From the NCBI RefSeq assembly GCF_009725985.1, contig NZ_RCNR01000022.1, forward strand, positions 1 through 64,000: a stretch of DNA of 64,000 bases, read 5' to 3'. The notes under the pieces are model-generated. The model saw only the letters and a program-made list of their open reading frames with translations. It was not told the origin of the DNA and searched no databases. The translations under genes and the position numbers were made by a program. Below are positions 1 through 64,000 of this stretch, piece after piece; positions within the stretch are counted from its first letter, which is position 1; every line of letters begins with the position of its first letter. The DNA is from Zobellia amurskyensis. GTDB lineage: Bacteria; Bacteroidota; Bacteroidia; Flavobacteriales; Flavobacteriaceae.

Positions 1-1
1 A

Positions 2-334
2 AAAAGAGAGGCTGTTCAAGAGGTAGGTCAAATTCTGAACCTTCCAGAGGTGCAATCTTATATTTGCGAAACATTAGAGAATAAAAAAGGGCTTGGTATT
101 TTTCCTCAACCCTTCATTGAGAAATTAATAAAGAATTACAATAAAGATCAAAAAACCCAATCTACAAGGCGAAAATTAAGAAGATTAATCATTGCTTATT
201 TACCCAAATCAATAGAAAATCAAATACGTTCAAAACTAAAAGCAGGTCCGTTAAGCAATCAATGGCTAGCTTTACGAACTCTTATGATACTTAAGACCTA
301 CGAAATGCTTACTGCAGATGCTCAAATAAAATAA
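2..334 (+). CDS. C-terminal end of an unidentified protein (cut by window start)
   Basis: The reading frame is open from base 2 to a TAA at 332-334, so about 110 residues of a longer protein are visible. GTG at 50 is an internal Val codon and not a convincing start, because the frame runs on upstream without a stop. The visible part is mostly helical, lysine-rich and charged, with no signal or membrane segment and no motif I recognise. It ends about 80 bases before tRNA-Leu. No function is assigned; the upstream sequence outside the window would be needed to identify the family. Confidence 0.6.
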   Translation, partial: KREAVQEVGQILNLPEVQSYICETLENKKGLGIFPQPFIEKLIKNYNKDQKTQSTRRKLRRLIIAYLPKSIENQIRSKLKAGPLSNQWLALRTLMILKTYEMLTADAQIK

Positions 335-384
335 ATACGCCTTACTATCTTTACATTTAATAAAACATAATTAGAAAGTTATTC

Positions 385-392
385 TATCTTTG
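385..392 (+). promoter_or_regulatory. candidate -7 promoter element for tRNA-Leu
   Basis: TATCTTTG matches the Bacteroidota -7 consensus TAnnTTTG exactly and lies 23 bases upstream of the mature tRNA 5' end, a reasonable distance for a short pre-tRNA leader. No clear TTTG -33 element is visible at the expected spacing, so this rests on one box. Confidence 0.45.
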
Positions 393-415
393 CAACGTTT
401 TTGACACCCCCTTAT

Positions 416-499
416 GCGCACGTGGCGGAATTGGTAGACGCGCCAGCTTGAGGGGCTGGTGGCCACTAGGCCGTGGAAGTTCGAGTCTTCTCGTGCGCA
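416..499 (+). tRNA. tRNA-Leu (anticodon GAG)
   Basis: The acceptor arm GCGCACG (416-422) pairs with CGTGCGC (492-498), followed by discriminator A499. The anticodon stem CCAGC/GCTGG (443-447, 455-459) encloses a 7-base loop with anticodon GAG at 450-452. A long variable arm between the anticodon and T arms is typical of tRNA-Leu, and the TTCGAGT segment fits the T loop. The CCA end is not encoded (the next bases are CATTA), so it must be added after transcription. A strong terminator follows directly, so it is probably a single-tRNA transcript. Confidence 0.96.
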
Positions 500-503
500 C
501 ATT

Positions 504-537
504 AAACCATCAATGAAATTCATTGATGGTTTTTTTT
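504..537 (+). terminator. intrinsic terminator of tRNA-Leu
   Basis: A 13-bp perfect inverted repeat (504-516 with 520-532) with a 3-base loop runs into a T tract (530-537), immediately after the tRNA. Confidence 0.9.
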
Positions 538-624
538 ATGTCTAGAATCCTTATCTTCTCTTAAATTAATCAACATTTTCATTAAAAGAGCTCATTTCTA
601 CCAGGTGACCTAAATAAAAATCAG

Positions 625-632
625 TAAATTTG
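625..632 (+). promoter_or_regulatory. candidate -7 element upstream of the MerR/B12 regulator
   Basis: TAAATTTG fits TAnnTTTG and lies 21 bases before the ATG at 654. No TTTG is seen at the -33 position. The bases around it (630-635 TTGTTT and 649-654 AAACAA) form a 6-bp inverted repeat reaching the start codon, a possible operator for autoregulation. This is weak evidence. Confidence 0.3.
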
Positions 633-653
633 TTTAATCTTTTGTAAAAAACA

Positions 654-1553
654 ATGAACACTTTAAAAAAAACGTTTACCATACGAGATTTAGAAAACCT
701 CTCTGGTATTAAAGCACATACGATTCGGATATGGGAGAAAAGATATAACCTTCTTTCCCCAGAACGTACGGATACCAATATTAGAAGGTATAGCCTGCAA
801 AGCCTACAGAAACTTTTGAACATTACATTGTTATATAGCAACGGACACAAAATATCCAAGATTGCTAATCTTAATGAAAATAAAATACCTGAGCTTGTAA
901 CCGGCTTAGTTTCCAAAAACAATAAAAGTCAGATTATAAATACTTTTAAGTTGTCTATGATCAATTTTGATCAACAACTGTTTACACAAACCTACAAGAC
1001 CCTTCTTCTTGAAAAATCGTTTTCAGAAATCTTCAAAGAAGTATTTGTACCCTTGTTAAACGATCTTGGGTTATTATGGCAGACGGATACCATTTGTCCC
1101 GCACACGAACATTTCATCTCCAACCTTATTAAGCAGAAAATCTTGATTAATACTCAAGAATTGACAATTCCTCAAGATGGTCTAAACAAGAAAACAACAT
1201 TTGTTGCTTATTTGCCAGAGAACGAAATTCATGAAATAGGTTTACTTTATCTGAATTATGAAATTGCTTCCCGTGGATATAAAACGGTTTATCTAGGGCA
1301 AACTGTTCCATTAGAGAATTTAGAAGAGGTTATGAAAACCTTTGATAGCACAACGTTTCTATCTTATTTTACCGTTTCGCCCTCCAAGGATAAAATCAAC
1401 GACTATATTGAACAATTTAATATACTTACTACCAATTACCCAAGTACCCAGCTCTGGCTATTAGGCCATCAGACCCAGCATATAGATTTACAGGGTTTAC
1501 CCAGTACAGTTGAGGTTTTTACTTCAATTGATAAAATAATTGAACAACTTTAA
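654..1553 (+). CDS. CarH/LitR-like MerR regulator with cobalamin-binding domain
   Basis: This 299-residue protein is a probable light- and B12-dependent repressor of the carotenoid genes that follow. Residues 8-75 form a MerR winged-helix DNA-binding domain (IRIWEKRYNLLSPERT is the usual recognition region). Residues about 95-170 fit the four-helix B12-cap domain and carry W142-x9-E152-H153, the Wx9EH signature of CarH-type photoreceptors. Residues about 180-298 form a Rossmann-like cobalamin-binding domain with E191-x-H193-x2-G196, whose His is the lower cobalt ligand in this fold. It lies 20 bases upstream of crtI in the same direction, so it may share the transcript. CarH-type proteins repress crt genes in the dark as adenosylcobalamin-bound tetramers and fall apart in light. 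Domain identity is strong; light sensing in this organism is inferred. Confidence 0.88.
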   Translation: MNTLKKTFTIRDLENLSGIKAHTIRIWEKRYNLLSPERTDTNIRRYSLQSLQKLLNITLLYSNGHKISKIANLNENKIPELVTGLVSKNNKSQIINTFKLSMINFDQQLFTQTYKTLLLEKSFSEIFKEVFVPLLNDLGLLWQTDTICPAHEHFISNLIKQKILINTQELTIPQDGLNKKTTFVAYLPENEIHEIGLLYLNYEIASRGYKTVYLGQTVPLENLEEVMKTFDSTTFLSYFTVSPSKDKINDYIEQFNILTTNYPSTQLWLLGHQTQHIDLQGLPSTVEVFTSIDKIIEQL

Positions 1554-1573
1554 GTTAGTTACCCCATTGTAAA

Positions 1574-3031
1574 ATGCAAAAAAAGATTGCCATAATCGGC
1601 TCAGGTTTCTCATCATTATCTGCTTCATGCTATTTAGCTAAAGAAGGCCATGAGGTAACGATTTATGAGAAAAACCAAACGGTAGGTGGCAGAGCCAGAC
1701 AGCTTATTAGAGATGGCTTTACTTTTGATATGGGACCTAGCTGGTACTGGATGCCGGATATTTTTGATAATTTTTTTAATGATTTTGGAAAGAAAACTTC
1801 AGATTATTATCAGCTAGACAAATTAAGTCCTGCCTATAAAATTTTCTTTGCGGACGACAACATTACTATTGGAGATTGTATAGATAAAATTTGTAAAGAA
1901 TTTGAACGCCTTGAGCCCGGAAGTGCACGCCACCTGAAAAACTTTATTGCCAAGGCACAAAAAAATTATGATATAGCCATTAACAAGGTTGTTCTAAGAC
2001 CAGGCTTATCCCCTTTAGAGCTAATTACACCTGAGACAGCTTTAAGGGTAGACCAATTCTTTAAGACTATTAGCGGAGAAGTTCGAAAAAAATTCAAGAA
2101 CCCTAAATTGGTTTCCACTCTTGAGTTTCCCGTGCTGTTCCTTGGCGCTAAGCCCAATAAAACACCATCCTTTTATAATTTTATGAATTATGCCGATTTT
2201 GGTCTGGGCACATGGCACCCCAAAGGGGGCATGTATGAAATTGTAAAAGCCATGAAAAATCTAGCTCAAGAATTGGGTGTTAAAATATGTACGGATGCAC
2301 CAGCGAGCAAAATAAATGTTGTAGGTGGCCTAGCTTCTGGGATTACTATTCATAATAAGGATATTTCAGCAGATGTTGTATTGAGTGGAGCTGACTATCA
2401 CCACTCCGAAACCTTGCTAGATATAGAATACAGGCAATACTCCGAGTCCTATTGGAACAAAAAGACCTTTGCACCTTCATCATTATTATTTTATATAGGC
2501 TTTGATAAGAAGCTAAAAAATGTAAACCATCATAATCTCTTTTTTGATACTGACTTTGAACGTCATGCTCAAGAAATTTATGATAACCCTAGTTGGCCTA
2601 AAGACCCATTGTTCTATGCAAACTTTCCCTCTATAACAGATTCCAGCATGGCACCAGTAAATTGCGAGACGGGTTTTTTCCTAGTTCCCATAGCTCCAGA
2701 TTTAACAGACACTCCTGAATTACGCAGTCAATATTTTGATATAATTATAGATAGATTTGAAAAACGTACCGAACAAAGTGTAAAATCAAACATCATTTTT
2801 AAAGAGTCCTTCTGTGTAAATGATTTCGTAGAGCAATACAATTCTTATAAAGGTAATGCCTATGGCATGGCCAACACGCTGAGTCAAACCGCCTTTCTAA
2901 GACCTAATTTAAAAAGTAAAAAAGTAAAAAACCTATATTTTACCGGCCAGTTGACTGTACCAGGTCCTGGTGTTCCTCCTGCTTTAATATCGGGCAAGCT
3001 TGTATCCCAATTAATTAATAAGAACATCTAA
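1574..3031 (+). CDS. crtI: phytoene desaturase (CrtI type)
   Basis: This 485-residue FAD-dependent carotenoid desaturase converts colourless phytoene to lycopene by successive dehydrogenations at the membrane. The N-terminus has the dinucleotide-binding fold with GSG at 9-11 and an acidic residue E32 at the end of beta 2, followed by VGGRAR. The C-terminus carries the CrtI signature around YFTGQLTVPGPGVPPALISG, which closes the FAD site. Length is normal for the bacterial family. It is the first enzyme gene of a three-gene run with crtB 11 bases downstream, and sits directly after the CarH-like regulator. Other CrtI-fold enzymes (neurosporene desaturase, CrtN, CrtO) are possible by fold, but pairing with crtB and crtZ favours phytoene desaturase. 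Confidence 0.95.
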   Translation: MQKKIAIIGSGFSSLSASCYLAKEGHEVTIYEKNQTVGGRARQLIRDGFTFDMGPSWYWMPDIFDNFFNDFGKKTSDYYQLDKLSPAYKIFFADDNITIGDCIDKICKEFERLEPGSARHLKNFIAKAQKNYDIAINKVVLRPGLSPLELITPETALRVDQFFKTISGEVRKKFKNPKLVSTLEFPVLFLGAKPNKTPSFYNFMNYADFGLGTWHPKGGMYEIVKAMKNLAQELGVKICTDAPASKINVVGGLASGITIHNKDISADVVLSGADYHHSETLLDIEYRQYSESYWNKKTFAPSSLLFYIGFDKKLKNVNHHNLFFDTDFERHAQEIYDNPSWPKDPLFYANFPSITDSSMAPVNCETGFFLVPIAPDLTDTPELRSQYFDIIIDRFEKRTEQSVKSNIIFKESFCVNDFVEQYNSYKGNAYGMANTLSQTAFLRPNLKSKKVKNLYFTGQLTVPGPGVPPALISGKLVSQLINKNI

Positions 3032-3042
3032 AAGCCAACACT

Positions 3043-3882
3043 ATGAAAGCCCTTTTCGATAAAGTTTCTTACCAGTGCAGCCAGATTGTTACGGAGTCGT
3101 ACAGCACTTCGTTTACATTAGCAACAAAAATGTTATCGTCAACCATTAGAGCAGATATTTACAACATCTATGGCTTTGTACGCTTTGCGGATGAAATTGT
3201 GGATACATTTGACCAGTATGATAAGGAAAAGCTTTTTAATCAATTTGAAGCCAGCCTTAAAGATGCGTTAGAACAAAAGATAAGCCTTAACCCTATTCTC
3301 AATTCTTTTCAGCATACCTATCATAAATATGAATTGCCATATGAACTAGTTGCAGCTTTTATGAAGAGTATGCGAATGGACCTCTACAAGAACGTCTATA
3401 GAACAGATGAAGAATATAAAGAATATATCTATGGATCGGCAGATGTGGTTGGTCTAATGTGTTTAAAGGTCTTCGTAAAAGGTGATATGGAAAAATACAA
3501 TAACTTAAAGGAGACTGCTATGGCGTTGGGTTCTGCCTTTCAAAAAGTAAACTTCCTACGAGACCTTAAAAGCGATTTTGAAGATTTAAACCGTAGTTAC
3601 TTCCCCAACACTGATTTGGCCATGTTGGATGAAGCCTCCAAAACTCGAATCGTAAATGAAATAAAAGCAGATTTTGAACTGGCCTATACAGGTATTCTTC
3701 AATTACCAAATGAGGCTAAATTTGGTGTTTATACAGCCTATAAATACTATTATAGACTATTGAAAAAATTACAACGCACACCGTCGTTGGAAATTAGAAA
3801 GGTGCGTATTCGTGTTCCTAACTACGAGAAATTTGGTGTTTTGGCCAAATCGTACGTAAATTATAAATTGAATTTGGTTTAG
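3043..3882 (+). CDS. crtB: phytoene synthase
   Basis: This 279-residue squalene/phytoene synthase condenses two geranylgeranyl diphosphates into phytoene, the entry step of C40 carotenoid synthesis. The first Mg-diphosphate-binding motif is D50-E-I-V-D54 within GFVRFADEIVDTF. The second is around residues 170-188, with D174 and D178 and the conserved NRSYFP. Length is typical. It lies between crtI and crtZ with gaps of 11 and 1 bases, so the three are almost certainly co-transcribed. Confidence 0.95.
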   Translation: MKALFDKVSYQCSQIVTESYSTSFTLATKMLSSTIRADIYNIYGFVRFADEIVDTFDQYDKEKLFNQFEASLKDALEQKISLNPILNSFQHTYHKYELPYELVAAFMKSMRMDLYKNVYRTDEEYKEYIYGSADVVGLMCLKVFVKGDMEKYNNLKETAMALGSAFQKVNFLRDLKSDFEDLNRSYFPNTDLAMLDEASKTRIVNEIKADFELAYTGILQLPNEAKFGVYTAYKYYYRLLKKLQRTPSLEIRKVRIRVPNYEKFGVLAKSYVNYKLNLV

Positions 3883-3883
3883 T

Positions 3884-4339
3884 ATGAAGACAGTTATTTG
3901 GTTAGCCCTTTTTTTTGGCACATTTTCCTTTATGGAATTTATGGCATGGTTTACCCATAAGTACATTATGCATGGTTTTCTTTGGAGCCTTCACCAAGAT
4001 CACCACAAAAAAGACCATGACTCATGGTTCGAAAGAAATGATGCTTTTTTTGTATTTTACGCCGTTGTAAGCATGGTACTTTTCTATCTTGGTGCTCAAA
4101 CTTCTTTTTGGTATGGCTGGCCCTTAGGTTTTGGTATTCTGGCCTATGGCATTGCTTACTTTCTAGTGCATGATATCTTCATACATCAGCGGTTTAAACT
4201 TTTTAGGAACGCTAATCATTGGTATGCCAAGGGAGTTCGTAGAGCGCATAAAATGCACCACAAACATTTGGGCAAAGGAGATGGAGAATGCTTTGGTATG
4301 CTGATTGTTCCTTTTAAATACTTCAAGAACAAATCATAA
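3884..4339 (+). CDS. crtZ: beta-carotene 3-hydroxylase (CrtZ type)
   Basis: This 151-residue non-haem di-iron hydroxylase of the fatty-acid hydroxylase superfamily turns beta-carotene into zeaxanthin. All histidine clusters are visible: H25/H30, H37-x2-H40-H41, H96/H101 and H122-x2-H125-H126. Hydrophobic segments at about 3-22, 54-72 and 82-98 agree with a membrane protein. Its ATG is one base after the crtB stop, which suggests translational coupling. Its substrate needs a lycopene cyclase, and none is encoded in this window. It converges on the minus-strand thioredoxin gene with only 5 bases between stop codons and no terminator. Confidence 0.94.
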   Translation: MKTVIWLALFFGTFSFMEFMAWFTHKYIMHGFLWSLHQDHHKKDHDSWFERNDAFFVFYAVVSMVLFYLGAQTSFWYGWPLGFGILAYGIAYFLVHDIFIHQRFKLFRNANHWYAKGVRRAHKMHHKHLGKGDGECFGMLIVPFKYFKNKS

Positions 4340-4344
4340 ACTTG

Positions 4345-4905
4345 TTACTCTACTATAAGCTTCTCTAGGAGCCTCCTGACTTCTTCACTGTTCCAATCTA
4401 TAGCACCGTTTTCGGCCATTACTATTTTGCCCTGTTTACTTATGATGTAAGTTGTAGGTATAGTGGTAGATTTAAATATTTCTGGCATATGGTCGTCAGC
4501 TAGATAAAAAGGCAGTCGGTAAGATTTTTTTGAAACGAAACCTTTTACCTTTATAGATTCCTCCTCACTAACTAACATAAAGCTTACCTTATCACTATAA
4601 TCATTGTATAGCGCCTGAATATCCGGCATCTCCTTTAAACAGGGCTTACACCATGTTGCCCATAGATTCAAAAAAACTACTTTTCCTTTGTTCTCTTGAA
4701 AAGCATGTGTTTTACCATTCAGGTCTTTTATTTCCCAATTATAAGTATTTTCGGGAATGGTTTTCTCCGCTTTTAGTTTCACGGATGTATAGGACATGAG
4801 TCTACCCATGTAACCTCTTAATCTAGGCCCTACAGGTGTCAATAAAATGATACAGACCGCAATCAGCAGTACTACTAAGACAATATACTTTAAAGACCGC
4901 TTCAA
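4345..4905 (-). CDS. TlpA-like membrane-anchored thiol-disulfide oxidoreductase
   Basis: This 186-residue protein has one N-terminal membrane anchor (about 7-24) and a periplasmic thioredoxin-fold domain (about 55-185). The active site is intact, with C86-K-P-C89 in WATWCKPC and the cis-proline in TIP(150)TTYII. TlpA/ResA-type proteins reduce disulfides of exported proteins, often in cytochrome c maturation; the partner here is unknown. Its start overlaps the stop of the upstream paralogue by 4 bases (ATGA type), so the two are translated as a pair. It converges on crtZ. Confidence 0.88.
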   Translation of the reverse strand: MKRSLKYIVLVVLLIAVCIILLTPVGPRLRGYMGRLMSYTSVKLKAEKTIPENTYNWEIKDLNGKTHAFQENKGKVVFLNLWATWCKPCLKEMPDIQALYNDYSDKVSFMLVSEEESIKVKGFVSKKSYRLPFYLADDHMPEIFKSTTIPTTYIISKQGKIVMAENGAIDWNSEEVRRLLEKLIVE

Positions 4906-5459
4906 GACTTACCAGCAAGTGAATCTAAAAGTTCGGTAACCGTATTACTATCCCAGTCATGTGTTTCCTCGGTATGAACTACAATATCACCATTTTCATC
5001 AATAATATAAGTCCCTTGAATTTTTGGAATTTTAAGCGGTGCGTCTTGTCCAACAATTCTATAAGTTACAGGAAAGGTGTATTTGTTCTTTGCCATGAAC
5101 TCTTCCACTGGTTCGCGCTCTTCATTGGTAACGATATAAAAATCGACCTTATCGGAATAACTATCGTATAATTTTTGAATACCGTTTAATTCCGCTGCAC
5201 TAGGCGTATTCCATGACGCCCAAAAATGAACGAATGACACTTTACCCTTTGACTCTTGAAAATTAAATAAATTCCAATCTGCATCCTTAAGCTTCCAACC
5301 ATAACCATCAATTTGTTGCCTATCCTCTACCTTAATGATATCTGGAGGAGAAGCAAATAAACGCATTAGCCAAATTTTGCCCCAATAACCTACTGGTGTA
5401 ACAAAAAAGGAAAGCACGAAGGCCATAACAATAAGCGTAAAGAAAGTTTTTCTTTTCAT
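4902..5459 (-). CDS. thioredoxin-fold membrane protein lacking the CxxC active site
   Basis: This 185-residue paralogue of the next gene has the same architecture: an N-terminal membrane segment (about 5-24) followed by TPVG, then a TlpA-like domain. The redox centre is lost. The position matching WCKPC reads WNTPS (N84, S87), and the cis-proline loop TIPTTYII has become KIQGTYII (Q148). The rest of the fold (the GKV-F-FWASW strand, the YSDKV segment, TYIIDENG) is preserved and the frame is intact, so it is not simply a decayed gene. It overlaps the redox-active partner by 4 bases. A structural or binding role beside the partner is inference. Confidence 0.85.
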   Translation of the reverse strand: MKRKTFFTLIVMAFVLSFFVTPVGYWGKIWLMRLFASPPDIIKVEDRQQIDGYGWKLKDADWNLFNFQESKGKVSFVHFWASWNTPSAAELNGIQKLYDSYSDKVDFYIVTNEEREPVEEFMAKNKYTFPVTYRIVGQDAPLKIPKIQGTYIIDENGDIVVHTEETHDWDSNTVTELLDSLAGKS

Positions 5460-5483
5460 AAAAGATATCCAATAGACTAAAAC

Positions 5484-5510
5484 TAAAAAACTCCCGCTAA
5501 TTAACGGGAG
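5484..5510 (-). terminator. terminator downstream of aconitase
   Basis: The stem CTCCCG/CGGGAG (5491-5496, 5505-5510) has an A run on its left (5485-5490) that becomes a U tract on the minus strand. It separates acnA from the thioredoxin-fold pair. The right side is also T-rich. Confidence 0.75.
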
Positions 5511-5535
5511 CTTTTATATACCATTTCAAAATTGA

Positions 5536-7803
5536 TTAGGCTACATTTTCCTTTTTAATAACATTCAATGCAGAACCTTCTCTGTACCAATCTATTTGAG
5601 GTTGGTTGTATGTATGGTTTAACTTAATAACATCCTTACTACCATCCGCATGAACCAACTCTAAAGTTAATTGCTTGTCCGGTGCAAACTCCGCTATATC
5701 AATAAAGTTAAATGTATCATCTTCCTGTACTAGATCGTAATCTGCTTCATTAGCAAATGTTAATCCTAACATACCTTGTTTTTTAAGGTTTGTTTCGTGT
5801 ATACGAGCAAAAGATTTTACAATTACCGCTGCAACACCTAAATGTCTTGGCTCCATAGCTGCATGCTCACGAGATGAACCTTCACCATAGTTATGATCAC
5901 CAACAACTATAGACCTAACACCCGCTGCTTTATAAGCACGTGCCGTATCAGGAACACCTGCAAACTCGCCCGTCAATTGATTCTTGACAAAGTTTGTCTT
6001 TTTGCCAAATGCATTTACCGCACCAATTAAACAGTTGTTAGATATATTATCTAAATGACCACGGAAACGCAACCAAGGACCTGCCATAGAAATGTGGTCC
6101 GTTGTACATTTACCAAAAGCCTTAATAAGCAATTTAGCACCCATTAAACTTTCATCCTTTATTGGGGTAAAGGGTTCTAACAATTGTAATCTTTCAGATT
6201 CAGGAGAAACTTTAACCTCTACACCGGAACCGTCTGCATCAGGAGCTAAGAAACCAGCATCTTCTACAGCAAAGCCTTTTGGAGGCAACTCTATACCTAA
6301 TGGCATATCTAGTTTAACTTCTTCCCCATCTTCATTAAGTAATGTATCGTTCATTGGATCAAAATCCAAACGACCAGATATTGCTATTGCAGCAACCATT
6401 TCTGGAGAACCTACAAACGCATGTGTATTTGGATTACCATCTGCCCTTTTAGAGAAGTTACGGTTAAAAGAGTGTACAATAGTGTTCTTCTCATCGCCTT
6501 TTGCATCACTTCTATCCCATTGACCAATACATGGTCCACAAGCATTCGTAAAGATTGTAGCACCTAAGTTTTCAAAAATTTCTAAAATACCATCTCTTTC
6601 AGCAGTAAAACGAATTTGCTCTGATCCTGGGTTGATACCAAAATCAGATTTTGGTTTAATTTTTTTATCTACCGCTTGTTTAGCAATAGACGCAGCTCTA
6701 GTTAAATCTTCGTAAGAAGAATTCGTACAAGAACCTATTAATCCCCATTCCACTTTTAAAGGCCAGTCATTCGCTTTGGCCTTCTCTCCCAACTCGCCTA
6801 CTGGTGTAGCCAAATCTGGAGTAAAAGGACCGTTTAAATGAGGTCTTAGCTCATCTAAATTAATTTCTATAACCTCATCAAAATATTGCTCTGGGTTAGC
6901 ATATACCTCTGCATCTGCAGTTAAGTATTCTTTTACCTGGTTAGCAGCATCTGCAACATCATTACGGTCAGTGGCACGTAAATAACGCTCCATAGACTCA
7001 TCATAACCAAATGTAGAAGTAGTAGCTCCTACTTCCGCACCCATATTGCAAATAGTACCTTTACCGGTACAAGAAAGGTTTTTAGCACCCTCTCCAAAAT
7101 ATTCTACAATTGCACCGGTACCGCCTTTTACGGTTAAGATACCTGCAACCTTTAAAATAACATCCTTAGCAGAAGTCCACCCAGAAATATTACCGGTTAA
7201 TTTAACACCTATTAGTTTAGGAAATTTAAGCTCCCAAGCCATACCTGCCATAACATCTACAGCATCTGCACCACCAACACCAATAGCAACCATACCTAAC
7301 CCACCAGCGTTAACCGTGTGAGAATCCGTACCGATCATCATTCCACCTGGAAATGCATAATTTTCTAAAACTACTTGGTGAATGATACCTGCTCCCGGTT
7401 TCCAGAAACCAATACCATATTTATTTGAAACAGACTCTAAAAAGTTAAAAACCTCTGCACTTGTAGAGTTCGCTACTTTTAAATCCGAAACAGCGCCACT
7501 TTTTGCTTGTATTAAGTGATCACAGTGTACTGTGGTTGGCACTGCAACCTTTGGCTTACCTGCTTGCATAAACTGCAAAAGAGCCATCTGCGCGGTAGCA
7601 TCTTGACAAGCGATACGATCTGGAGCAAAATCCACATAGTCTTTTCCCCTTGTAAATGCTTTGCTAGGGTTACCGTCCCACAAGTGGGAATATAAAATTT
7701 TCTCTGAAAGGGTAAGCGGTTTGCCGACAATTTCACGTGCTTTATCAACACGTTCGGCCATATTGGCGTATACCCCTTTGATCATATCAATATCAAATGC
7801 CAT
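5536..7803 (-). CDS. acn: aconitate hydratase
   Basis: This 755-residue [4Fe-4S] enzyme interconverts citrate and isocitrate in the TCA cycle. The cluster ligands are C359 in IGSCTNSSY and C422/C425 in [10 protein letters not shown]. The substrate-binding [13 protein letters not shown] segment is at about 158-170, and the C-terminal swivel domain carries [17 protein letters not shown]. Length and sequence character fit the mitochondrial-type aconitase common in Bacteroidota rather than the longer AcnA/IRP type or AcnB. It is followed by a terminator and preceded by a 184-base gap, so it looks monocistronic. Confidence 0.96.
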
Positions 7804-7987
7804 TATCTAATTTGTTTAAGTTATTGTAATCCCGTAAAATTAAGAAAATAAGAAGCGTAAATAAAACTTTTGCCTTAGGATTCACACCTTTTTTAGAAAT
7901 TGATCAGTAGATTGCCCTTAGGTTGCACTAACTAAGGCATTAAAGGTAGAAAACTTGAGAATTTACAGAAGATATGTTAATTTCTCG

Positions 7988-8941
7988 CTAGAGTAATTTC
8001 GCAATAATAGCCTCTTCAGAAATACCTTCGGCCTCTGCTTTGTAATTTTTGATAAGTCGATGTCTTAAAATACCCGTTGCAACAGCTTGAATGTCTTCCG
8101 CATCCGGTGAAAATTTACCCTGTATAGCGGCATGTGCCTTTGCTGCTAAAACCAGATTTTGAGAAGCTCTTGGGCCCGCCCCCCAATCTATGTATTGTTT
8201 AACATAGTCACTCGCCGTTTCCAGATTTGGACGTGTAGAATTCACCAATTTTACTGCATACTCCACCACGTTATCCGGTACAGGAATACGGCGCACGAGT
8301 TGCTGAACATCAATTATTTCTTGAGCATTGAACAACGCCTGTACATTAACAGAGCGGTCTGAAGTGGTGCTTTTAACAACTTCAATTTCTTCTTCTACAG
8401 AAGGGTATTTTAGCTCAATAGCGAACATAAAACGGTCTAACTGTGCTTCAGGAAGCGGGTAAGTACCTTCTTGTTCAATAGGGTTTTGAGTAGCCAAAAC
8501 AAAATAAGGAAGTTCTAGTTTATGCTGTTGACCAGCAATGGTCACTGAACGCTCTTGCATGGCCTCCAACAACGCGGCCTGTGTTTTAGGCGGTGTACGG
8601 TTAATCTCATCGGCCAAAATGATATTACCGAAAATAGGACCTTTTATAAATTTGAAATTTCGGTTTTGATCAAGAACCTCACTACCAAGAATATCACTTG
8701 GCATTAAATCCGGTGTAAATTGAATACGTTTAAAATCAAGCCCTAAAGTTTGGGCTATGGTATTCACCATTAACGTCTTGGCCAAACCAGGAACACCTAT
8801 CAATAAAGAATGGCCACCCGTATAAATGCTTAAAAGAATTTGGTCTATTACCTCATCTTGACCAATAATGACCTTGGCAATTTCTTTTTTGAGCGCCTTG
8901 TGTTTTTCTACGAGATTTTTGATTGCCTGAACGTCTGACAT
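7988..8941 (-). CDS. MoxR-family AAA+ ATPase
   Basis: This 317-residue cytoplasmic AAA+ ATPase has Walker A G49VPGLAKT56 and Walker B ILADE (108-112), followed by NRTPPKTQAALLEAMQE typical of MoxR. The C-terminal lid is at about 200-317. MoxR proteins act as chaperones, usually with VWA-domain or DUF58 proteins encoded beside them. None is next to this gene, which instead sits 4 bases downstream of a SurA-like chaperone gene. Its client is therefore not indicated by context. Confidence 0.92.
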   Translation of the reverse strand: MSDVQAIKNLVEKHKALKKEIAKVIIGQDEVIDQILLSIYTGGHSLLIGVPGLAKTLMVNTIAQTLGLDFKRIQFTPDLMPSDILGSEVLDQNRNFKFIKGPIFGNIILADEINRTPPKTQAALLEAMQERSVTIAGQQHKLELPYFVLATQNPIEQEGTYPLPEAQLDRFMFAIELKYPSVEEEIEVVKSTTSDRSVNVQALFNAQEIIDVQQLVRRIPVPDNVVEYAVKLVNSTRPNLETASDYVKQYIDWGAGPRASQNLVLAAKAHAAIQGKFSPDAEDIQAVATGILRHRLIKNYKAEAEGISEEAIIAKLL

Positions 8942-8945
8942 GCAT

Positions 8946-10406
8946 TTATTCCTTTACCCAGTTGTTGGCAAAATCGCAGTCTTTATTGTCTTCGTTCACG
9001 CTGATATAAGTATCTTCTATATGCTTATCCATCCATTTTTTGATAGCATTATACTGCTTCTCAGTCTTGGCCAATTGTTGGATTTTTATATAATCCTTAG
9101 AAAAATCGGCTACATGCTCATCATAACGGTTGGTAACCTTTAGGATTTTATATTTAGGACCGCCACCTCTTGGGTCTTCTTCCAATAAGGGATAGGATAT
9201 TTCATCATCTTTAAGATTACGCACTTGGTTGTAAAGTGTTGGATCCATTTTTGTCAACTCAAACCGAGAGTCAAAATTGGTAGGATTTCTTAAAAGACCA
9301 CCGTCAAACTTTGTTTCTTTTTCGTCTGAAAAATTAAGGGCCGCCTGAGCAAAAGTATATTTACCTTCCATAATATGCTTACGAATGGTATCCAGCTCTT
9401 TCTTTACTTCATCCAAAGCGGTTTGAGAAATTTTTGGCTGCATCAAAATATGACGTAAATCCAATTCTTGACCTCTAATTTTTTCGATAAAAATAATATG
9501 ATACCCAAACTGTGTTTCAAAAGGCTCTGAAACTTCACCTTCCGCTAAACTAAAAGCTACATCCTTAAAAGTCTTATCAAACCCAGTGTCTTTGGTAATA
9601 CTATAAAAACCACCTTTTGATTTTGACCCTGGATCTTGTGAATACAAAATAGCCTTTACACTAAAGCTTGCATCATTATCCTCAACATCTGCCTTAATAC
9701 CGTTTAATTTATCCAAAACTTCCTGAACTTCTTTTTCTGTAGGTTTCGGAGATTTTACGATTTGAGCTATTTCCATTTCCGCACCAAAAACAGGACGTTC
9801 GTCTTCAGGTATTTTATTGAAGAATTGACGAACTTCTTCTGGTGTAATCTCAATTTTCTCAACAATACTGGACTGCATTTTCTCAGAAAGCATTCTCAGT
9901 TTGTTAATTTTATTAATGTCCTCACGTAAACTAGCCTCATCTTCTTTTTTGTAGAACTTCAACAGTTTTTCCATAGAACCGGTCTGTTGTACAAAAGATT
10001 GAATCTGACGATCCGTAGTTGCCGCAATTTCATCATCTGAAACCAAAAGACTATCCTGCACGGCCTGGTGGGCATACAAACGGTCTTCCATCAACTTACC
10101 CAAAAGTCCGCAACGTGTAACATCAGCAGTTGAAACTCCTTGGCTTTTTAAATCGATTAACGTTTTTTCAATATCCGATTCCAAAATAACATAATCACCC
10201 ACAACGGCAGAAATACCGTCTAGCTTAATTTTCTTGAAATTTACAGCCGGTTTGGTTGAATCTTTTTCTACACTGGCTTCGGCTTCTAGCAAAAGCACAT
10301 CAGATTCTTCTTGGTTCTCGGTAACTTCTTCGTTTTCTTGAGCAAATGTGCTTCCTGTAATCAAAAGGCACCCTATAATGGCGACAAACTTATTCACCTT
10401 GCTCAT
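8946..10406 (-). CDS. SurA-like periplasmic peptidyl-prolyl isomerase
   Basis: I choose the internal ATG at 10406, which gives 486 residues beginning with a signal peptide (MSKVNKFVAIIGCLLITGS, then TFAQ). The longer frame adds 11 residues that overlap the upstream gene and would hide the signal. The mature protein has an acidic linker, a SurA N-terminal chaperone region (about 65-220) and two parvulin-like domains (about 220-330, with GYHIIFIEKIRGQ, and about 330-440, beginning LDLRHILMQP). Such proteins escort outer-membrane proteins through the periplasm. The start overlaps the end of the upstream lipoprotein gene by 17 bases, so the two are co-expressed. Confidence 0.9.
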   Translation of the reverse strand: MSKVNKFVAIIGCLLITGSTFAQENEEVTENQEESDVLLLEAEASVEKDSTKPAVNFKKIKLDGISAVVGDYVILESDIEKTLIDLKSQGVSTADVTRCGLLGKLMEDRLYAHQAVQDSLLVSDDEIAATTDRQIQSFVQQTGSMEKLLKFYKKEDEASLREDINKINKLRMLSEKMQSSIVEKIEITPEEVRQFFNKIPEDERPVFGAEMEIAQIVKSPKPTEKEVQEVLDKLNGIKADVEDNDASFSVKAILYSQDPGSKSKGGFYSITKDTGFDKTFKDVAFSLAEGEVSEPFETQFGYHIIFIEKIRGQELDLRHILMQPKISQTALDEVKKELDTIRKHIMEGKYTFAQAALNFSDEKETKFDGGLLRNPTNFDSRFELTKMDPTLYNQVRNLKDDEISYPLLEEDPRGGGPKYKILKVTNRYDEHVADFSKDYIKIQQLAKTEKQYNAIKKWMDKHIEDTYISVNEDNKDCDFANNWVKE

Positions 10407-11280
10407 AAACTTCAAATTCTTTTTCTTTAATAGCCTCATCTATAATTTCTGTTTCCAGTTTTCGTAAATAATCGAGTTTTCTTCTACTCAACAAAACCTG
10501 CTTGATGGTAGGTTCAATAAAAGACAGTGGGGCGACGTCATTAACATCAAGTACGTCCATAACCTTTGCCAAATATACCCCGTTTGCATCCTCTAACTCA
10601 AAAAATTGTGATTTTTTTAGGTGTTTATCGGCATTTTCAAAAGTCAACGGAGGTATTTCTTCTATAATTCTAGTAGCACTTACCCATATAGAATCATTGA
10701 AGTTTAATTTCTTGAACTGTACGCCAATAGAATCCAAATAGGTTATATCATTTTTTTTAAAACGCTTTAGCTTACTAATTACATCATCTTTATTCAAAAA
10801 TTGTGTGGGCAACTCAACAAACCTGAGTTTTACAATCTTTTCCTTAAGCTTAAAGTTTTCTTTCTCTCGTTCATAGAAACCGTTCAACTGGGAGCTACTA
10901 ATTACCGTATCTCCGCCCTGTTGCACCAAAGCCTCCTTATAGGCCCTTGTATATAGGTCTGTACGATAATCTGCTACCAGAACATCATATTCCGCTAATT
11001 TTTCTTCGGGAAGGTTTATTTTGGCCTTATCCAATAATAATTGTTTAGACGCCCAATTATTGATATAATTTGTTACAAAAGAAGCACTATCTTCCTTAGA
11101 AATACCCTTGGCCAGTAGTTTGGCTACATCATCACGATATAAATAGTTCTCACCGACCCGAGCCAAAAAAACAGGTTCATCCTTGGTCAAAAAAGAACCG
11201 CAGCCAGCAAAAAGGGTTACGAAGGCCATAACGGTCAAGCAACGAACCAGATAGCGCAATGATGTTATTTTTAAATTCAT
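10390..11280 (-). CDS. SurA-N/PpiC-like periplasmic lipoprotein
   Basis: This 296-residue protein has a lipoprotein signal ending in LFAGC and a helical SurA-like N-terminal region (FLARVGENYLYRDDVAKLL and onward). Its C-terminal half is only distantly parvulin-like; I do not see the usual PPIase core motifs, so isomerase activity is doubtful. It overlaps the following SurA-like gene by 17 bases. The pair plus moxR forms a three-gene minus-strand run whose promoter should lie in the 262-base divergent gap at 11281-11542. A role as an outer-membrane assembly chaperone is inferred from family and neighbour. Confidence 0.78.
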   Translation of the reverse strand: MNLKITSLRYLVRCLTVMAFVTLFAGCGSFLTKDEPVFLARVGENYLYRDDVAKLLAKGISKEDSASFVTNYINNWASKQLLLDKAKINLPEEKLAEYDVLVADYRTDLYTRAYKEALVQQGGDTVISSSQLNGFYEREKENFKLKEKIVKLRFVELPTQFLNKDDVISKLKRFKKNDITYLDSIGVQFKKLNFNDSIWVSATRIIEEIPPLTFENADKHLKKSQFFELEDANGVYLAKVMDVLDVNDVAPLSFIEPTIKQVLLSRRKLDYLRKLETEIIDEAIKEKEFEVYEQGE

Positions 11281-11444
11281 GGAGCAAAAATAACAAATCC
11301 GTTACGGTGGGCAATAGCACTTCTAGGTCTTAACAGACTTTTTAGTCACACACGTAATCTGTTACCTACACATTTCATCTTGTTTTGTAAAATTGCTTTC
11401 TTAGAAGTCTTATTTTAATTGAAACGATACTACTTTTACCCAAT

Positions 11445-11509
11445 AACTATTTCAATTACATTAAGAACTTGGTTTAGAATTACCTCTTAAACCGTAAATT
11501 GAAATAGTT
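11445..11509. promoter_or_regulatory. nested inverted repeat in a divergent intergenic region
   Basis: Two 13-bp perfect inverted arms (AACTATTTCAATT at 11445-11457, AATTGAAATAGTT at 11497-11509) enclose a second inverted repeat GGTTTA/TAAACC (11471-11476, 11488-11493). The structure ends 33 bases before the start of the 81-residue gene at 11543 and lies upstream of the divergent lipoprotein gene. It could be a protein-binding operator or a folded 5' leader; no T tract follows, so it does not look like a terminator. The rest of 11281-11542 shows nothing recognisable. Confidence 0.4.
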
Positions 11510-11542
11510 TTATTAATTGATAAAACAAAGAACACCTATTGT

Positions 11543-11788
11543 ATGAGCAGAAAAATAAAACTGATATGGGATTTTAGAGGTCCCGCCGCACAAAAAACGG
11601 CAGAACATCATGTTATACATCTAAAAGAATTTATAACCCTAGAAAAAATAAATCTTAACATTACCGGCTCCCAAGATTTTAATGATATGCACAGTATAGC
11701 GTATATGGTGGTTGATGAAACCGAAATGATATCCGTAAGGGACGCACTAAAACCACATCGCGGCGAAGTGTATGTTGAACCAGCATAA
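11543..11788 (+). CDS. conserved-looking small protein, function unknown
   Basis: This 81-residue cytoplasmic protein has no signal or membrane segment. It begins MSRKIKLIWDFRGP, has two histidines (AEHHVIHL at about 20-27) and a short acidic C-terminus. Predicted strand-helix alternation suggests a small alpha/beta fold. I do not recognise a family. It starts 33 bases after a nested inverted repeat and is followed at 33 bases by a lipoprotein gene in the same direction. Normal codon use and a clean start support a real gene. Confidence 0.7.
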   Translation: MSRKIKLIWDFRGPAAQKTAEHHVIHLKEFITLEKINLNITGSQDFNDMHSIAYMVVDETEMISVRDALKPHRGEVYVEPA

Positions 11789-11821
11789 ACTTGGGCAACT
11801 CCTCTAGTATTGTAAAACCTA

Positions 11822-12973
11822 ATGAAACTCATGTTCAAAAAGTTTCCTTTTATAGTTCTAATTCTAATGTTTCTTTTTTCCTGCACTTCTAAAAAAGAGG
11901 AAAAAACAGGAGACCCTCTTATTGCTATATTAAATTCCGACACTCCAAAAATAAAAAGAGTGATGGATAATCTAAAAGAACATGAAATCCAGATACGGTA
12001 CACCCAAATTGACCGGCAAGGTGAAGATATTCATTTCACCGACTTTGATTTTCAGGTAGATTCAAGTAATTACTTCTACCCGGCCAGCACCGTGAAATTT
12101 CCAACAGCGGTGGTAGCTCTTGAAAAATTGAATCAATTAGACTCCCTTAACCTCAACACCCGTTTTTATATTGAAGGCGATTCTATTGAAACTACCTTTT
12201 CAGAAGTTATCTCACAAATATTCGCAGTAAGCGATAACGATGCTAATAATAGATTGGTTGAATTTTTAGGACAAGACACCATAAACGCCACTCTAAAAAG
12301 AAAAGGCGTGACTCCCGTTCGTATTTGGCAAAGACTGGGTAACCTAGACGACAATACAGCCACAAAACCTTTGATTGTTTATGAGAATGACAGCACCACT
12401 TATATGCTACCTTCAACAATCAACACCTTTCCCAAAGGATTAAAAATTAAACATATAAAGAAAGGCACAGGTTTTTATGAAGAGGATTCACTCATGGCCG
12501 AACCATTTAATTTTAGTCTGAAGAACTATTACCCTATTGAAGCCCAAGCCTCACTTTTAAAACGTATTATTTTCCCTGAAAAATTTGAAGAGAAAGAACG
12601 TTTTAATCTGAGCAAGGAACAGCATAATTTTTTATTAAAAGCAATGCGTACCGTACCAAGAAGTGCGGGTTACAACACAGCCGAATACTATGATGGGTAT
12701 TGTAAATTTTTCATCTATGGAGATACCAAGGACAACATTCCAGACCACATTGAAATCTATAACAAAGTGGGTTTCGCCTACGGCACATTAACCGACTGCG
12801 CCTACATCAAGGATGCGTCCAATAATGTTGAGTTTATGGTCACCGCGACATTATTGGTCAATGCAAACGGAGTTTTTAACGACAACACTTATGAATACGA
12901 TGCAATTGGAATTCCGTTTTTAGCCGAGCTTGGTAGGCAACTTTATAATTTTGAATTAAACCGAAAGCAGTAA
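11822..12973 (+). CDS. beta-lactamase class A-like serine hydrolase lipoprotein
   Basis: This 383-residue lipoprotein has its lipobox cysteine at C21 in FLFSC. The class A serine hydrolase fold is indicated by S89-T-V-K92 (SxxK nucleophile motif), S137-D-N139 (SDN motif) and a K-V-G near the C-terminus where KTG is expected (YNKVGFAYG). Inserts between these motifs make it longer than true class A beta-lactamases (about 290 residues). Proteins of this type in Bacteroidota are usually envelope peptidases or esterases of unknown substrate, so resistance activity should not be assumed. It may be co-transcribed with the 81-residue gene upstream. Confidence 0.85.
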   Translation: MKLMFKKFPFIVLILMFLFSCTSKKEEKTGDPLIAILNSDTPKIKRVMDNLKEHEIQIRYTQIDRQGEDIHFTDFDFQVDSSNYFYPASTVKFPTAVVALEKLNQLDSLNLNTRFYIEGDSIETTFSEVISQIFAVSDNDANNRLVEFLGQDTINATLKRKGVTPVRIWQRLGNLDDNTATKPLIVYENDSTTYMLPSTINTFPKGLKIKHIKKGTGFYEEDSLMAEPFNFSLKNYYPIEAQASLLKRIIFPEKFEEKERFNLSKEQHNFLLKAMRTVPRSAGYNTAEYYDGYCKFFIYGDTKDNIPDHIEIYNKVGFAYGTLTDCAYIKDASNNVEFMVTATLLVNANGVFNDNTYEYDAIGIPFLAELGRQLYNFELNRKQ

Positions 12974-13151
12974 CTCCCTACGTAGGTCCTAAAATATAAC
13001 ATCCGTTAGGCTACAACCATTTCTTAGTTCTAAATTATCAACTATATACGTTTATATCTTAAGTTTATATCAATAAATCATTTCATCTTTCGTTGTAGAG
13101 GTTAGTCCTGTGCTTTATATATTCTATGGGGCACCAAAAAGGAATTTCAAC

Positions 13152-15515
13152 ATGTCCAATCACCAAGACCGAATTGACCAGTTAAACCAGAAACTTGAAT
13201 TACTCCTAAGCAAGCAAGAGGGTTTTGCCAAGGAGCTAATGTCTCTTTACCAAGAAATTGAAGCCCTTAAAAAGCTTCGTCCTGACCAACTAGCCGTAGA
13301 ACAAACAATTCCCGAACCCGTTCCAGAAATCAACACGGTTACAGAACCTCTAGAACCAGAACAACATATAATTCAAGAAACGGCTGAACCCGTTACTGAA
13401 ACTCCGATAATTCAACCGGTAGCTTCTAATAAAATTAAACAACCAAAAGGTAAATCCAATCTTGAAAAATTCATTGGTGAAAACCTTATCAATAAAATTG
13501 GTATTGCTATAACCGTAATTGGTGTAGCCATTGGTGCTAAATATTCCATAGAAAACGAATTAATAAGTCCGCTTACCCGAATCATATTAGGGTATTTATC
13601 AGGGTTAGGTCTATTAGGATTTGGAATAAAACTAAAGTCTAAATATGAAAATTATAGTGCCGTACTTGTAAGTGGTGCCCTAGCTATTCTTTATTTCATA
13701 ACTTTTGCCGCTTACAGTTTCTACGGCTTGTTTCCTCAATTAATGGCATTTGCCTTAATGCTTGTTTTTACCATTTTTGGAGTTGTTGCAGCCCTAAACT
13801 ACAACAAACAGGTTATTGCACATATTGGACTTGTGGGCGCCTATGCCGTACCATTTTTATTAAGTAACAACTCTGGAAGTGTCGCCACACTGTTTGCCTA
13901 TATGGCTATTATTAATGTGGGTATTTTGGTCATTTCCCTAAAAAAATACTGGAAACCTCTTTTTTATTCCGCCTTTGTCTTTACTTATTTGATATACAGT
14001 TCGTGGATGATTTTCTCTTATAAGATAGCAGAACATTTTTCACTGGCATTTATATATCTCGCCGTATTCTTCGTCGTATTTTATGCTACTTTTTTAGCTT
14101 ATAAAGTAATTAAAAAAGAAAAGTTCCTAAAGAGTGACGTTGTATTACTGCTTTTAAATTCTTTCATTTTCTACGGTCTTGGGTATAGCCTTTTATCTAA
14201 CCATGAAACCGGCAAGGACCTACTTGGTGTTTTTACATTGGTGAACGCCTTTATCCACTTTCTAGTAAGTGCCGTACTGTTCAAGAAAAAACTGGCAGAC
14301 CGTAATCTCTTTCATTTAATTTCAGGACTCGTTCTAGTATTTATCACAATTGCCGTTCCTGTTCAGTTAGATGGTAATTGGGTTACTTTACTTTGGACAT
14401 TACAAGCGGCATTGTTATTCTATATCGGCAGAGCTAAGAGTGTTTCGTTTTATGAATACCTGTCCTACCCTCTTATGCTTTTGGCGCTTCTAAGTCTTAC
14501 TCAAGATTGGGGCACTGGCTATAGCAATTACTTTTCGGAAACGGAAATAACCCCAATTTTCAATAGCTACTTCTTAACCTCTGTATTATTTTTAGTTGCT
14601 TTTGGTTTCATCAACTGGATAAACCAAAAACACAGAGTTGCATCAGATGAAAAACCGGCTCCCAAGCTACCATTGGCCATGTCGTTTGTCATACCAATTA
14701 TCTTATTGTTCGTTTCCTATATGTCCTTTTTCTTAGAAATAGAACAATATTGGAATTCCATATTTTCGGCATCAGAAATAGACCTAAAACCAAATGAGGA
14801 GTATGGCCACAGCATATACAACTATGATTTAAAGGACTTTGGAAGTATCTGGCTTTTCATTTACTCCTTTTTATTCCTAACAATCCTTGCCTTTGCGAAC
14901 ATCAAAAAGATTAAAAATAGAATATTGGGCCTTAGCACTTTAGTTACCGGAGTAGCCGCTAGCCTGTTTTTTCTAACCGCAGGCTTATACATTTTAAGCG
15001 AACTGCGCGAAAGCTACATAGACCGTGCACTTTCCGAGTATTACGAAATTGGTGTAATGAACATTGCCCTACGCTATGTGTCATTTGCATTTTTCGGACT
15101 TTTATGGGTTGCCCTTATAAAACTATCCAAAAGTGCTTTTATGAAAATCAACCTAAAAATCCCAATTGAAATAGTAACCCATATTTCATTCCTATGGATT
15201 CTTAGTAGTGAATTGTTAAATTGGATGGACCTTGCCGGCTCTGACCAATCTTACAAATTGGGTCTTAGTATACTTTGGGGTATTTACGCACTGTTCCTCA
15301 TAATTTTGGGTATTTATAAACAGCGAAAATATCTCCGTATTGGCGCCATCGCCCTATTTGGCGTTACGCTGGCCAAACTATTTTTCTATGATATAGCATC
15401 TTTAAATACCATTGCTAAAACCATAGTTTTTGTTTCGCTAGGTGTGCTCTTACTTATTATCTCATTTCTCTACAATAAATACAAAAATGTTATTTCTGAT
15501 GAACCTGAAAAATAA
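13152..15515 (+). CDS. DUF2339 polytopic membrane protein
   Basis: I choose the ATG at 13152 (MSNHQDRIDQLNQKLELLLS), giving 787 residues. The ATG at 13110 adds 14 residues not typical of the family. Residues 1-40 form a short coiled coil, followed by a Pro/Glu-rich linker (about 50-95), then the DUF2339 core with roughly 20 or more hydrophobic segments from about residue 115 to the end. The segment NLINKIGIAITVIGVAIGAKY is typical of the family start. The function of DUF2339 proteins is not established. The gene overlaps the following DUF3999 gene by 17 bases, and the two families commonly occur as neighbours, which suggests a shared envelope role. Confidence 0.88.
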   Translation: MSNHQDRIDQLNQKLELLLSKQEGFAKELMSLYQEIEALKKLRPDQLAVEQTIPEPVPEINTVTEPLEPEQHIIQETAEPVTETPIIQPVASNKIKQPKGKSNLEKFIGENLINKIGIAITVIGVAIGAKYSIENELISPLTRIILGYLSGLGLLGFGIKLKSKYENYSAVLVSGALAILYFITFAAYSFYGLFPQLMAFALMLVFTIFGVVAALNYNKQVIAHIGLVGAYAVPFLLSNNSGSVATLFAYMAIINVGILVISLKKYWKPLFYSAFVFTYLIYSSWMIFSYKIAEHFSLAFIYLAVFFVVFYATFLAYKVIKKEKFLKSDVVLLLLNSFIFYGLGYSLLSNHETGKDLLGVFTLVNAFIHFLVSAVLFKKKLADRNLFHLISGLVLVFITIAVPVQLDGNWVTLLWTLQAALLFYIGRAKSVSFYEYLSYPLMLLALLSLTQDWGTGYSNYFSETEITPIFNSYFLTSVLFLVAFGFINWINQKHRVASDEKPAPKLPLAMSFVIPIILLFVSYMSFFLEIEQYWNSIFSASEIDLKPNEEYGHSIYNYDLKDFGSIWLFIYSFLFLTILAFANIKKIKNRILGLSTLVTGVAASLFFLTAGLYILSELRESYIDRALSEYYEIGVMNIALRYVSFAFFGLLWVALIKLSKSAFMKINLKIPIEIVTHISFLWILSSELLNWMDLAGSDQSYKLGLSILWGIYALFLIILGIYKQRKYLRIGAIALFGVTLAKLFFYDIASLNTIAKTIVFVSLGVLLLIISFLYNKYKNVISDEPEK

Positions 15516-16722
15516 ACTTCTTTTTTTCTTTGGACTGTGGTCTTGTACTATGGCTTTTGGCCAACTTTCCACATATGATTACAAACAGGAATTAAAAGGA
15601 ATTTCAGAGCAATGGCACACCATTACTTTGCCTAACCAGACATTTCAAAATTCTAATGACAACCTTTCGGATATACGTATATATGGTGTTACCGCTACTG
15701 ACACCATTGAATCTCCCTATATTTTACAGGTAAGCTCCGAAAAAAACAGTAAAAAGGAAATTGCATTTAAACTTCTTAACACCACTTCCAACAAAGATGG
15801 TTATTACTTTACCTATGAAGTTGCGACCATAGAAGCTATTAACAAAATAGATTTAAATTTCAATGAAACTAATTTTAACTGGCACATTGTTTTAGAGGGA
15901 AGCCAAACACAAAACGACTGGTTTAAAATACTGGATGATTATCGTATTTTATCCGTTCAAAACAACCAAACCAATTACACGTACAGTACCTTAACCTTTC
16001 CGGAATCCAAGTATAAATATTACCGATTATTAGTTAAGAGCGAAGCAAAACCTGAACTAAAACAAGCCGTAATAAGTCTAGACGGCTCCGTAAACGCTTC
16101 ATATAATACTTACCCCATTACCTTTATGAACATTGCTCAGAAAGGTAAAAAAACTATTCTAGATATTGATTTAAACCAAAGGATGCCTATTAGTTTTTTG
16201 AAACTAAAAGTAGCGGACGAGGTTGACTATTACCGGTCAGTGAAGCTTCAGTATATCTCAGACAGCATCCAAACCGAAAAAGGCCTAAAGTACACCTACA
16301 GAAACCTTTATAACGGTACGGTATCATCTATAGACACAACAGGTTTTAAATTTACCAGTACTTTAGCACAAAAGCTAAGAATCATTATTCAAAATAATGA
16401 TAATCAAGCCTTACAAATAGAATCCGCAGTAGCAAAAGGCTACACGCACAAGCTATTGGCCCGCTTCAACAATGAAGCTGATTACTACATGGTTTACGGT
16501 AACAAAAATGCAAGCAAACCTACCTATGACATTCAGCAAATAACATCTAGTATTCCAGAAAACGCACCTGCACTAACCTTGGGGGACATTCAAGAAATTT
16601 CAAAGCCAAAACCAGCTTTAAAAAGACCACTTTTTGAAAATAAATTATGGCTTTGGTTGGTAATGGGTGCAGTAATTTTAGTTCTGGGGTGGTTTACTTT
16701 ACGAATGATGGCCAAGCGCTAA
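15499..16722 (+). CDS. DUF3999-like exported membrane-anchored protein
   Basis: I take the ATG at 15499 as start (MNLKNKLLFFFGLWSCTMAF), because it begins directly with a signal peptide; upstream in-frame ATGs add hydrophilic residues. The protein is about 407 residues. The body is rich in beta strands (periplasmic, discoidin/DUF3999-like), and a single C-terminal membrane helix (LWLWLVMGAVILVLGWFTL) is followed by a short basic tail. It overlaps the DUF2339 gene by 17 bases, which predicts a functional pair. No catalytic motif is visible. Confidence 0.82.
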   Translation: MNLKNKLLFFFGLWSCTMAFGQLSTYDYKQELKGISEQWHTITLPNQTFQNSNDNLSDIRIYGVTATDTIESPYILQVSSEKNSKKEIAFKLLNTTSNKDGYYFTYEVATIEAINKIDLNFNETNFNWHIVLEGSQTQNDWFKILDDYRILSVQNNQTNYTYSTLTFPESKYKYYRLLVKSEAKPELKQAVISLDGSVNASYNTYPITFMNIAQKGKKTILDIDLNQRMPISFLKLKVADEVDYYRSVKLQYISDSIQTEKGLKYTYRNLYNGTVSSIDTTGFKFTSTLAQKLRIIIQNNDNQALQIESAVAKGYTHKLLARFNNEADYYMVYGNKNASKPTYDIQQITSSIPENAPALTLGDIQEISKPKPALKRPLFENKLWLWLVMGAVILVLGWFTLRMMAKR

Positions 16723-16812
16723 GCTGATTTTACCAATACTTCATCCTAAAAAATTTCTTGCTAGCATACCATTCTAGAATCCTGTAAATTTGTATTTCTA
16801 AAATACAGAAGC

Positions 16813-17544
16813 GTGCAAGAACCCAAACAGACCCGAATTAATAAATACCTAAGCGAAGTTGGTTATTGCTCTCGTCGCGCTGCCGATAAACTAATAGATC
16901 AAGGCAGGGTTACCATTAATGGAAAGGTGCCTGAAATGGGCACAAAAATTACCGAAGGAGACGAAGTTAAAGTAGATGGTAAATTAATTTCCGAACCACA
17001 GGAGAAACCGGTCTATATTGCATTCAACAAACCTATTGGCATTGTTTGTACTACTGACACCCGAGTTGAAAAGGATAATATTATTGATTACATCAACTAT
17101 CCAAAACGCATTTTTCCTATTGGCAGACTGGACAAACCTAGTGAAGGCCTTATCTTCTTAACCAATGATGGAGATATCGTCAACAAAATTCTACGCGCCC
17201 GTAACCATCACGAAAAAGAATATTTAGTAACCGTTGATAGGGCTATTACACCAGATTTTTTAGAACGTATGCAAGAAGGGGTTCCTATTCTTGATACGGT
17301 AACCCGTAAATGCAAGGTTGAACAAATTGGGAAATATGAGTTCAAAATTATACTAACACAAGGCCTGAACAGACAAATTAGGCGTATGTGCGAGTTCCTA
17401 GACTACAACGTACAGCGACTAAAGCGTATTCGTATAATGAACGTTAAATTAGATATTCCCGTTGGTAAATGGCGAGACCTGACCGAAACGGAGCTGGAAC
17501 AAATAAACAAACTAGTATCATCTTCGTCAAAAACGCACTCCTAA
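16813..17544 (+). CDS. rluF: 23S rRNA pseudouridine synthase (RluF type)
   Basis: This 243-residue protein has an N-terminal S4 RNA-binding domain (about 8-60, [20 protein letters not shown]) and an RsuA/RluB/E/F catalytic domain with the Asp nucleophile D107 in [10 protein letters not shown]. The spacing and the [11 protein letters not shown] and [14 protein letters not shown] segments are those of RluF, which modifies U2604 of 23S rRNA in E. coli. GTG at 16813 is the start; it sits immediately before the S4 domain. Specificity for this position is by family resemblance. Confidence 0.88.
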
Positions 17545-17741
17545 AATTAGTTTTGCACTGACTAAAATTATCTTTTTTTTGCAAATAGGTGTAACGCTCT
17601 AATGTGTAAACAATCATTTTTTCCATGATATTAGAGGTCGGCACGCCCCAATAATATAAGTGGATTTTGACACCTGTATTCAACTAAAAATCACTAACTT
17701 AGAGAGAGCATCAAAAAAATAGGTACTTAAAGCAGAACGTC

Positions 17742-19073
17742 ATGATACGAAAACAGAAAAAGAACACCCAGAACTTCATGGTCACGGCATTTTTTCTTGT
17801 GCTATTGGTCATGGTAACAGGTACTCAAAATGCCTCGGCATTTTTTCAAGACAATACACAGGAAGAAATAGAATTCAACCTATACAAAGGTGAAGTTCTA
17901 GATTCGAAAACAAAAAAACCTTTGGTATTTGCCTCACTGGCCGTTGAAGAATCCAATATCAGTACCATAACCAATACGGAAGGTGAATTCTCTTTAAAGA
18001 TTCCAAAAGATGTTTCCGATGCGAATATTCTGGTATCTTTTTTAGGATACAGCACAAAAACCATCTCGTTGGCCCAGCTTAGCAAAGAGAAGAACAAAAT
18101 TATGATGGATATATCCATCACCGAACTTCCTGGCGTAAACATTCAAGTTCCAAAAGATGCCGAATTACTTGTTCGCGAAGTACTCAAAAAGAAAGGGGAA
18201 AACTACTTTGACGACCCTACGCTTATGACCGCATTCTATAGGGAAACAATTAAAAAACGCCGAAAAAACGTTTCACTCTCGGAAGCGGTGGTCAACATTT
18301 ATAAAACGCCGTACACCTCACTTAAAAAAGACGGGGTTAAGCTGTACAAGGCAAGAAAGAGTACGGACTATGATAAGCTAGACACTATTGCTCTGAAGTT
18401 GCAGGGAGGACCTTTTAACGCACTCTTTGTAGATATCATGAAGTATCCGGAATACATATTCTCGCAAGAAACCCTAGACCATTATGTATTTAAATTTGAC
18501 CACTCGACCCATGTAAATGATAAGTTAATATATGTGGTAAGTTTTGAGCAAAACTCACAAGTTATAGACCCTTTATACAAAGGCAAGCTTTATATAGATG
18601 CCGAGAATAAAATCCTCACCAGCGCTATTTACAGCTTAAATATTACAGATAGAGATTTAGCGGCAAGACTATTCGTTAGAAGAAAACCAAGAAACGCACA
18701 GGTATGGCCTACCGATGTGGCCTATAGAGTAGATTATCGTGAAAAAAACGGTAAGTGGTATTATAGTTATAGTAACGTTCTACTGGAATTCAAAATTAAT
18801 TGGGACAAACGCCTTTTCAACTCGGTTTACAGCATGACATGTGAAATGGCCATTACTGATTGGAAAAAGAATCTAGATACTGAGTTCCCAAAAGCAAAGG
18901 ATAGAATTAAAACCTCGATTATTTTAAGCGATGAGGCCATTGGTTTTGCCGACCCGGATTTTTGGGGACAATACAACATTATTGAACCAGAGAAGTCCAT
19001 TGAGTCCGCAATAAAAAAAATTCAGCGCCAATTACGAAAAGCTAATTCCGATGGAGGAACCTCAATTCCCTAG
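17742..19073 (+). CDS. exported protein with CarboxypepD_reg-like domain
   Basis: This 443-residue protein has a membrane/signal segment at about 12-34 ending near NASAF. It is followed by a CarboxypepD_reg-like beta sandwich (about 48-125, VLDSKTKKPLVFASL through FLGYSTKTISL), the domain also found at the N-terminus of TonB-dependent receptors in this phylum. The remaining 300 residues are a mixed alpha/beta region without a motif I recognise. It lacks a TonB-dependent barrel. It is likely periplasmic or outer-membrane associated. A terminator follows; the 197-base gap upstream suggests its own promoter. Confidence 0.75.
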   Translation: MIRKQKKNTQNFMVTAFFLVLLVMVTGTQNASAFFQDNTQEEIEFNLYKGEVLDSKTKKPLVFASLAVEESNISTITNTEGEFSLKIPKDVSDANILVSFLGYSTKTISLAQLSKEKNKIMMDISITELPGVNIQVPKDAELLVREVLKKKGENYFDDPTLMTAFYRETIKKRRKNVSLSEAVVNIYKTPYTSLKKDGVKLYKARKSTDYDKLDTIALKLQGGPFNALFVDIMKYPEYIFSQETLDHYVFKFDHSTHVNDKLIYVVSFEQNSQVIDPLYKGKLYIDAENKILTSAIYSLNITDRDLAARLFVRRKPRNAQVWPTDVAYRVDYREKNGKWYYSYSNVLLEFKINWDKRLFNSVYSMTCEMAITDWKKNLDTEFPKAKDRIKTSIILSDEAIGFADPDFWGQYNIIEPEKSIESAIKKIQRQLRKANSDGGTSIP

Positions 19074-19095
19074 GATTAACATAAATATTGTTTAC

Positions 19096-19123
19096 AAAAT
19101 CGGCCAAATGGCCGATTTTTTTT
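19096..19123 (+). terminator. intrinsic terminator after the CarboxypepD_reg-like gene
   Basis: A 10-bp perfect stem (19096-19105 with 19110-19119, GC core CGGCC/GGCCG), loop AAAT, and a T run to 19123. Confidence 0.9.
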
Positions 19124-19160
19124 ATGATTCTATTTAAATTCATACTATCAAATTAAAAGT

Positions 19161-20213
19161 ATGGCCAACAGAAGACAATTTATAGGTACGGCATTTAGCG
19201 GCACAGTTGCCGCATTACTTCCCAATTTAGGTAGAGCTAATAGTAAGCCCTCCTATGAAACTGACTTAATAAAACCAAAAAGGTTAAGAAAAGGAGACAC
19301 CATTGGATTAATAGCTCCAGGCTATGCAATCCACCCCACTATCTTAGAAGATGCTAAAAAGACATTAAGATCAATGGGCTTCAAACCATATCATACTAAC
19401 CGAGTTTTAGGAAATTATGGCTATTTGAGTAATACTGACGAAGAGCGGGCAAAAGACCTTAACGAAATGTTCGCTAACCCAAAAATTGATGGTATTCTTT
19501 GCGCTCGGGGCGGCTATGGTTGCACCCGAATAATGCAGATGATAGATTATGAAAGCATCAGAAAAAATCCAAAAACCTTTATTGGATTTAGTGATATTAC
19601 GGCCTTATTGAACGGAATTCATCAAAGAACTGGGCTCGTTACTTTCCACGGACCGGTTGGCAGTACATTAAACGACCCTTATAGTATTAGTCAATTGGAA
19701 AAAGTAGTTATGTTTCCAAAGGAACCATTAGAAATACAAAATATAGAACTTCTAAAACCTGAATTGACTACCAATCCGGAGTTTGAACGCTATACAATTA
19801 CTGAAGGCAGTGCCACAGGAAAATTGGTTGGAGGTAGCTTAACCCTTATTAATGCCTTAATAGGTACTGCAGATGAAATAGACTTTACAAATGCTATTGT
19901 GTGTATTGAAGATGTAGAGGAGGCTCCTTACCGTATAGACCGTATGCTAACCCAGCTATTAGAAGGAAAGACGTTTAAGCACGCTGCAGGTATTCTAATT
20001 GGTGTCTGCGCTGGATGTAATGAATCTACGAATCCTATTTCATTTTCCTTAAAAGAAGTCATCATGGACCGAATAAAACCTTTAGGGATTCCGGCAATGT
20101 ACGGTATGAGTTTTGGACATGTAGAAAACAACTTTACATTCCCCATAGGAATCAAGGCTACTATGGATGCGACCAAAATGAATCTACAGCTTCTTGAGAA
20201 AGCCGTACTATAA
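19161..20213 (+). CDS. LD-carboxypeptidase (peptidase family S66), Tat-exported
   Basis: This 350-residue serine peptidase of family S66 trims the terminal D-Ala from tetrapeptides during murein recycling. The N-terminus NRRQFIG with a following hydrophobic stretch is a twin-arginine signal, so the enzyme is predicted to act in the periplasm; many S66 members are cytoplasmic, so export is notable. The catalytic triad is readable: S144 in GFSD, E250 in IVCIEDVEE and H320 in GMSFGHVENN. GDTIGLIAPG opens the fold. TatC is encoded 3.5 kb away. It is convergent with recQ, with a shared terminator hairpin between. Confidence 0.9.
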   Translation: MANRRQFIGTAFSGTVAALLPNLGRANSKPSYETDLIKPKRLRKGDTIGLIAPGYAIHPTILEDAKKTLRSMGFKPYHTNRVLGNYGYLSNTDEERAKDLNEMFANPKIDGILCARGGYGCTRIMQMIDYESIRKNPKTFIGFSDITALLNGIHQRTGLVTFHGPVGSTLNDPYSISQLEKVVMFPKEPLEIQNIELLKPELTTNPEFERYTITEGSATGKLVGGSLTLINALIGTADEIDFTNAIVCIEDVEEAPYRIDRMLTQLLEGKTFKHAAGILIGVCAGCNESTNPISFSLKEVIMDRIKPLGIPAMYGMSFGHVENNFTFPIGIKATMDATKMNLQLLEKAVL

Positions 20214-20235
20214 AATAGATTTATCAAAAAAAATA

Positions 20236-20272
20236 GGCAGACAGAAATCACATTAGTGTTTTCTGGTCTGCC
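20236..20272. terminator. probable terminator between ldcA-like gene and recQ
   Basis: The imperfect inverted repeat GGCAGAC...GTCTGCC (20236-20249 with 20257-20272) lies in the 87-base convergent gap. T-rich bases to the right and an A-rich stretch to the left (20226-20233) would serve both directions. Confidence 0.6.
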
Positions 20273-20300
20273 CGTTTTGCTGTAATACGTATATTTAACT

Positions 20301-22511
20301 TTAATTCGCTACCTCACTAATAAATTTTAATCGGTATAAGCGAAGTTCTTCATCTTCATAGTCACCATCAAACTCTTTCATAGCGTCCTCTAAATCATCT
20401 GTCTCCGCTTCTAAAAAATAATCATGAATCTCTTCTTGCTGGTCTTCATCAAGAACCTCATCGATCCAATAATCAAGATTCAGTTTTGTTCCGCTAAAAA
20501 CAATCTGTTCCATCTCTTTAATAAGCTGAGGAATCTCAATTCCTTTTGCCGATGCGATATCGCTTAAAGGAAGTTTTCGGTCTACATTTTGTATAATGTA
20601 CAATTTAAGAGCCGAATTTGCTCCCGTACTCTTAACTACAAGATCGTCTGGCCTAATAATTTCATTTTCTTCAACGTAATTGGCTATAAACGTAACAAAA
20701 GGTTTTCCATATTTCTTGGCTTTCCCCTCTCCCACACCATAAATGGTGGTTAGTTCTTCTTGAGAAATAGGGTATTTCATTGCCATATCCTCTAAAGACG
20801 GATCTTGAAAAACTACAAACGGAGGTACACCAAGTTTGTCTGCCTGACTTTTACGTAAATCCTTGAGTTGTTTTAACAACTTCTCATCAGATACGCCAGC
20901 TTTTGCAGCACTAACAATGGCATCGTTACCCTCTTTGGTATACGTATGGTCTACTGTCATCATAAAAGATTCAGGAGTCTTTAAAAAAGCTTTTCCTTTA
21001 TCCGTTACGCGTAAAATACCATATTGCTCTATTTCCTTTTTAAGGAGACCCGCTACCAATGTCTGGCGTGTTAATGCCATCCAATACTCTTTATCTTTAT
21101 CCGAACCTATACCGAACTCAGGCTTCTCATCTGTTTTGTGAGATGTTATTAGAGCGTTGACCTTACCTAAAAGAGTCCGTACAATTTCTTTTGATTTAAA
21201 CTTTTCATGAGTAGCTTTCACCACCTTAATAAGTTTAATTACATTTTCTTTGGCTTCCTGTTTTTCCTTTGGATTTCTGGTGTTATCATCCATATCCGCA
21301 CCATCTCCATTAACATCATCAAATTCTTCTCCAAAATAATGGAGCATGAATTTTCTGCGTGACATTGATGTTTCTGCATAAGCAACGACCTCTTGTAATA
21401 GGGCATTACCAATTTCCTGTTCTGCAACAGGTTTATTGGACATGAATTTTTCTAACTTCTCTATATCCTTATATGCATAGAATGCCAGACAATGGCCCTC
21501 ACCGTCATCTCTACCTGCCCTACCCGTCTCTTGATAGTAGCTCTCAATACTTTTTGGTATGTCATGATGAATTACAAAACGAACATCCGGTTTATCTATA
21601 CCCATTCCAAAAGCAATGGTTGCGACAACCACATCCACATCTTCCATCAAGAACATATCTTGATATTTTGAACGGGTCTTCGCATCAAAACCTGCATGAT
21701 ATGGAACAGCACTAACACCATTTACTTGAAGCACCTGAGCTAGTTCCTCCACACGTTTTCTGCTCAAACAATAAATAATACCAGATTTTCCGGTATTCTT
21801 TTTTACAAAGCGAATGATATCAGAATCTACGTTAGCTGTTTTGGGGCGTACCTCGTAAAAAAGGTTTGGCCTATTAAAAGAAGCTTTAAAAGTTGTAGCA
21901 TCCGTAATGCCCAAGTTTTTAATTATATCTTCTTGCACTTTTGGCGTGGCAGTTGCCGTAAGTGCTATAATAGCTATATTCTCATCTAATCTATTAACTA
22001 TAGTCCTTAAATTCCTGTATTCAGGTCTAAAATCGTGACCCCACTCAGAAATACAATGCGCTTCATCAACCGCTACAAATGACAACTTTACAGATTGAAG
22101 AAATTCAATGTATTCTTCTTTTGTCAATGATTCCGGTGCTACATAAAGAAGTTTTGTGACGCCATCGGTAATATCCTGCTTTACCTGTCTCACTTCTGTT
22201 TTCGTCAAAGAGGAGTTGAGTACATGAGCTATACCATATTCATCTGATATACCTCTAATTGCATCTACCTGGTTCTTCATTAATGCTATTAAAGGGGAGA
22301 CTACAATAGCCGTACCTTCTTTCATTAATGCAGGAAGTTGAAAACAAAGTGATTTACCACCGCCGGTAGGCATAATCGCAAACGTGTTGTTCCCTTCTAA
22401 TAGACTGGTTACAACACCTTCTTGTAGACCTTTAAATTCGGAAAAACCGAAATATTTTTTTAACGAGGCATGCAAATCAGTTTTTTTCAAAACATTTTTA
22501 TCTTTTGCCAT
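20301..22511 (-). CDS. recQ: ATP-dependent DNA helicase RecQ
   Basis: This 736-residue SF2 3'-5' helicase functions in recombination and repair of stalled forks. Walker A is TGGGKS (49-54) and Walker B is DEAH (149-152). Domain order is RecA-like domains 1 and 2 (about 15-340, with QETGRAGRDDGEGHC), zinc/winged-helix RQC region (about 345-530), an HRDC domain (about 545-620, with YGVGEGKAKKYG) and an extra C-terminal region of about 100 residues with a helix-turn-helix-like part and an acidic tail. The acidic tail (LEDAMKEFDGDYEDEE) is longer than in E. coli RecQ. It is divergent from kdsD across 256 bases. Confidence 0.95.
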   Translation of the reverse strand: MAKDKNVLKKTDLHASLKKYFGFSEFKGLQEGVVTSLLEGNNTFAIMPTGGGKSLCFQLPALMKEGTAIVVSPLIALMKNQVDAIRGISDEYGIAHVLNSSLTKTEVRQVKQDITDGVTKLLYVAPESLTKEEYIEFLQSVKLSFVAVDEAHCISEWGHDFRPEYRNLRTIVNRLDENIAIIALTATATPKVQEDIIKNLGITDATTFKASFNRPNLFYEVRPKTANVDSDIIRFVKKNTGKSGIIYCLSRKRVEELAQVLQVNGVSAVPYHAGFDAKTRSKYQDMFLMEDVDVVVATIAFGMGIDKPDVRFVIHHDIPKSIESYYQETGRAGRDDGEGHCLAFYAYKDIEKLEKFMSNKPVAEQEIGNALLQEVVAYAETSMSRRKFMLHYFGEEFDDVNGDGADMDDNTRNPKEKQEAKENVIKLIKVVKATHEKFKSKEIVRTLLGKVNALITSHKTDEKPEFGIGSDKDKEYWMALTRQTLVAGLLKKEIEQYGILRVTDKGKAFLKTPESFMMTVDHTYTKEGNDAIVSAAKAGVSDEKLLKQLKDLRKSQADKLGVPPFVVFQDPSLEDMAMKYPISQEELTTIYGVGEGKAKKYGKPFVTFIANYVEENEIIRPDDLVVKSTGANSALKLYIIQNVDRKLPLSDIASAKGIEIPQLIKEMEQIVFSGTKLNLDYWIDEVLDEDQQEEIHDYFLEAETDDLEDAMKEFDGDYEDEELRLYRLKFISEVAN

Positions 22512-22636
22512 ATTTCGTAAAAAACTTTAGGTAACTGTATCTTAATTGTTGAAATATCATACGTTGTGTTACGGGGAACTCTAATTTAGTCAAAATATAT
22601 TTAAGGGTATTAAATTAGCTATACGTCAAGATTATG

Positions 22637-22644
22637 TAATTTTG
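22637..22644 (+). promoter_or_regulatory. candidate -7 element for kdsD-tatC-lptB
   Basis: TAATTTTG (fits TAnnTTTG) lies in the recQ/kdsD divergent gap, 123 bases before the kdsD start. No clear -33 TTTG is present, and the predicted leader would be about 115 bases. Confidence 0.3.
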
Positions 22645-22767
22645 TAATCTTAAATATAAAACAAAGTTTTAGAAACTATTCGTGTTTTAGGATAGTTTTA
22701 TTCAAAACGAACGTATTTGTCGATTACGAGCACTAAAAATCAATAGAATTTTAACTCATTTCATAGT

Positions 22768-23733
22768 TTGAACGATAGCAAAGCTATTCTTGCAGTAGCC
22801 AAGAAAACGATAGAAACAGAAAGTGCATCCATACATCATTTGAGCACTTTATTAAACGAAGAATTTTCAGATGCCGTAAACTGCATTCTTGAATCTAATG
22901 GCAGAGTCATTGTTTCTGGCGTGGGTAAGAGCGCTATAATAGCCACTAAAATTGTAGCAACCTTAAATTCTACCGGCACACCTTCAATTTTTATGCACGC
23001 CGGTGATGCCATTCACGGAGATCTTGGAACTATTCAAGAAGATGATGTGGTGGTTTGCATTTCAAAAAGTGGTAGTACCCCAGAGATTAAAATGTTAATT
23101 CCACTTATAAAAAGGGGAACGAACAAATTAATAGCCATGACCGGCAACACTGAGTCTTATTTAGCGAAAGAAGCAGATTTTGTTTTGAACACCTATGTAG
23201 AAAAAGAAGCTTGCCCCAATAATTTAGCGCCTACAACCAGTACTACGGCCCAACTTGTTATGGGTGACGCCCTTGCTATATGTTTGTTAAAACTAAAAGG
23301 CTTCAGTAGTAAGGATTTTGCCAAGTACCACCCTGGTGGATCTTTAGGCAAGCGTTTATACTTAAGAGTTTCAGACATTGTGGGAACCAATCAAAAACCT
23401 CAAGTAAGTATTGATGCAGAAGTTAAAAAGGTTATTGTAGAAATCTCAGAAAAAATGTTGGGCGTAACAGCGGTTACCGAAGGTGATGAAATAGTAGGCA
23501 TTGTAACGGACGGCGATATTAGACGCATGCTAAACAAGTACGATAATATCAGTGGCCTTACGGCAAAAGATATCATGAGTAAAAATCCCAAGACCATTTC
23601 TGTAGATGTTTTGGCAATTGAAGCCCTAGAACTCATGCAAGAAAAGGGTATCTCACAATTATTGGGTGTAGACGGTAAAAAATACATGGGTGTTGTACAT
23701 TTGCACAACTTGATTAACGAAGGTATATTATAA
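22768..23733 (+). CDS. kdsD: D-arabinose-5-phosphate isomerase (KdsD/KpsF family)
   Basis: This 321-residue enzyme interconverts ribulose-5-phosphate and arabinose-5-phosphate, the first step toward Kdo for lipopolysaccharide. It has a SIS sugar isomerase domain (about 40-175, VIVSGVGKSAIIATK and SKSGSTPEI) followed by two CBS domains (about 205-320). Length and domain order match KdsD. The start is TTG at 22768; no ATG fits the family N-terminus. Its TAA overlaps the tatC ATG by one base (TAATG), indicating translational coupling. The linkage with lptB nearby supports a lipopolysaccharide role. Confidence 0.93.
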   Translation: MNDSKAILAVAKKTIETESASIHHLSTLLNEEFSDAVNCILESNGRVIVSGVGKSAIIATKIVATLNSTGTPSIFMHAGDAIHGDLGTIQEDDVVVCISKSGSTPEIKMLIPLIKRGTNKLIAMTGNTESYLAKEADFVLNTYVEKEACPNNLAPTTSTTAQLVMGDALAICLLKLKGFSSKDFAKYHPGGSLGKRLYLRVSDIVGTNQKPQVSIDAEVKKVIVEISEKMLGVTAVTEGDEIVGIVTDGDIRRMLNKYDNISGLTAKDIMSKNPKTISVDVLAIEALELMQEKGISQLLGVDGKKYMGVVHLHNLINEGIL

Positions 23734-24587
23734 TGGCGAAGCAGAATACGAAGTCCCCCGACGAAATGTCGTTTTTAGACCACTTAGAAGAACTAAGATG
23801 GCATTTAATACGGTCGGTCTTAGCCATAGTAATATTGGCAACAGTGGCATTTGTAATGAGTGGTTTTATTTTCGACACCGTTATCTTTGGACCATCCAAA
23901 ATGGACTTCCCCACCTACCGGTTCTTTTGTGACATTGCTACATCCTTAGGGTTTGATTCCGCCTTTTGTGCAGAAAAACTTCCTTTCACCATACAGAGCC
24001 GTACCATGGGCGGACAGTTCTCCGCAGATATATGGACAGCTATTTGGGTTGGTTTTATTGTAGGTTTCCCTTATGTACTGTATGAACTTTGGAAGTTCAT
24101 TAGCCCAGGACTTCACGCTAACGAAAGAAAACATTCAAAAGGTTTCATTTTCATTGCCTCTTTTCTCTTTTTCATGGGCGTGCTTTTTGGATATTATGTA
24201 GTAGCTCCATTATCCATTAACTTCTTGGGCACCTATCAAGTAAGTGAGATTGTTTTAAACGAATTTGACCTTGACTCATATATCAGCACGGTTAGAACGG
24301 CGGTAATAGCTTGCGGGGTTCTTTTTGAACTGCCTATTATTATTTACTTTTTAACCAAAGTAGGCATCGTAACTCCGGAAATACTAAAGAAATATAGAAA
24401 GATAGCACTGGTTATTGTTTTAATTCTTTCGGCAGTAATTACACCTCCCGATGTTGCTAGCCAGATTATAGTTGCTGTTCCTGTTCTTATTTTATACCAA
24501 GTAAGCATCTATATATCACGTGTTGTATTAAAAAACGAAGCTAAACGGGAGAAAAAAGCGAAAGAAAAAGGGTTAAAGAAAAGGTAA
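23733..24587 (+). CDS. tatC: twin-arginine translocase subunit TatC
   Basis: This 284-residue protein has six predicted membrane helices. It begins MSFLDHLEELRWHLIRS, the cytoplasmic N-terminal motif that binds the twin-arginine signal, and has the conserved FISPGLHANERK segment. TatC is the receptor core of the Tat pathway. A periplasmic insert of about 40 residues with two cysteines (CDIATSLGFDSAFC) lengthens the first loop compared with the E. coli protein (258 residues). TatA is not in this window. It is coupled to kdsD upstream, with lptB 89 bases downstream. Confidence 0.96.
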   Translation: MAKQNTKSPDEMSFLDHLEELRWHLIRSVLAIVILATVAFVMSGFIFDTVIFGPSKMDFPTYRFFCDIATSLGFDSAFCAEKLPFTIQSRTMGGQFSADIWTAIWVGFIVGFPYVLYELWKFISPGLHANERKHSKGFIFIASFLFFMGVLFGYYVVAPLSINFLGTYQVSEIVLNEFDLDSYISTVRTAVIACGVLFELPIIIYFLTKVGIVTPEILKKYRKIALVIVLILSAVITPPDVASQIIVAVPVLILYQVSIYISRVVLKNEAKREKKAKEKGLKKR

Positions 24588-24676
24588 ACGCAAGGCTATT
24601 TAAAAAGTTTCCCGTTCCTTTAATTTTTGGTCGCCTTTAGCAAAGGGCTCCCAAACCTAAAATATGAAACTCTAAG

Positions 24677-25417
24677 ATGAAGTTAAGAGCTGAAAATATA
24701 ATGAAATCCTACCGCGGCAGAAAAGTGGTAAAGGGTATTTCTTTGGAAGTTAACCAAGGTGAAATTATTGGTCTGCTTGGTCCCAACGGAGCAGGTAAGA
24801 CTACTTCCTTTTATATGATTGTTGGCCTAATAAAACCAAACGGAGGAAAGATTTATTTGGATGGGACGGACATCACCAACTTCCCAATGTACAAAAGAGC
24901 CCAGAACGGAATTGGTTACTTGGCCCAAGAAGCATCTGTATTTAGAAAATTAAGCATAGAAAAGAATATTTTAAGTGTACTGCAACTTACCAAACTTAGC
25001 AAGAAAGAACAGCTGATGAAAATGGAGTCGCTTATTGAAGAGTTTAGCTTAGGCCATATTAGAAAAAGTAGAGGTGACTTACTTTCTGGTGGTGAGCGTA
25101 GACGTACGGAAATAGCTCGTGCTCTTGCTACTGATCCAAAATTTATTTTACTGGATGAACCATTCGCCGGTGTAGATCCCGTAGCCGTTGAAGACATTCA
25201 ACGTATTGTGGCGCAATTAAAAGATAAGAATATTGGCATTCTTATTACCGATCACAACGTGCAAGAAACTTTAGCCATTACCGAAAGATCATACCTAATG
25301 TTTGAGGGCGGCATCTTAAAATCAGGCCTTCCCGAAGATTTGGCTGCGGATGAAATGGTACGTAAAGTCTACTTAGGCCAGAACTTTGAACTACGTAAAA
25401 AGAAGTTAGATTTCTAG
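24677..25417 (+). CDS. lptB: LPS export ABC transporter ATP-binding protein LptB
   Basis: This 246-residue ABC ATPase powers extraction of lipopolysaccharide from the inner membrane with LptFG. Walker A is GPNGAGKT (35-42), the signature [15 protein letters not shown] at about 135-149, and Walker [14 protein letters not shown] just after. The sequence, including [11 protein letters not shown] and [13 protein letters not shown], is diagnostic of LptB. Clustering with kdsD fits. It ends 2 bases from the convergent pssA stop, with no room for a terminator. Confidence 0.95.
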
Positions 25418-25419
25418 TA

Positions 25420-26163
25420 TCAGTTTTTTTCAGCGGACAAGTTAGATATTAACGCGGCCACCACATAAAAGACAATTATAACGGGAACCGCTAAAACTCT
25501 TAGCGTTAACAACAGCACTGCACTTACAATTAGAAAAATGTAACGTACGGCATTGTCTTTAAAACTCCATGTTTTGAATTTCAGGGCGAATAACTCAATA
25601 TTTGCGTTCAGCAAATATGTACTTAAGAGGGTCATAAAGATTAAAAACCAAGGATTAAGTATGAATTCACTTAACATCTCGTTATTATGATACTGCAGTA
25701 TTAAAGCCAAGGAAAGAATTAATAAAGCATTTGCCGGTGTTGGCAGTCCTACGAAAGAGGACACCTGATTTTCATCAATATTAAATTTTGCCAACCGGTA
25801 TGCCGAGCCTAGGGTAATCAAAAAACCGAACAACGGAACGAAATCTAACAAATAGAGAAAAGAAAAAGATGCTCCTTCACCATTGTGCCAACCACCACTC
25901 ATAGACATATTGAGCAGTTGAAACATAACTATTCCGGGCACAAGACCACTTGTTATCATATCTGCAAGAGAATCCAATTGCACACCCAACTCACTTTGAA
26001 CGTTCAAGACCCTTGCAGCCAATCCATCGAAAAAATCAAAGAAAATACCTAAAAAAACGAACAATGCTGCCATTTCCAACTGGTTAGAGACCGCAAAAAC
26101 CGTTGCGATACATCCACAGAAAACATTCAATAAGGTAATCAGGTTTGGAATATATTTTTTCAT
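25420..26163 (-). CDS. pssA: CDP-diacylglycerol--serine O-phosphatidyltransferase
   Basis: I choose the ATG at 26163 (MKKYIPNLITLLNVFCGC), giving 247 residues, since the 28 upstream codons are hydrophilic and atypical. The CDP-alcohol phosphatidyltransferase motif is complete: DGLAAR, then G and D/D in ELGVQLDSLADM (about 50-75). Seven or eight membrane helices follow. Start NLITLLNVFCGCIA is typical of PssA, which makes phosphatidylserine, the precursor of phosphatidylethanolamine. Phosphatidylglycerophosphate synthase is the main alternative. Confidence 0.88.
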   Translation of the reverse strand: MKKYIPNLITLLNVFCGCIATVFAVSNQLEMAALFVFLGIFFDFFDGLAARVLNVQSELGVQLDSLADMITSGLVPGIVMFQLLNMSMSGGWHNGEGASFSFLYLLDFVPLFGFLITLGSAYRLAKFNIDENQVSSFVGLPTPANALLILSLALILQYHNNEMLSEFILNPWFLIFMTLLSTYLLNANIELFALKFKTWSFKDNAVRYIFLIVSAVLLLTLRVLAVPVIIVFYVVAALISNLSAEKN

Positions 26164-26266
26164 GAAATCAGTTGATTTTGGGTAAAAATAACACAATTTA
26201 ACATCAATCAGGTCAGACCATAATTTATTCGGATATTTGCGCAACAAAAATCAGTAAAAGTCAGAA

Positions 26267-27445
26267 ATGCAATTGAAAAAGCTACTCTTCATATTACTTT
26301 TCAGTTTTTCGGTTTTGGGCAATGCCCAAGCACCTGATTTAACGCCCTTGTCTAAAATAAGCGTCATAACCTGTGGCCCTGGCAGCGAACTGTATTCTAC
26401 CTTTGGTCATAGTGCTATTCGCGTTGAAGATTCCAGCTTAGGAATTAACGCAGTATACAACTATGGTACATTTGACTTTACCACGCCTAATTTCTATATG
26501 AAATTTACCCGCGGGAAATTGGAATATACTTTAGCAAGACAAAGTTTTCCCTATTTCTTAAAAGAATACGAGTATGAAAACAGATGGGTTAATAGTCAAC
26601 AATTAAAATTAACCTTGGCCCAACGTCAAGAGCTCTTTAATTTTCTAGAAACTAACTACCTACCCGAAAATAGGGATTACAAATATGATTTTTTCTATAA
26701 CAACTGTGCTACCAAAATTTGGGACGTACTTAAAGAGGTGTATGGAGACAAACTTGTTTTTAACGAAGCATATCAAGAAACACTTTTTACTCACCGCGAA
26801 CTCATACGACAAAAAGTTAGAATAAATTCCTGGTCAGGTTTTGGTATTGACCTGGCATTAGGTTCTGTGATAGATGACGTGGCAACTGCCAAAGAACACA
26901 TGTTCTTACCTGATTATATCATGAAACAATTGGATGTTGCCCAATTAAACGGAGAACCTTTGGTATCTGAGCAGGAAATTTTACTGAAGGCTAAACCCGC
27001 CGATAATAGTACCCATTTCATCCTTTCTCCAGAATTATGGCTGATTGTAATTCTTTTGATCATATTAGTTCTGACCTATTTTGACTTTAAAAACAACACC
27101 CGCAGGAGATGGTTAGATTTTATACTTTTTTTTAGCACTGGAATTATAGGCGTATTGATTATTTTTTTATGGTTCTTTACAGATCACAGTGCCACCGCTG
27201 GTAATTTTAATATTTTATGGGCGTTTCCGCCAAACTTAATTATTGCTTTTATTGTTGCTCAGAAGAAAGGTCCTAATTGGATTGCTAAATATGCTATTTT
27301 CTTAGCTATTCTAATTGTTGTTTCGACCATCATGTGGATGTTTGGATTTCAACTTTTTTCTCCCTTAATACTGGCTATTTGGGCAGCCCTTATTGCACGA
27401 TATTTATTCTTATTCTGGTCATATCACACACCAAAAATCGCATAA
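26267..27445 (+). CDS. DUF4105 (Lnb N-terminal-like) membrane protein
   Basis: This 392-residue protein has a signal peptide (to about residue 22, GNAQA), a periplasmic DUF4105/Lnb-N domain (about 25-240) and four to five C-terminal membrane helices (about 255-390). The conserved FGHSAIRVED and FFYNNCATKI segments supply the His and Cys expected of a papain/NlpC-like catalytic pair; Lnb-N belongs to that clan. The substrate is unknown, with envelope lipid or peptide hydrolysis plausible. It overlaps nothing and is followed at 4 bases by an ABC-F gene. Confidence 0.85.
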   Translation: MQLKKLLFILLFSFSVLGNAQAPDLTPLSKISVITCGPGSELYSTFGHSAIRVEDSSLGINAVYNYGTFDFTTPNFYMKFTRGKLEYTLARQSFPYFLKEYEYENRWVNSQQLKLTLAQRQELFNFLETNYLPENRDYKYDFFYNNCATKIWDVLKEVYGDKLVFNEAYQETLFTHRELIRQKVRINSWSGFGIDLALGSVIDDVATAKEHMFLPDYIMKQLDVAQLNGEPLVSEQEILLKAKPADNSTHFILSPELWLIVILLIILVLTYFDFKNNTRRRWLDFILFFSTGIIGVLIIFLWFFTDHSATAGNFNILWAFPPNLIIAFIVAQKKGPNWIAKYAIFLAILIVVSTIMWMFGFQLFSPLILAIWAALIARYLFLFWSYHTPKIA

Positions 27446-27449
27446 TTGC

Positions 27450-29330
27450 ATGAATTTACTTACAGTTGAAAATATTTCAAAGTCATATGGCGAGCGTGTC
27501 TTGTTCAATGACCTTTCCTTTGGTATCAATAAAGGCCAGAAAATTGCATTGATTGCCAAAAACGGAACAGGAAAGACCTCCATTCTAAATATAATGTCCG
27601 GGCTGGACAGTCCGGATTCAGGGCAAGTGAATTACAGAAAAGGCATCCGTGTTTCCTTTTTAGACCAAGAACCTGATCTTGACCCAAATTTAACGGTAGA
27701 ACAAACCATTTTTGCCTCAGATAATGAAATCCTGAAAGTCATAAATGCTTATGAAAAAGCATTACAAAACTCTGAAGATGCTGATGCGTACCAAACTGCT
27801 TTTGAAGCAATGGAACGTTTTAACGCGTGGGATTTTGAAACCCTATACAAGCAAATCCTCTTTAAGTTAAAACTAGATGATTTAGATGCTAATGTGGGCC
27901 TTCTCTCCGGTGGACAGAAAAAACGTCTGGCATTGGCAGATGCGCTAATTAATAAGCCCGATTTATTGGTTCTTGATGAGCCTACTAACCACTTAGATCT
28001 TGAAATGATCGAATGGTTAGAAGAATACTTTGCCAGAGAGAACATGAGTCTCTTTATGGTAACACACGACCGTTACTTCTTAGAAAGAGTATGTAATGAA
28101 ATTATAGAACTAGAAAATGGTCAGCTTTACCCATATAAAGGCAATTATTCCTACTATCTAGAGAAGAGGGAAGCACGTATTGAGCAAGAATCGGTAGAAC
28201 AACATAAGTCTGAGCGTCTGTTCAAAAAAGAACTGGAATGGATGCGAAAGCAACCTAAGGCGCGTACTACAAAATCAAAATCAAGAATTGACGATTTTAG
28301 TACCATAAAAGAAAAAGCCAGCCAACGTAGACAAGAACACGAAGTTCAGTTAGAAATTAACATGGACCGCGTAGGCAGCAAGATTTTAGAACTGAACAAA
28401 CTTGTAAAATCATACCCCAACAAACCAATTTTGGACAAGTTCGATTACAATTTTACAAAAGGTGAACGAATTGGGATTATTGGAAAAAACGGAACCGGAA
28501 AATCTACATTTTTAAATATCGTAACCGGCTCGGACCAACCAGATTCAGGTAAGGTCGTTGTAGGTGAAACCATTAAATTTGGCTATTACACCCAAAAGGG
28601 AATAGATATAAAAGAAGGTCAAAAGGTAATTGATGTTATTCGTGATTTTGGCGATTTTATCCCTCTAAAAAAAGGAAGACAAATCTCTGCTCAACAGCTT
28701 TTGGAACGCTTCCTTTTTGACCGAAAGAAACAATATGATTTTGTAGACAAGTTAAGTGGTGGCGAAAGAAAAAGACTTTATCTGTGTACGATTCTAATCC
28801 AGAATCCGAACTTTCTTATTCTTGATGAGCCTACTAACGATTTGGATATCGTTACTTTAAACGTACTCGAAAGCTTCCTATTAGATTTTCCCGGTTGTTT
28901 GATAGTAGTATCTCACGACCGTTATTTTATGGATAAAATTGTAGATCACCTTTTTATCTTTAGAGGAAACGCCGTTATTGAGGATTTTCCTGGAAACTAC
29001 TCAGATTTCCGCACATATGAAGACAGCAAGGTATTAGAAGACCGAGAAGAGAAAGCTAATATAAAAGAGGTAGCCGCTGGTAAAAAAGAAGAGAAACAGA
29101 GTAATTCCAAGAACAAACTATCATATCTGGAGCAAAAAGAATATAATAACTTAGAGAGGGATATTAAAAAACTTGAGGCCAAAAAAGTTAAGGTACAGGA
29201 CAAATTTGCCGATAGCTCTTTAACAGGCCAAGACATAGATAAGTTATCTATAGACCTAAAAGAAGTTAATGATGCCATAGATGCAAAAACGGAGCGCTGG
29301 TTTGAACTTTCGGCGCAAATAGAAGAATAA
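27450..29330 (+). CDS. ABC-F family ATPase (Uup-like)
   Basis: I choose the ATG at 27450 (MNLLTVENISKSYGERVLF), giving 626 residues; the longer frame starts inside the upstream gene. Two ABC cassettes are present without membrane segments. The first has AKNGTGKTS and LSGGQKKRLALADAL, the second GKNGTGKST and LSGGERKRLYLCTIL, each with DEPTNHLD or DEPTNDLD Walker B. The linker between them (about 240-300) is basic. A C-terminal coiled coil (about 555-626) is typical of Uup-like proteins, which act on ribosomes or branched DNA. Antibiotic resistance function is not indicated. Confidence 0.9.
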   Translation: MNLLTVENISKSYGERVLFNDLSFGINKGQKIALIAKNGTGKTSILNIMSGLDSPDSGQVNYRKGIRVSFLDQEPDLDPNLTVEQTIFASDNEILKVINAYEKALQNSEDADAYQTAFEAMERFNAWDFETLYKQILFKLKLDDLDANVGLLSGGQKKRLALADALINKPDLLVLDEPTNHLDLEMIEWLEEYFARENMSLFMVTHDRYFLERVCNEIIELENGQLYPYKGNYSYYLEKREARIEQESVEQHKSERLFKKELEWMRKQPKARTTKSKSRIDDFSTIKEKASQRRQEHEVQLEINMDRVGSKILELNKLVKSYPNKPILDKFDYNFTKGERIGIIGKNGTGKSTFLNIVTGSDQPDSGKVVVGETIKFGYYTQKGIDIKEGQKVIDVIRDFGDFIPLKKGRQISAQQLLERFLFDRKKQYDFVDKLSGGERKRLYLCTILIQNPNFLILDEPTNDLDIVTLNVLESFLLDFPGCLIVVSHDRYFMDKIVDHLFIFRGNAVIEDFPGNYSDFRTYEDSKVLEDREEKANIKEVAAGKKEEKQSNSKNKLSYLEQKEYNNLERDIKKLEAKKVKVQDKFADSSLTGQDIDKLSIDLKEVNDAIDAKTERWFELSAQIEE

Positions 29331-29385
29331 ACAAAACACGGTTCTCATGGTCTTTTTAGCTTTGTAATATCGCAAACGGTCTCTT

Positions 29386-29889
29386 GTGCAAAAATTCTTA
29401 AAACACCTAAAATTCTTGTCTAAGGCAACCAATCAACATGGGGTGCATTCGCCTTTTATATATGGGTATGTCACAAAATGCCTGTATACTAAAAAGAAAC
29501 ACATTGGTTCAAAAAGCTTGAATGCACTTTTAAAAAGTATTGCCTATTTTAATGCGGAACGGGTTATTCTTAAAAATGGGAAGACAGATGTTCAAAGTAT
29601 AATTAAGGAATATTTTCCCGATATCAAATTTGTATCAGAAGGGGCGGATGTAATTTACCTTTCAAAGAAAAATATCTCTGAGGCTAAAGACTTTTTGTCA
29701 AAAGAAATGTTTGTTCACAACAATACCATGCTCTTTGTTGACGCCATTTATGAATCAAAGCAAACCGAAGCCATTTGGGAAGCTTTAAAATTGCATCCAA
29801 AAGTAACGGTAACGGTAGATATGTTTTACTGCGGAGCTGTTTTCTTTAGACGGGAGCAGGCAGAAGAGCATTTTAAAATTCGGATTTAA
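29386..29889 (+). CDS. unknown protein resembling a shortened methyltransferase-like family
   Basis: This 167-residue protein starts at GTG 29386. The N-terminal segment NQHGVHSPFIYGYVTKCLY resembles the start of a Bacteroidota family annotated as class I SAM-dependent methyltransferase, usually about 240 residues. The GxGxG cofactor loop expected after it is missing; instead a short region leads to VIYLSKKN and the last strands (MLFVDAIYES, VTVTVDMFYCGAVFF). It may be an internally deleted, non-catalytic relative. The frame is intact. The identification is tentative. Confidence 0.55.
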   Translation: MQKFLKHLKFLSKATNQHGVHSPFIYGYVTKCLYTKKKHIGSKSLNALLKSIAYFNAERVILKNGKTDVQSIIKEYFPDIKFVSEGADVIYLSKKNISEAKDFLSKEMFVHNNTMLFVDAIYESKQTEAIWEALKLHPKVTVTVDMFYCGAVFFRREQAEEHFKIRI

Positions 29890-29916
29890 ACACTTATTTT
29901 AGATTAAATTGCAATC

Positions 29917-30075
29917 ATGAACGACAATACTATTTTTATTATTCTAGGGGTTGTAGCCGTCATATATGTATTGACAGCCATGAACAATAGACGGCAATCA
30001 AAAAGTCGTAAAAATCGCAAGTTTATGGACAGTTACGAGCGTAAGAAAAAGGTAGAAGAAAAAGAAGACCGTTAA
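29917..30075 (+). CDS. small single-pass membrane protein, unknown
   Basis: This 52-residue open frame (ATG 29917, TAA 30073-30075) lies between two genes of the same direction. It has a hydrophobic helix at about 5-21 (TIFIILGVVAVIYVLTA) followed by a strongly basic, charged tail (NNRRQSKSRKNRKF then ERKKKVEEKEDR). The 27-base and 42-base gaps to its neighbours are filled neatly by it. The profile is that of a small inner-membrane protein with a cytoplasmic tail. No function is assigned. Confidence 0.6.
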   Translation: MNDNTIFIILGVVAVIYVLTAMNNRRQSKSRKNRKFMDSYERKKKVEEKEDR

Positions 30076-30117
30076 CCAACTACTTAGAACACCATAGAGT
30101 ACTGTAAATTTCTAAAA

Positions 30118-30702
30118 ATGAAGATATACACCAAAACAGGTGATAAAGGCACTACTGCCTTAATAGGGGGAACACGAGTTAAAAAGCATCATGTTAGAAT
30201 AGAGTGTTACGGTACGGTAGATGAACTAAACTCTTGGTTAGGTTTAGTAAGAGACCAAAATATAGACATAAGGTCTAAACAAACTTTAACCAAAATTCAA
30301 GAAAATCTGTTTGTCATAGGAGCTATTTTAGCTACAGATCCAGACAAAGCTATTCTAAAAAATGGCAAAAAACGTCTGAATATCGCCCAAATAAATACAA
30401 CAGACATTGAATTTCTGGAAAAAGAAATTGATGTAATGGACGAAGCTTTGCCTCAAATGACACACTTTATTCTTCCCGGCGGGCACACGACTGTGTCATA
30501 CTGTCATATTGCCCGGACCGTTTGCAGAAGATCAGAGCGTATGAGTACACTTCTTTATGAAAATGAACCGTTCAATGAAAATGTACTGTTATTTTTGAAC
30601 AGGCTCTCCGACTATTTATTTGTACTGGCACGAAAATTGTCAGAAAACTTACAAGCAGAGGAAATAAAATGGATTCCCGAGAATACAGAAAAAGACAACT
30701 AA
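30118..30702 (+). CDS. cob(I)alamin adenosyltransferase (PduO type)
   Basis: This 194-residue enzyme transfers the adenosyl group of ATP to cob(I)alamin, making adenosylcobalamin. The PduO-type motifs are visible: YTKTGDKGTTALIGG at the N-terminus (ATP binding), YGTVDELNSWLG, and CRRSERMS with LNRLSDYLFVLAR in the C-terminal helices. Length is normal. It supplies the cofactor used by methylmalonyl-CoA mutase (whose chaperone MeaB is encoded at 47.1 kb) and, by inference, by the CarH-like regulator at 0.65 kb. Confidence 0.93.
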   Translation: MKIYTKTGDKGTTALIGGTRVKKHHVRIECYGTVDELNSWLGLVRDQNIDIRSKQTLTKIQENLFVIGAILATDPDKAILKNGKKRLNIAQINTTDIEFLEKEIDVMDEALPQMTHFILPGGHTTVSYCHIARTVCRRSERMSTLLYENEPFNENVLLFLNRLSDYLFVLARKLSENLQAEEIKWIPENTEKDN

Positions 30703-30818
30703 AGAGCGATTATAATATATTTGTTTCAGTTTAATTTGCAATTCTCTAATAATTTGTTTAATTCTTCGTTATCAAACTATTAATACAAAAATAATAGTAA
30801 TAAAATAGCCTCATTTAC

Positions 30819-30848
30819 TTGGCTATGTGCTTATAAAAATTATTTTTG
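30819..30848 (+). promoter_or_regulatory. candidate promoter of the DUF2795-like gene
   Basis: TTGG at 30819-30822 and TATTTTTG at 30841-30848 (fits TAnnTTTG) are separated by 18 bases, close to the Bacteroidota -33/-7 arrangement, and lie 25 bases before the ATG at 30874. Confidence 0.55.
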
Positions 30849-30873
30849 CAAAAATTTAAATTGAACAACTGAA

Positions 30874-31098
30874 ATGTATTGGACATTAGAACTAGCATCA
30901 TATTTAAGTGATGCACCCTGGCCGGCGACAAAAGACGAATTGATAGATTATTCAATCCGTACCGGTGCGCCCCTAGAGGTGGTCGAGAACCTTCAGTCTA
31001 TGGAAGAAGAAGGTGGTGAGATTTACGAATCCATCGAGGAAATCTGGCCAGACTACCCTACAGAAGAAGATTATCTCTGGAACGAGGACGAATATTAG
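30874..31098 (+). CDS. DUF2795-like small acidic protein
   Basis: This 74-residue, very acidic protein begins MYWTLELASYLSDAPWPATKDELIDYSIRTGAPLEVVENLQ, which matches the DUF2795 pattern (a small helical domain ending in a run of Glu/Asp and Trp). The last 25 residues are mostly Glu, Asp, Tyr and Trp. The function of the family is unknown. It has its own promoter-like and terminator elements and looks monocistronic, upstream of secA. Confidence 0.8.
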   Translation: MYWTLELASYLSDAPWPATKDELIDYSIRTGAPLEVVENLQSMEEEGGEIYESIEEIWPDYPTEEDYLWNEDEY

Positions 31099-31120
31099 AA
31101 ATATTACGTTAATTGAAACA

Positions 31121-31149
31121 AAAAAGTCTCTATCGAGGCTTTTTTTTTA
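31121..31149 (+). terminator. terminator after the DUF2795-like gene
   Basis: The stem AAAAGTCTC/GAGGCTTTT (31122-31130, 31135-31143, one G-U pair) is followed by a T run to about 31148. Confidence 0.8.
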
Positions 31150-31176
31150 TGTAATTTTGGCAGGCATTTAGGTTAA

Positions 31177-31233
31177 ATGTACATAGGTATTAAACTGGAA
31201 TACCTTTTGCAAAGAAGTACACCATGTGTACAT
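31177..31233 (+). promoter_or_regulatory. inverted and direct repeats in the secA leader
   Basis: GTACAC-CAT-GTGTAC (31217-31222, 31226-31231) is a perfect short palindrome. TGTACAT occurs at 31178-31184 and again at 31227-31233. GGTATT/AATACC lies between them. The group is 65-120 bases upstream of the secA ATG. It could be an operator; no function is known. Confidence 0.3.
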
Positions 31234-31298
31234 TATAAAACATAATGCCCTACCGCACACAACATCTTAAAAGGCGGTCTAATACTAAATAGCTAGAA

Positions 31299-34200
31299 AT
31301 GAGTTTTTTAAATTCGATATTAAAAGTATTCGTAGGTGATAAATCCGAAAAAGACGTAAAAGAACTACAACCCCTTGTAGAACAAATAAGGTCTTTTGAA
31401 AAGCAATTAGAAGAACTTAGTCATGACGAGTTGCGTGAGAAGACTAAAACCTTTAAGCTTAAAATAGCCGAAGACATCAGTGAATTCACCAAAAAAATAG
31501 GTGAATTAGAAGAAGAAGTAAAAACGTCTACGGATATTGACAAGAACGAAGACATTTATGCTGAAATTGATAAGCTCAAAGAAGAATCCTATAAAGTAAC
31601 TGAAAAAACACTTAGCGAGATTCTACCCGTAGCATTTGCCGTAGTTAAAGAAACCGCAAAGCGCTTTACGCAAAATAAAACCATACAGGTTACCGCTTCA
31701 GAATACGATAGGGAATTATCTGGATCAAAAGATTATGTAACCTTAGATGGCGACAATGCCATTTGGCGCAACTCATGGAACGCTGCAGGTAAAGAGGTTA
31801 CTTGGGATATGATTCATTACGATGTGCAGTTAATAGGTGGTATTGCGCTGCACCAAGGTAAAATTGCAGAAATGCACACTGGTGAAGGTAAAACCTTAGT
31901 TGCCACATTGCCTTTGTATCTTAATGCGCTTGCCGGCCATGGTTCTCACTTGGTTACCGTGAACGACTATCTAGCAAAAAGGGATAGTGCTTGGATGGCT
32001 CCTATTTTTGAATTCCATGGACTTTCCGTAGATTGTATAGACCACCACCGTCCTAATTCAGAAGGACGAAGAGCTGCTTACAATGCAGATATTACGTACG
32101 GAACCAACAACGAATTTGGTTTTGATTATCTGCGGGACAATATGGCACATACGCCAAAAGATTTGGTACAACGTCCTCACCATTACGCCATTGTAGATGA
32201 GGTGGATTCAGTTTTGGTTGATGACGCTCGTACACCGTTAATTATTTCTGGTCCGGTACCTGAGGGAGACCGTCATGAATTTAACGAGCTTAAGCCCAAA
32301 GTTGCAGATATCGTTAGCCAACAAAGACATCATTTAACAGGGGTTTTAGCAGAAGCTAAAAAACTGATTCAAGAAGGAGATACCAAAGAAGGTGGTTTCT
32401 TATTATTGCGTGTACACAGAGGTTTACCCAAGAACAAAGCCCTTATTAAGTTCTTGAGTGAAGAAGGTGTCAAGCAATTGCTCCAGAAGACGGAGAACTA
32501 CTACATGCAGGATAACAATAGGGAAATGCCTAAAGTAGATGAAGATCTATTGTTTGTTATCGATGAAAAGAACAATCAGATTGAGCTTACCGAGAAAGGA
32601 GTAAATTACATTTCGGGAGAACAAAACAGAGATTTCTTTGTAATGCCCGATATTGGTGGTGAAATCGCGAAGATTGAAAACCAAAACCTTGATATAGAAA
32701 AAGAAGCCGAACTCAAAGAAGAGCTTTTTAAAGAATTTGGGGTTAAGAGTGAACGTATCCATACGATGAGCCAGCTTTTAAAGGCCTACACACTTTTTGA
32801 AAAAGATGTGGAATATGTGGTAATGGAGAATAAAGTGATGATAGTTGATGAGCAAACCGGCCGTATTATGGACGGAAGACGTTACTCAGACGGACTTCAC
32901 CAAGCTATTGAAGCCAAGGAAAATGTAAAAATCGAAGCACTTACCCAAACTTTTGCAACGGTTACCTTACAGAACTATTTTAGAATGTATAATAAACTTG
33001 CAGGTATGACCGGTACGGCCGTTACCGAAGCAGGTGAATTTTGGGAAATATATGAGTTGGATGTTATGGAAATACCAACCAACAGACCTATTGCCAGAGA
33101 TGATAGACATGACTTGATCTATAAGACCAAGCGTGAAAAGTATAATGCCATTATTGATGAAGTAACCAAACTTTCTCAAGAAGGCAGACCGGTATTGATA
33201 GGTACTACTTCGGTTGAAATATCTGAGTTGTTATCTCGAATGTTGACCATTAGAAAAGTAAACCACAACGTACTGAACGCAAAACTTCATAAGAAGGAAG
33301 CAGATGTAGTTGCCGAAGCAGGAAACCCTGGTGTTGTAACCATAGCTACCAACATGGCAGGTCGTGGTACGGATATTAAGTTAAGCAGCGAGGTTAAGAA
33401 AGCTGGTGGTTTAGCTATTATAGGTACGGAAAGACATGATTCAAGACGTGTTGACAGGCAGTTAAGAGGTCGTTCTGGTCGTCAAGGAGATCCAGGAAGT
33501 TCGCAATTCTATGTTTCTTTAGAGGATAATTTAATGCGCTTGTTCGGTTCTGACCGTGTAGCCAAGATGATGGATAAAATGGGCTTGGAAGATGGAGAAG
33601 TAATTCAACACTCCATGATGACCAAATCTATAGAACGTGCTCAGAAAAAAGTAGAGGAAAACAACTTTGGAGTACGTAAACGTCTTTTGGAGTACGATGA
33701 TGTTATGAACGCCCAGCGTGAAGTAGTCTACAAGAGAAGACGTCACGCCATACAAGGTGAACGTCTAAAAGTAGATATTGCCAACATGGTATACGATACC
33801 TGTGAAGTTATCGCGGATACGAATAAGGCAGCAAGTGATTACAAGAATTTTGAGTTTGAACTCATAAAATACTTCTCTATCACCTCTCCTATTTCAGAAG
33901 CTGATTTTGGCAAAATGAGTGTACAGGATATTGCCAATAAGGTATATGCCACAGCGTACAAGTATTATCAAGAAAAAATGGAGCGTAATGCAGCTATTGC
34001 ATTTCCCGTTATAAAGAAAGTTTACGAAGACAATGCCAATAAATTTGAGCGTATTGTAGTGCCTTTTACAGATGGTATAAAAACGCTTAATGTTGTTACC
34101 AATCTTGAACTTGCCTATGAAAGTAACGGAAAAGAATTGGTTGCAGATTTTGAGAAGAATATAACGTTAGCGATTATTGATGATTCTTGGAAAACGCATT

Positions 34201-34661
34201 TGCGTAAAATGGATGAGCTAAAACAATCTGTACAATTGGCCGTTCATGAGCAAAAAGATCCATTATTGATTTATAAATTTGAAGCTTTTGAGCTTTTTAA
34301 ATTGATGATAGACAAGGTAAATAAAGAAGTTGTTTCTTTCTTGTTTAAAGGTGAATTGCCAAGCGAAAACCCTAATCAAATTCAAGAAGCTAGAAACGTC
34401 AGCAGGCCTAAGGAAAACCTTCAGACCAGTAAGGAAGAAATACCTAATAGCGATGAACTAGCGGCTCAGAACAGAGCAGCTGGCCAAACGCAAGGGCAAC
34501 GACCTCAGGTTACGGAAACAATAGTTCGTGAACGTCCAAAAATTGGCCGTAACGATAGGGTTACAATTAAAAATGTAATGTCTGGCGAAAGTAAAACTGT
34601 TAAGTATAAACAGGCCGAACCTCTCATAGAAAATGGGGATTGGGTGCTAACCGAAGATTAA
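31299..34661 (+). CDS. secA: preprotein translocase ATPase SecA
   Basis: This 1120-residue motor drives proteins through SecYEG. Walker A lies in MHTGEGKTLVATLP (about 192-205), the DEVD Walker B in VDEVDSVLVDDARTPLIISGP, and the second nucleotide fold has TNMAGRGTDIKL and QLRGRSGRQGDPGSS. Two insertions relative to E. coli SecA (901 residues) explain the length: a charged helical one near residues 60-100 and another at about 340-480. The C-terminal zinc-binding CxCxnCH tail of many SecA proteins is absent; the protein ends in a linker and a conserved-looking IGRNDRVTIKNV...GDWVLTED segment. A terminator follows. Confidence 0.97.
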   Translation: MSFLNSILKVFVGDKSEKDVKELQPLVEQIRSFEKQLEELSHDELREKTKTFKLKIAEDISEFTKKIGELEEEVKTSTDIDKNEDIYAEIDKLKEESYKVTEKTLSEILPVAFAVVKETAKRFTQNKTIQVTASEYDRELSGSKDYVTLDGDNAIWRNSWNAAGKEVTWDMIHYDVQLIGGIALHQGKIAEMHTGEGKTLVATLPLYLNALAGHGSHLVTVNDYLAKRDSAWMAPIFEFHGLSVDCIDHHRPNSEGRRAAYNADITYGTNNEFGFDYLRDNMAHTPKDLVQRPHHYAIVDEVDSVLVDDARTPLIISGPVPEGDRHEFNELKPKVADIVSQQRHHLTGVLAEAKKLIQEGDTKEGGFLLLRVHRGLPKNKALIKFLSEEGVKQLLQKTENYYMQDNNREMPKVDEDLLFVIDEKNNQIELTEKGVNYISGEQNRDFFVMPDIGGEIAKIENQNLDIEKEAELKEELFKEFGVKSERIHTMSQLLKAYTLFEKDVEYVVMENKVMIVDEQTGRIMDGRRYSDGLHQAIEAKENVKIEALTQTFATVTLQNYFRMYNKLAGMTGTAVTEAGEFWEIYELDVMEIPTNRPIARDDRHDLIYKTKREKYNAIIDEVTKLSQEGRPVLIGTTSVEISELLSRMLTIRKVNHNVLNAKLHKKEADVVAEAGNPGVVTIATNMAGRGTDIKLSSEVKKAGGLAIIGTERHDSRRVDRQLRGRSGRQGDPGSSQFYVSLEDNLMRLFGSDRVAKMMDKMGLEDGEVIQHSMMTKSIERAQKKVEENNFGVRKRLLEYDDVMNAQREVVYKRRRHAIQGERLKVDIANMVYDTCEVIADTNKAASDYKNFEFELIKYFSITSPISEADFGKMSVQDIANKVYATAYKYYQEKMERNAAIAFPVIKKVYEDNANKFERIVVPFTDGIKTLNVVTNLELAYESNGKELVADFEKNITLAIIDDSWKTHLRKMDELKQSVQLAVHEQKDPLLIYKFEAFELFKLMIDKVNKEVVSFLFKGELPSENPNQIQEARNVSRPKENLQTSKEEIPNSDELAAQNRAAGQTQGQRPQVTETIVRERPKIGRNDRVTIKNVMSGESKTVKYKQAEPLIENGDWVLTED

Positions 34662-34683
34662 AATCAGCACGTAACATAATATT

Positions 34684-34719
34684 AAACGGCAACTTAGAGA
34701 TAAGTTGCCGTTTTTTTTT
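34684..34719 (+). terminator. intrinsic terminator of secA
   Basis: A 13-bp perfect stem (34684-34696 with 34701-34713), GAGA loop and a T run of about nine. Bases 34720-34938 hold no convincing gene. Confidence 0.92.
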
Positions 34720-34938
34720 ACCCGATTAACGAGTAAAACGTTAGTTAAAAACAATTGTATCTACTATTGCAGGGCTACGAATAAATTACCCCAAAGGTTA
34801 AGTTGCAGTAAACTAAGCAGCTATACCTTAATTTATTCAGAATTTAACTTCAAGAAATACTTGCGCTCTAAAACTAAAGCGTGTCGTATTGCTATTGAAG
34901 TGTCGCATATAATGAGCGGGTTCACTTCTTTTTTTTAA

Positions 34939-36168
34939 ATGAATACCCAAAAAGTATACATGCGGAAGCCAAACATACGCCTTAACAGGATTAACGATAA
35001 GACCAAACTATTACTTAAGTTCAACTATATATCATCTGTTCTAAGTCTGATTATAGGTCTAATTTGTTCGTACATCTTTCATATGTACGGTACCATACCT
35101 TATGTTTTCTATTTCTATTTTGTTCTAAACCTATTGAACATAGCGGCCTTTAATAAACATAAGAATCTAACCGCAATGGCAATCTGCACTTCGGTACTAT
35201 CATTCTTAAGTACTGTTGTAATTACATTGTTCAGTGGAGGCATAAATAGTCCGTTTATTTTTATTCTCGGCTTAATCGTACTTGCAGGCTATATATCTAC
35301 AAGGGTTTTTGGTAAGGTTTATCTTTACCTTATTATCACTACTATTATTCTAATTTACCTTATTGATTATATAAATTTTGATTTTATAATAAATGAAGTT
35401 CCAGATAGTTCAAGAGATTTATTCAGCTTATTGAGCATTCTATTTTCCGTATATTTATTGGGTGGTGTTTTAGGCAAAAACCTTTTAAACACGCACCACA
35501 AGCTTTATAGATCAAAAGCTAGAATTGAAAAAAGCGTAGATGAAAAAGAAAACCTTCTGCGTGAAGTACACCATAGGGTCAAAAACAATTTACAAACCGT
35601 TTCTAGCTTATTAAACCTACAGGCCAGAAATACTCCCAATGAACAAATTAAAGAGTTAGTAAAAAGTAGCCAAAACAGGGTCATTGCCATGGCTATGATT
35701 CATGAAATGTTATACGTTCGTGACAACCTCTCTAAAATTGAATTTGGATCATACGTACAAGAGCTTACGCAATATCTTCTAAGAACGGTTGAACGAAAAG
35801 ACCGAAATATTGATGTTGTCCTGAACATTCCCGATACGTTATTGAGCATAGATACCGCCATTCCATTAGGTTTATTAATAAATGAAACGGTTACAAACTC
35901 TATTAAATATGGTTTTAAAAACCAGGACAAAGGCGAAATAACCATAGAGCTCGAAAAAAGGTATCAGAACAAATTCATTCTGAAAATTAGTGATAATGGA
36001 GCCGGATTTCCGTTGGATTACGACTTTAAAAACTCTAACACCTTGGGAATAAGACTCATCCACAATTTAGCAAGGCAATTACAAGGCACAATTGAGCGTC
36101 TTCCTACCCAAACAGGTACTATATATAAATTGGTTTTTCAAGATATTGCCAGTCAATTTAATCCGTAA
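34939..36168 (+). CDS. membrane histidine kinase, HisKA_2 family (paralogue 1)
   Basis: This 409-residue sensor kinase has six predicted membrane helices in residues about 28-185, a short linker, a HisKA_2 dimerisation domain with EVHHRVKNNLQTVSSLL (phosphoacceptor H212) and a C-terminal HATPase domain (NETVTNSIKYGF N-box, DNGAGFP G1 box, LGIRLIHNLARQL). The loop between predicted helices contains GGINSPF at 100-106. There is no receiver, HAMP or PAS domain and no periplasmic sensor domain. It shares architecture and much sequence with the kinases at 36410 and 39234. No response regulator lies nearby, so the partner is encoded elsewhere. Confidence 0.9.
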   Translation: MNTQKVYMRKPNIRLNRINDKTKLLLKFNYISSVLSLIIGLICSYIFHMYGTIPYVFYFYFVLNLLNIAAFNKHKNLTAMAICTSVLSFLSTVVITLFSGGINSPFIFILGLIVLAGYISTRVFGKVYLYLIITTIILIYLIDYINFDFIINEVPDSSRDLFSLLSILFSVYLLGGVLGKNLLNTHHKLYRSKARIEKSVDEKENLLREVHHRVKNNLQTVSSLLNLQARNTPNEQIKELVKSSQNRVIAMAMIHEMLYVRDNLSKIEFGSYVQELTQYLLRTVERKDRNIDVVLNIPDTLLSIDTAIPLGLLINETVTNSIKYGFKNQDKGEITIELEKRYQNKFILKISDNGAGFPLDYDFKNSNTLGIRLIHNLARQLQGTIERLPTQTGTIYKLVFQDIASQFNP

Positions 36169-36409
36169 GTACTATATTAGCTCATAGCCCTTACCTTAAA
36201 GCTATTTTTTATTGTTCTAAATAATATTTTTCTGTCATGTTATTTCAGAAAATTCGGAATAAAAGTGTAGCTTCCTGCTTGAAGCCCCCGTCTTTATCAT
36301 TTTCTAAAGTATATACATCTTAGAATAATTTCATGGCTAAAACGGCCAAGTATAAACTGCTTTAATAGATGAGATATAGTTTTCCTCTTCGGCTTCAATA
36401 AAAACGTTA

Positions 36410-37627
36410 ATGCCAAATAAGAATAAGATTCAAAGTAGATTAGACAATCAAAGCAGCTTGCTGATCAACTTTGTGTATATTTCTGCCTTTGTATCTTTTT
36501 TAGTAAGTCTACTTCTTATCTATATACTTGGTGTTATAGGTTACGTACCTGCCATGTTTCTAACATATACCGTAGTAAACCTTATTAATATATCTCTGTA
36601 CAAAGTTCACGGCAAGCTTTTGATTACATCTTTTATAAGTTCTGCCATATCCCTTATTTGCATCATAGTAATAACTCTTTTCAGCGGAGCCATAAACAGT
36701 CCCTTCATTTTTGTTCTTAGCATTATTGTTCTAGGAGGTTATGTCTCCGGCCATATTTTTGGAAAGATATATTTAACGGTAGTACTACTTGTTACCATTG
36801 GGCTTTATGCTGCAAGTGAATTTACATCTGTTCCAAACGAAATACCGGAAAATGTAAAAGACAGCTTTAGTTTAATAAGCATTCTTTTTTGTTTGTATTT
36901 GTTGATTGGGGTGTTTGGTAAACACCTACTAAAAACACATGAGAAATTAACGCGCTCTAAATCAAAAATTGAAGAAGGTATTGCGGAAAAAGAACTACTT
37001 CTTAGGACAGTGCATCACAGGGTAAAGAACAACTTACAAACGGTATCAAGCTTACTAAGTTTACAATCCAAAAACACAACGAACGCTAAAATAAAAGAAC
37101 TGGCCATTAGTAGCCAACATAGAATTAATTCTATGGCCATGATACATGAAATGCTTTATATGCGAGATAATATCTCTCAAATCGCCTTCAAACCATACCT
37201 AGAAGAGCTAACGAACTTTTTAGTTAAATCTGCAAACAGTAAGAATCTCAATGTTACCGTTAATATTGATATGCCCGATGTCAGTTTGGGACTGGATACC
37301 ACTATTCCATTAGGTTTATTGATCAATGAAGCTGTCACCAATTCTCTAAAATATGGATTTCCAGAAAATGGCTCCGGCAAAATAGACATTATGCTTAAAG
37401 CAGATGAAAATGACGCAGAAAGCTATTTTCTTGATATTACAGATGATGGCATTGGTTTTTCCGAAGAGATAAACCACAAAACAACCAAATCGTTAGGGCT
37501 TAAACTTATGCATAATTTAGGGCGTCAATTAAGAGGTTCCGTATCACGTATAAAAACTAAAAAAGGAACAGGTTACCATATAACTTTTAAAGATAAAGAT
37601 CGTCACTTACCTAGTATTAACGGCTAA
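36410..37627 (+). CDS. membrane histidine kinase, HisKA_2 family (paralogue 2)
   Basis: This 405-residue kinase has the same layout as paralogue 1. Six hydrophobic helices lie within about 20-175, with loop motif GAINSPF at 93-99 (the first conserved Gly pair is Gly-Ala here). The HisKA_2 motif TVHHRVKNNLQTVSSLL carries H203, and the HATPase domain has NEAVTNSLKYGF, DDGIGFS and LGLKLMHNLGRQL. All kinase motifs are intact. A 241-base gap with no recognisable feature separates it from paralogue 1, so the copies probably have separate promoters. Confidence 0.9.
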   Translation: MPNKNKIQSRLDNQSSLLINFVYISAFVSFLVSLLLIYILGVIGYVPAMFLTYTVVNLINISLYKVHGKLLITSFISSAISLICIIVITLFSGAINSPFIFVLSIIVLGGYVSGHIFGKIYLTVVLLVTIGLYAASEFTSVPNEIPENVKDSFSLISILFCLYLLIGVFGKHLLKTHEKLTRSKSKIEEGIAEKELLLRTVHHRVKNNLQTVSSLLSLQSKNTTNAKIKELAISSQHRINSMAMIHEMLYMRDNISQIAFKPYLEELTNFLVKSANSKNLNVTVNIDMPDVSLGLDTTIPLGLLINEAVTNSLKYGFPENGSGKIDIMLKADENDAESYFLDITDDGIGFSEEINHKTTKSLGLKLMHNLGRQLRGSVSRIKTKKGTGYHITFKDKDRHLPSING

Positions 37628-37710
37628 TTTATTGGAAGAATAATGATTTACTCTTATTCTTTTAAAATCAATATCTTTAAGGAACACAAGAACCAACAAG
37701 AACCAAAAAA

Positions 37711-39102
37711 ATGAAAAATTCTCGCCGAAAGTTTCTGTCTTCAATCAGTATGCTCGCTGCCAGCACTACCATTCCGTTGCATGCATTTAGTTTTGATACA
37801 TCTAAAAAATTAAAGGTCGCCCTTGTTGGAACAGGCATAAGGGGCATCACATTTTGGGGTAAAAGATTGGTAGACCAGTATTCGGATATAATTGAATTTG
37901 TTGGCCTTTCCGATATAAACCCTAGTAGATTAGATTATGCCAAAAATTATATAGGTGTTTCATGCCCTGTTTTTATAGACTTTGAGAAAATGGTTAAAGA
38001 TACCCGGCCAGACCTCGTAATTGTAACCACAAAAGACTCTACGCATCATCAATTTATAATTAAAGGTTTGGAATTGGGGTGCGATGTGCTTACTGAAAAA
38101 CCTCTTACCGTAGACGAGACAAAATGCCAAGCCATATTAGATGCTGAAAAAAAATCTGAAAAAAATCTTATCGTAGGTTTTAACTATAGATGGAGTCCTT
38201 ATGCTACCAAGATCAAGGAACTTTTAATGAGCAAGGCTATTGGAGATTTGGTTTCGGTAGATTTCAATTGGTACCTTAACACCTACCATGGAGCTTCTTA
38301 TTTTAGAAGATGGCATGGAGATATGAAAAGTAGCGGTTCTCTTTGGGTGCACAAATCTACACACCATTTTGATCTACTCAACTGGTGGATAGATTCTGAG
38401 CCAAGCGAGGTATTCGCTTATGGAGATTTAGAGTTTTACGGGAAAAACGGTCCGTTTAGGGGAGATAATTGTCGCACCTGTAAACACAGTAAGGATTGTG
38501 ATTTTTATTGGGATATTAACCAAGATGAATTCATGAAGGAGCTTTATGTAGACCACGAACATGAAGATGGTTATATACGTGACAATTGCCTGTTTAGAAA
38601 AGATATTGATATATATGATAAAATGTCTGCCCAGGTCAAGTATGCAGACAATACAACCCTTAATTACTCCCTTACCACCTACTCCCCTTTTGAGGGCTGG
38701 AGAGTAGCTTTTAATGGCACTAAAGGTCGTATCGAAGCTTCACAAGATATACCTTATCATTCTATTAACTCCATCTCCGAAGCAGAAAAGCACGCCAACG
38801 AAATGGACCAGACCAATAAGGAGGAGCTATCTTACGAACCCATTATAGTTCATAAACTTTGGAAAGAGCACGAAACCATAAAGGTCCCTATGGAAAAACA
38901 AGGTCATGGTGGTGGTGATAAACGCTTACAAGACAAAATTTTTAAAACTTCAGATACAGAAGACCCTTATGGCAGGACTGCAGGAATACGAGATGGGGCT
39001 ATGTCAATTCTAATAGGTATTGGTGCAAGACGCAGTATCGAAGAGAAAAAAGCAATACAAATTGCACAGCTTACAGATTTAAAACCTAAGAAAAAACGAT
39101 GA
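37711..39102 (+). CDS. Gfo/Idh/MocA oxidoreductase, Tat-exported, with a four-cysteine insert
   Basis: This 463-residue NAD(P)-dependent oxidoreductase of the Gfo/Idh/MocA family starts with a twin-arginine signal (SRRKFLS, then a hydrophobic stretch to about residue 27). The cofactor fold has G40-TGIR-G45 and the catalytic-site EKP at 129-131. The substrate domain contains an insert with C254-x2-C257-x5-C263 and C293, a possible metal or Fe-S site. The motif GHGGGDKRL near residue 400 is typical of secreted family members acting on glycans. The substrate is unknown. It sits between two of the histidine kinases in the same direction. Confidence 0.88.
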   Translation: MKNSRRKFLSSISMLAASTTIPLHAFSFDTSKKLKVALVGTGIRGITFWGKRLVDQYSDIIEFVGLSDINPSRLDYAKNYIGVSCPVFIDFEKMVKDTRPDLVIVTTKDSTHHQFIIKGLELGCDVLTEKPLTVDETKCQAILDAEKKSEKNLIVGFNYRWSPYATKIKELLMSKAIGDLVSVDFNWYLNTYHGASYFRRWHGDMKSSGSLWVHKSTHHFDLLNWWIDSEPSEVFAYGDLEFYGKNGPFRGDNCRTCKHSKDCDFYWDINQDEFMKELYVDHEHEDGYIRDNCLFRKDIDIYDKMSAQVKYADNTTLNYSLTTYSPFEGWRVAFNGTKGRIEASQDIPYHSINSISEAEKHANEMDQTNKEELSYEPIIVHKLWKEHETIKVPMEKQGHGGGDKRLQDKIFKTSDTEDPYGRTAGIRDGAMSILIGIGARRSIEEKKAIQIAQLTDLKPKKKR

Positions 39103-39233
39103 AAATATTAAATACCTTGTTTAAAAATGCAGTATTTTACCTACTTTTTGATTGTGTTGTAAAACATAATTAAATTTACCTTAAATAGTAAACCCTTTCT
39201 TATCATTAAAAAAGAAAAATAAATTACCCTTTT

Positions 39234-40448
39234 ATGCAGCAGAGTACCGATTTGGAAAGAAAACTGAAAGGCAAGGTCAGATTAGTTCTAAAAGTGAATT
39301 ATTACTCATCTGTCTTTTCGCTGGTTTTCGCTGTACTTTGTTTTTTTCTGCTAGACATAACTGAAGTTATCCCCTACGCTTTTCTAACTTTTGGAATTCT
39401 TAATTTAATCAACACCCTATTATACAAATATCATAAAAACCTTACGCTTACCTATAACATTGCTTCTATGATGACTTTAGCCGGAGCAAGTCTCGTAACC
39501 CTCTATAGCGGTGGCATTAACAGTCCCTTTATTTTTGTGCTTGCACTTATTGTGGTAGCAGGATACGTTACAACAAAAGCTTACGGTACGCTTTACCTAA
39601 ACCTAAATCTGTTGATTATAGTACTCATATACTCACAGAACGTTGCAGATTTCAACTTTGTTCAAAATGTGGTGCCGGAATCTTCAAAGAATTTATTTGC
39701 CCTAATTAGCGTTTTATTTTCGGTTTATCTTCTAGGAGGTGTTTTTGGAAAAAATTTATTACATGCCCACCACAATTTATACAAGACCAAAAACGAACTA
39801 GAAGAAAAAATAAAGGAAAAAGAAACACTTATAAAAGAAGTTCATCACAGAGTGAAAAACAACTTACAAACTGTTTCTAGCTTGTTAAGTCTACAATCAA
39901 GAAGTATTGTAGACAAAGACGTAAAAAGTCTCTTAAAGAGTAGCCAAAACCGAGTGATTACAATGGCAATCGTACACGAAATGCTCTATATGCGTGAAGA
40001 CCTTTCTAAAATTGAATACAAATCATACGTACAGGAATTGGCAGAATATTTGGTCCGCTCTATAAAAGGGACCAGCAGTAATATTACCTTAAACGTAGAC
40101 ATTCCCAACGTAAAGTTGAATATAGACACCGCCATACCATTAGGTTTACTGATAAACGAAACTGTAACCAACGCCTTAAAATATGGTATTGTAGATGAGA
40201 ATAAAGGAGAGATAAGCATTAAACTCAGAAAAATAGAAGATAATGAGTTTATTTTAAATGTAGGTGATAATGGCCAAGGATTTTCGGAAGACATTACCCA
40301 CAAAAACTCAAAGTCTCTTGGTCTAAAATTAATACACAACTTATCTAGACAGTTACATGGTTCCATCATGCGAGACCTAAGTCAAAAAGGCACCCATTAT
40401 ACTATAAAGTTCAAGGAAATTAAAGATCAGATAACTAGTGTTGCATAA
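39234..40448 (+). CDS. membrane histidine kinase, HisKA_2 family (paralogue 3)
   Basis: This 404-residue kinase is closest in pattern to paralogue 1. Its loop motif is GGINSPF (93-99) and the phosphoacceptor segment is EVHHRVKNNLQTVSSLL with H205. The ATPase domain shows NETVTNALKYG, DNGQGFS and LGLKLIHNLSRQL. Six membrane helices are predicted and there is no separate sensor domain. Bases 39103-39233 upstream are AT-rich. A hairpin with a T tract follows the stop codon. Confidence 0.9.
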   Translation: MQQSTDLERKLKGKVRLVLKVNYYSSVFSLVFAVLCFFLLDITEVIPYAFLTFGILNLINTLLYKYHKNLTLTYNIASMMTLAGASLVTLYSGGINSPFIFVLALIVVAGYVTTKAYGTLYLNLNLLIIVLIYSQNVADFNFVQNVVPESSKNLFALISVLFSVYLLGGVFGKNLLHAHHNLYKTKNELEEKIKEKETLIKEVHHRVKNNLQTVSSLLSLQSRSIVDKDVKSLLKSSQNRVITMAIVHEMLYMREDLSKIEYKSYVQELAEYLVRSIKGTSSNITLNVDIPNVKLNIDTAIPLGLLINETVTNALKYGIVDENKGEISIKLRKIEDNEFILNVGDNGQGFSEDITHKNSKSLGLKLIHNLSRQLHGSIMRDLSQKGTHYTIKFKEIKDQITSVA

Positions 40449-40480
40449 ACTTCATACCAATCTAGGAAGTTCTTTTTTTT
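40448..40480 (+). terminator. probable terminator of histidine kinase 3
   Basis: The stem AACTTC/GAAGTT (40448-40453, 40466-40471) with a 12-base loop is followed by an eight-T tract (40473-40480). The short stem makes this moderate evidence. Confidence 0.55.
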
Positions 40481-40581
40481 GAAGGTAACTTTAGTGAGCG
40501 TAATACGCCCTTTGTCTTAGGAAATAATAAAAGATGGGTAAAAATCAAGGCAAGAATCGTTAAAAGTACGAATAGTATCAT
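40462..40581 (-). CDS. possible 39-residue membrane peptide
   Basis: A minus-strand ATG at 40581 opens a 39-codon frame to a TAG at 40462-40464. The first 20 residues are strongly hydrophobic (MILFVLLTILALIFTHLLLF), followed by a basic tail (PKTKGVLRSLKLPSKKRTS), the profile of a small inner-membrane protein. It starts 16 bases after the stop of the small secreted protein gene at 40598, in the same direction, so they could share a transcript. Its last codons overlap the proposed terminator of the plus-strand kinase. No family is recognised, and chance cannot be excluded at this length. Confidence 0.35.
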   Translation of the reverse strand: MILFVLLTILALIFTHLLLFPKTKGVLRSLKLPSKKRTS

Positions 40582-40597
40582 AACAGTTGGTTCAGGG

Positions 40598-40852
40598 TTA
40601 TACTAATAACAGCTTATCTAATTGAGTATTAAAAGCCAAAGCTTTCCTCACTCTATTCTCTTTAAACATATACAACCGGACTAAACTGTTTTTGGTATTA
40701 ATTTCAGCTTTCTTAGTAGTCGCAAAATCACAAGAGCTATAAGCCAGAACAGAACCCATTTCAGAAACGTAATTTTTAACATTGACTTTCGTATTAACTA
40801 GAGCATAGGCTCCAAAGTTTAAAACAGCTAGTAAGGTTAAAAAAGATTTCAT
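40598..40852 (-). CDS. small secreted protein, RLY-RV-KAL family (divergent member)
   Basis: I choose the ATG at 40852 (MKSFLTLLAVLNFGAYALV), giving 84 residues with a signal peptide. The GTG at 40891 adds 13 unlikely residues. The C-terminus VRLYMFKENRVRKALAFNT aligns with ARLYKRDNARVTKALSFTT in the two duplicated proteins at 41243 and 42024, defining a shared motif RLY-x5-RV-x-KAL-x-F. The middle of the protein differs and carries one cysteine. Function is unknown. Confidence 0.6.
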   Translation of the reverse strand: MKSFLTLLAVLNFGAYALVNTKVNVKNYVSEMGSVLAYSSCDFATTKKAEINTKNSLVRLYMFKENRVRKALAFNTQLDKLLLV

Positions 40853-41237
40853 AATAATAATTTGGGTTCCATAAATATAACGTGAAAGCACTATTATCCA
40901 TTACTATAAATCGCTGAACAGCAGTTATTTTAGTTGCCAGTAAAATTTTCTGATGAAGCACCTATTATCCTCGACAAGTGATATAACAAATAGAAACCAT
41001 TCACACTATCTAAAAAGATTTTAGTCGATAAATGCGGCACCGATATAAAAAGTATCAAAAAAATAAGTTTCACTATTTAGCCAGCAAGAAAGAATAGTTT
41101 TGTTGTAACGATGTAATACTGAACGAGAATAAAATTGAAGCACAACGAACATTAAGAATAACCATTGGTTTTAAAGAAGTCTTATAAGTTCATCTGTCCT
41201 TTGCATTTATACTCTATTTCATACTCCTAAAGAAAAT
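40853..41237. other. intergenic region, nothing recognised
   Basis: These 385 AT-rich bases lie between two small secreted protein genes. I see no further open frame with a credible start, no hairpin with a T tract and no repeat. The stretch next to 40852 should hold that gene's promoter, but no TAnnTTTG match stands out. Confidence 0.5.
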
Positions 41238-41242
41238 ATTGA

Positions 41243-41482
41243 TTAAGCCATTTTAGCTTTGTTTCTTTTTGTAGTAAAAGAAAGAGCTTTAGTTACTCTA
41301 GCGTTATCTCTCTTATATAAACGTGCAACCTCTATTGTGTTCTCCAAGCTAACTTCTTCGGTAGAAGTTTCGGTAACAATAGTCATTTCAATTGTAGCAA
41401 CCTTAACCTCTTCGGTTGCTGTTTGAGCTTGAGCAGTTACTCCGATAAAAAGAACAAAAATTAAAGTTGCGATAGTTTTCAT
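41243..41482 (-). CDS. small secreted protein, RLY-RV-KAL family (duplicate A)
   Basis: This 79-residue protein has a signal peptide (MKTIATLIFVLFIGVTAQAQ) with a clear cleavage site after AQAQ. The mature part is Thr/Glu/Val-rich (about 21-50), followed by a basic C-terminus with ARLYKRDNARVTKALSFTT and KRNKAKMA. It differs from duplicate B at two residues only (Ala/Val and Thr/Asn in the Thr/Glu-rich part). A hairpin covers the region just before its ATG. I recognise no characterised family; a secreted or periplasmic small protein is all that can be said. Confidence 0.72.
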   Translation of the reverse strand: MKTIATLIFVLFIGVTAQAQTATEEVKVATIEMTIVTETSTEEVSLENTIEVARLYKRDNARVTKALSFTTKRNKAKMA

Positions 41483-41487
41483 GACTT

Positions 41488-41512
41488 GGGCGTTTATATA
41501 AATAAAACGCCC
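41488..41512 (-). promoter_or_regulatory. hairpin immediately before the start codon (duplicate A)
   Basis: On the minus strand the leader carries an 8-bp perfect stem (41505-41512 with 41488-41495) and a 9-base loop, ending 5 bases before the ATG. It would cover the ribosome binding region, so it could control translation. The same structure is at 42269-42293 for duplicate B. Confidence 0.5.
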
Positions 41513-41603
41513 TAGGCCCCATCCTACCGAGGTTCCATTCGCTGAAAAACCCCTTATTTTCGGTTATCTGTACAACTTCGGTTCAAGTGTAAAAAACTAT
41601 CGG

Positions 41604-41611
41604 CAAACGTA
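41604..41611 (-). promoter_or_regulatory. candidate -7 element of duplicate A
   Basis: Read on the minus strand this is TACGTTTG, an exact TAnnTTTG match, 121 bases upstream of the ATG. The aligned site in duplicate B (42385-42392) reads TACGTTTA. No TTTG at the usual -33 spacing is certain. Confidence 0.4.
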
Positions 41612-41661
41612 ATCTACACCAAAAACACTTTACCGAATCAATGTGTATTTAATCCGAAAAA

Positions 41662-42018
41662 GAAGCCTCTCTCAATCTATAAAAAACATTATAATACAGC
41701 CAATACAATACGCTGACTTTATAGTGATTTCTCAATTTACCATGTACTAACCTTCTTTAACCCGAAAACTATGCTGAAGTAGGAATGGAGAAAAAAGAAA
41801 ATATAAAACTAAATTATATCGTGTATCCACTAAAAAGGTTTAGGGAGATTGAGTAAGGCCAAGAAAGTTTTGTAAAGATGAAAACTTTTACTTAAAACAT
41901 TAATTTGAAAAGAATAGAAAATACGTTGTGAAGTTTATCTATCAGATTTAAGGTAGGTTATTCCTGAGAAGTTAAAAGCAGCATCACTGTTTTTAAATAA
42001 AGAAAGTCTGGAAAACGA
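41662..42018. other. unique spacer between the two repeat copies
   Basis: These 357 bases are not repeated elsewhere in the window. They contain only a 23-codon plus-strand frame that begins MEKKENIKLNYIVYPLKRF and is too short to call. No hairpin terminator or mobile-element end is visible. Confidence 0.5.
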
Positions 42019-42023
42019 ATTGA

Positions 42024-42263
42024 TTAAGCCATTTTAGCTTTGTTTCTTTTTGTAGTAAAAGAAAGAGCTTTAGTTACTCTAGCGTTATCTCTCTTATATA
42101 GACGTGCAACCTCTATTGTGTTCTCCAAGCTAACTTCTTCGTTAGAAGTTTCGGTAACAATAGTCATTTCAATTGTAACAACCTTAACCTCTTCGGTTGC
42201 TGTTTGAGCTTGAGCAGTTACTCCGATAAAAAGAACAAAAATTAAAGTTGCGATAGTTTTCAT
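42024..42263 (-). CDS. small secreted protein, RLY-RV-KAL family (duplicate B)
   Basis: This 79-residue protein is identical to duplicate A except for Ala to Val and Thr to Asn in the mature Thr/Glu-rich region. The signal peptide and basic C-terminal motif are unchanged. Of the three coding-region differences two change an amino acid, while the fourth difference falls in the candidate promoter. The gene is intact, so both copies may be expressed. Function is unknown. Confidence 0.72.
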   Translation of the reverse strand: MKTIATLIFVLFIGVTAQAQTATEEVKVVTIEMTIVTETSNEEVSLENTIEVARLYKRDNARVTKALSFTTKRNKAKMA

Positions 42264-42268
42264 GACTT

Positions 42269-42293
42269 GGGCGTTTATATAAATAAAACGCCC
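42269..42293 (-). promoter_or_regulatory. hairpin immediately before the start codon (duplicate B)
   Basis: This is the same 8-bp stem and 9-base loop as in duplicate A, 5 bases before the minus-strand ATG. Confidence 0.5.
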
Positions 42294-42442
42294 TAGGCCC
42301 CATCCTACCGAGGTTCCATTCGCTGAAAAACCCCTTATTTTCGGTTATCTGTACAACTTCGGTTCAAGTGTAAAAAACTATCGGTAAACGTAATCTACAC
42401 CAAAAACACTTTACCGAATCAATGTGTATTTAATCCGAAAAA

Positions 42443-42731
42443 CAGACATCCCTTCTCTGTCAATTATTCATCCGTATCCAGATATTTCACCTTTTATGAC
42501 TTTCTAATAGAGTATTATCCTTTCTTAGCAACAAAAGCTTACAGTATGATAAAGACGTTACTGTCAACAATCTATTAATTGTAGTAGCTATCTGTTTTTA
42601 AATACTGGTCCTGCAACAAGCAAACTACCATGAAACACCTTGATTTTCAACATATGTGATACTTTACTTACATCTATTGGTGATCAACCAACGATCATGA
42701 ATTGATTTTTATCGATTATTAGTTAATATTA
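42443..42731. other. divergent intergenic region, upstream part
   Basis: This AT-rich stretch lies between duplicate B (minus) and the malectin lipoprotein (plus). No gene, repeat or terminator is seen before the promoter-like elements at 42732-42761. Confidence 0.5.
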
Positions 42732-42761
42732 TTGGAGCGATACTCTTAAATGAATAATTTG
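42732..42761 (+). promoter_or_regulatory. candidate promoter of the malectin-domain lipoprotein
   Basis: TTGG (42732-42735) and TAATTTG (42755-42761, one base shorter than TAnnTTTG) are spaced by 19 bases. Transcription would begin about 40 bases before the ATG at 42809. Confidence 0.5.
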
Positions 42762-42808
42762 CACCCTCTTTTGAAAAAGAAAATAGATTAATTTAAAATC
42801 ACTGAATT

Positions 42809-43831
42809 ATGAGACGTAATTTAATTACAAGATTCTTTCTGTTTTCAATGTTATTTGTATCGTTTGTAATGGTACCGGTAGCTTGTAGCAGTGATGACGG
42901 AGGAACCGACACAGAACAAAAACCTGATCCAGACCCGGAGCCAGAACCAGAACCAGCACCCGTTGCTGACCCGACCAACGAGAATACAATTCTAGATGCA
43001 ACAGCAGCTTCTCACACTAATGGAATTAGCACTTCTACAGTAACTGTTCAATTAGCAGATGCAGATGGAAAACGATTAACTGTGAGTGGTGGCGTAGTGG
43101 CCTTATCAGCAACTGGATCAGCAACTGTATCCAACGTTACAGACAACGCTGACGGAACTTACACTGCAACCGTAAGTGGAACTGTCGAAGAAACTATAGT
43201 TGTATCCGGAAAATTAGATGACGTAGATATTACCAGTACGGTCGAAATAACTTTCAATCCTGACGAATCCAACCCTGCTCAAGAGGCGGCGCAATCAACG
43301 GAACCGGCGGGTCCTACCCTACTTAGAATAAATTGTGGCGGCCCAGAAGTGACTTTTGGAGATGTAACTTTCTTAGAAGATCAATATTTTGATGGTCCTA
43401 CTGAGGCTTACAGCAACCCTAATGTTGAGGTTACATCAATAACAAACACTGATACACCCGAACTTTATATAACAGAAAGAATAACCGACAATACAGATAT
43501 CAAGGGCCCTTTTTCATATAAAATTCCTGTTACAGATGGTACTTATACGGTCAAACTTTATTTCGCTGAAGTATATTGGGGCGTTCAGAATCCTGAAGGA
43601 TTAGGCGAAGAAGACGGCACAGGACGGAGAATCTTCAATATCTCCATGGAAGATACAGCAATCTTTACAGGATATGACCTCTATAAAGAGCATGGAGCTT
43701 TATCAGCAGGAAGCCGTATGTATGATATAGAAGTTACAGACGGTGAATTAACAATTAGTTTAGAGGCTACGGTTAACAAACCAAAAATATCAGCTATAGA
43801 AGTTTTTGGAACTGGAACTATAGGTTCGTAA
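42809..43831 (+). CDS. Ig-like plus malectin-domain surface lipoprotein
   Basis: This 340-residue lipoprotein has its lipobox cysteine at C26 (VPVACSSDDGG), followed by an acidic Pro/Glu spacer (about 35-55) of the kind seen in surface-exposed Bacteroidota lipoproteins. Residues about 58-150 form a bacterial Ig-like (invasin/BIG-1-like) domain with GVVALSATGSATVSNVTDNADGTYTATVSG. Residues about 170-336 form a malectin-like carbohydrate-binding domain (LLRINCGGPEVTFGDVTFLEDQYF, YTVKLYFAEVYWG, GRRIFNISMED, ISAIEVFG). No catalytic domain is present, so a glycan-binding or anchoring role is inferred. It is probably monocistronic with its own strong terminator. Confidence 0.85.
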   Translation: MRRNLITRFFLFSMLFVSFVMVPVACSSDDGGTDTEQKPDPDPEPEPEPAPVADPTNENTILDATAASHTNGISTSTVTVQLADADGKRLTVSGGVVALSATGSATVSNVTDNADGTYTATVSGTVEETIVVSGKLDDVDITSTVEITFNPDESNPAQEAAQSTEPAGPTLLRINCGGPEVTFGDVTFLEDQYFDGPTEAYSNPNVEVTSITNTDTPELYITERITDNTDIKGPFSYKIPVTDGTYTVKLYFAEVYWGVQNPEGLGEEDGTGRRIFNISMEDTAIFTGYDLYKEHGALSAGSRMYDIEVTDGELTISLEATVNKPKISAIEVFGTGTIGS

Positions 43832-43855
43832 AATAAAAAGCTTAAATCTAAATGT

Positions 43856-43898
43856 AATAGGTCTTCAGAGAATATTCTCTGAAGACCTATTTTTTTTG
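43856..43898 (+). terminator. intrinsic terminator of the malectin lipoprotein gene
   Basis: A 36-base perfect palindrome (43856-43891), capable of a long stem, runs into a T tract (43890-43898). Confidence 0.93.
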
Positions 43899-43955
43899 AA
43901 CCTTTGCTAGTAAGGAATCGTATATAAGTTGTACTAATATTTTAAAATTAATAGA

Positions 43956-44639
43956 ATGATATTTAGAACCGTACTTGTTACTATATCTCTTTTCATAGGC
44001 ACCTCTTGCCAATCTCATGTTGAAAAGAAAACCTCCATTCAGGAACCACAAAGTAGTAAACCGATATCTAAGCTAACAGATCAGGATTTAGAAAAATTTG
44101 AAACTGCTTATTTTGCTAGTGGTTGTTTTTGGTGTGTAGAGGCTATTTTTGAAAGTGTAAAAGGCGTTAAAGAAGTAGTTTCAGGTTATTCGGGTGGTAC
44201 TGAAAAAAACCCAACGTATGAACAAGTTGGTGGAGGTATGACAAGCCATGCTGAGGCTGTTAAAGTTTATTACGACCCAAAGATCATTTCATTTACTGCT
44301 CTAGTACAGGTCTTTTTTGGCTCACACGATCCTACAACCTTAAATAGACAAGGACCTGATCGGGGAGCGCAGTACAGGTCTGTGGCATTCTACAAAAATG
44401 ATAATGAAAAAATTATTATTGAAAGTTATATAAAAGCACTAGAAGATCAAAATGTTTATGATGGCGCTCCAATTACAACGGAAGTAACCGAATTCAGTAA
44501 GTTTTATGATGCGGAAGACTATCACCAAGATTATGAGCGTAAACACCCTGATAACTCTTACATCACAAATGTGTCAGTTCCGAGATTAAATCGTTTTAAA
44601 GAAAATTTTCAAGATTTCTTAAAGGAAGATTCTCATTAA
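43956..44639 (+). CDS. msrA: peptide-methionine (S)-S-oxide reductase, lipoprotein form
   Basis: This 227-residue MsrA repairs oxidised methionine. The active-site motif GCFWC is at 56-60 (catalytic C57), followed by the family segments GYSGGTEKNPTYEQV, HAEAVKVYYDP and GPDRGAQYRS. An N-terminal lipoprotein signal (C18 in IGTSC) and a 35-residue linker place it in the periplasm, unlike the cytoplasmic E. coli enzyme. I do not see a fused MsrB domain. A hairpin terminator follows. Confidence 0.94.
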   Translation: MIFRTVLVTISLFIGTSCQSHVEKKTSIQEPQSSKPISKLTDQDLEKFETAYFASGCFWCVEAIFESVKGVKEVVSGYSGGTEKNPTYEQVGGGMTSHAEAVKVYYDPKIISFTALVQVFFGSHDPTTLNRQGPDRGAQYRSVAFYKNDNEKIIIESYIKALEDQNVYDGAPITTEVTEFSKFYDAEDYHQDYERKHPDNSYITNVSVPRLNRFKENFQDFLKEDSH

Positions 44640-44678
44640 TACATGTACAGTTTAATACAAATTATTCTAAAACTTAAG

Positions 44679-44704
44679 CAGTCTCAAAGGGGCTGTTTTT
44701 TTTT
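44679..44704 (+). terminator. terminator of msrA
   Basis: The stem CAGTCTC/GGGGCTG (44679-44685, 44689-44695, two G-U pairs) is followed by a T tract. Confidence 0.65.
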
Positions 44705-44954
44705 GAAATAGTTTATCATATTATTTACACAACTCACTATAAACTATCTACCGCATCATTGCTGGTTTCATATAGCAATAACAACACAGAACATATTCTC
44801 AAAGTATTGTAACTATAGTTTCAGCTGTCCATTTCTATTCTTATTTTTACATTGTTCTACTGCGTTAACCTATAACATTTATAAATTTCGTTGTTTGTTT
44901 TAGACCTATTCTATTATAAGAGCGAAAGAATACTCTTGTGTTACAAAAAACGCA
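44705..44954. other. intergenic region between msrA and galM
   Basis: The msrA-galM gap is about 345 bases. Apart from the msrA terminator at its left end and the promoter-like box at its right end, this AT-rich stretch shows no gene, repeat or structured element. Confidence 0.5.
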
Positions 44955-44962
44955 TAATTTTG
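44955..44962 (+). promoter_or_regulatory. candidate -7 element of galM
   Basis: TAATTTTG (fits TAnnTTTG) lies 22 bases before the TTG start at 44985. A TTG at 44936-44938 is somewhat close for the -33 element. Confidence 0.45.
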
Positions 44963-44984
44963 CAAAGATTTTAATTAGATACAT

Positions 44985-45890
44985 TTGAAACAAGTTACAA
45001 TACAAACCGAAAACATAATCCTAATTGTCCTAGACTACGGTGCTGTAATCCAAAAATTGTTAGTTAAAGGCAAAGACGGAAACTACACGAATGTAGTAGT
45101 CGGCAATAACTACCCTAGTGCTTATAAAAATGACAAAAAGTGTCTAGGAGCTTGTGTTGGTAGATATGCTGGACGAATATCTAAAGGTGGTTTTGTTTTA
45201 GACCAAGAAAAATACCCGTTGCATAATGTAAACGGTGTTCATTTGCATGGAGGAAAACAGGGTTTCGCTAAAAAAACATGGAAATTTGAAGAAGTGAACA
45301 ACGGACCTGAACCTTACGTAAAATTATCGTATCTCAGTAAGCACTTAGAAGAAGGTTACCCTGGAAATCTAAAGGTAACAGTCACCTATAAAATAGCGGA
45401 CAATTCTTTGATTATTGCTCATAAAGCAGAAACCGATCGTACAACGGTTGTAAACCTTACCAACCACTCTTATTTTAAATTAGACTATGGGGATGGGATA
45501 GCCGATTATTTATTGCAAATGAACTGCACTCATTTTACCGAAAGCGGAAAAGACCTCTTGCCTACTGGGAATTTTGTATCGGTAAAGGGAACTCCTTATA
45601 ATTTTTTAGAGGAAAGACCCATTGGAAACACACCGTTAGATGTACCGTTTGCCATTCACCCTAAAACAAATTTGGCAGCTAGGGTTAAGTCCAAAAGGTC
45701 AGGAATCACTATGACTGTGCAAACGAATCAACCTGCACTAGTTGTGTATACTCCGCCTGAATTTCCTGGAATTTGTTTTGAAACACAAAATTTTCCCGAT
45801 GCCCCTAATCAACCAAAATTTCCTAGTTCGGTATTAAAACCAGGTGAGAAATATAGTAATATATCAAAGTATCACTTTTCGGTTTCATAG
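44985..45890 (+). CDS. galM: aldose 1-epimerase
   Basis: This 301-residue mutarotase interconverts alpha and beta anomers of galactose/glucose. Conserved parts are GRYAGRISKGGF, NGVHLHGGKQGF (substrate region), the catalytic-base His region NLTNHSYFKL and the Glu in PGICFETQNFPDAPNQPKFPSS. The start is TTG at 44985 (MKQVTIQTENIILIVLDYGA); no upstream ATG fits. At 301 residues it is shorter than the usual 340-380 and lacks a signal peptide, so it is a compact cytoplasmic form. It is monocistronic. Confidence 0.9.
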   Translation: MKQVTIQTENIILIVLDYGAVIQKLLVKGKDGNYTNVVVGNNYPSAYKNDKKCLGACVGRYAGRISKGGFVLDQEKYPLHNVNGVHLHGGKQGFAKKTWKFEEVNNGPEPYVKLSYLSKHLEEGYPGNLKVTVTYKIADNSLIIAHKAETDRTTVVNLTNHSYFKLDYGDGIADYLLQMNCTHFTESGKDLLPTGNFVSVKGTPYNFLEERPIGNTPLDVPFAIHPKTNLAARVKSKRSGITMTVQTNQPALVVYTPPEFPGICFETQNFPDAPNQPKFPSSVLKPGEKYSNISKYHFSVS

Positions 45891-45892
45891 CA

Positions 45893-45927
45893 TAAAAAAA
45901 TCCCTAATAAGCCTAGACTTATTAGGG
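45893..45927 (-). terminator. terminator of ohr
   Basis: A 10-bp perfect stem CCCTAATAAG/CTTATTAGGG (45902-45911, 45918-45927) has an A run on the left (45894-45900) that becomes a U tract on the minus strand. Confidence 0.85.
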
Positions 45928-45949
45928 CATAAAATTTCTGAAACACTTA

Positions 45950-46375
45950 TTATGCCTCTATCATCAAATTTAGTTCTACGGTAATATTATCTCTCGTGGC
46001 CTTACTGTAAGGACATATTTCGTGAGCCGCATTAATTAGGTCTTCTCCTTTTTGCTTATCTACAGTGGGTAATAGGCAATCTAACGTAGCATCTATAAAA
46101 AAGCCATCTTCGTCCTTATTAAAACCAATAATAGCTGTAACACTAAAATCACCTAAATCATCAACACCATGCTCTTTTGCAACCGCTTGTAAAGCCCCTG
46201 CAAAACAAGTTGAGTAAGCAGCTGCAAAAAGTTGTTCCGGGTTGGTAGATTTACCATCTGTTTTTCCGTCTGCACCGGGCATCTTAATATCCAAATCTAC
46301 GGCACCATCGTCACTTTTTACATGACCTGCCCTACCTCCTGTATTCGTTGCTTCCGTTTTAAAAATAGTTTTCAT
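45950..46375 (-). CDS. ohr: Ohr/OsmC-family organic hydroperoxide reductase
   Basis: This 141-residue thiol peroxidase detoxifies organic hydroperoxides. The two redox cysteines are C57 in AYSTCFAGALQ and C121 in EICPYSKATRDN. NPEQLFAAAYSTCF and the C-terminal CPYSKATR are characteristic of the Ohr branch rather than OsmC. It stands alone with its own terminator. No OhrR/MarR regulator is adjacent. Confidence 0.93.
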   Translation of the reverse strand: MKTIFKTEATNTGGRAGHVKSDDGAVDLDIKMPGADGKTDGKSTNPEQLFAAAYSTCFAGALQAVAKEHGVDDLGDFSVTAIIGFNKDEDGFFIDATLDCLLPTVDKQKGEDLINAAHEICPYSKATRDNITVELNLMIEA

Positions 46376-46529
46376 TACGTATAAGTTTATGATTACCCCA
46401 TGAAGTTAAGCTATGCAATTGTGAAAAAATAAAATGGATTATTAAATTAATGTGAAAAGCATCTTTACGGTTAAAAAAACTATGGATTACACACCTAATT
46501 CGTAACTTAGAGTAACCAATAGCGCTATA

Positions 46530-47090
46530 ATGAAAGTTTTAAAATGGATTCTTATTGTATTAGCAGTACTAAGTCTTTTGTTCTTCTTTGTACTTAGCCC
46601 CTATATGCGTACTCAAACAAAAAAACATAGTCCTGAAACAACAGTAGTGTATACAAAAAATGGAATGGATTTATCGGTAACCTATTCCAGCCCATCAAAA
46701 AAAGATAGGGTAATATTTGGTGAACTAGTACCTTATGATGCCGTTTGGCGAACAGGTGCAAATGAACCCACAACGTTCTCTACAGCTAACGATATAAAAA
46801 TAGCAGGTAAAAATCTTCCTGCGGGCACATATTCTTTATGGACTAGACCAAGCCGGCAAAGTTGGTCCGTCATATTTAATAAAAACATACCGGAATGGGG
46901 CGTAACTATTCTAAGTGGAGGTAAAGAAACTACTCGGGTTTTAGAAGAGGATGTAGTTGAAATTGAAATACCTACTGAGCAAATTGCAGAAACTGTAGAG
47001 AATTTCACTATCGATTTTGACCAACAGAAAGAACTCTACATGCGTATTTCATGGGACAGAACAAGGGTTAAAGTACCCATTAGCAAGTAA
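46530..47090 (+). CDS. DUF2911 protein, membrane anchored
   Basis: This 186-residue protein has an N-terminal membrane/signal helix (about 3-25) and a DUF2911 domain with DLSVTYSSPSKKDRVIFGELVPYD, VWRTGANEPTTFST and LPAGTYSLWTRP. The domain is an all-beta extracytoplasmic fold of unknown function. Its stop is two bases before the TTG start proposed for meaB, implying co-translation, although no metabolic link between the two is evident. Confidence 0.88.
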   Translation: MKVLKWILIVLAVLSLLFFFVLSPYMRTQTKKHSPETTVVYTKNGMDLSVTYSSPSKKDRVIFGELVPYDAVWRTGANEPTTFSTANDIKIAGKNLPAGTYSLWTRPSRQSWSVIFNKNIPEWGVTILSGGKETTRVLEEDVVEIEIPTEQIAETVENFTIDFDQQKELYMRISWDRTRVKVPISK

Positions 47091-47092
47091 AT

Positions 47093-48135
47093 TTGGAGAA
47101 CAATAAAAACACAGATCCAAAGGGTATTTCTGAAATCAAAAAAAAAGAAAGAATACCGTTGACACAACCAAACTGGTTGAAGCTCTCTGTAAAGGTGATA
47201 AAACCGCACTTGGCCGGGCAATTACTTTAGTTGAAAGCAATCATAGAAAACATTTTGAAGAAGCCAACAATATCGTAACCCAATGTTTAAAGCAACAGGC
47301 AAAGAGCATTCGCATTGGTGTAACCGGCGTGCCAGGTGTTGGTAAAAGTACCTTTATAGAAACATTTGGCCAACTGCTAACTTCACAAGGAAATAAGGTA
47401 GCCGTACTTACGGTAGACCCTACAAGTAGCCAAAGCAGAGGCAGTATTTTGGGTGATAAAACCCGTATGGAAGTATTATCAAAAGACCCAAATGCCTTTA
47501 TACGGCCATCCCCGTCCGGATTGTCATTGGGCGGCGTAACTCGTAAAACGAGAGAATCAATTATTCTGTGCGAAGCAGCGGGCTTTACTATTATATTAGT
47601 AGAAACCGTGGGTGTCGGACAAAATGAGACTACCGTTCACGGCATGGTAGACTTCTTTCTACTTTTAAAATTAGCAGGTGCAGGTGATGAACTACAAGGT
47701 ATAAAAAGAGGTATCATTGAGATGGCTGATGCTATAGTCATTAACAAAGCGGATGGAGATAACCTGACCAAAGCAAAAATTGCCAAAAGCGAATTTGAAA
47801 ATGCTCTACAATTATACCCTCCAAAAGAAAACGGATGGAGACCAAAAGTCTCTTCCTGTTCTTCAACCGAGAATACCGGTATTGTAGAAGTCTGGAACAT
47901 CATTAGTAATTATGTTGATAAAACTAGAGCCACGGGCTATTTTGATAAAAAGCGAAAACTACAAAACAAGAACTGGCTATTTGAAGCTATTGAGGAACAA
48001 CTTAAGGCAGATTTCTTTAAAGATTCCCTAATGGCCGAAAAAATGGAGGATTATGTCAGCAAAGTTGTCTCAAAAGAAATCTCCCCATTTTACGCTGCAG
48101 ACCAATTGATAACACTTTTTAAAACTCGCTCTTAA
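47093..48135 (+). CDS. meaB: MeaB/ArgK-type GTPase chaperone with a frameshift near its N-terminus
   Basis: MeaB protects and reloads adenosylcobalamin-dependent methylmalonyl-CoA mutase. The downstream frame, open from 47134 with its first usual start codon (GTG) only at 47329, has IRIGVTGVPGVGKSTFIE (Walker A), GVTRKTRESI, ETVGVGQNET (switch region) and NKADGDN. Beginning at that GTG would cut into the P-loop strand, and homology-like sequence (KLVEALCKGDKTALGRAITLVES) continues upstream to a run of nine A at 47138-47146. The natural N-terminus (TTG 47093) is in another frame. Adding one A would join the frames into about 347 residues, a normal MeaB length. So the gene has a one-base deletion, a sequencing error in the homopolymer, or uses slippage. 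Confidence 0.85.
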
Positions 48136-48175
48136 ATAATTAGCTTAATTTGCGTGTTAAACTTCTTTTTATCTG

Positions 48176-49138
48176 ATGGATTTAGTTACCACATCCCTTC
48201 TATCTATTGTTATACCGGTCTTTAATGAATCGGAGAATGTTGTTCTACTCACCGAGAAAATACACGAGAGCCTATCTGGCTATAATTACCAGATTATTTA
48301 CGTAGATGATTTTTCCTTTGATGGAACCCGGAAAATTATCAAAAACATGAAAGATGAGAAAGTTCATCTAATTAGCCTTAAACGTAATTATGGTCAAAGT
48401 TTGGCTCTAGCAGCAGGTATTGACTATGCACAAGGTGAATATATCATTACGATGGATGGCGATATGCAAAACGACCCAAGTGATATTCCTGGAATGCTAA
48501 AGTATGTAGTAAATAAAAATTATGACGTTGTTACTGGTATTAGGGCAGAAAGAAAAGATTCGTTCGTTAAAAAAATTCCTTCCAAAATAGCTAACGCTTT
48601 AATACGTCGTACAGCTAAATTAGATATAAAAGATAACGGTTGCGCCTTAAAAATTTTCACGAAAGAAACAGCGAAAGAGTTGAACCTGTATGGAGAAATG
48701 CATAGGTTCATTACCTTATTAGCTCATTTTGAAGGAGCCCGCATAAAACAAATACCGGTAAAACATCACGCAAGACATGCAGGGACTTCCAAATATGGCC
48801 TAGAACGCATTTTCAAGGTTGTGGCAGATATTATGCTGCTGCTCTTTATTAGAAAATATTTTCAAAGACCTATTCACTTCTTCGGTATTTTTGGTTTTGT
48901 TCTTGTGTTAATTGGCATCTTTATCAACATACATTTATTGGTTGTAAAGTTCGGATTAGGGGAAGATATTGGTTCTAGACCGCTATTGACATTTGGTATG
49001 ATGTTTATATTGGCGGGAATTCAATTGTTCACCATAGGAATAGTTATGGAGCTATTGATCAGGACCTACTACGAATCTCAGAATAAACGCCCTTATAGAA
49101 TTAAAAACGTTTCTATTGGGAATAAAATCATAGATTGA
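48176..49138 (+). CDS. family 2 glycosyltransferase, polyprenyl-phosphate sugar synthase type
   Basis: This 320-residue protein has a GT2 catalytic domain (about 8-225: SIVIPVFNESENV, YVDDFSFDGT, TMDGDMQNDPSDIP) and two C-terminal membrane helices (about 238-265 and 275-300). The layout is that of DPM1/GtrB/ArnC-like enzymes that put a sugar on undecaprenyl phosphate. The DDFSFDGT and DGDMQ motifs supply the metal-binding aspartates. It converges on a GT39-type gene that could use its product. Confidence 0.88.
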   Translation: MDLVTTSLLSIVIPVFNESENVVLLTEKIHESLSGYNYQIIYVDDFSFDGTRKIIKNMKDEKVHLISLKRNYGQSLALAAGIDYAQGEYIITMDGDMQNDPSDIPGMLKYVVNKNYDVVTGIRAERKDSFVKKIPSKIANALIRRTAKLDIKDNGCALKIFTKETAKELNLYGEMHRFITLLAHFEGARIKQIPVKHHARHAGTSKYGLERIFKVVADIMLLLFIRKYFQRPIHFFGIFGFVLVLIGIFINIHLLVVKFGLGEDIGSRPLLTFGMMFILAGIQLFTIGIVMELLIRTYYESQNKRPYRIKNVSIGNKIID

Positions 49139-49161
49139 TTTCCGTAAATCCCAATTTAAAA

Positions 49162-50817
49162 TCAATGAAGATGAATCAAATACATTTTTTTCAATGATCT
49201 CTTACGGGTAGACGGGTTCAAAAAGTCTTTACTCAGCATTGAAACGTGATAGTCGTTTTCGGTAAACTGCTGATCCCAATCAAGCCCTGCTTCTTGTACT
49301 CTCCTTAAATCTTTATCATTTACGTAAAGCCAAACCTCTTTCTTTTTTTCTATTGCCTTTATTGAAATATGCTTTACTGGTTGGCGGTTATAAAAATCCA
49401 ATGCCCATGTGTTGAAATCGGATATACGGTAAATTTGGTCTACGGGTATTTTCTCTTCCGATACTACTTTTGCCATACTAGAACCTGCTTGATAATCCAG
49501 AAGTTTGGGATAAAAATGAAGGTTCAATACCGAATTTAAAAGTAAAGAACTATAGACCGATATGGTTATAATCCGTAAAAAACGAGCTTCTCTTTTCAAA
49601 CAAAAATAAATGATGACCATCAGTAAAATCATCAAAAGAACCGAAGCTAAAAGACTCTCGAACTTAAATACATAAAAGCAAATGAACAAGATGGCCGTAA
49701 AGACAATACTAAGAACAAAATACTGTGATCCCAAAAGTATCTTCAAGGTCTTCCTTTTATCAAACCTGATCAAATCATTTATATAGGATGCCGTAAGTAC
49801 TGCAAATAATGGGATGACTATATTTAAGTAATGAGGCAACTTAAATTGTGAAAAACTAGCTACCGCAAAAAAGATAACGATAGTACCTAAAGTTAAGAAT
49901 TCAAATTTAGGATTATAGCTCAATTTTAATTTGAATAAATTCCTGATACGAGAACCAATAGCAAAAAGGGCAGGAATGGTCCACGGTATAAAAACCCATA
50001 AAAAGGTATGAAAAAAGAAAAAATAATCTTTAGACGTCTCCCCCATTGCTCCACCTGTACGCTCTAAGCTCTGCTCCCAGAAAATAAAAAGAATACCACT
50101 ACGATTGGCAGTTCCGCGAATAACCTTCTCCGGATGTAAATCGAACTGATGATAATAGGCATAAAGCATTGGTGCACTGGCAATACCAAAAAAAGCAAGA
50201 CCTACTAATACCTTCCAACTAAGAACACTCTCCCATTTTCGCGTATAGCTCAGATGACAAATAATAGCGACACCAATAACAAAAAGGGCAATCTGTCCTT
50301 TTGACGAAAATGCCAATCCTGCCGCCAAACCACCCATAACAATTGAAATTAAAGTTCGCTTTTCAATGTACGTAGCAAATTGCCAGATAGATAAAATTGT
50401 AAATGCAGTAAGGACAGCATCGGTCCTAACGTCTATTACTGATAATATTATAGTCTGTGCCGTCATGAAGATAATAGCGGCCAATTTCCCCGTATTGGTG
50501 TTGTAAAGTAGCTTTCCCAGTCCGTAGCAACTGTAGGCGCCTAATAAAGTAACGAGTACGGCGGGTATTCTATAGGCCCAATCAACTAATCCAAAAAGTT
50601 TAAAGGAAAAAGCAGCCAGCCAAAAGTGCAAGTGTGGTTTATCTAAGTATTGTGCGCCACCTTTTATGAGATTTAGGAAGTCATTCTCTTGTACCATTCT
50701 CATTGCCATTACGGCAAATTGAGCGGAATCTGATTCAAAGAGGGTGACAAACATTCCGGCTATGTAGACCAGAACAATCAGCACCAATAAGGACCAATAT
50801 CTAAGGTTCGATATCAT
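49162..50817 (-). CDS. ArnT-like glycosyltransferase (GT39/GT83 fold)
   Basis: I choose the ATG at 50817 (MISNLRYWSLLVLIVLVYI), giving 551 residues. It has about 12 membrane helices and a first periplasmic loop with LFESDSAQFAVMAMRMV and YLDKPHLHFWLAAFSFKLFG, where the acidic residues (E/D in LFESDSAQ) match the catalytic region of lipid-linked sugar transferases. Such enzymes move a sugar from polyprenyl phosphate to lipid A or another envelope acceptor. The start overlaps the upstream PAP2 gene by 17 bases. Confidence 0.82.
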   Translation of the reverse strand: MISNLRYWSLLVLIVLVYIAGMFVTLFESDSAQFAVMAMRMVQENDFLNLIKGGAQYLDKPHLHFWLAAFSFKLFGLVDWAYRIPAVLVTLLGAYSCYGLGKLLYNTNTGKLAAIIFMTAQTIILSVIDVRTDAVLTAFTILSIWQFATYIEKRTLISIVMGGLAAGLAFSSKGQIALFVIGVAIICHLSYTRKWESVLSWKVLVGLAFFGIASAPMLYAYYHQFDLHPEKVIRGTANRSGILFIFWEQSLERTGGAMGETSKDYFFFFHTFLWVFIPWTIPALFAIGSRIRNLFKLKLSYNPKFEFLTLGTIVIFFAVASFSQFKLPHYLNIVIPLFAVLTASYINDLIRFDKRKTLKILLGSQYFVLSIVFTAILFICFYVFKFESLLASVLLMILLMVIIYFCLKREARFLRIITISVYSSLLLNSVLNLHFYPKLLDYQAGSSMAKVVSEEKIPVDQIYRISDFNTWALDFYNRQPVKHISIKAIEKKKEVWLYVNDKDLRRVQEAGLDWDQQFTENDYHVSMLSKDFLNPSTRKRSLKKMYLIHLH

Positions 50818-51382
50818 ACAGATATTTCTCGATTGCAAATATATACAACTTTGAAAATAACCAACTAAAAAACAGCCCTATTACGGCACCCGTCAGTACA
50901 TCCAACGGAAAATGGACCCCCAAATAAATTCTACTATAAGCTACCAAAATGGCCCAAAACATCAAGAAAACACCTAGATAAGCATATTTGTACTTCAGTA
51001 ATAAAGTGAAGAAAAAGGCTACCGCAAAACTATTTGCAGCATGAGCGGAAAAATAACCGAATTTACCTCCACAAGAAGATTTCACCAATCTTACCATCCC
51101 ATCCAAACTAGGGTCATGGCATGGTCGTAAACGTTGAACCCCATATTTAAAGAAATTACCTAACTGATCGGTAACCACAATGAGCAAAGCAACAGTGACT
51201 AAAAGAACCAAGGTCTTTTTAACACCGTATGTTTTATACGCCAAGAACAAAAGCACAGCATACAAGGGTATAGCACTAAACTTGTCCGAAATAAACAACC
51301 AAAAACCATCCCAGTTTGAGGTTCCTAAGTTGTTTAAAAAAAGAAAGAGTTCCTTATCTTGTTGAATAAGTTCTTGCCACAT
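50801..51382 (-). CDS. PAP2-family membrane phosphatase
   Basis: This 193-residue protein has five or six membrane helices and the three PAP2 motifs: K-x6-RP in KYGVQRLRPCHDP, SAHA in FGYFSAHAANSF (the usual SGH is Ser-Ala-His here, keeping the His) and SRIYLGVHFPLD (SRx5Hx3D). PAP2 membrane enzymes hydrolyse lipid diphosphates such as undecaprenyl diphosphate or remove lipid A phosphates. Overlap with the ArnT-like gene suggests that both act on lipid carriers or lipid A. Confidence 0.9.
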   Translation of the reverse strand: MWQELIQQDKELFLFLNNLGTSNWDGFWLFISDKFSAIPLYAVLLFLAYKTYGVKKTLVLLVTVALLIVVTDQLGNFFKYGVQRLRPCHDPSLDGMVRLVKSSCGGKFGYFSAHAANSFAVAFFFTLLLKYKYAYLGVFLMFWAILVAYSRIYLGVHFPLDVLTGAVIGLFFSWLFSKLYIFAIEKYLYDIEP

Positions 51383-51391
51383 ATTCCTAAG

Positions 51392-51619
51392 TTATTCTTC
51401 GTATCGGGCCACCTCACGGTCATAAAACTCGCCAGCTTGCTCTATAAGGCTCTCCGCTTCAGATTCCAATTCCTTTTCATCTTCTGTGGAAAAATCCTCT
51501 AACCACTCTACCTCATCATTCTCTAGATTGATTATAAACCTTGGGTACTCAGTATGTACCACAAATATAGCTGTGGGATAATCCGTATTATCACCTAACA
51601 AAAATTTTGGGAATTCCAT
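51392..51619 (-). CDS. small acidic protein of unknown function
   Basis: This 75-residue protein is very acidic (about a third Asp/Glu), with no membrane segment. It has an N-terminal strand-rich part (TAIFVVHTEYPRFIINLENDEVEW) and a C-terminal helix. It lies one base after the MATE gene's stop and 9 bases before the PAP2 gene, all on the minus strand, so it is inside an operon. I recognise no characterised family. Confidence 0.7.
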   Translation of the reverse strand: MEFPKFLLGDNTDYPTAIFVVHTEYPRFIINLENDEVEWLEDFSTEDEKELESEAESLIEQAGEFYDREVARYEE

Positions 51620-51620
51620 T

Positions 51621-52991
51621 TTATGAATTTACTATTAACTTTTTGGTCAAATAATTAAAGCGAATATACAACATAACCGCCGATGCACTAAGTCCGGTCA
51701 GTAAACCTATCCATATACCAGTGCTTCCTAAATGCGTGTGCAAACCCAAGTAATAACTCACCGGAAAACCAATGGCCCAATAAGCTATAAAGGTTATAAG
51801 TGTTGGAATTTTCACGTCCTGCAATCCCCGTAACGCACCTAGAACCACCACCTGTACCCCATCGGATATTTGAAAGAAGGCAGCTACCAAAAGAAGCTCC
51901 GCCGCCAAGGCAACTACTTCGGTATTGTCCGCAAAATTCATTACATCATCCAAATCTAAATATATGGTTGGAAACCAATGCCTACCCAATAAAAATAAAG
52001 CTGCAAAAAATACTTCCAACAAAAATGTCAACAAAAATATAGATAGCCCAATACGACGTAGATCCACAAAGTTCCGTAAACCTTTTTGGTTTCCTACCCG
52101 AATCATGGCTGCAATACCCAATCCCATTCCAAACATAAAGGTCATACTACTCAAATTAAGGGCGATCTGATTGGCAGCTTGAGCATTCTTTCCAAGTACA
52201 CCACTCAACCATATTGCCGCCGTGAAAATAGCTACCTCAAAAAACATTTGTAAAGCCGATGGAAAACCAAGGTCTACAATTTTTTTGATTACCTTTTTTT
52301 CGATGGTTTTGAAATCGAACCCGGTTACATAATCGTGAAATTTCTTTTTGCTTTTGAGCAAGTACCAGATATAAGCTACCATTAAAATTCGTGAAACCAA
52401 GGTCCCGATAGCAGCCCCTACAATACCCATTTCAGGAAAACCGAAAGAACCGAATATCAACAGATAATTGATGGTTATATTTACCACATTGGCCATAATG
52501 GTAGCGTACATGGGATATGTGGTTTGGGATAGACCCTCAGAAAATTGCTTAAATGCCTGAAAAATAATTAGAGGTACCAATGAAAAAGCCACTAAATCTA
52601 AATACGGTATAGCCAATGCCACCACTTCTTCAGACTGGCGCATAGAGTACATTAAAGGTTTCGCTATAAATATTACCCCAAATAGAAACAGACCTAAAAC
52701 AGTACATAAAACCAAACCATGCTTTAGGGCACTTTTTGCATCTGACTTGTTACCCGCACCATCTGCCTCAGCAACTAATGGGGTTATAGCTGTTGAGAAA
52801 CCAATACCCAAGGACATGGCCACGAACACAAAACTATTTCCTAGAGAAACTGCTGCTAGTTCTGCCGTACCTAACTGCCCAACCATAATATTATCGGCCA
52901 ATTGTACAAACGTATGCCCCAACATACCCAATATTACAGGTACTGAAAGTTTTATGTTATACTTAAATTCTTTAGTGTATTGCTGAAACAA
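51621..52991 (-). CDS. MATE-family multidrug/Na+ antiporter (NorM-like)
   Basis: This 456-residue protein has 12 predicted membrane helices in two similar halves. It begins FKYNIKLSVPVILGMLGHTFVQLADNIMVGQLGTAELAAVSLGNS, the typical NorM-type opening, with the conserved Pro and Asp/Asn in helix 1-2. MATE pumps export cationic compounds using Na+ or H+ gradients. It is the first gene of the minus-strand run MATE, small acidic protein, PAP2, ArnT-like. Substrate cannot be predicted. Confidence 0.93.
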   Translation of the reverse strand: MFQQYTKEFKYNIKLSVPVILGMLGHTFVQLADNIMVGQLGTAELAAVSLGNSFVFVAMSLGIGFSTAITPLVAEADGAGNKSDAKSALKHGLVLCTVLGLFLFGVIFIAKPLMYSMRQSEEVVALAIPYLDLVAFSLVPLIIFQAFKQFSEGLSQTTYPMYATIMANVVNITINYLLIFGSFGFPEMGIVGAAIGTLVSRILMVAYIWYLLKSKKKFHDYVTGFDFKTIEKKVIKKIVDLGFPSALQMFFEVAIFTAAIWLSGVLGKNAQAANQIALNLSSMTFMFGMGLGIAAMIRVGNQKGLRNFVDLRRIGLSIFLLTFLLEVFFAALFLLGRHWFPTIYLDLDDVMNFADNTEVVALAAELLLVAAFFQISDGVQVVVLGALRGLQDVKIPTLITFIAYWAIGFPVSYYLGLHTHLGSTGIWIGLLTGLSASAVMLYIRFNYLTKKLIVNS

Positions 52992-53062
52992 AACTGACGT
53001 ATTTAATGAAATTTATAGAGCAAATGGAGTAACCACCTCTCTCCGCATTGCTTTTAGCCTAA

Positions 53063-53845
53063 TTATTCGGACAATTTGGCTTCATCCCAAAATATATCCA
53101 TTTCGGCCAAGGTCATTTCTTTGAGTTCTTTTCCCATTTCCTTGGCTTTAGACTCTAAATACTGAAAACGGCCAATGAATTTTTTATTGGTACGCTCTAA
53201 CGCATTTTCCGGACTTATTTTTAGAAAACGGGCGTAATTAACCATAGCAAACATAACATCCCCAAATTCAGCTTCCATCTTGTCTTGGTCCTCCAACTTC
53301 ACTTCTTCCCGAAATTCAATAAGTTCTTCCTGCACCTTTTCCCAAACCTGTTCCGGCTTCTCCCAATCAAAACCTACACCAGCAACCTTTTCTTGAATTC
53401 GGCTTGCTTTGACCAATGCCGGCAAACCTTTGGGTACACCTTCTAAAACACTTGTTTTACCCTTACCTTCTTTGAGTTTTATGTTTTCCCAGTTTCGTTT
53501 TACATCTTCTTCACTGGTTACTTTTACATCACCATAAATATGAGGGTGACGGTTTATTAATTTTTCACATATTTCATTACAGACATCGGCTATATCAAAA
53601 TCATTGGTCTCACTACCTATTTTTGAGTAAAAGACAATATGGAGCAATACATCACCAAGCTCCTTTTTAACTTCTTCCAAATCATCTTCAAGAATAGCAT
53701 CGCCAAGTTCGTACGTCTCCTCAATAGTCAGGTGGCGCAAAGTCTGCATGGTCTGTTTTTTGTCCCATGGGCACTGCTCTCGCAGTTCATCCATAATGGT
53801 CAATAAACGGTCAAATGCCTCTAGTTTTTGCTGTCTTGTATTCAT
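53063..53845 (-). CDS. mazG: nucleoside triphosphate pyrophosphohydrolase MazG
   Basis: I choose the ATG at 53845 (MNTRQQKLEAFDRLLTIMDEL), giving 260 residues, the normal MazG length. It has two MazG domains: the first (about 20-115) carries CPWDKKQT, TIEETYELGDAI and KKELGDVLLH; the second (about 150-235) carries the matching EFGDVMFAMVNYARFL. The paired ExxE and ExxD metal motifs are present. The enzyme hydrolyses NTPs to NMP and pyrophosphate as a house-cleaning function. It is divergent from the Tat-exported protein at 53946, and 70 bases separate it from the MATE gene downstream. Confidence 0.93.
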   Translation of the reverse strand: MNTRQQKLEAFDRLLTIMDELREQCPWDKKQTMQTLRHLTIEETYELGDAILEDDLEEVKKELGDVLLHIVFYSKIGSETNDFDIADVCNEICEKLINRHPHIYGDVKVTSEEDVKRNWENIKLKEGKGKTSVLEGVPKGLPALVKASRIQEKVAGVGFDWEKPEQVWEKVQEELIEFREEVKLEDQDKMEAEFGDVMFAMVNYARFLKISPENALERTNKKFIGRFQYLESKAKEMGKELKEMTLAEMDIFWDEAKLSE

Positions 53846-53945
53846 ACCTGAAAAATTTGCGTAAAAGTACAAAGACCCTTCTTTTAACGTGTCGAAAATT
53901 TAGAGTATTTTAGAAGTCATTACTAAGACTTACCTATACCTAATT

Positions 53946-54785
53946 ATGATTCACACAAACAGAAGAAATTTCTTAAAAAAGTCAGGTTTAGCTGCTGCTG
54001 GAACCTTGTTAATACCTTCCATGAGTTTTGCCGTTGCTCCCAACGAAAAATATGGAGTCCAGCTCTACTCCTTTCGCGATGAAATGGCAAAAGATGCTAA
54101 AGGCACTTTAGAACAAATTGCTTCTATCGACATTAAAAAAATAGAATCGGCTCGTAGTAAAGAAGGTCTCTATTACGGTCTCTCTCCAAAAGAAATGAAA
54201 GAAACTTGTGATAGTTTGGGTATGGAACTCTGTAGCGGGCATGTGGCTTTAGACAAAGATTTTGAAAACACCATGCGCCAAGCGGTAGAATCTGGTCAAG
54301 AATATATTATTTGTTCTTCCCTTCCAAGCAAAGGTCAGAACATTGCTAATTATAAAAAAGTGGCCGAGGCATTTAATAAGGCTGGGGAATCTTGTAAAAA
54401 GTTAGGATTGAAATTCGGGTATCACAACCATGAATACGAATTTGAATCTGATAAAGGCGAAGTACTTTATGATGTTCTTATGGACAATACGGACCCAGAC
54501 CTTGTACACATGGAGCTGGATTTAGGATGGGTGGTTGTTGCCGAAAAAGACCCATTACATTATTTTAAAAAATACCCTAAACGTTTTCCTTTGTGGCATT
54601 TAAAAGATATGAATATGCACGAAAAAGTAAGTACTGAATTTGGTAAAGGAGGTCTGGATATAGCTATGATGATGAAGCACAAATCAGACTCTGGTGTAAA
54701 ACATATTTTTATAGAGCAAGAGGAGTATGCCAGTACGCCTATGGAAAGTATGAAACATAACATGAACTTCCTTAAGACCTTATAA
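53946..54785 (+). CDS. Tat-exported sugar phosphate isomerase/epimerase-like protein
   Basis: This 279-residue TIM-barrel protein of the xylose isomerase-like (AP endonuclease 2) family has a twin-arginine signal (TNRRNFLKKSG, then a hydrophobic run to SFA at about 29). Barrel landmarks include YGVQLYSFRDEM, LKFGYHNHEYEF, HMELDLGW and FPLWHLKDM, which supply the His/Glu/Asp metal ligands. Exported members in Bacteroidota usually act on sugars or inositols. It is 2 bases upstream of an SMP-30-type lipoprotein gene, which suggests a shared sugar-acid or lactone pathway. Confidence 0.88.
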   Translation: MIHTNRRNFLKKSGLAAAGTLLIPSMSFAVAPNEKYGVQLYSFRDEMAKDAKGTLEQIASIDIKKIESARSKEGLYYGLSPKEMKETCDSLGMELCSGHVALDKDFENTMRQAVESGQEYIICSSLPSKGQNIANYKKVAEAFNKAGESCKKLGLKFGYHNHEYEFESDKGEVLYDVLMDNTDPDLVHMELDLGWVVVAEKDPLHYFKKYPKRFPLWHLKDMNMHEKVSTEFGKGGLDIAMMMKHKSDSGVKHIFIEQEEYASTPMESMKHNMNFLKTL

Positions 54786-54787
54786 AC

Positions 54788-55699
54788 ATGAAAAAAAATC
54801 AACTCCCCTTTCTCTTATCAGCAATTATTTTTCTCGGACTTTCTTCATGTAAATCTCAACAGAATATTTCCAAAGAAATTATTGCAAAAGATGCTAAACT
54901 AATTTTGGTTTCAGACGAATATGAGTTTACGGAAGGCCCTGCTGTAGACAAAAATGGCGATATCTATTTTACGGACCAACCTAATGACCGTATCGTAAAA
55001 TGGGATGCGGCCACCAATACAGTTTCTGACTACATGAAGCCGTCTGGACGTGCCAACGGACTCTATTTTGACCATGATGGCAACCTTCTGGCAGCTGCAG
55101 ATGAAAAAAATGAACTGTGGAGCATTGCTCCCGATAAAAAAGTAACCGTTTTAATAGACGATTATGAAGAAAAAAAACTGAATGGACCCAATGACCTTTG
55201 GGTAGATTTAGCTGGTGGTATTTATTTTACCGATCCATTCTACAAAAGACCTTGGTGGGAACATTCAGAACCAGAACAATCTGCCCGCAGGGTATACTAC
55301 CTCTCAAAAGGAAGCTCTATTCCAAAGATAGTTGCAGAGGATTTTGAACAACCCAATGGCATTATTGGCTCGCCCGATGGCAAAAAACTTTACATTTCCG
55401 ATATAGGAGCTAAAAAGACTTTTGTTTATACTGTTGATGCTAATGGAAACCTATCTAACAAAAAGTTGTTTACGGATATGGGTTCTGATGGCATGACGTT
55501 GGATAATCTTGGTAATGTATATTTAACGGGTAAGGGTGTTACTGTTTTTAACACCAAAGGGGAACAAATAGAACATATAGATGTTCCCGAAAATTGGACT
55601 GCCAATGTAACCTTTGGTGGGGCCGATCAGAAAACACTTTTTATTACCGCTATGGATTCTGCTTATATTTTAGAAATGAATGTACACGGAGTACGATAG
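54788..55699 (+). CDS. SMP-30/gluconolactonase-like lipoprotein
   Basis: This 303-residue lipoprotein (C21 in LGLSSCKSQ) has a six-bladed beta-propeller of the SMP-30/gluconolactonase type. Blade motifs are visible as EGPAVDKNGDIYFTD, NGLYFDHDGNLLAA, GPNDLWVDLAGGIYFTDP, PNGIIGSPDGKKLYISD and DGMTLDNLGNVYLTG. The metal ligands of the family (Glu in TEGPA, Asn in GPND, Asp in SDGMT) are in place. It probably opens sugar lactones in the periplasm. Its ATG comes 2 bases after the upstream stop. Confidence 0.9.
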   Translation: MKKNQLPFLLSAIIFLGLSSCKSQQNISKEIIAKDAKLILVSDEYEFTEGPAVDKNGDIYFTDQPNDRIVKWDAATNTVSDYMKPSGRANGLYFDHDGNLLAAADEKNELWSIAPDKKVTVLIDDYEEKKLNGPNDLWVDLAGGIYFTDPFYKRPWWEHSEPEQSARRVYYLSKGSSIPKIVAEDFEQPNGIIGSPDGKKLYISDIGAKKTFVYTVDANGNLSNKKLFTDMGSDGMTLDNLGNVYLTGKGVTVFNTKGEQIEHIDVPENWTANVTFGGADQKTLFITAMDSAYILEMNVHGVR

Positions 55700-55733
55700 C
55701 CCTGCTGAATTATTTTTTCTAATCACGAAGAAT

Positions 55734-55772
55734 AAAAAAAAGCCATTTCACAATTATGTGAAATGGCTTTTA
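55734..55772. terminator. bidirectional terminator between SMP-30 gene and efflux operon
   Basis: A long inverted repeat, AAAGCCATTTCACA with its complement around an ATTA loop (about 55738-55771), is flanked by an A run on the left (55734-55740) and T on the right. It serves the convergent genes on both sides. Confidence 0.88.
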
Positions 55773-55801
55773 CAGGTAAAATAAGTAGGGAATTCTAAAC
55801 G

Positions 55802-57229
55802 TTAATTCCAACCTCCACCTAGGGCTCGGTATACATTAACCACAGCACTCATCTGCTTTTGTTTGGTTTCTATAAGCTCAACTTTTGCTTCTAGGGCATC
55901 ACGTTGCGTTAGTAAAACTTCCATATAATCTGCTCTAGCTGATTTAAACAGTCGGTTTGAAATATCAATCGAAGCCGTTAGCGCATCAACCTCTCGTGAC
56001 CTTAGATCATAACTCTTTTCCAAGTTATCTATTTTCGCTAATTGATTAGCTACCTCAACATAAGCATTCAAAATAGTCTGCTCATAATTGTAAACTGCCT
56101 GTAATTGCTTGGCACTAGCGCCATAATACGCCGCTTTAATCGCATTTCTATTGATCAAGGGAGCGGTCAAATCACCAATTACCGAATAAAGCAAAGATTC
56201 AGGGGTTTCTAATAAATATTTGGTGTTGAAAGACTGAAATCCTATATCTGCGGAAATACCCAAAGAAGGATAGAAACGTGCCTTCGCTACTTTTACGTCT
56301 AATTTTGCAGCTACCAAATCAAGTTCCGCCTCTTTGATGTCAGGGCGATTAGCCAATAACTGAGAAGGCAGACCCAAATGCACAGTCTCCGGAACTAAAT
56401 CCTCAAAACCTTTATGGTCCCGTTCAACATGTTGTGGGTAACGACCGAGCAAAAAGTTAATTTTATTCTCCGTCTGAACAACTTTCTGTTGTATTTCAAA
56501 CTGCAAACTTTTGGTATGAAAAACTTCAGCTTCAAACTTTTTTACCGCCAACTCATTTACTTTGGCAGCAGCTTTTTGAAGCTTTACAATTTCTAAAGCA
56601 TTGCTCTGAATATCAATATTTTGCTTAACAATAGCCAGTTCATTGTCCAAAGCCAGCAATTCATAGTATGAATTGGCTATCTCAGAAATTAGATTGGTAA
56701 CCATAAAATTTCGGCCTTCAATAGAAGACAGATACCGGGTAACCGCTGCTTTTTTAGCATTCCTCAATTTATGCCAAATATCAACTTCCCAATCTATTTC
56801 GGCCGCAACTAGAAAATCACCCAACGGCTCAGGAAATTCTTCTCCAGGCCGTATGTCCGTATTGGCATCGTTCGCGCCTTGACTGGTATATCTACCAACT
56901 TTTTCCAATCCAGCACCTGCTCGCAAGCCAACAAAAGGAAGGTACTCCCCTTTCTTCTCCCTTACCTCACTTTTAGCAATCGCAATTTCTTGCAACACAA
57001 TATTCAACTCCTGATTGTTTTGAAGCGCAATTTCAATAAGGGAGTTCAAATTATCATCCTTAAAATAATCTTTCCACTTTACCGTGGCGGCACTTACCGT
57101 ATCATTCATCTCCCCTGAGTACTGCTCTGGCACGGAAGCATTAGCTTCGCGCACCGTTTTGGTAGGCGCACAAGAATGCAGTACCAGAACCACACAAATG
57201 GAGACCAAAGTCTTAATATGTCTCATCAT
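55802..57229 (-). CDS. outer-membrane efflux channel lipoprotein (NodT/OprM type)
   Basis: This 475-residue TolC-family outer-membrane factor has a lipoprotein signal (C20 in LHSCAPT). Two long helical hairpin repeats (about 60-250 and 265-470) are typical; the second begins near PSQLLANRPDIKEAELDLVAAKLDVKVAKARFYPSL, the signature of the family. It is the third gene of the minus-strand operon, 3 bases after the RND pump stop. Confidence 0.93.
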   Translation of the reverse strand: MMRHIKTLVSICVVLVLHSCAPTKTVREANASVPEQYSGEMNDTVSAATVKWKDYFKDDNLNSLIEIALQNNQELNIVLQEIAIAKSEVREKKGEYLPFVGLRAGAGLEKVGRYTSQGANDANTDIRPGEEFPEPLGDFLVAAEIDWEVDIWHKLRNAKKAAVTRYLSSIEGRNFMVTNLISEIANSYYELLALDNELAIVKQNIDIQSNALEIVKLQKAAAKVNELAVKKFEAEVFHTKSLQFEIQQKVVQTENKINFLLGRYPQHVERDHKGFEDLVPETVHLGLPSQLLANRPDIKEAELDLVAAKLDVKVAKARFYPSLGISADIGFQSFNTKYLLETPESLLYSVIGDLTAPLINRNAIKAAYYGASAKQLQAVYNYEQTILNAYVEVANQLAKIDNLEKSYDLRSREVDALTASIDISNRLFKSARADYMEVLLTQRDALEAKVELIETKQKQMSAVVNVYRALGGGWN

Positions 57230-57232
57230 CTT

Positions 57233-60200
57233 TTAATTTTTTGGATTTTTCTTTCGTGATAGGATTTTCTTTAACATTCTACGTAGTTGACTCACTTGCT
57301 CTTGAGTAACACTTTCCTCTTCCGAAGTTCTGACCAAACCTTCTGTAAAAGGCTCGCTATTTTCATCTCTAATAAGTGAACGGCCATCTGCCATTTTTGC
57401 AAAAACATAGTACAACCCAGGAATCACAAGAACGCCTAACAATGTACCCAATAGCATACCTCCCATTGCCGACCCACCTATGGTACGGTTTCCTATAGCT
57501 CCGGCACCAGTTGCTACAACAAGTGGAATCAAACCTGCTACAAAGGCAAATGATGTCATTAAAATAGGTCTGAAACGCATTTTTGCACCTTCAATAGCCG
57601 CATCCAGTATAGTTGCTCCTTCCCGCTTTTTCTGAACCGCAAATTCTACGATCAATACCGCATTTTTACCTAACAGACCAACTAGCATGATCAAACCGAT
57701 TTGAGCATAAACATCGTTAGCTAATCCCATAGCTTTCAGGAGTAAAAAAGACCCGAAAATACCCACGGGAAGCGATAAAATAACTGCTAATGGCAATAAA
57801 AAACTCTCATATTGAGCTGCCAAGACCAAATAAACAAAAATCAGCACCACTATAAATATGTAAATTGATCCGTTACCTCTGCCCGCTTCGTCATATGAAA
57901 GACCTTCCCAAGCAATATCAAAACCATTTGGCAAACTCTCTTCCGCTACTTCACGAATAGCCTTAATGGCATCTCCACTTGTGAAACCTGGCGCAGGCAA
58001 ACCTCTAATAGCTGCGGAATTATAAAGATTATAACGCGTAATTTCATTTGGCCCTAAACGCTTTTCAAGTTTCATAAATGACGAATAAGACACCATCTCC
58101 CCTTTTTCATTTTTCACAAAAAGTTGTTCAAGGTCAGATGGCATACGTCTATATTCCGGGGCAGCTTGTGTATACACTTTAAAGAAGCGTCCATATTTTA
58201 TAAAGCCCTGTTCATAGGTACTACCAATTAAAATATTCAGATTTTCCATAGCTTTACCTATGGACACCCCTTTTTGCATTGCCGCCTTGTTATCTACGAC
58301 TAATTCATACTGAGGATAATTGGCCGCAAAAAAAGTAAAGAGACCGGTAAGTTCTTCTCTCTTACTAAGGGCATCCATAAATTCATTGTTTATTCTTTCA
58401 AATTCATGGTAATCCGTGTTATCCGTTTTATCCAAAAGACGCATAGAAAAACCACCTGACGAACCAAAACCAGGTACTGCTGGTGGTTCAAAAAATTCAA
58501 TAACGGCCCCCAAATCTTTGCTTTCTTCCTCAAGTTCTTCCATTACCTCATGTACAGACTCATGCCGCTCAGACCATGGTTTTAAGTTGATAAGACAGGT
58601 ACCCGCATTAGAACCACGACCTTCTGTCATAATCTCATAACCAGCTAATGATGAAACTGATTCCACCGCATCCATTTCTTCACATAAGGCCTGAAGTTTA
58701 TGAGCCACTTCATTAGTACGCTCTAAAGTTGCCCCAGGTGGCGTTTGAATAATAGCATATATAGTTCCTTGATCCTCATTAGGAATAAAACCAGCAGGTA
58801 AAGTCTCATTCGTAAAGAATATACCTACACAGAAGGCTATCAAAATTCCAAAAGTAACCACACGCCTATTCACTATGTACTTAAGCACATTCACATATCT
58901 GCCCGTGAGCTTTTCAAAACCTCTATTGAACCAATCTATAAACCGATCAACAATTGATTTTTTTCTTGGCACACCATGGTTATTCTTCAAAATCATGGCA
59001 CACAATACCGGGGTGAGAGTAAGTGCAACAATGGCCGAGATGATAATGGAGCCCGCCATAGTAATACTAAATTGGCGGTAAAACACCCCTACAGGTCCGG
59101 TCATAAAAGAAATAGGAACGAATACGGATACCATTACCATAGTAATGGCAATAATAGCCCCACCAATTTCACCTATCACCTGCTTAACCGCCTGATAAGG
59201 ATTTAGATGTTCTTCTTCCATCTTAGCATGGACGGCTTCAACCACAACAATAGCATCATCTACCACAATACCAATAGCTAAAACCAAGGCAAACAGAGTA
59301 ATTAAGTTGATGGACAGGCCAAAAAGTTGCATAACAAAAAAAGCTCCGATTAAGGAAACCGGTACGGCAATGATAGGAATGAGGGTTGAACGCCAATCGC
59401 CCAAGAAGAGAAAGACTACAATGGCCACTAAGATAAAGGCATCGCGTAAGGTGTGAACAACTTGTTCTATTGAGGCATCCAAAAAATTGGAAACATCATA
59501 ACTTATTTGATAGTCGATGCCCGGTGGTAGATTTTCTTTAAGCTCTTTTAACTTATCCTTTACCGAATCGATTACATCACTCGCATTACTTCCAAAGGTT
59601 TGCTTGAGTACTACCGATGCAGATGGTTTTCCATCCAAATTAGAGTAAATATCAAAAAACTCACTCCCCAATTCTACATCTGCAATATCTTTTAAAGTAA
59701 GTATCTCCCCCTCTTCATTGGCCTTTATAATGATATCTTTATACTGATCCGCCTCATTATACCTACCTTCATAAGTGAGTACATACTCTAAGGCCTGAGA
59801 TTTTTTACCTGAACTACGCCCCAAACGACCCGGTCTTGCAATAACACTTTGCTCGTCCATAGCCTCAAGGACTTCTTCTGCGGAAATATTGTAAGCCCGC
59901 ATACGATCAGGTTTTAACCAAACTCGCATAGCATATTTTCTACTACCCAATATTTTGGCACTGGCAACCCCTGTTATACGTTGAAGCTCCGGTACTATTT
60001 TGGTGTACGCATAATTGTATAGGAACTTTTCATCGTTCTTTTTAGAGCTACTAAAAAGATTCACGTACATTAACATACTAGGTTGAACAGGGGTAATAAT
60101 AACCCCCTCTCGCTGAACCAATGGTGGCAACAGAGGCATTACCTGATCCACCCGGGTCTTCACCCTTACCACCGCTTCGTTTGGGTCCGTGCCAGGTTCA

Positions 60201-60481
60201 AATATGATACGCAAGGTACCCTCTCCGGCACTAGTGGCGTCAGATGCAATATAGCGCATGTCCTGCACCCCGTTGATTGCCGTTTCTATAGGTATTAAGG
60301 TGGACTTTACTAATACATCCGCACTTGCCCCTGGGTACGCTATGAATATATTAACTGTTGTAGGAGCAATTTGTGGAAACTGTGATATAGGCAATTGTTT
60401 AATGGACAAGAGCCCCACAAAAACGATAATTACCGAAATTACAATAGCCAGAACTGGCCGTTTTATAAATCTACTGAACAT
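57233..60481 (-). CDS. RND multidrug efflux pump inner-membrane subunit (HAE1 family)
   Basis: This 1082-residue AcrB-like proton antiporter begins MFSRFIKRPVLAIVISVIIV. It has 12 membrane helices, two large periplasmic loops, and the proton-relay aspartates D408-D409 in AIGIVVDDAIVVVEAVH, matching E. coli AcrB D407/D408. The periplasmic start LPISQFPQIAPTTVNIFIAYPGASADVL is typical of drug-type (HAE1) rather than heavy-metal pumps. A charged C-terminal tail of about 50 residues extends past the last helix. Substrates cannot be predicted. Confidence 0.95.
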   Translation of the reverse strand: MFSRFIKRPVLAIVISVIIVFVGLLSIKQLPISQFPQIAPTTVNIFIAYPGASADVLVKSTLIPIETAINGVQDMRYIASDATSAGEGTLRIIFEPGTDPNEAVVRVKTRVDQVMPLLPPLVQREGVIITPVQPSMLMYVNLFSSSKKNDEKFLYNYAYTKIVPELQRITGVASAKILGSRKYAMRVWLKPDRMRAYNISAEEVLEAMDEQSVIARPGRLGRSSGKKSQALEYVLTYEGRYNEADQYKDIIIKANEEGEILTLKDIADVELGSEFFDIYSNLDGKPSASVVLKQTFGSNASDVIDSVKDKLKELKENLPPGIDYQISYDVSNFLDASIEQVVHTLRDAFILVAIVVFLFLGDWRSTLIPIIAVPVSLIGAFFVMQLFGLSINLITLFALVLAIGIVVDDAIVVVEAVHAKMEEEHLNPYQAVKQVIGEIGGAIIAITMVMVSVFVPISFMTGPVGVFYRQFSITMAGSIIISAIVALTLTPVLCAMILKNNHGVPRKKSIVDRFIDWFNRGFEKLTGRYVNVLKYIVNRRVVTFGILIAFCVGIFFTNETLPAGFIPNEDQGTIYAIIQTPPGATLERTNEVAHKLQALCEEMDAVESVSSLAGYEIMTEGRGSNAGTCLINLKPWSERHESVHEVMEELEEESKDLGAVIEFFEPPAVPGFGSSGGFSMRLLDKTDNTDYHEFERINNEFMDALSKREELTGLFTFFAANYPQYELVVDNKAAMQKGVSIGKAMENLNILIGSTYEQGFIKYGRFFKVYTQAAPEYRRMPSDLEQLFVKNEKGEMVSYSSFMKLEKRLGPNEITRYNLYNSAAIRGLPAPGFTSGDAIKAIREVAEESLPNGFDIAWEGLSYDEAGRGNGSIYIFIVVLIFVYLVLAAQYESFLLPLAVILSLPVGIFGSFLLLKAMGLANDVYAQIGLIMLVGLLGKNAVLIVEFAVQKKREGATILDAAIEGAKMRFRPILMTSFAFVAGLIPLVVATGAGAIGNRTIGGSAMGGMLLGTLLGVLVIPGLYYVFAKMADGRSLIRDENSEPFTEGLVRTSEEESVTQEQVSQLRRMLKKILSRKKNPKN

Positions 60482-60507
60482 AATTTTTTGGTATTTAAGG
60501 TTGGATA

Positions 60508-61590
60508 TTACTCTGCATAGAGATCAAGAAGCGCCAATTGTTTCTTAGGCGCCATGAAATCTGGCTCTACATGACTACCTTCCTTTACCAACCGAATACC
60601 TTCGAGCAGTACTTTATCGTTTTTAGACAATCCCTCTTGCACAACAAATAGATGCGGCAATTCGGAACTAACCGTAACTTCTTTTTGATGAACTACATTG
60701 TTTTCATCAAGTACAAAAACATACTTTTTGTCAAGAACTTCAAAGGTTGCTTTTTGGGGAATGATAAGCACATCATTAAGGGACATTTTCATTAAGACAT
60801 TTCCCGTTTCTCCATGGCGTAAAATGCCTTTAGGATTGGGAAAGGTTGCTCTAAAAGCTATATTACCTGTCTCATTATTGAATTCCCCTTCTATAGTTTC
60901 TACTATTCCTTCTTGATCAAATTTTTGGTTATTGGCCATCAGCAACTCTACTCCTACTCTATCTTCGGAACTGCCGCTAAGGGCATAATTTAAGTATTCT
61001 GCTTCGGACACATTAAAGTAAACCCACATTTTGCTATTATCGGATAAAGAGGTAAGTAACTCGCCCTCATCCAATAGGCTGCCTTCCCTTACCATAAGGT
61101 GATCTATAATTCCATCAAAAGGAGCCCGGATATCGGTGAAACTTAAGTGTGTTTCTGCCATAGCAACTTCTGCCTTAGCTTTATCATACTTGGCCTTGCT
61201 CATAGCTAGCTCATTTGGAGAAACCACATAACTGTCCGCTAATAATTGAGTGTTCTGGTATTCAATTTTAGCTACTTCGGCTTCCGCATCAGCTCTTTGC
61301 AACTCTGACTTATAGACCTTGTCCATAATCTTGAACATAGGTTGACCCTTCTTTACATGTTGGCCCTCATCTACAAATATGTTTTTTAAATATCCCTTTT
61401 CCAGAGCCCTAAGTTCTATATTTCTATAAGAATGTATCTGACAAACATAATTCTTAGTTATAGTCGTATCCATCTTTATTGGATTGGTAACTAGGTACTT
61501 TGCTTCTTTTTCTTTGTGTTTTTTTTCTGATTTACAACTTGAGTGGAACAATAGCACAGACAAGCTCATGAGCATGAAGATTCTTCTCAT
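60508..61590 (-). CDS. RND efflux periplasmic adaptor lipoprotein (MFP)
   Basis: This 360-residue membrane fusion protein has a lipobox at C19 (LFHSSCKSEKK). The lipoyl-like half motifs (RALEKGYLKNIFVDEGQHVKKGQPMF and TDIRAPFDGIIDHLMVREGSLLDEGELL) flank a short helical hairpin (about 85-140), followed by the beta-barrel and membrane-proximal domains. It is the first gene of the efflux operon. No TetR or other regulator is adjacent. Confidence 0.93.
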   Translation of the reverse strand: MRRIFMLMSLSVLLFHSSCKSEKKHKEKEAKYLVTNPIKMDTTITKNYVCQIHSYRNIELRALEKGYLKNIFVDEGQHVKKGQPMFKIMDKVYKSELQRADAEAEVAKIEYQNTQLLADSYVVSPNELAMSKAKYDKAKAEVAMAETHLSFTDIRAPFDGIIDHLMVREGSLLDEGELLTSLSDNSKMWVYFNVSEAEYLNYALSGSSEDRVGVELLMANNQKFDQEGIVETIEGEFNNETGNIAFRATFPNPKGILRHGETGNVLMKMSLNDVLIIPQKATFEVLDKKYVFVLDENNVVHQKEVTVSSELPHLFVVQEGLSKNDKVLLEGIRLVKEGSHVEPDFMAPKKQLALLDLYAE

Positions 61591-61680
61591 AACTTAATAT
61601 TTTAGTTTTGATAATGGTTTATGTTGATGTTTTATAACATCGTTTAGATAGACTTTTTAAGACGCCGTTCCGCAGGCGCT

Positions 61681-61706
61681 AAAAAGATAGGCGTGAAGTT
61701 TACGCC
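61681..61706 (-). terminator. probable terminator of the 143-residue exported protein gene
   Basis: The stem GGCGT/ACGCC (61690-61694, 61702-61706) with an A run on its left (61681-61685) gives a minus-strand hairpin plus U tract, between this gene and the efflux operon. Confidence 0.5.
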
Positions 61707-61721
61707 AAACATAGACTCAAA

Positions 61722-62153
61722 TCACAGCTGTAGAACGCTGAACATAAGGTGAAGTGTCTTAAAAGTAGACAGGTAAATGAAATGCCGGTAAAAGGAAAAT
61801 TGGTTTTTAATCAGGTGAAAAAAATAACCTGTTTGGTAAAATGTAGAAAGTAAGTTTGAAGAACTGTATTCTTTTAACTGTTTTTCAGATAACGTTGGCT
61901 CGCTTTCTTCCTCTTCTTCTTGTTCATCCGTAACTTCAATTTTACTGTTACGTTGCTTTTCAGAAGAAGATGAGTTTAAACCAGATAGAATATACTGCTC
62001 CGGTTCAACCGTACTATTATTTCCTTTCGTTTGATGTCCTACTACATTTGTATCCGTTCCTATGCTATAAGCTGAATTTGCAGCTAGTTGACCGCAAACG
62101 CCTACAAGAAGTATGCATAGAGATAAAAAATATTTTGAGAACCTTTTTTTCAT
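61722..62153 (-). CDS. exported protein of unknown function upstream of the efflux operon
   Basis: This 143-residue protein has a signal peptide (to about ANSAYS) and a Ser/Glu-rich low-complexity middle (about 60-90 with an EEEEE run). The C-terminus is aromatic and hydrophobic (TGYFFHLIKNQFSFYRHFIYL). No family is recognised. It is transcribed toward the efflux genes 131 bases away but probably ends at its own hairpin, so membership of the operon is uncertain. Confidence 0.5.
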   Translation of the reverse strand: MKKRFSKYFLSLCILLVGVCGQLAANSAYSIGTDTNVVGHQTKGNNSTVEPEQYILSGLNSSSSEKQRNSKIEVTDEQEEEEESEPTLSEKQLKEYSSSNLLSTFYQTGYFFHLIKNQFSFYRHFIYLSTFKTLHLMFSVLQL

Positions 62154-62347
62154 CTGACGGCAAAACTAGTACACACCTTTAAAGTGCACACCCTGTACTA
62201 TCTTAAATGTTTGTTAAGACCTTCATTTTTTTTCATATTGTTATTCTAGCCTGAATATATCTAACAAAAGAGAACTAAAAAATTCCTTTTTTTAATATCT
62301 TTCCGTCAAGTCTTTAAGATGATGACCTCCCTAAAACCATAGGTAAT

Positions 62348-62800
62348 ATGAAAAATGTATTTGACCAAAACGATGTAAACGAACTTGTTTCACGCATTAA
62401 CAACCTCAATCCAAAGAGCAATAATTTATGGGGGAAAATGAATGTAGGCCAAATGATGGCTCACTGCAATGTAGCCTATGACATGACCTATACGGACAAA
62501 TACCCCAAGCCGACAGGCTTAAAAAAGTTCATGATTAAGCTTTTGGCAAAAAATGCGGTAGTAGGGCCAAAACCCTACAAAAGAAATGGCCGTACCGCTC
62601 CTGAGTTTTTAATTACCGATGAGCGGGATTTTGAAGCCGAAAAGCAAAAACTTATTGCTCATTTAGAAAAAACACAACAACTGGGTGTCGCACATTTTCA
62701 AAATAAAGAATCACACGCTTTCGGGCCACTTACTTCCCAAGAATGGAATGTCCTTTTTTATAAGCACTTAGACCATCACCTTCAACAATTTGATGTCTAA
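62348..62800 (+). CDS. DUF1569/DinB-like protein
   Basis: This 150-residue cytoplasmic protein begins with LVSRINNLNPKSNNLWGKMNVGQMMAHCNVAYDM, which fits the DUF1569 branch of the DinB-like four-helix bundle. His residues that would form the metal site lie in MAHC and in the C-terminal KHLDHHLQQFDV. The function of this branch is not known. It stands alone, with a 194-base gap upstream. Confidence 0.85.
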   Translation: MKNVFDQNDVNELVSRINNLNPKSNNLWGKMNVGQMMAHCNVAYDMTYTDKYPKPTGLKKFMIKLLAKNAVVGPKPYKRNGRTAPEFLITDERDFEAEKQKLIAHLEKTQQLGVAHFQNKESHAFGPLTSQEWNVLFYKHLDHHLQQFDV

Positions 62801-62900
62801 TTTAGATATCGATTAACCATATTTTGTTATCATACCATACTCTCAACAAGTATGAAAATTTGTTTTTTTACTATCTTTTCATCAACTAAATAACTCAACT

Positions 62901-63626
62901 ATGATTGTTTACCTCTATGAATTTATCGGAACAGCCTTGCTTATACTTATTGGCAACGGTGTTGTCGCCAACCTAGTTTTAAAAGGCACCAAGGGTCCTG
63001 ACACGGGCTGGACAGGTATTTCGTTAGCATGGGGTATTGCCGTTTTTATAGGGGTTTATGTAAGTGCAGACGTTAGCCATGCGCATTTAAACCCTGCAGT
63101 AACCCTAGGCCTGGCCACAGCAGGAAAATTTAGCTGGGGATTGGTACCGGGTTATATGCTAGCCCAAGTTTTGGGTGCTATGATGGGGAATTTTTTGGTT
63201 TGGCTCACCTACAAAAAACATTACGATGCTACCGAAGACCAAGGAGCTATATTGGCTACCTTTTGTACCGCTCCGGCCATAAGAAGTCCTTTTTGGAATT
63301 TTATGACAGAGGCTATTGGAGCCTTTACTTTAGTGTTTGGTGTATTTTTTATTGCTGGTGGCACATTTGGCGAGGAGACTATTTCCCTTGGTTCTTTAGA
63401 TGCACTTCCTGTAGCTTTATTAGTGATGGGTATAGGTTTTGGTCTTGGAGGCCCAACGGGTTATGCTATTAATCCGGCACGGGATTTTGGCCCACGATTA
63501 CTGCATGCTATCTTACCCTTAAAAGGAAAAGGAAGTAGCGATTGGAGCTATGCATGGATTCCTATTGCAGGTCCTTTGTTTGGTGGGTTTGTAGCTGCTT
63601 TGGCTTATCTTGCAGTTTCTGTTTAA
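62901..63626 (+). CDS. MIP-family aquaporin/glycerol facilitator
   Basis: This 241-residue channel protein has six membrane helices and both half-helix motifs, NPA in HLNPAVTLGL (about 56) and NPA in GYAINPARDFGPR (about 194). The Asp immediately after NPAR in the second motif and the length favour the glycerol facilitator (GlpF) group over strict water channels. No glpK or glpD is adjacent. A secreted hydrolase gene follows 18 bases later. Confidence 0.92.
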   Translation: MIVYLYEFIGTALLILIGNGVVANLVLKGTKGPDTGWTGISLAWGIAVFIGVYVSADVSHAHLNPAVTLGLATAGKFSWGLVPGYMLAQVLGAMMGNFLVWLTYKKHYDATEDQGAILATFCTAPAIRSPFWNFMTEAIGAFTLVFGVFFIAGGTFGEETISLGSLDALPVALLVMGIGFGLGGPTGYAINPARDFGPRLLHAILPLKGKGSSDWSYAWIPIAGPLFGGFVAALAYLAVSV

Positions 63627-63644
63627 GCAATAAAATATAGATAC

Positions 63645-64000
63645 ATGAAAAAATTGAGCTTTGTATTTGTTTTCTTTTTAATCGTCCAGATTGGTCTTGC
63701 CCAAGAATTCTTAAAAATTCCCTACGAAAAAAGTACGTCTGTAAAATGGGAGAATGAGGAAAAACAATACTTCTCGGATATTTGGAATACGGAAGTAGTT
63801 ACTAATGTATCTGTTCCTACCCTGCAAGTTTTTCAACCTAAAAACCCTAACGGAACCTCCGTTATTATAGCTCCTGGTGGTGCTTTGTACGCTCATAGTA
63901 TTAACAGTGAAGGAAGAGACGTAGCCAAATGGCTTGCGGCTAAGGGAATAACCGCATTCGTTTTAAAATACCGTCTTGTACCAACAGGTGAAGATGCTGT
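63645..64000 (+). CDS. secreted alpha/beta hydrolase, 5' part only
   Basis: The frame opens at ATG 63645 and runs past the window end (118 codons seen). A signal peptide (MKKLSFVFVFFLIVQIGLA, cleaved before QEF) precedes an alpha/beta hydrolase start: VIIAPGGALYAHSINSEGRDVAKWLAAKGITAFVLKYRLVP. The oxyanion-hole region (PGGALY for the usual HGGG) is seen; the nucleophile is beyond the window. Members with this pattern are esterases acting on polysaccharide acyl groups. Confidence 0.75.
   Translation, partial: MKKLSFVFVFFLIVQIGLAQEFLKIPYEKSTSVKWENEEKQYFSDIWNTEVVTNVSVPTLQVFQPKNPNGTSVIIAPGGALYAHSINSEGRDVAKWLAAKGITAFVLKYRLVPTGEDA

Follow-up and report, generated by a model that had tools for sequence, protein, structure and literature searches.

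The question raised by this locus is whether a flavobacterium controls its carotenoid genes with a B12-dependent photoreceptor of the CarH type. In the window, by which we mean the whole 64,000-nucleotide stretch of Zobellia amurskyensis DNA analysed, a carH-like gene (654–1553, + strand; ATG start, 299 aa, MerR DNA-binding domain plus cobalamin-binding domain) is followed on the same strand by crtI for phytoene desaturase (1574–3031, +; NCBIfam CrtID, 714.8 bits against a cut-off of 640), crtB of the phytoene synthase family (3043–3882, +; PF00494, E = 5.9e-47) and a crtZ-like gene (3884–4339, +), with gaps of 20, 11 and 1 bases between them. This is the order that the original prediction had described, with the regulator 20 bases before crtI and crtB and the crtZ-like ORF behind. 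The crtZ-like ORF is named by its position and by that prediction; no Pfam or NCBIfam family matched it above cut-off, all matches being sub-threshold. Beyond the operon, two adjoining genes read from sequence as thioredoxin-fold-like (4345–5459, −) point towards it, and an RND efflux set of membrane-fusion protein, AcrB-type transporter and outer-membrane efflux protein occupies 55802–61590 (−). Our answer to the question is that the 299-aa protein is probably a flavobacterial CarH-type regulator, which would repress carH-crtI-crtB-crtZ in the dark when bound to adenosylcobalamin (AdoCbl) and would be released by light.

Two sets of relatives were used for comparison. A regulator homologue (E ≤ 1e-10) was found in 96/120 genomes of the family, Flavobacteriaceae as judged by named relatives; 97 homologues were found and 96 used, the truncated L088 being left out. 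The second set comprised 80 named loci, the best 80 of at least 580, of which the top one listed was Zobellia russellii (81% identical); five carH genes were common to both sets. A crt gene lay within the fetched stretch for 96/97 family homologues, and in 87/97 no more than 300 bases separated carH from a crtI or crtB start downstream on its strand (exceptions: L061, L064, L084, L091–L096 and L098). Among the best 80 of at least 580 named relatives, crtI was just downstream of carH in 78/80. In many small genomes, at L044, L050, L065, L076 and 16 of the 23 loci lacking the mutase discussed below, crtB directly follows carH with crtI unseen in the fetched stretch, two genomes being common to these lists. 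L091–L096 and L098 form a divergent group in which carH faces crtI on the opposite strand, and at L092 the two genes are separated by a large secreted-repeat-like ORF, which from its sequence reads as fasciclin-like. The fetched stretch held no crt match for L200 (Robertkochia), nor for L236, whose contig bears the title Rhizobium sp. Q54 (metagenome bin) and carries a 55% identical, flavobacterial-type carH, probably through a binning error. Upstream of the operon lies a tRNA-Leu gene (anticodon gag; 416–500, +; ARAGORN), and the same tRNA was found within 1.2 kb upstream of carH in 57/94 testable family loci (2 further loci were too short) and upstream on the same strand in 41/78 testable named loci.

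The encoded protein begins with a MerR winged-helix domain (675–872, +; PF13411, MerR_1, residues 8–73, E = 4e-13, over cut-off). Its recognition helix, RxWEKRY at residues 25–31, reads RIWEKRY in the window and carries the RxWERRY feature of CarH and class I LitR with one conservative change (Lys for Arg); R25, W27, E28, R30 and Y31 were each present in 96/96 family relatives. Next comes a four-helix bundle (B12-binding_2; 936–1142, +; PF02607, residues 95–163, E = 3.9e-9, over cut-off), with helices at 91–103, 107–118, 123–143 and 149–168 in the structure model and predicted to form the upper face of the cofactor pocket. The Rossmann subdomain of the cobalamin-binding domain (1197–1550, +) was recognised in the structure model, with five strands at 182–186, 210–215, 233–238, 265–270 and 286–288; the Rossmann B12-binding model PF02310 was absent from the four Pfam matches of the protein. 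The predicted fold, a four-helix bundle plus a five-strand Rossmann cobalamin-binding fold, is that of CarH (structural realignment took in Foldseek top chains only), and the closest solved structures by sequence were Thermus CarH/LitR (3whp and 5c8d, E about 3e-13). TransRegCarH was the best NCBIfam match (E = 7.5e-20), but it scored 71.3 bits against a cut-off of 400; because this is far under the cut-off, the protein is, on its sequence, a distant CarH relative and not a recognised CarH equivalog.

Both cobalamin motifs claimed in the original prediction were found in the ORF translation at the residues it had given. The Wx9EH motif of CarH and class I LitR is present as W142-x9-E152-H153 (1077–1112, +), and the D/ExHx2G/P motif as E191-x-H193-x2-G196 (1224–1241, +), with His193 as the predicted lower cobalt ligand. 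Alignment to CarH set W142, E152, H153, E191, H193 and G196 against Thermus W131, E141, H142, E175, H177 and G180. W142, E152, E191 and H193 were each conserved in 96/96 family relatives, G196 in 90/96 and H153 in 83/96; G139, W142, E152, H153, E191, H193 and G196 were each found in 80/80 named relatives (best 80 of at least 580). C-terminal identity across the family is 41%, with the pocket residues invariant there. His153 is replaced by Arg in 11/96 homologues (L049, L057–L060, L062, L067, L073–L075 and L086) and by Ser in L066 and L080, and these natural upper-pocket variants keep W142, E152 and H193.

The protein shares its MerR, four-helix bundle and Rossmann layout with the CarH/class I LitR proteins of Thermus thermophilus (5C8D, 5C8E), Myxococcus xanthus and Bacillus megaterium, as well as the Wx9EH motif, the ExHx2G motif with the cobalt His and the carotenoid genes alongside. 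Its identity to Thermus CarH is about 25% over 78% of the query, and Thermus His132 corresponds to Gln143 here (family: Gln 82/96, His 3/96). The Thermus Arg-Asp pair, R176 and D201, has no equivalent: the window has I192 and T217, and the family has Ile at the R176 place in 75/96 and Ser, Asn or Thr at the D201 place in 94/96, with no Asp. The SxT/V and GG remainder of the classic B12 motif, as defined in PMC9304148, is not present either; the window reads S237-Y-F239 and L270-G271, with Leu for the first Gly of the Thermus GG motif. Family members have Ser (72/96) or Thr (21/96) at the SxT/V site and Phe at the T/V place in 73/96, and they replace the first Gly in at least 92/96 (six commonest residues counted) and keep the second in 94/96. 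The flavobacterial form, of a known kind (CarH/class I LitR), keeps the sensor pocket without several Thermus-specific features.

Thermus CarH is reported to use His132 for its bis-His light state (PMC10442372); with Gln at this place, the window protein probably reaches a light state other than the bis-His form. For the Thermus H132A variant, mostly tetrameric protein in light was reported, although a study cited in that paper had earlier seen it disassemble (PMC10442372). A His after the Trp is not universal, 'many' myxobacterial CarH proteins being described as having it (PMC9304148). Gln143 may still allow photoswitching, since light responses are reported for a photocobilin that carries Gln at the His132 place and for CtMerR, which has Arg there (PMC11796333). 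CtMerR of Chloracidobacterium thermophilum (8JBS, 8JBT) and the photocobilins (8J2W) are among the closest systems; the latter are described as enzyme-controlling proteins that also bind biliverdin and are not MerR regulators (PMC11796333), and the cited part of that paper gives no operator.

Several other proteins were compared. Of the two B12 domains, class II LitR is reported to retain just the four-helix bundle (PMC9758184), and this identity was rejected on the five-strand Rossmann subdomain with His193; MliR of Bizionia was rejected as the same gene because its abstract states that it has no effector domain (PMC9478572). The carotenoid cluster of Nonlabens spongiae is headed by a 'MerR' gene, presumably an orthologue, which the cited part of PMC11855829 links to neither B12 nor light control and for which it gives no operator. 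L106, on a Persicobacter psychrovividus plasmid, is 26.5% identical and in the alignment keeps Trp-His, but Glu-His is replaced by Thr-Asp and the cobalt His by Glu; it is perhaps a B12-independent form outside the family. As far as our searches of the open-licence PMC literature went (listings with the opening lines of abstracts), we recognised no paper on CarH in Flavobacteriaceae or on the 30-bp inverted-repeat operator described below, and the 1,561 signature proteins counted in PMC11796333 may include flavobacterial ones.

We asked where such a regulator would bind. A predicted −7 promoter box, TAAATTTG (625–632, +), was read upstream of carH by comparison with the Bacteroidetes consensus TAnnTTTG, for which a start site 4–5 nt beyond the box is reported (PMC6847099); from this spacing transcription would be expected to start at about 636–637. 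The predicted CarH operator (631–660) is a 30-bp imperfect inverted repeat with half-sites TGTTTAA (631–637) and ATGAACA (654–660), and nowhere else in the 64 kb is TGTTTAA-N16-TTAAACA matched with two or fewer mismatches. Since this copy is imperfect, the strict inverted repeat had no match in the window. Taken by itself, the window gives no significance, with 13 matches at three or fewer mismatches against 17.6 expected; the significance of the operator comes from the relatives. Upstream of carH, TTTGTTTAA was present in 56/96 family loci (mean 1.95 and at most 5 in shuffles keeping dinucleotides), and in 42 of 96 it stood exactly at −25. Its interpretation as a promoter box with one half-site was rejected on finding the second half-site over the start codon. 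Inverted repeats beginning TGT peaked at a total length of 30 (13/96 loci; mean 0.15 and at most 1 in shuffles, which here and below keep single-base composition).

When 172 distinct loci were scanned whole under a strict rule (30-bp repeat, 9-base arms, at least 8 paired), 55 repeats were found, 32 of them within 130 bases before crtI, 15 before carH and 8 elsewhere, three of these eight also reading TGTTTAA...TTAAACA. The carH and crtI promoters, with crtI starts extrapolated from tblastn matches, accordingly hold 47/55 strict repeats in zones to which 2.3% of the sequence belongs; when all 172 loci were shuffled ten times, 2 to 16 strict repeats arose anywhere. The crtI-site consensus, TGTTTAACTTTTttaTATATTTGTTAAACA, contains a −7 box; the set from which it was drawn retains the five shared carH genes, which were removed from the 172-locus set. 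The crtI repeat ends 0–4 bases before the ATG in 31/32 and one base inside it in 1/32, and with a start site 4–5 bases past the −7 box (PMC6847099) the crtI message would be almost leaderless. In all, 132/172 distinct loci had either form of the operator at a carH or crtI promoter and, by the rules used, 40/172 had neither. Control of the crt operon, which the original prediction had drawn from gene position, has thereby gained a conserved predicted operator. The predicted operator would overlap the promoter, as operators of CarH/class I LitR systems do, and its half-site core TnnACA agrees with the 11-bp Thermus consensus nAnnTnnACAn (PMC8156234); the predicted arrangement is inverted, whereas the Thermus and B. 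megaterium operators consist of three or four 11-bp direct repeats. A genome-wide regulon was rejected, as TANNTTTGTTTAA occurs 13 times in the organism's own genome against 19 for the reversed control, and among these 13 matches an ORF starts within 30 bases downstream at the carH site and L110 only.

Recognition helix and repeat also vary together. Ile and Lys occupy positions 26 and 29 in 83/96 proteins, and Lys26 with Ser or Thr at 29 occurs in 7/96. Five of the seven Lys26 loci hold TGTC-N22-GACA, again 30 bases long, upstream of carH, and two hold none; four of the five (L091, L092, L094 and L096) have paired copies, 51–52 bases apart. This pattern fixes eight bases only, and it gave 5 matches in the 661,620 bases of the other loci; the strict rule finds one of the five loci, L094. 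The joint change of helix and half-site supports the repeat being the regulator's own operator, as far as sequence can tell, though the seven Lys26 proteins are one clade-like group and may reflect a single event.

The second half-site, ATGAACA (654–660), consists of the start codon, codon 2 and one base of codon 3. TGTTTA stands at −23 in 108 distinct genes. Of these, 105 have AAC as codon 2, 2 have GAC and 1 has AGC; AAT does not occur, and the wobble base is C in 108/108, the three genes without Asn at this codon included. Elsewhere in these genes 34% of the Asn codons are AAC, and at 26 other conserved two-fold codons the share of C averages 34% (maximum 56%). The second half-site fits TnnACA in 104/106. 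(Repeated sequences were removed by 25 upstream plus 12 coding bases, giving 107 and 63 genes, by 25 plus 9, giving 106, or by whole gene, giving 108.) Common descent alone is a poor explanation of the fixed wobble base, because proteins of the TGTTTA set share on average 58%, the lowest value in 600 sampled pairs being 38%. Against AAC being preferred after ATG in general stand the 63 genes that lack TGTTTA at −23, 19 of which have C at the codon 2 wobble base.

The cofactor would be supplied by a PduO-type cobalamin adenosyltransferase encoded at 30118–30702 (+; PF01923, E = 1.1e-59), the sole match in the genome and the putative source of the chromophore. No BtuR-type adenosyltransferase (PF02572) was found in the window's genome, nor in any of the genomes tested (0/17); methylmalonyl-CoA mutase and a cobalamin riboswitch are also present in the window's genome. 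Because PduO occurs in 109/120 family genomes (absent from 4/96 with and 7/24 without the regulator), its presence alone carries little information. The informative set is the 47/397 genomes without a methylmalonyl-CoA mutase match, which are down to 66% complete, so that a missing match may still hide the gene. In these, an adenosyltransferase was found in 22/24 genomes with the regulator vs 6/23 without (Fisher p = 4.6e-6) and, by genus, in 12/13 vs 5/14 (p = 0.0044), the tests treating genomes or genera as independent and not fully removing relatedness; in the 24 better genomes the difference reached only marginal significance (10/12 vs 4/12, p = 0.036). All 23 mutase-less loci read, which include copies of four first-set genomes (G002, G043, G065 and G067), keep G139, W142, E152, E191 and H193; the 24th is G064 (L031). 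That the adenosyltransferase is usually kept where the mutase is absent and the regulator present supports an AdoCbl-dependent repressor.

Class II ribonucleotide reductase (NrdJ) was rejected as the reason for the adenosyltransferase, with 0/22 of the 397 genomes over cut-off and sub-threshold matches in all 22 tested. PF02310 matched over cut-off once each in G002, G043 (99% complete) and G065, in frames of 899–919 residues, which in length would fit methionine synthase; G067 (87% complete) had no PF02310 match. In the first sample, the regulator genomes without PduO were G008, G048, G062 and G064, and these four also lack BtuR matches. G064 (99% complete) and G280 (96%), of one genus with genomes of 1.6–1.7 Mb, have the regulator with its pocket intact (L031, L121), and neither PduO nor methylmalonyl-CoA mutase was found in them; this genus weakens the cofactor argument.

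The cofactor part of an AdoCbl-dependent repressor is nonetheless well supported. The original prediction of a CarH-like B12 receptor is partly supported: its AdoCbl part has behind it the invariant pocket, the CarH fold and the retention of the adenosyltransferase, light control is an inference, as it had itself stated, and Gln143 for His132 speaks against an unmodified Thermus mechanism. Pocket and operator conservation, the predicted fold and the AdoCbl-supply link were obtained by computation; from the CarH family, in which the AdoCbl-loaded oligomer is reported to bind in the dark and photolysis to release it (PMC8156234, PMC9758184), we infer AdoCbl binding itself, repression and light release. 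In the dark, AdoCbl would be held between the four-helix bundle and the Rossmann subdomain, with W142, E152 and H153 over the adenosyl group and H193 as ligand on the cobalt, and the loaded protein would oligomerise. The oligomer would sit on 631–660 and mask the transcription start expected there, together with the end of the −7 box and the ATG of carH itself. Since the repeat runs from the interior of the −7 box to the first base of codon 3, an occupied operator would shut the single visible promoter and repress carH-crtI-crtB-crtZ, carH included. Light would break the Co–C bond, the oligomer would loosen and the operon would be expressed.

The Gln at the His132 place could instead mean that photolysis gives no release from DNA, in which case the AdoCbl-dependent repressor would sense B12 status, not light, and carotenoids would rise only when AdoCbl is scarce. 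Q143 in 82/96 relatives and the mostly tetrameric state reported for Thermus H132A in light (PMC10442372) speak for this, and the AdoCbl-supply link fits it equally well; we nevertheless consider it unlikely, as the reported light responses of the Gln photocobilin and the Arg CtMerR (PMC11796333) count against it and the close pairing with carotenoid genes would fit photoprotection better than vitamin sensing. The regulator might also not use B12 at all. Myxococcus CarA, with the same domain order and dark repression of crt genes, is reported to be B12-independent though it keeps the lower B12 motif (PMC9304148, PMC8156234), and on this model the pocket would be a relic and repression would be relieved by an antirepressor, a LOV protein or an oxidative signal. 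Genomes G064 and G280, which keep the regulator with no adenosyltransferase found, agree with this. CarA, however, is described as lacking the Trp of Wx9EH (PMC9304148), which is W142 in the window protein and present in 96/96 relatives, and a relic pocket would not be the most conserved part of the protein. The distant Persicobacter relative, with the aligned Glu, His and cobalt His gone, shows besides that such a pocket can be lost. A CarA-type repressor is in our judgement very improbable.

The MerR-type DNA-binding domain would also suit a classical MerR-style activator, and activation through distortion of a long promoter spacer is common among MerR proteins. Here, however, the repeat reaches from within the −7 box across the expected start site and over the start codon, a placement that suits blocking better than activation, and the repeat at crtI contains the whole −7 box; we regard activation in place of repression as scarcely credible. 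For the CarH-type repressor, a fuller joint reading is that carotenoid synthesis across Flavobacteriaceae is governed by a B12 photoreceptor unlike that of Thermus, whose exit from the dark state involves no bis-His ligation and which acts on a two-fold symmetric 30-bp operator in place of direct repeats, the second operator half lying in its own start codon and codon 2 in many lineages (108/172 loci read), and that in several small-genome lineages the adenosyltransferase is apparently kept for little or nothing else. We put this combination forward tentatively, as somewhat short of an even chance.

Flavobacteria may have other light sensors, since Chryseobacterium lacus is reported to be light-induced and its authors state that they found no car or lit genes (PMC7064467). 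If the joint reading is true, coding and operator function constrain the same bases. Natural variants of the regulator (Gln143, Arg153) bear on the light state of B12 photoreceptors without the second His. Flavobacteriaceae are abundant heterotrophs of sunlit water and often yellow; they often have proteorhodopsin as well, and its retinal is a product of this carotenoid pathway. If the regulator is a B12-dependent light switch, pigment synthesis in a large part of the family, in which 96/120 sampled genomes carry it, would be tied to both vitamin supply and light.
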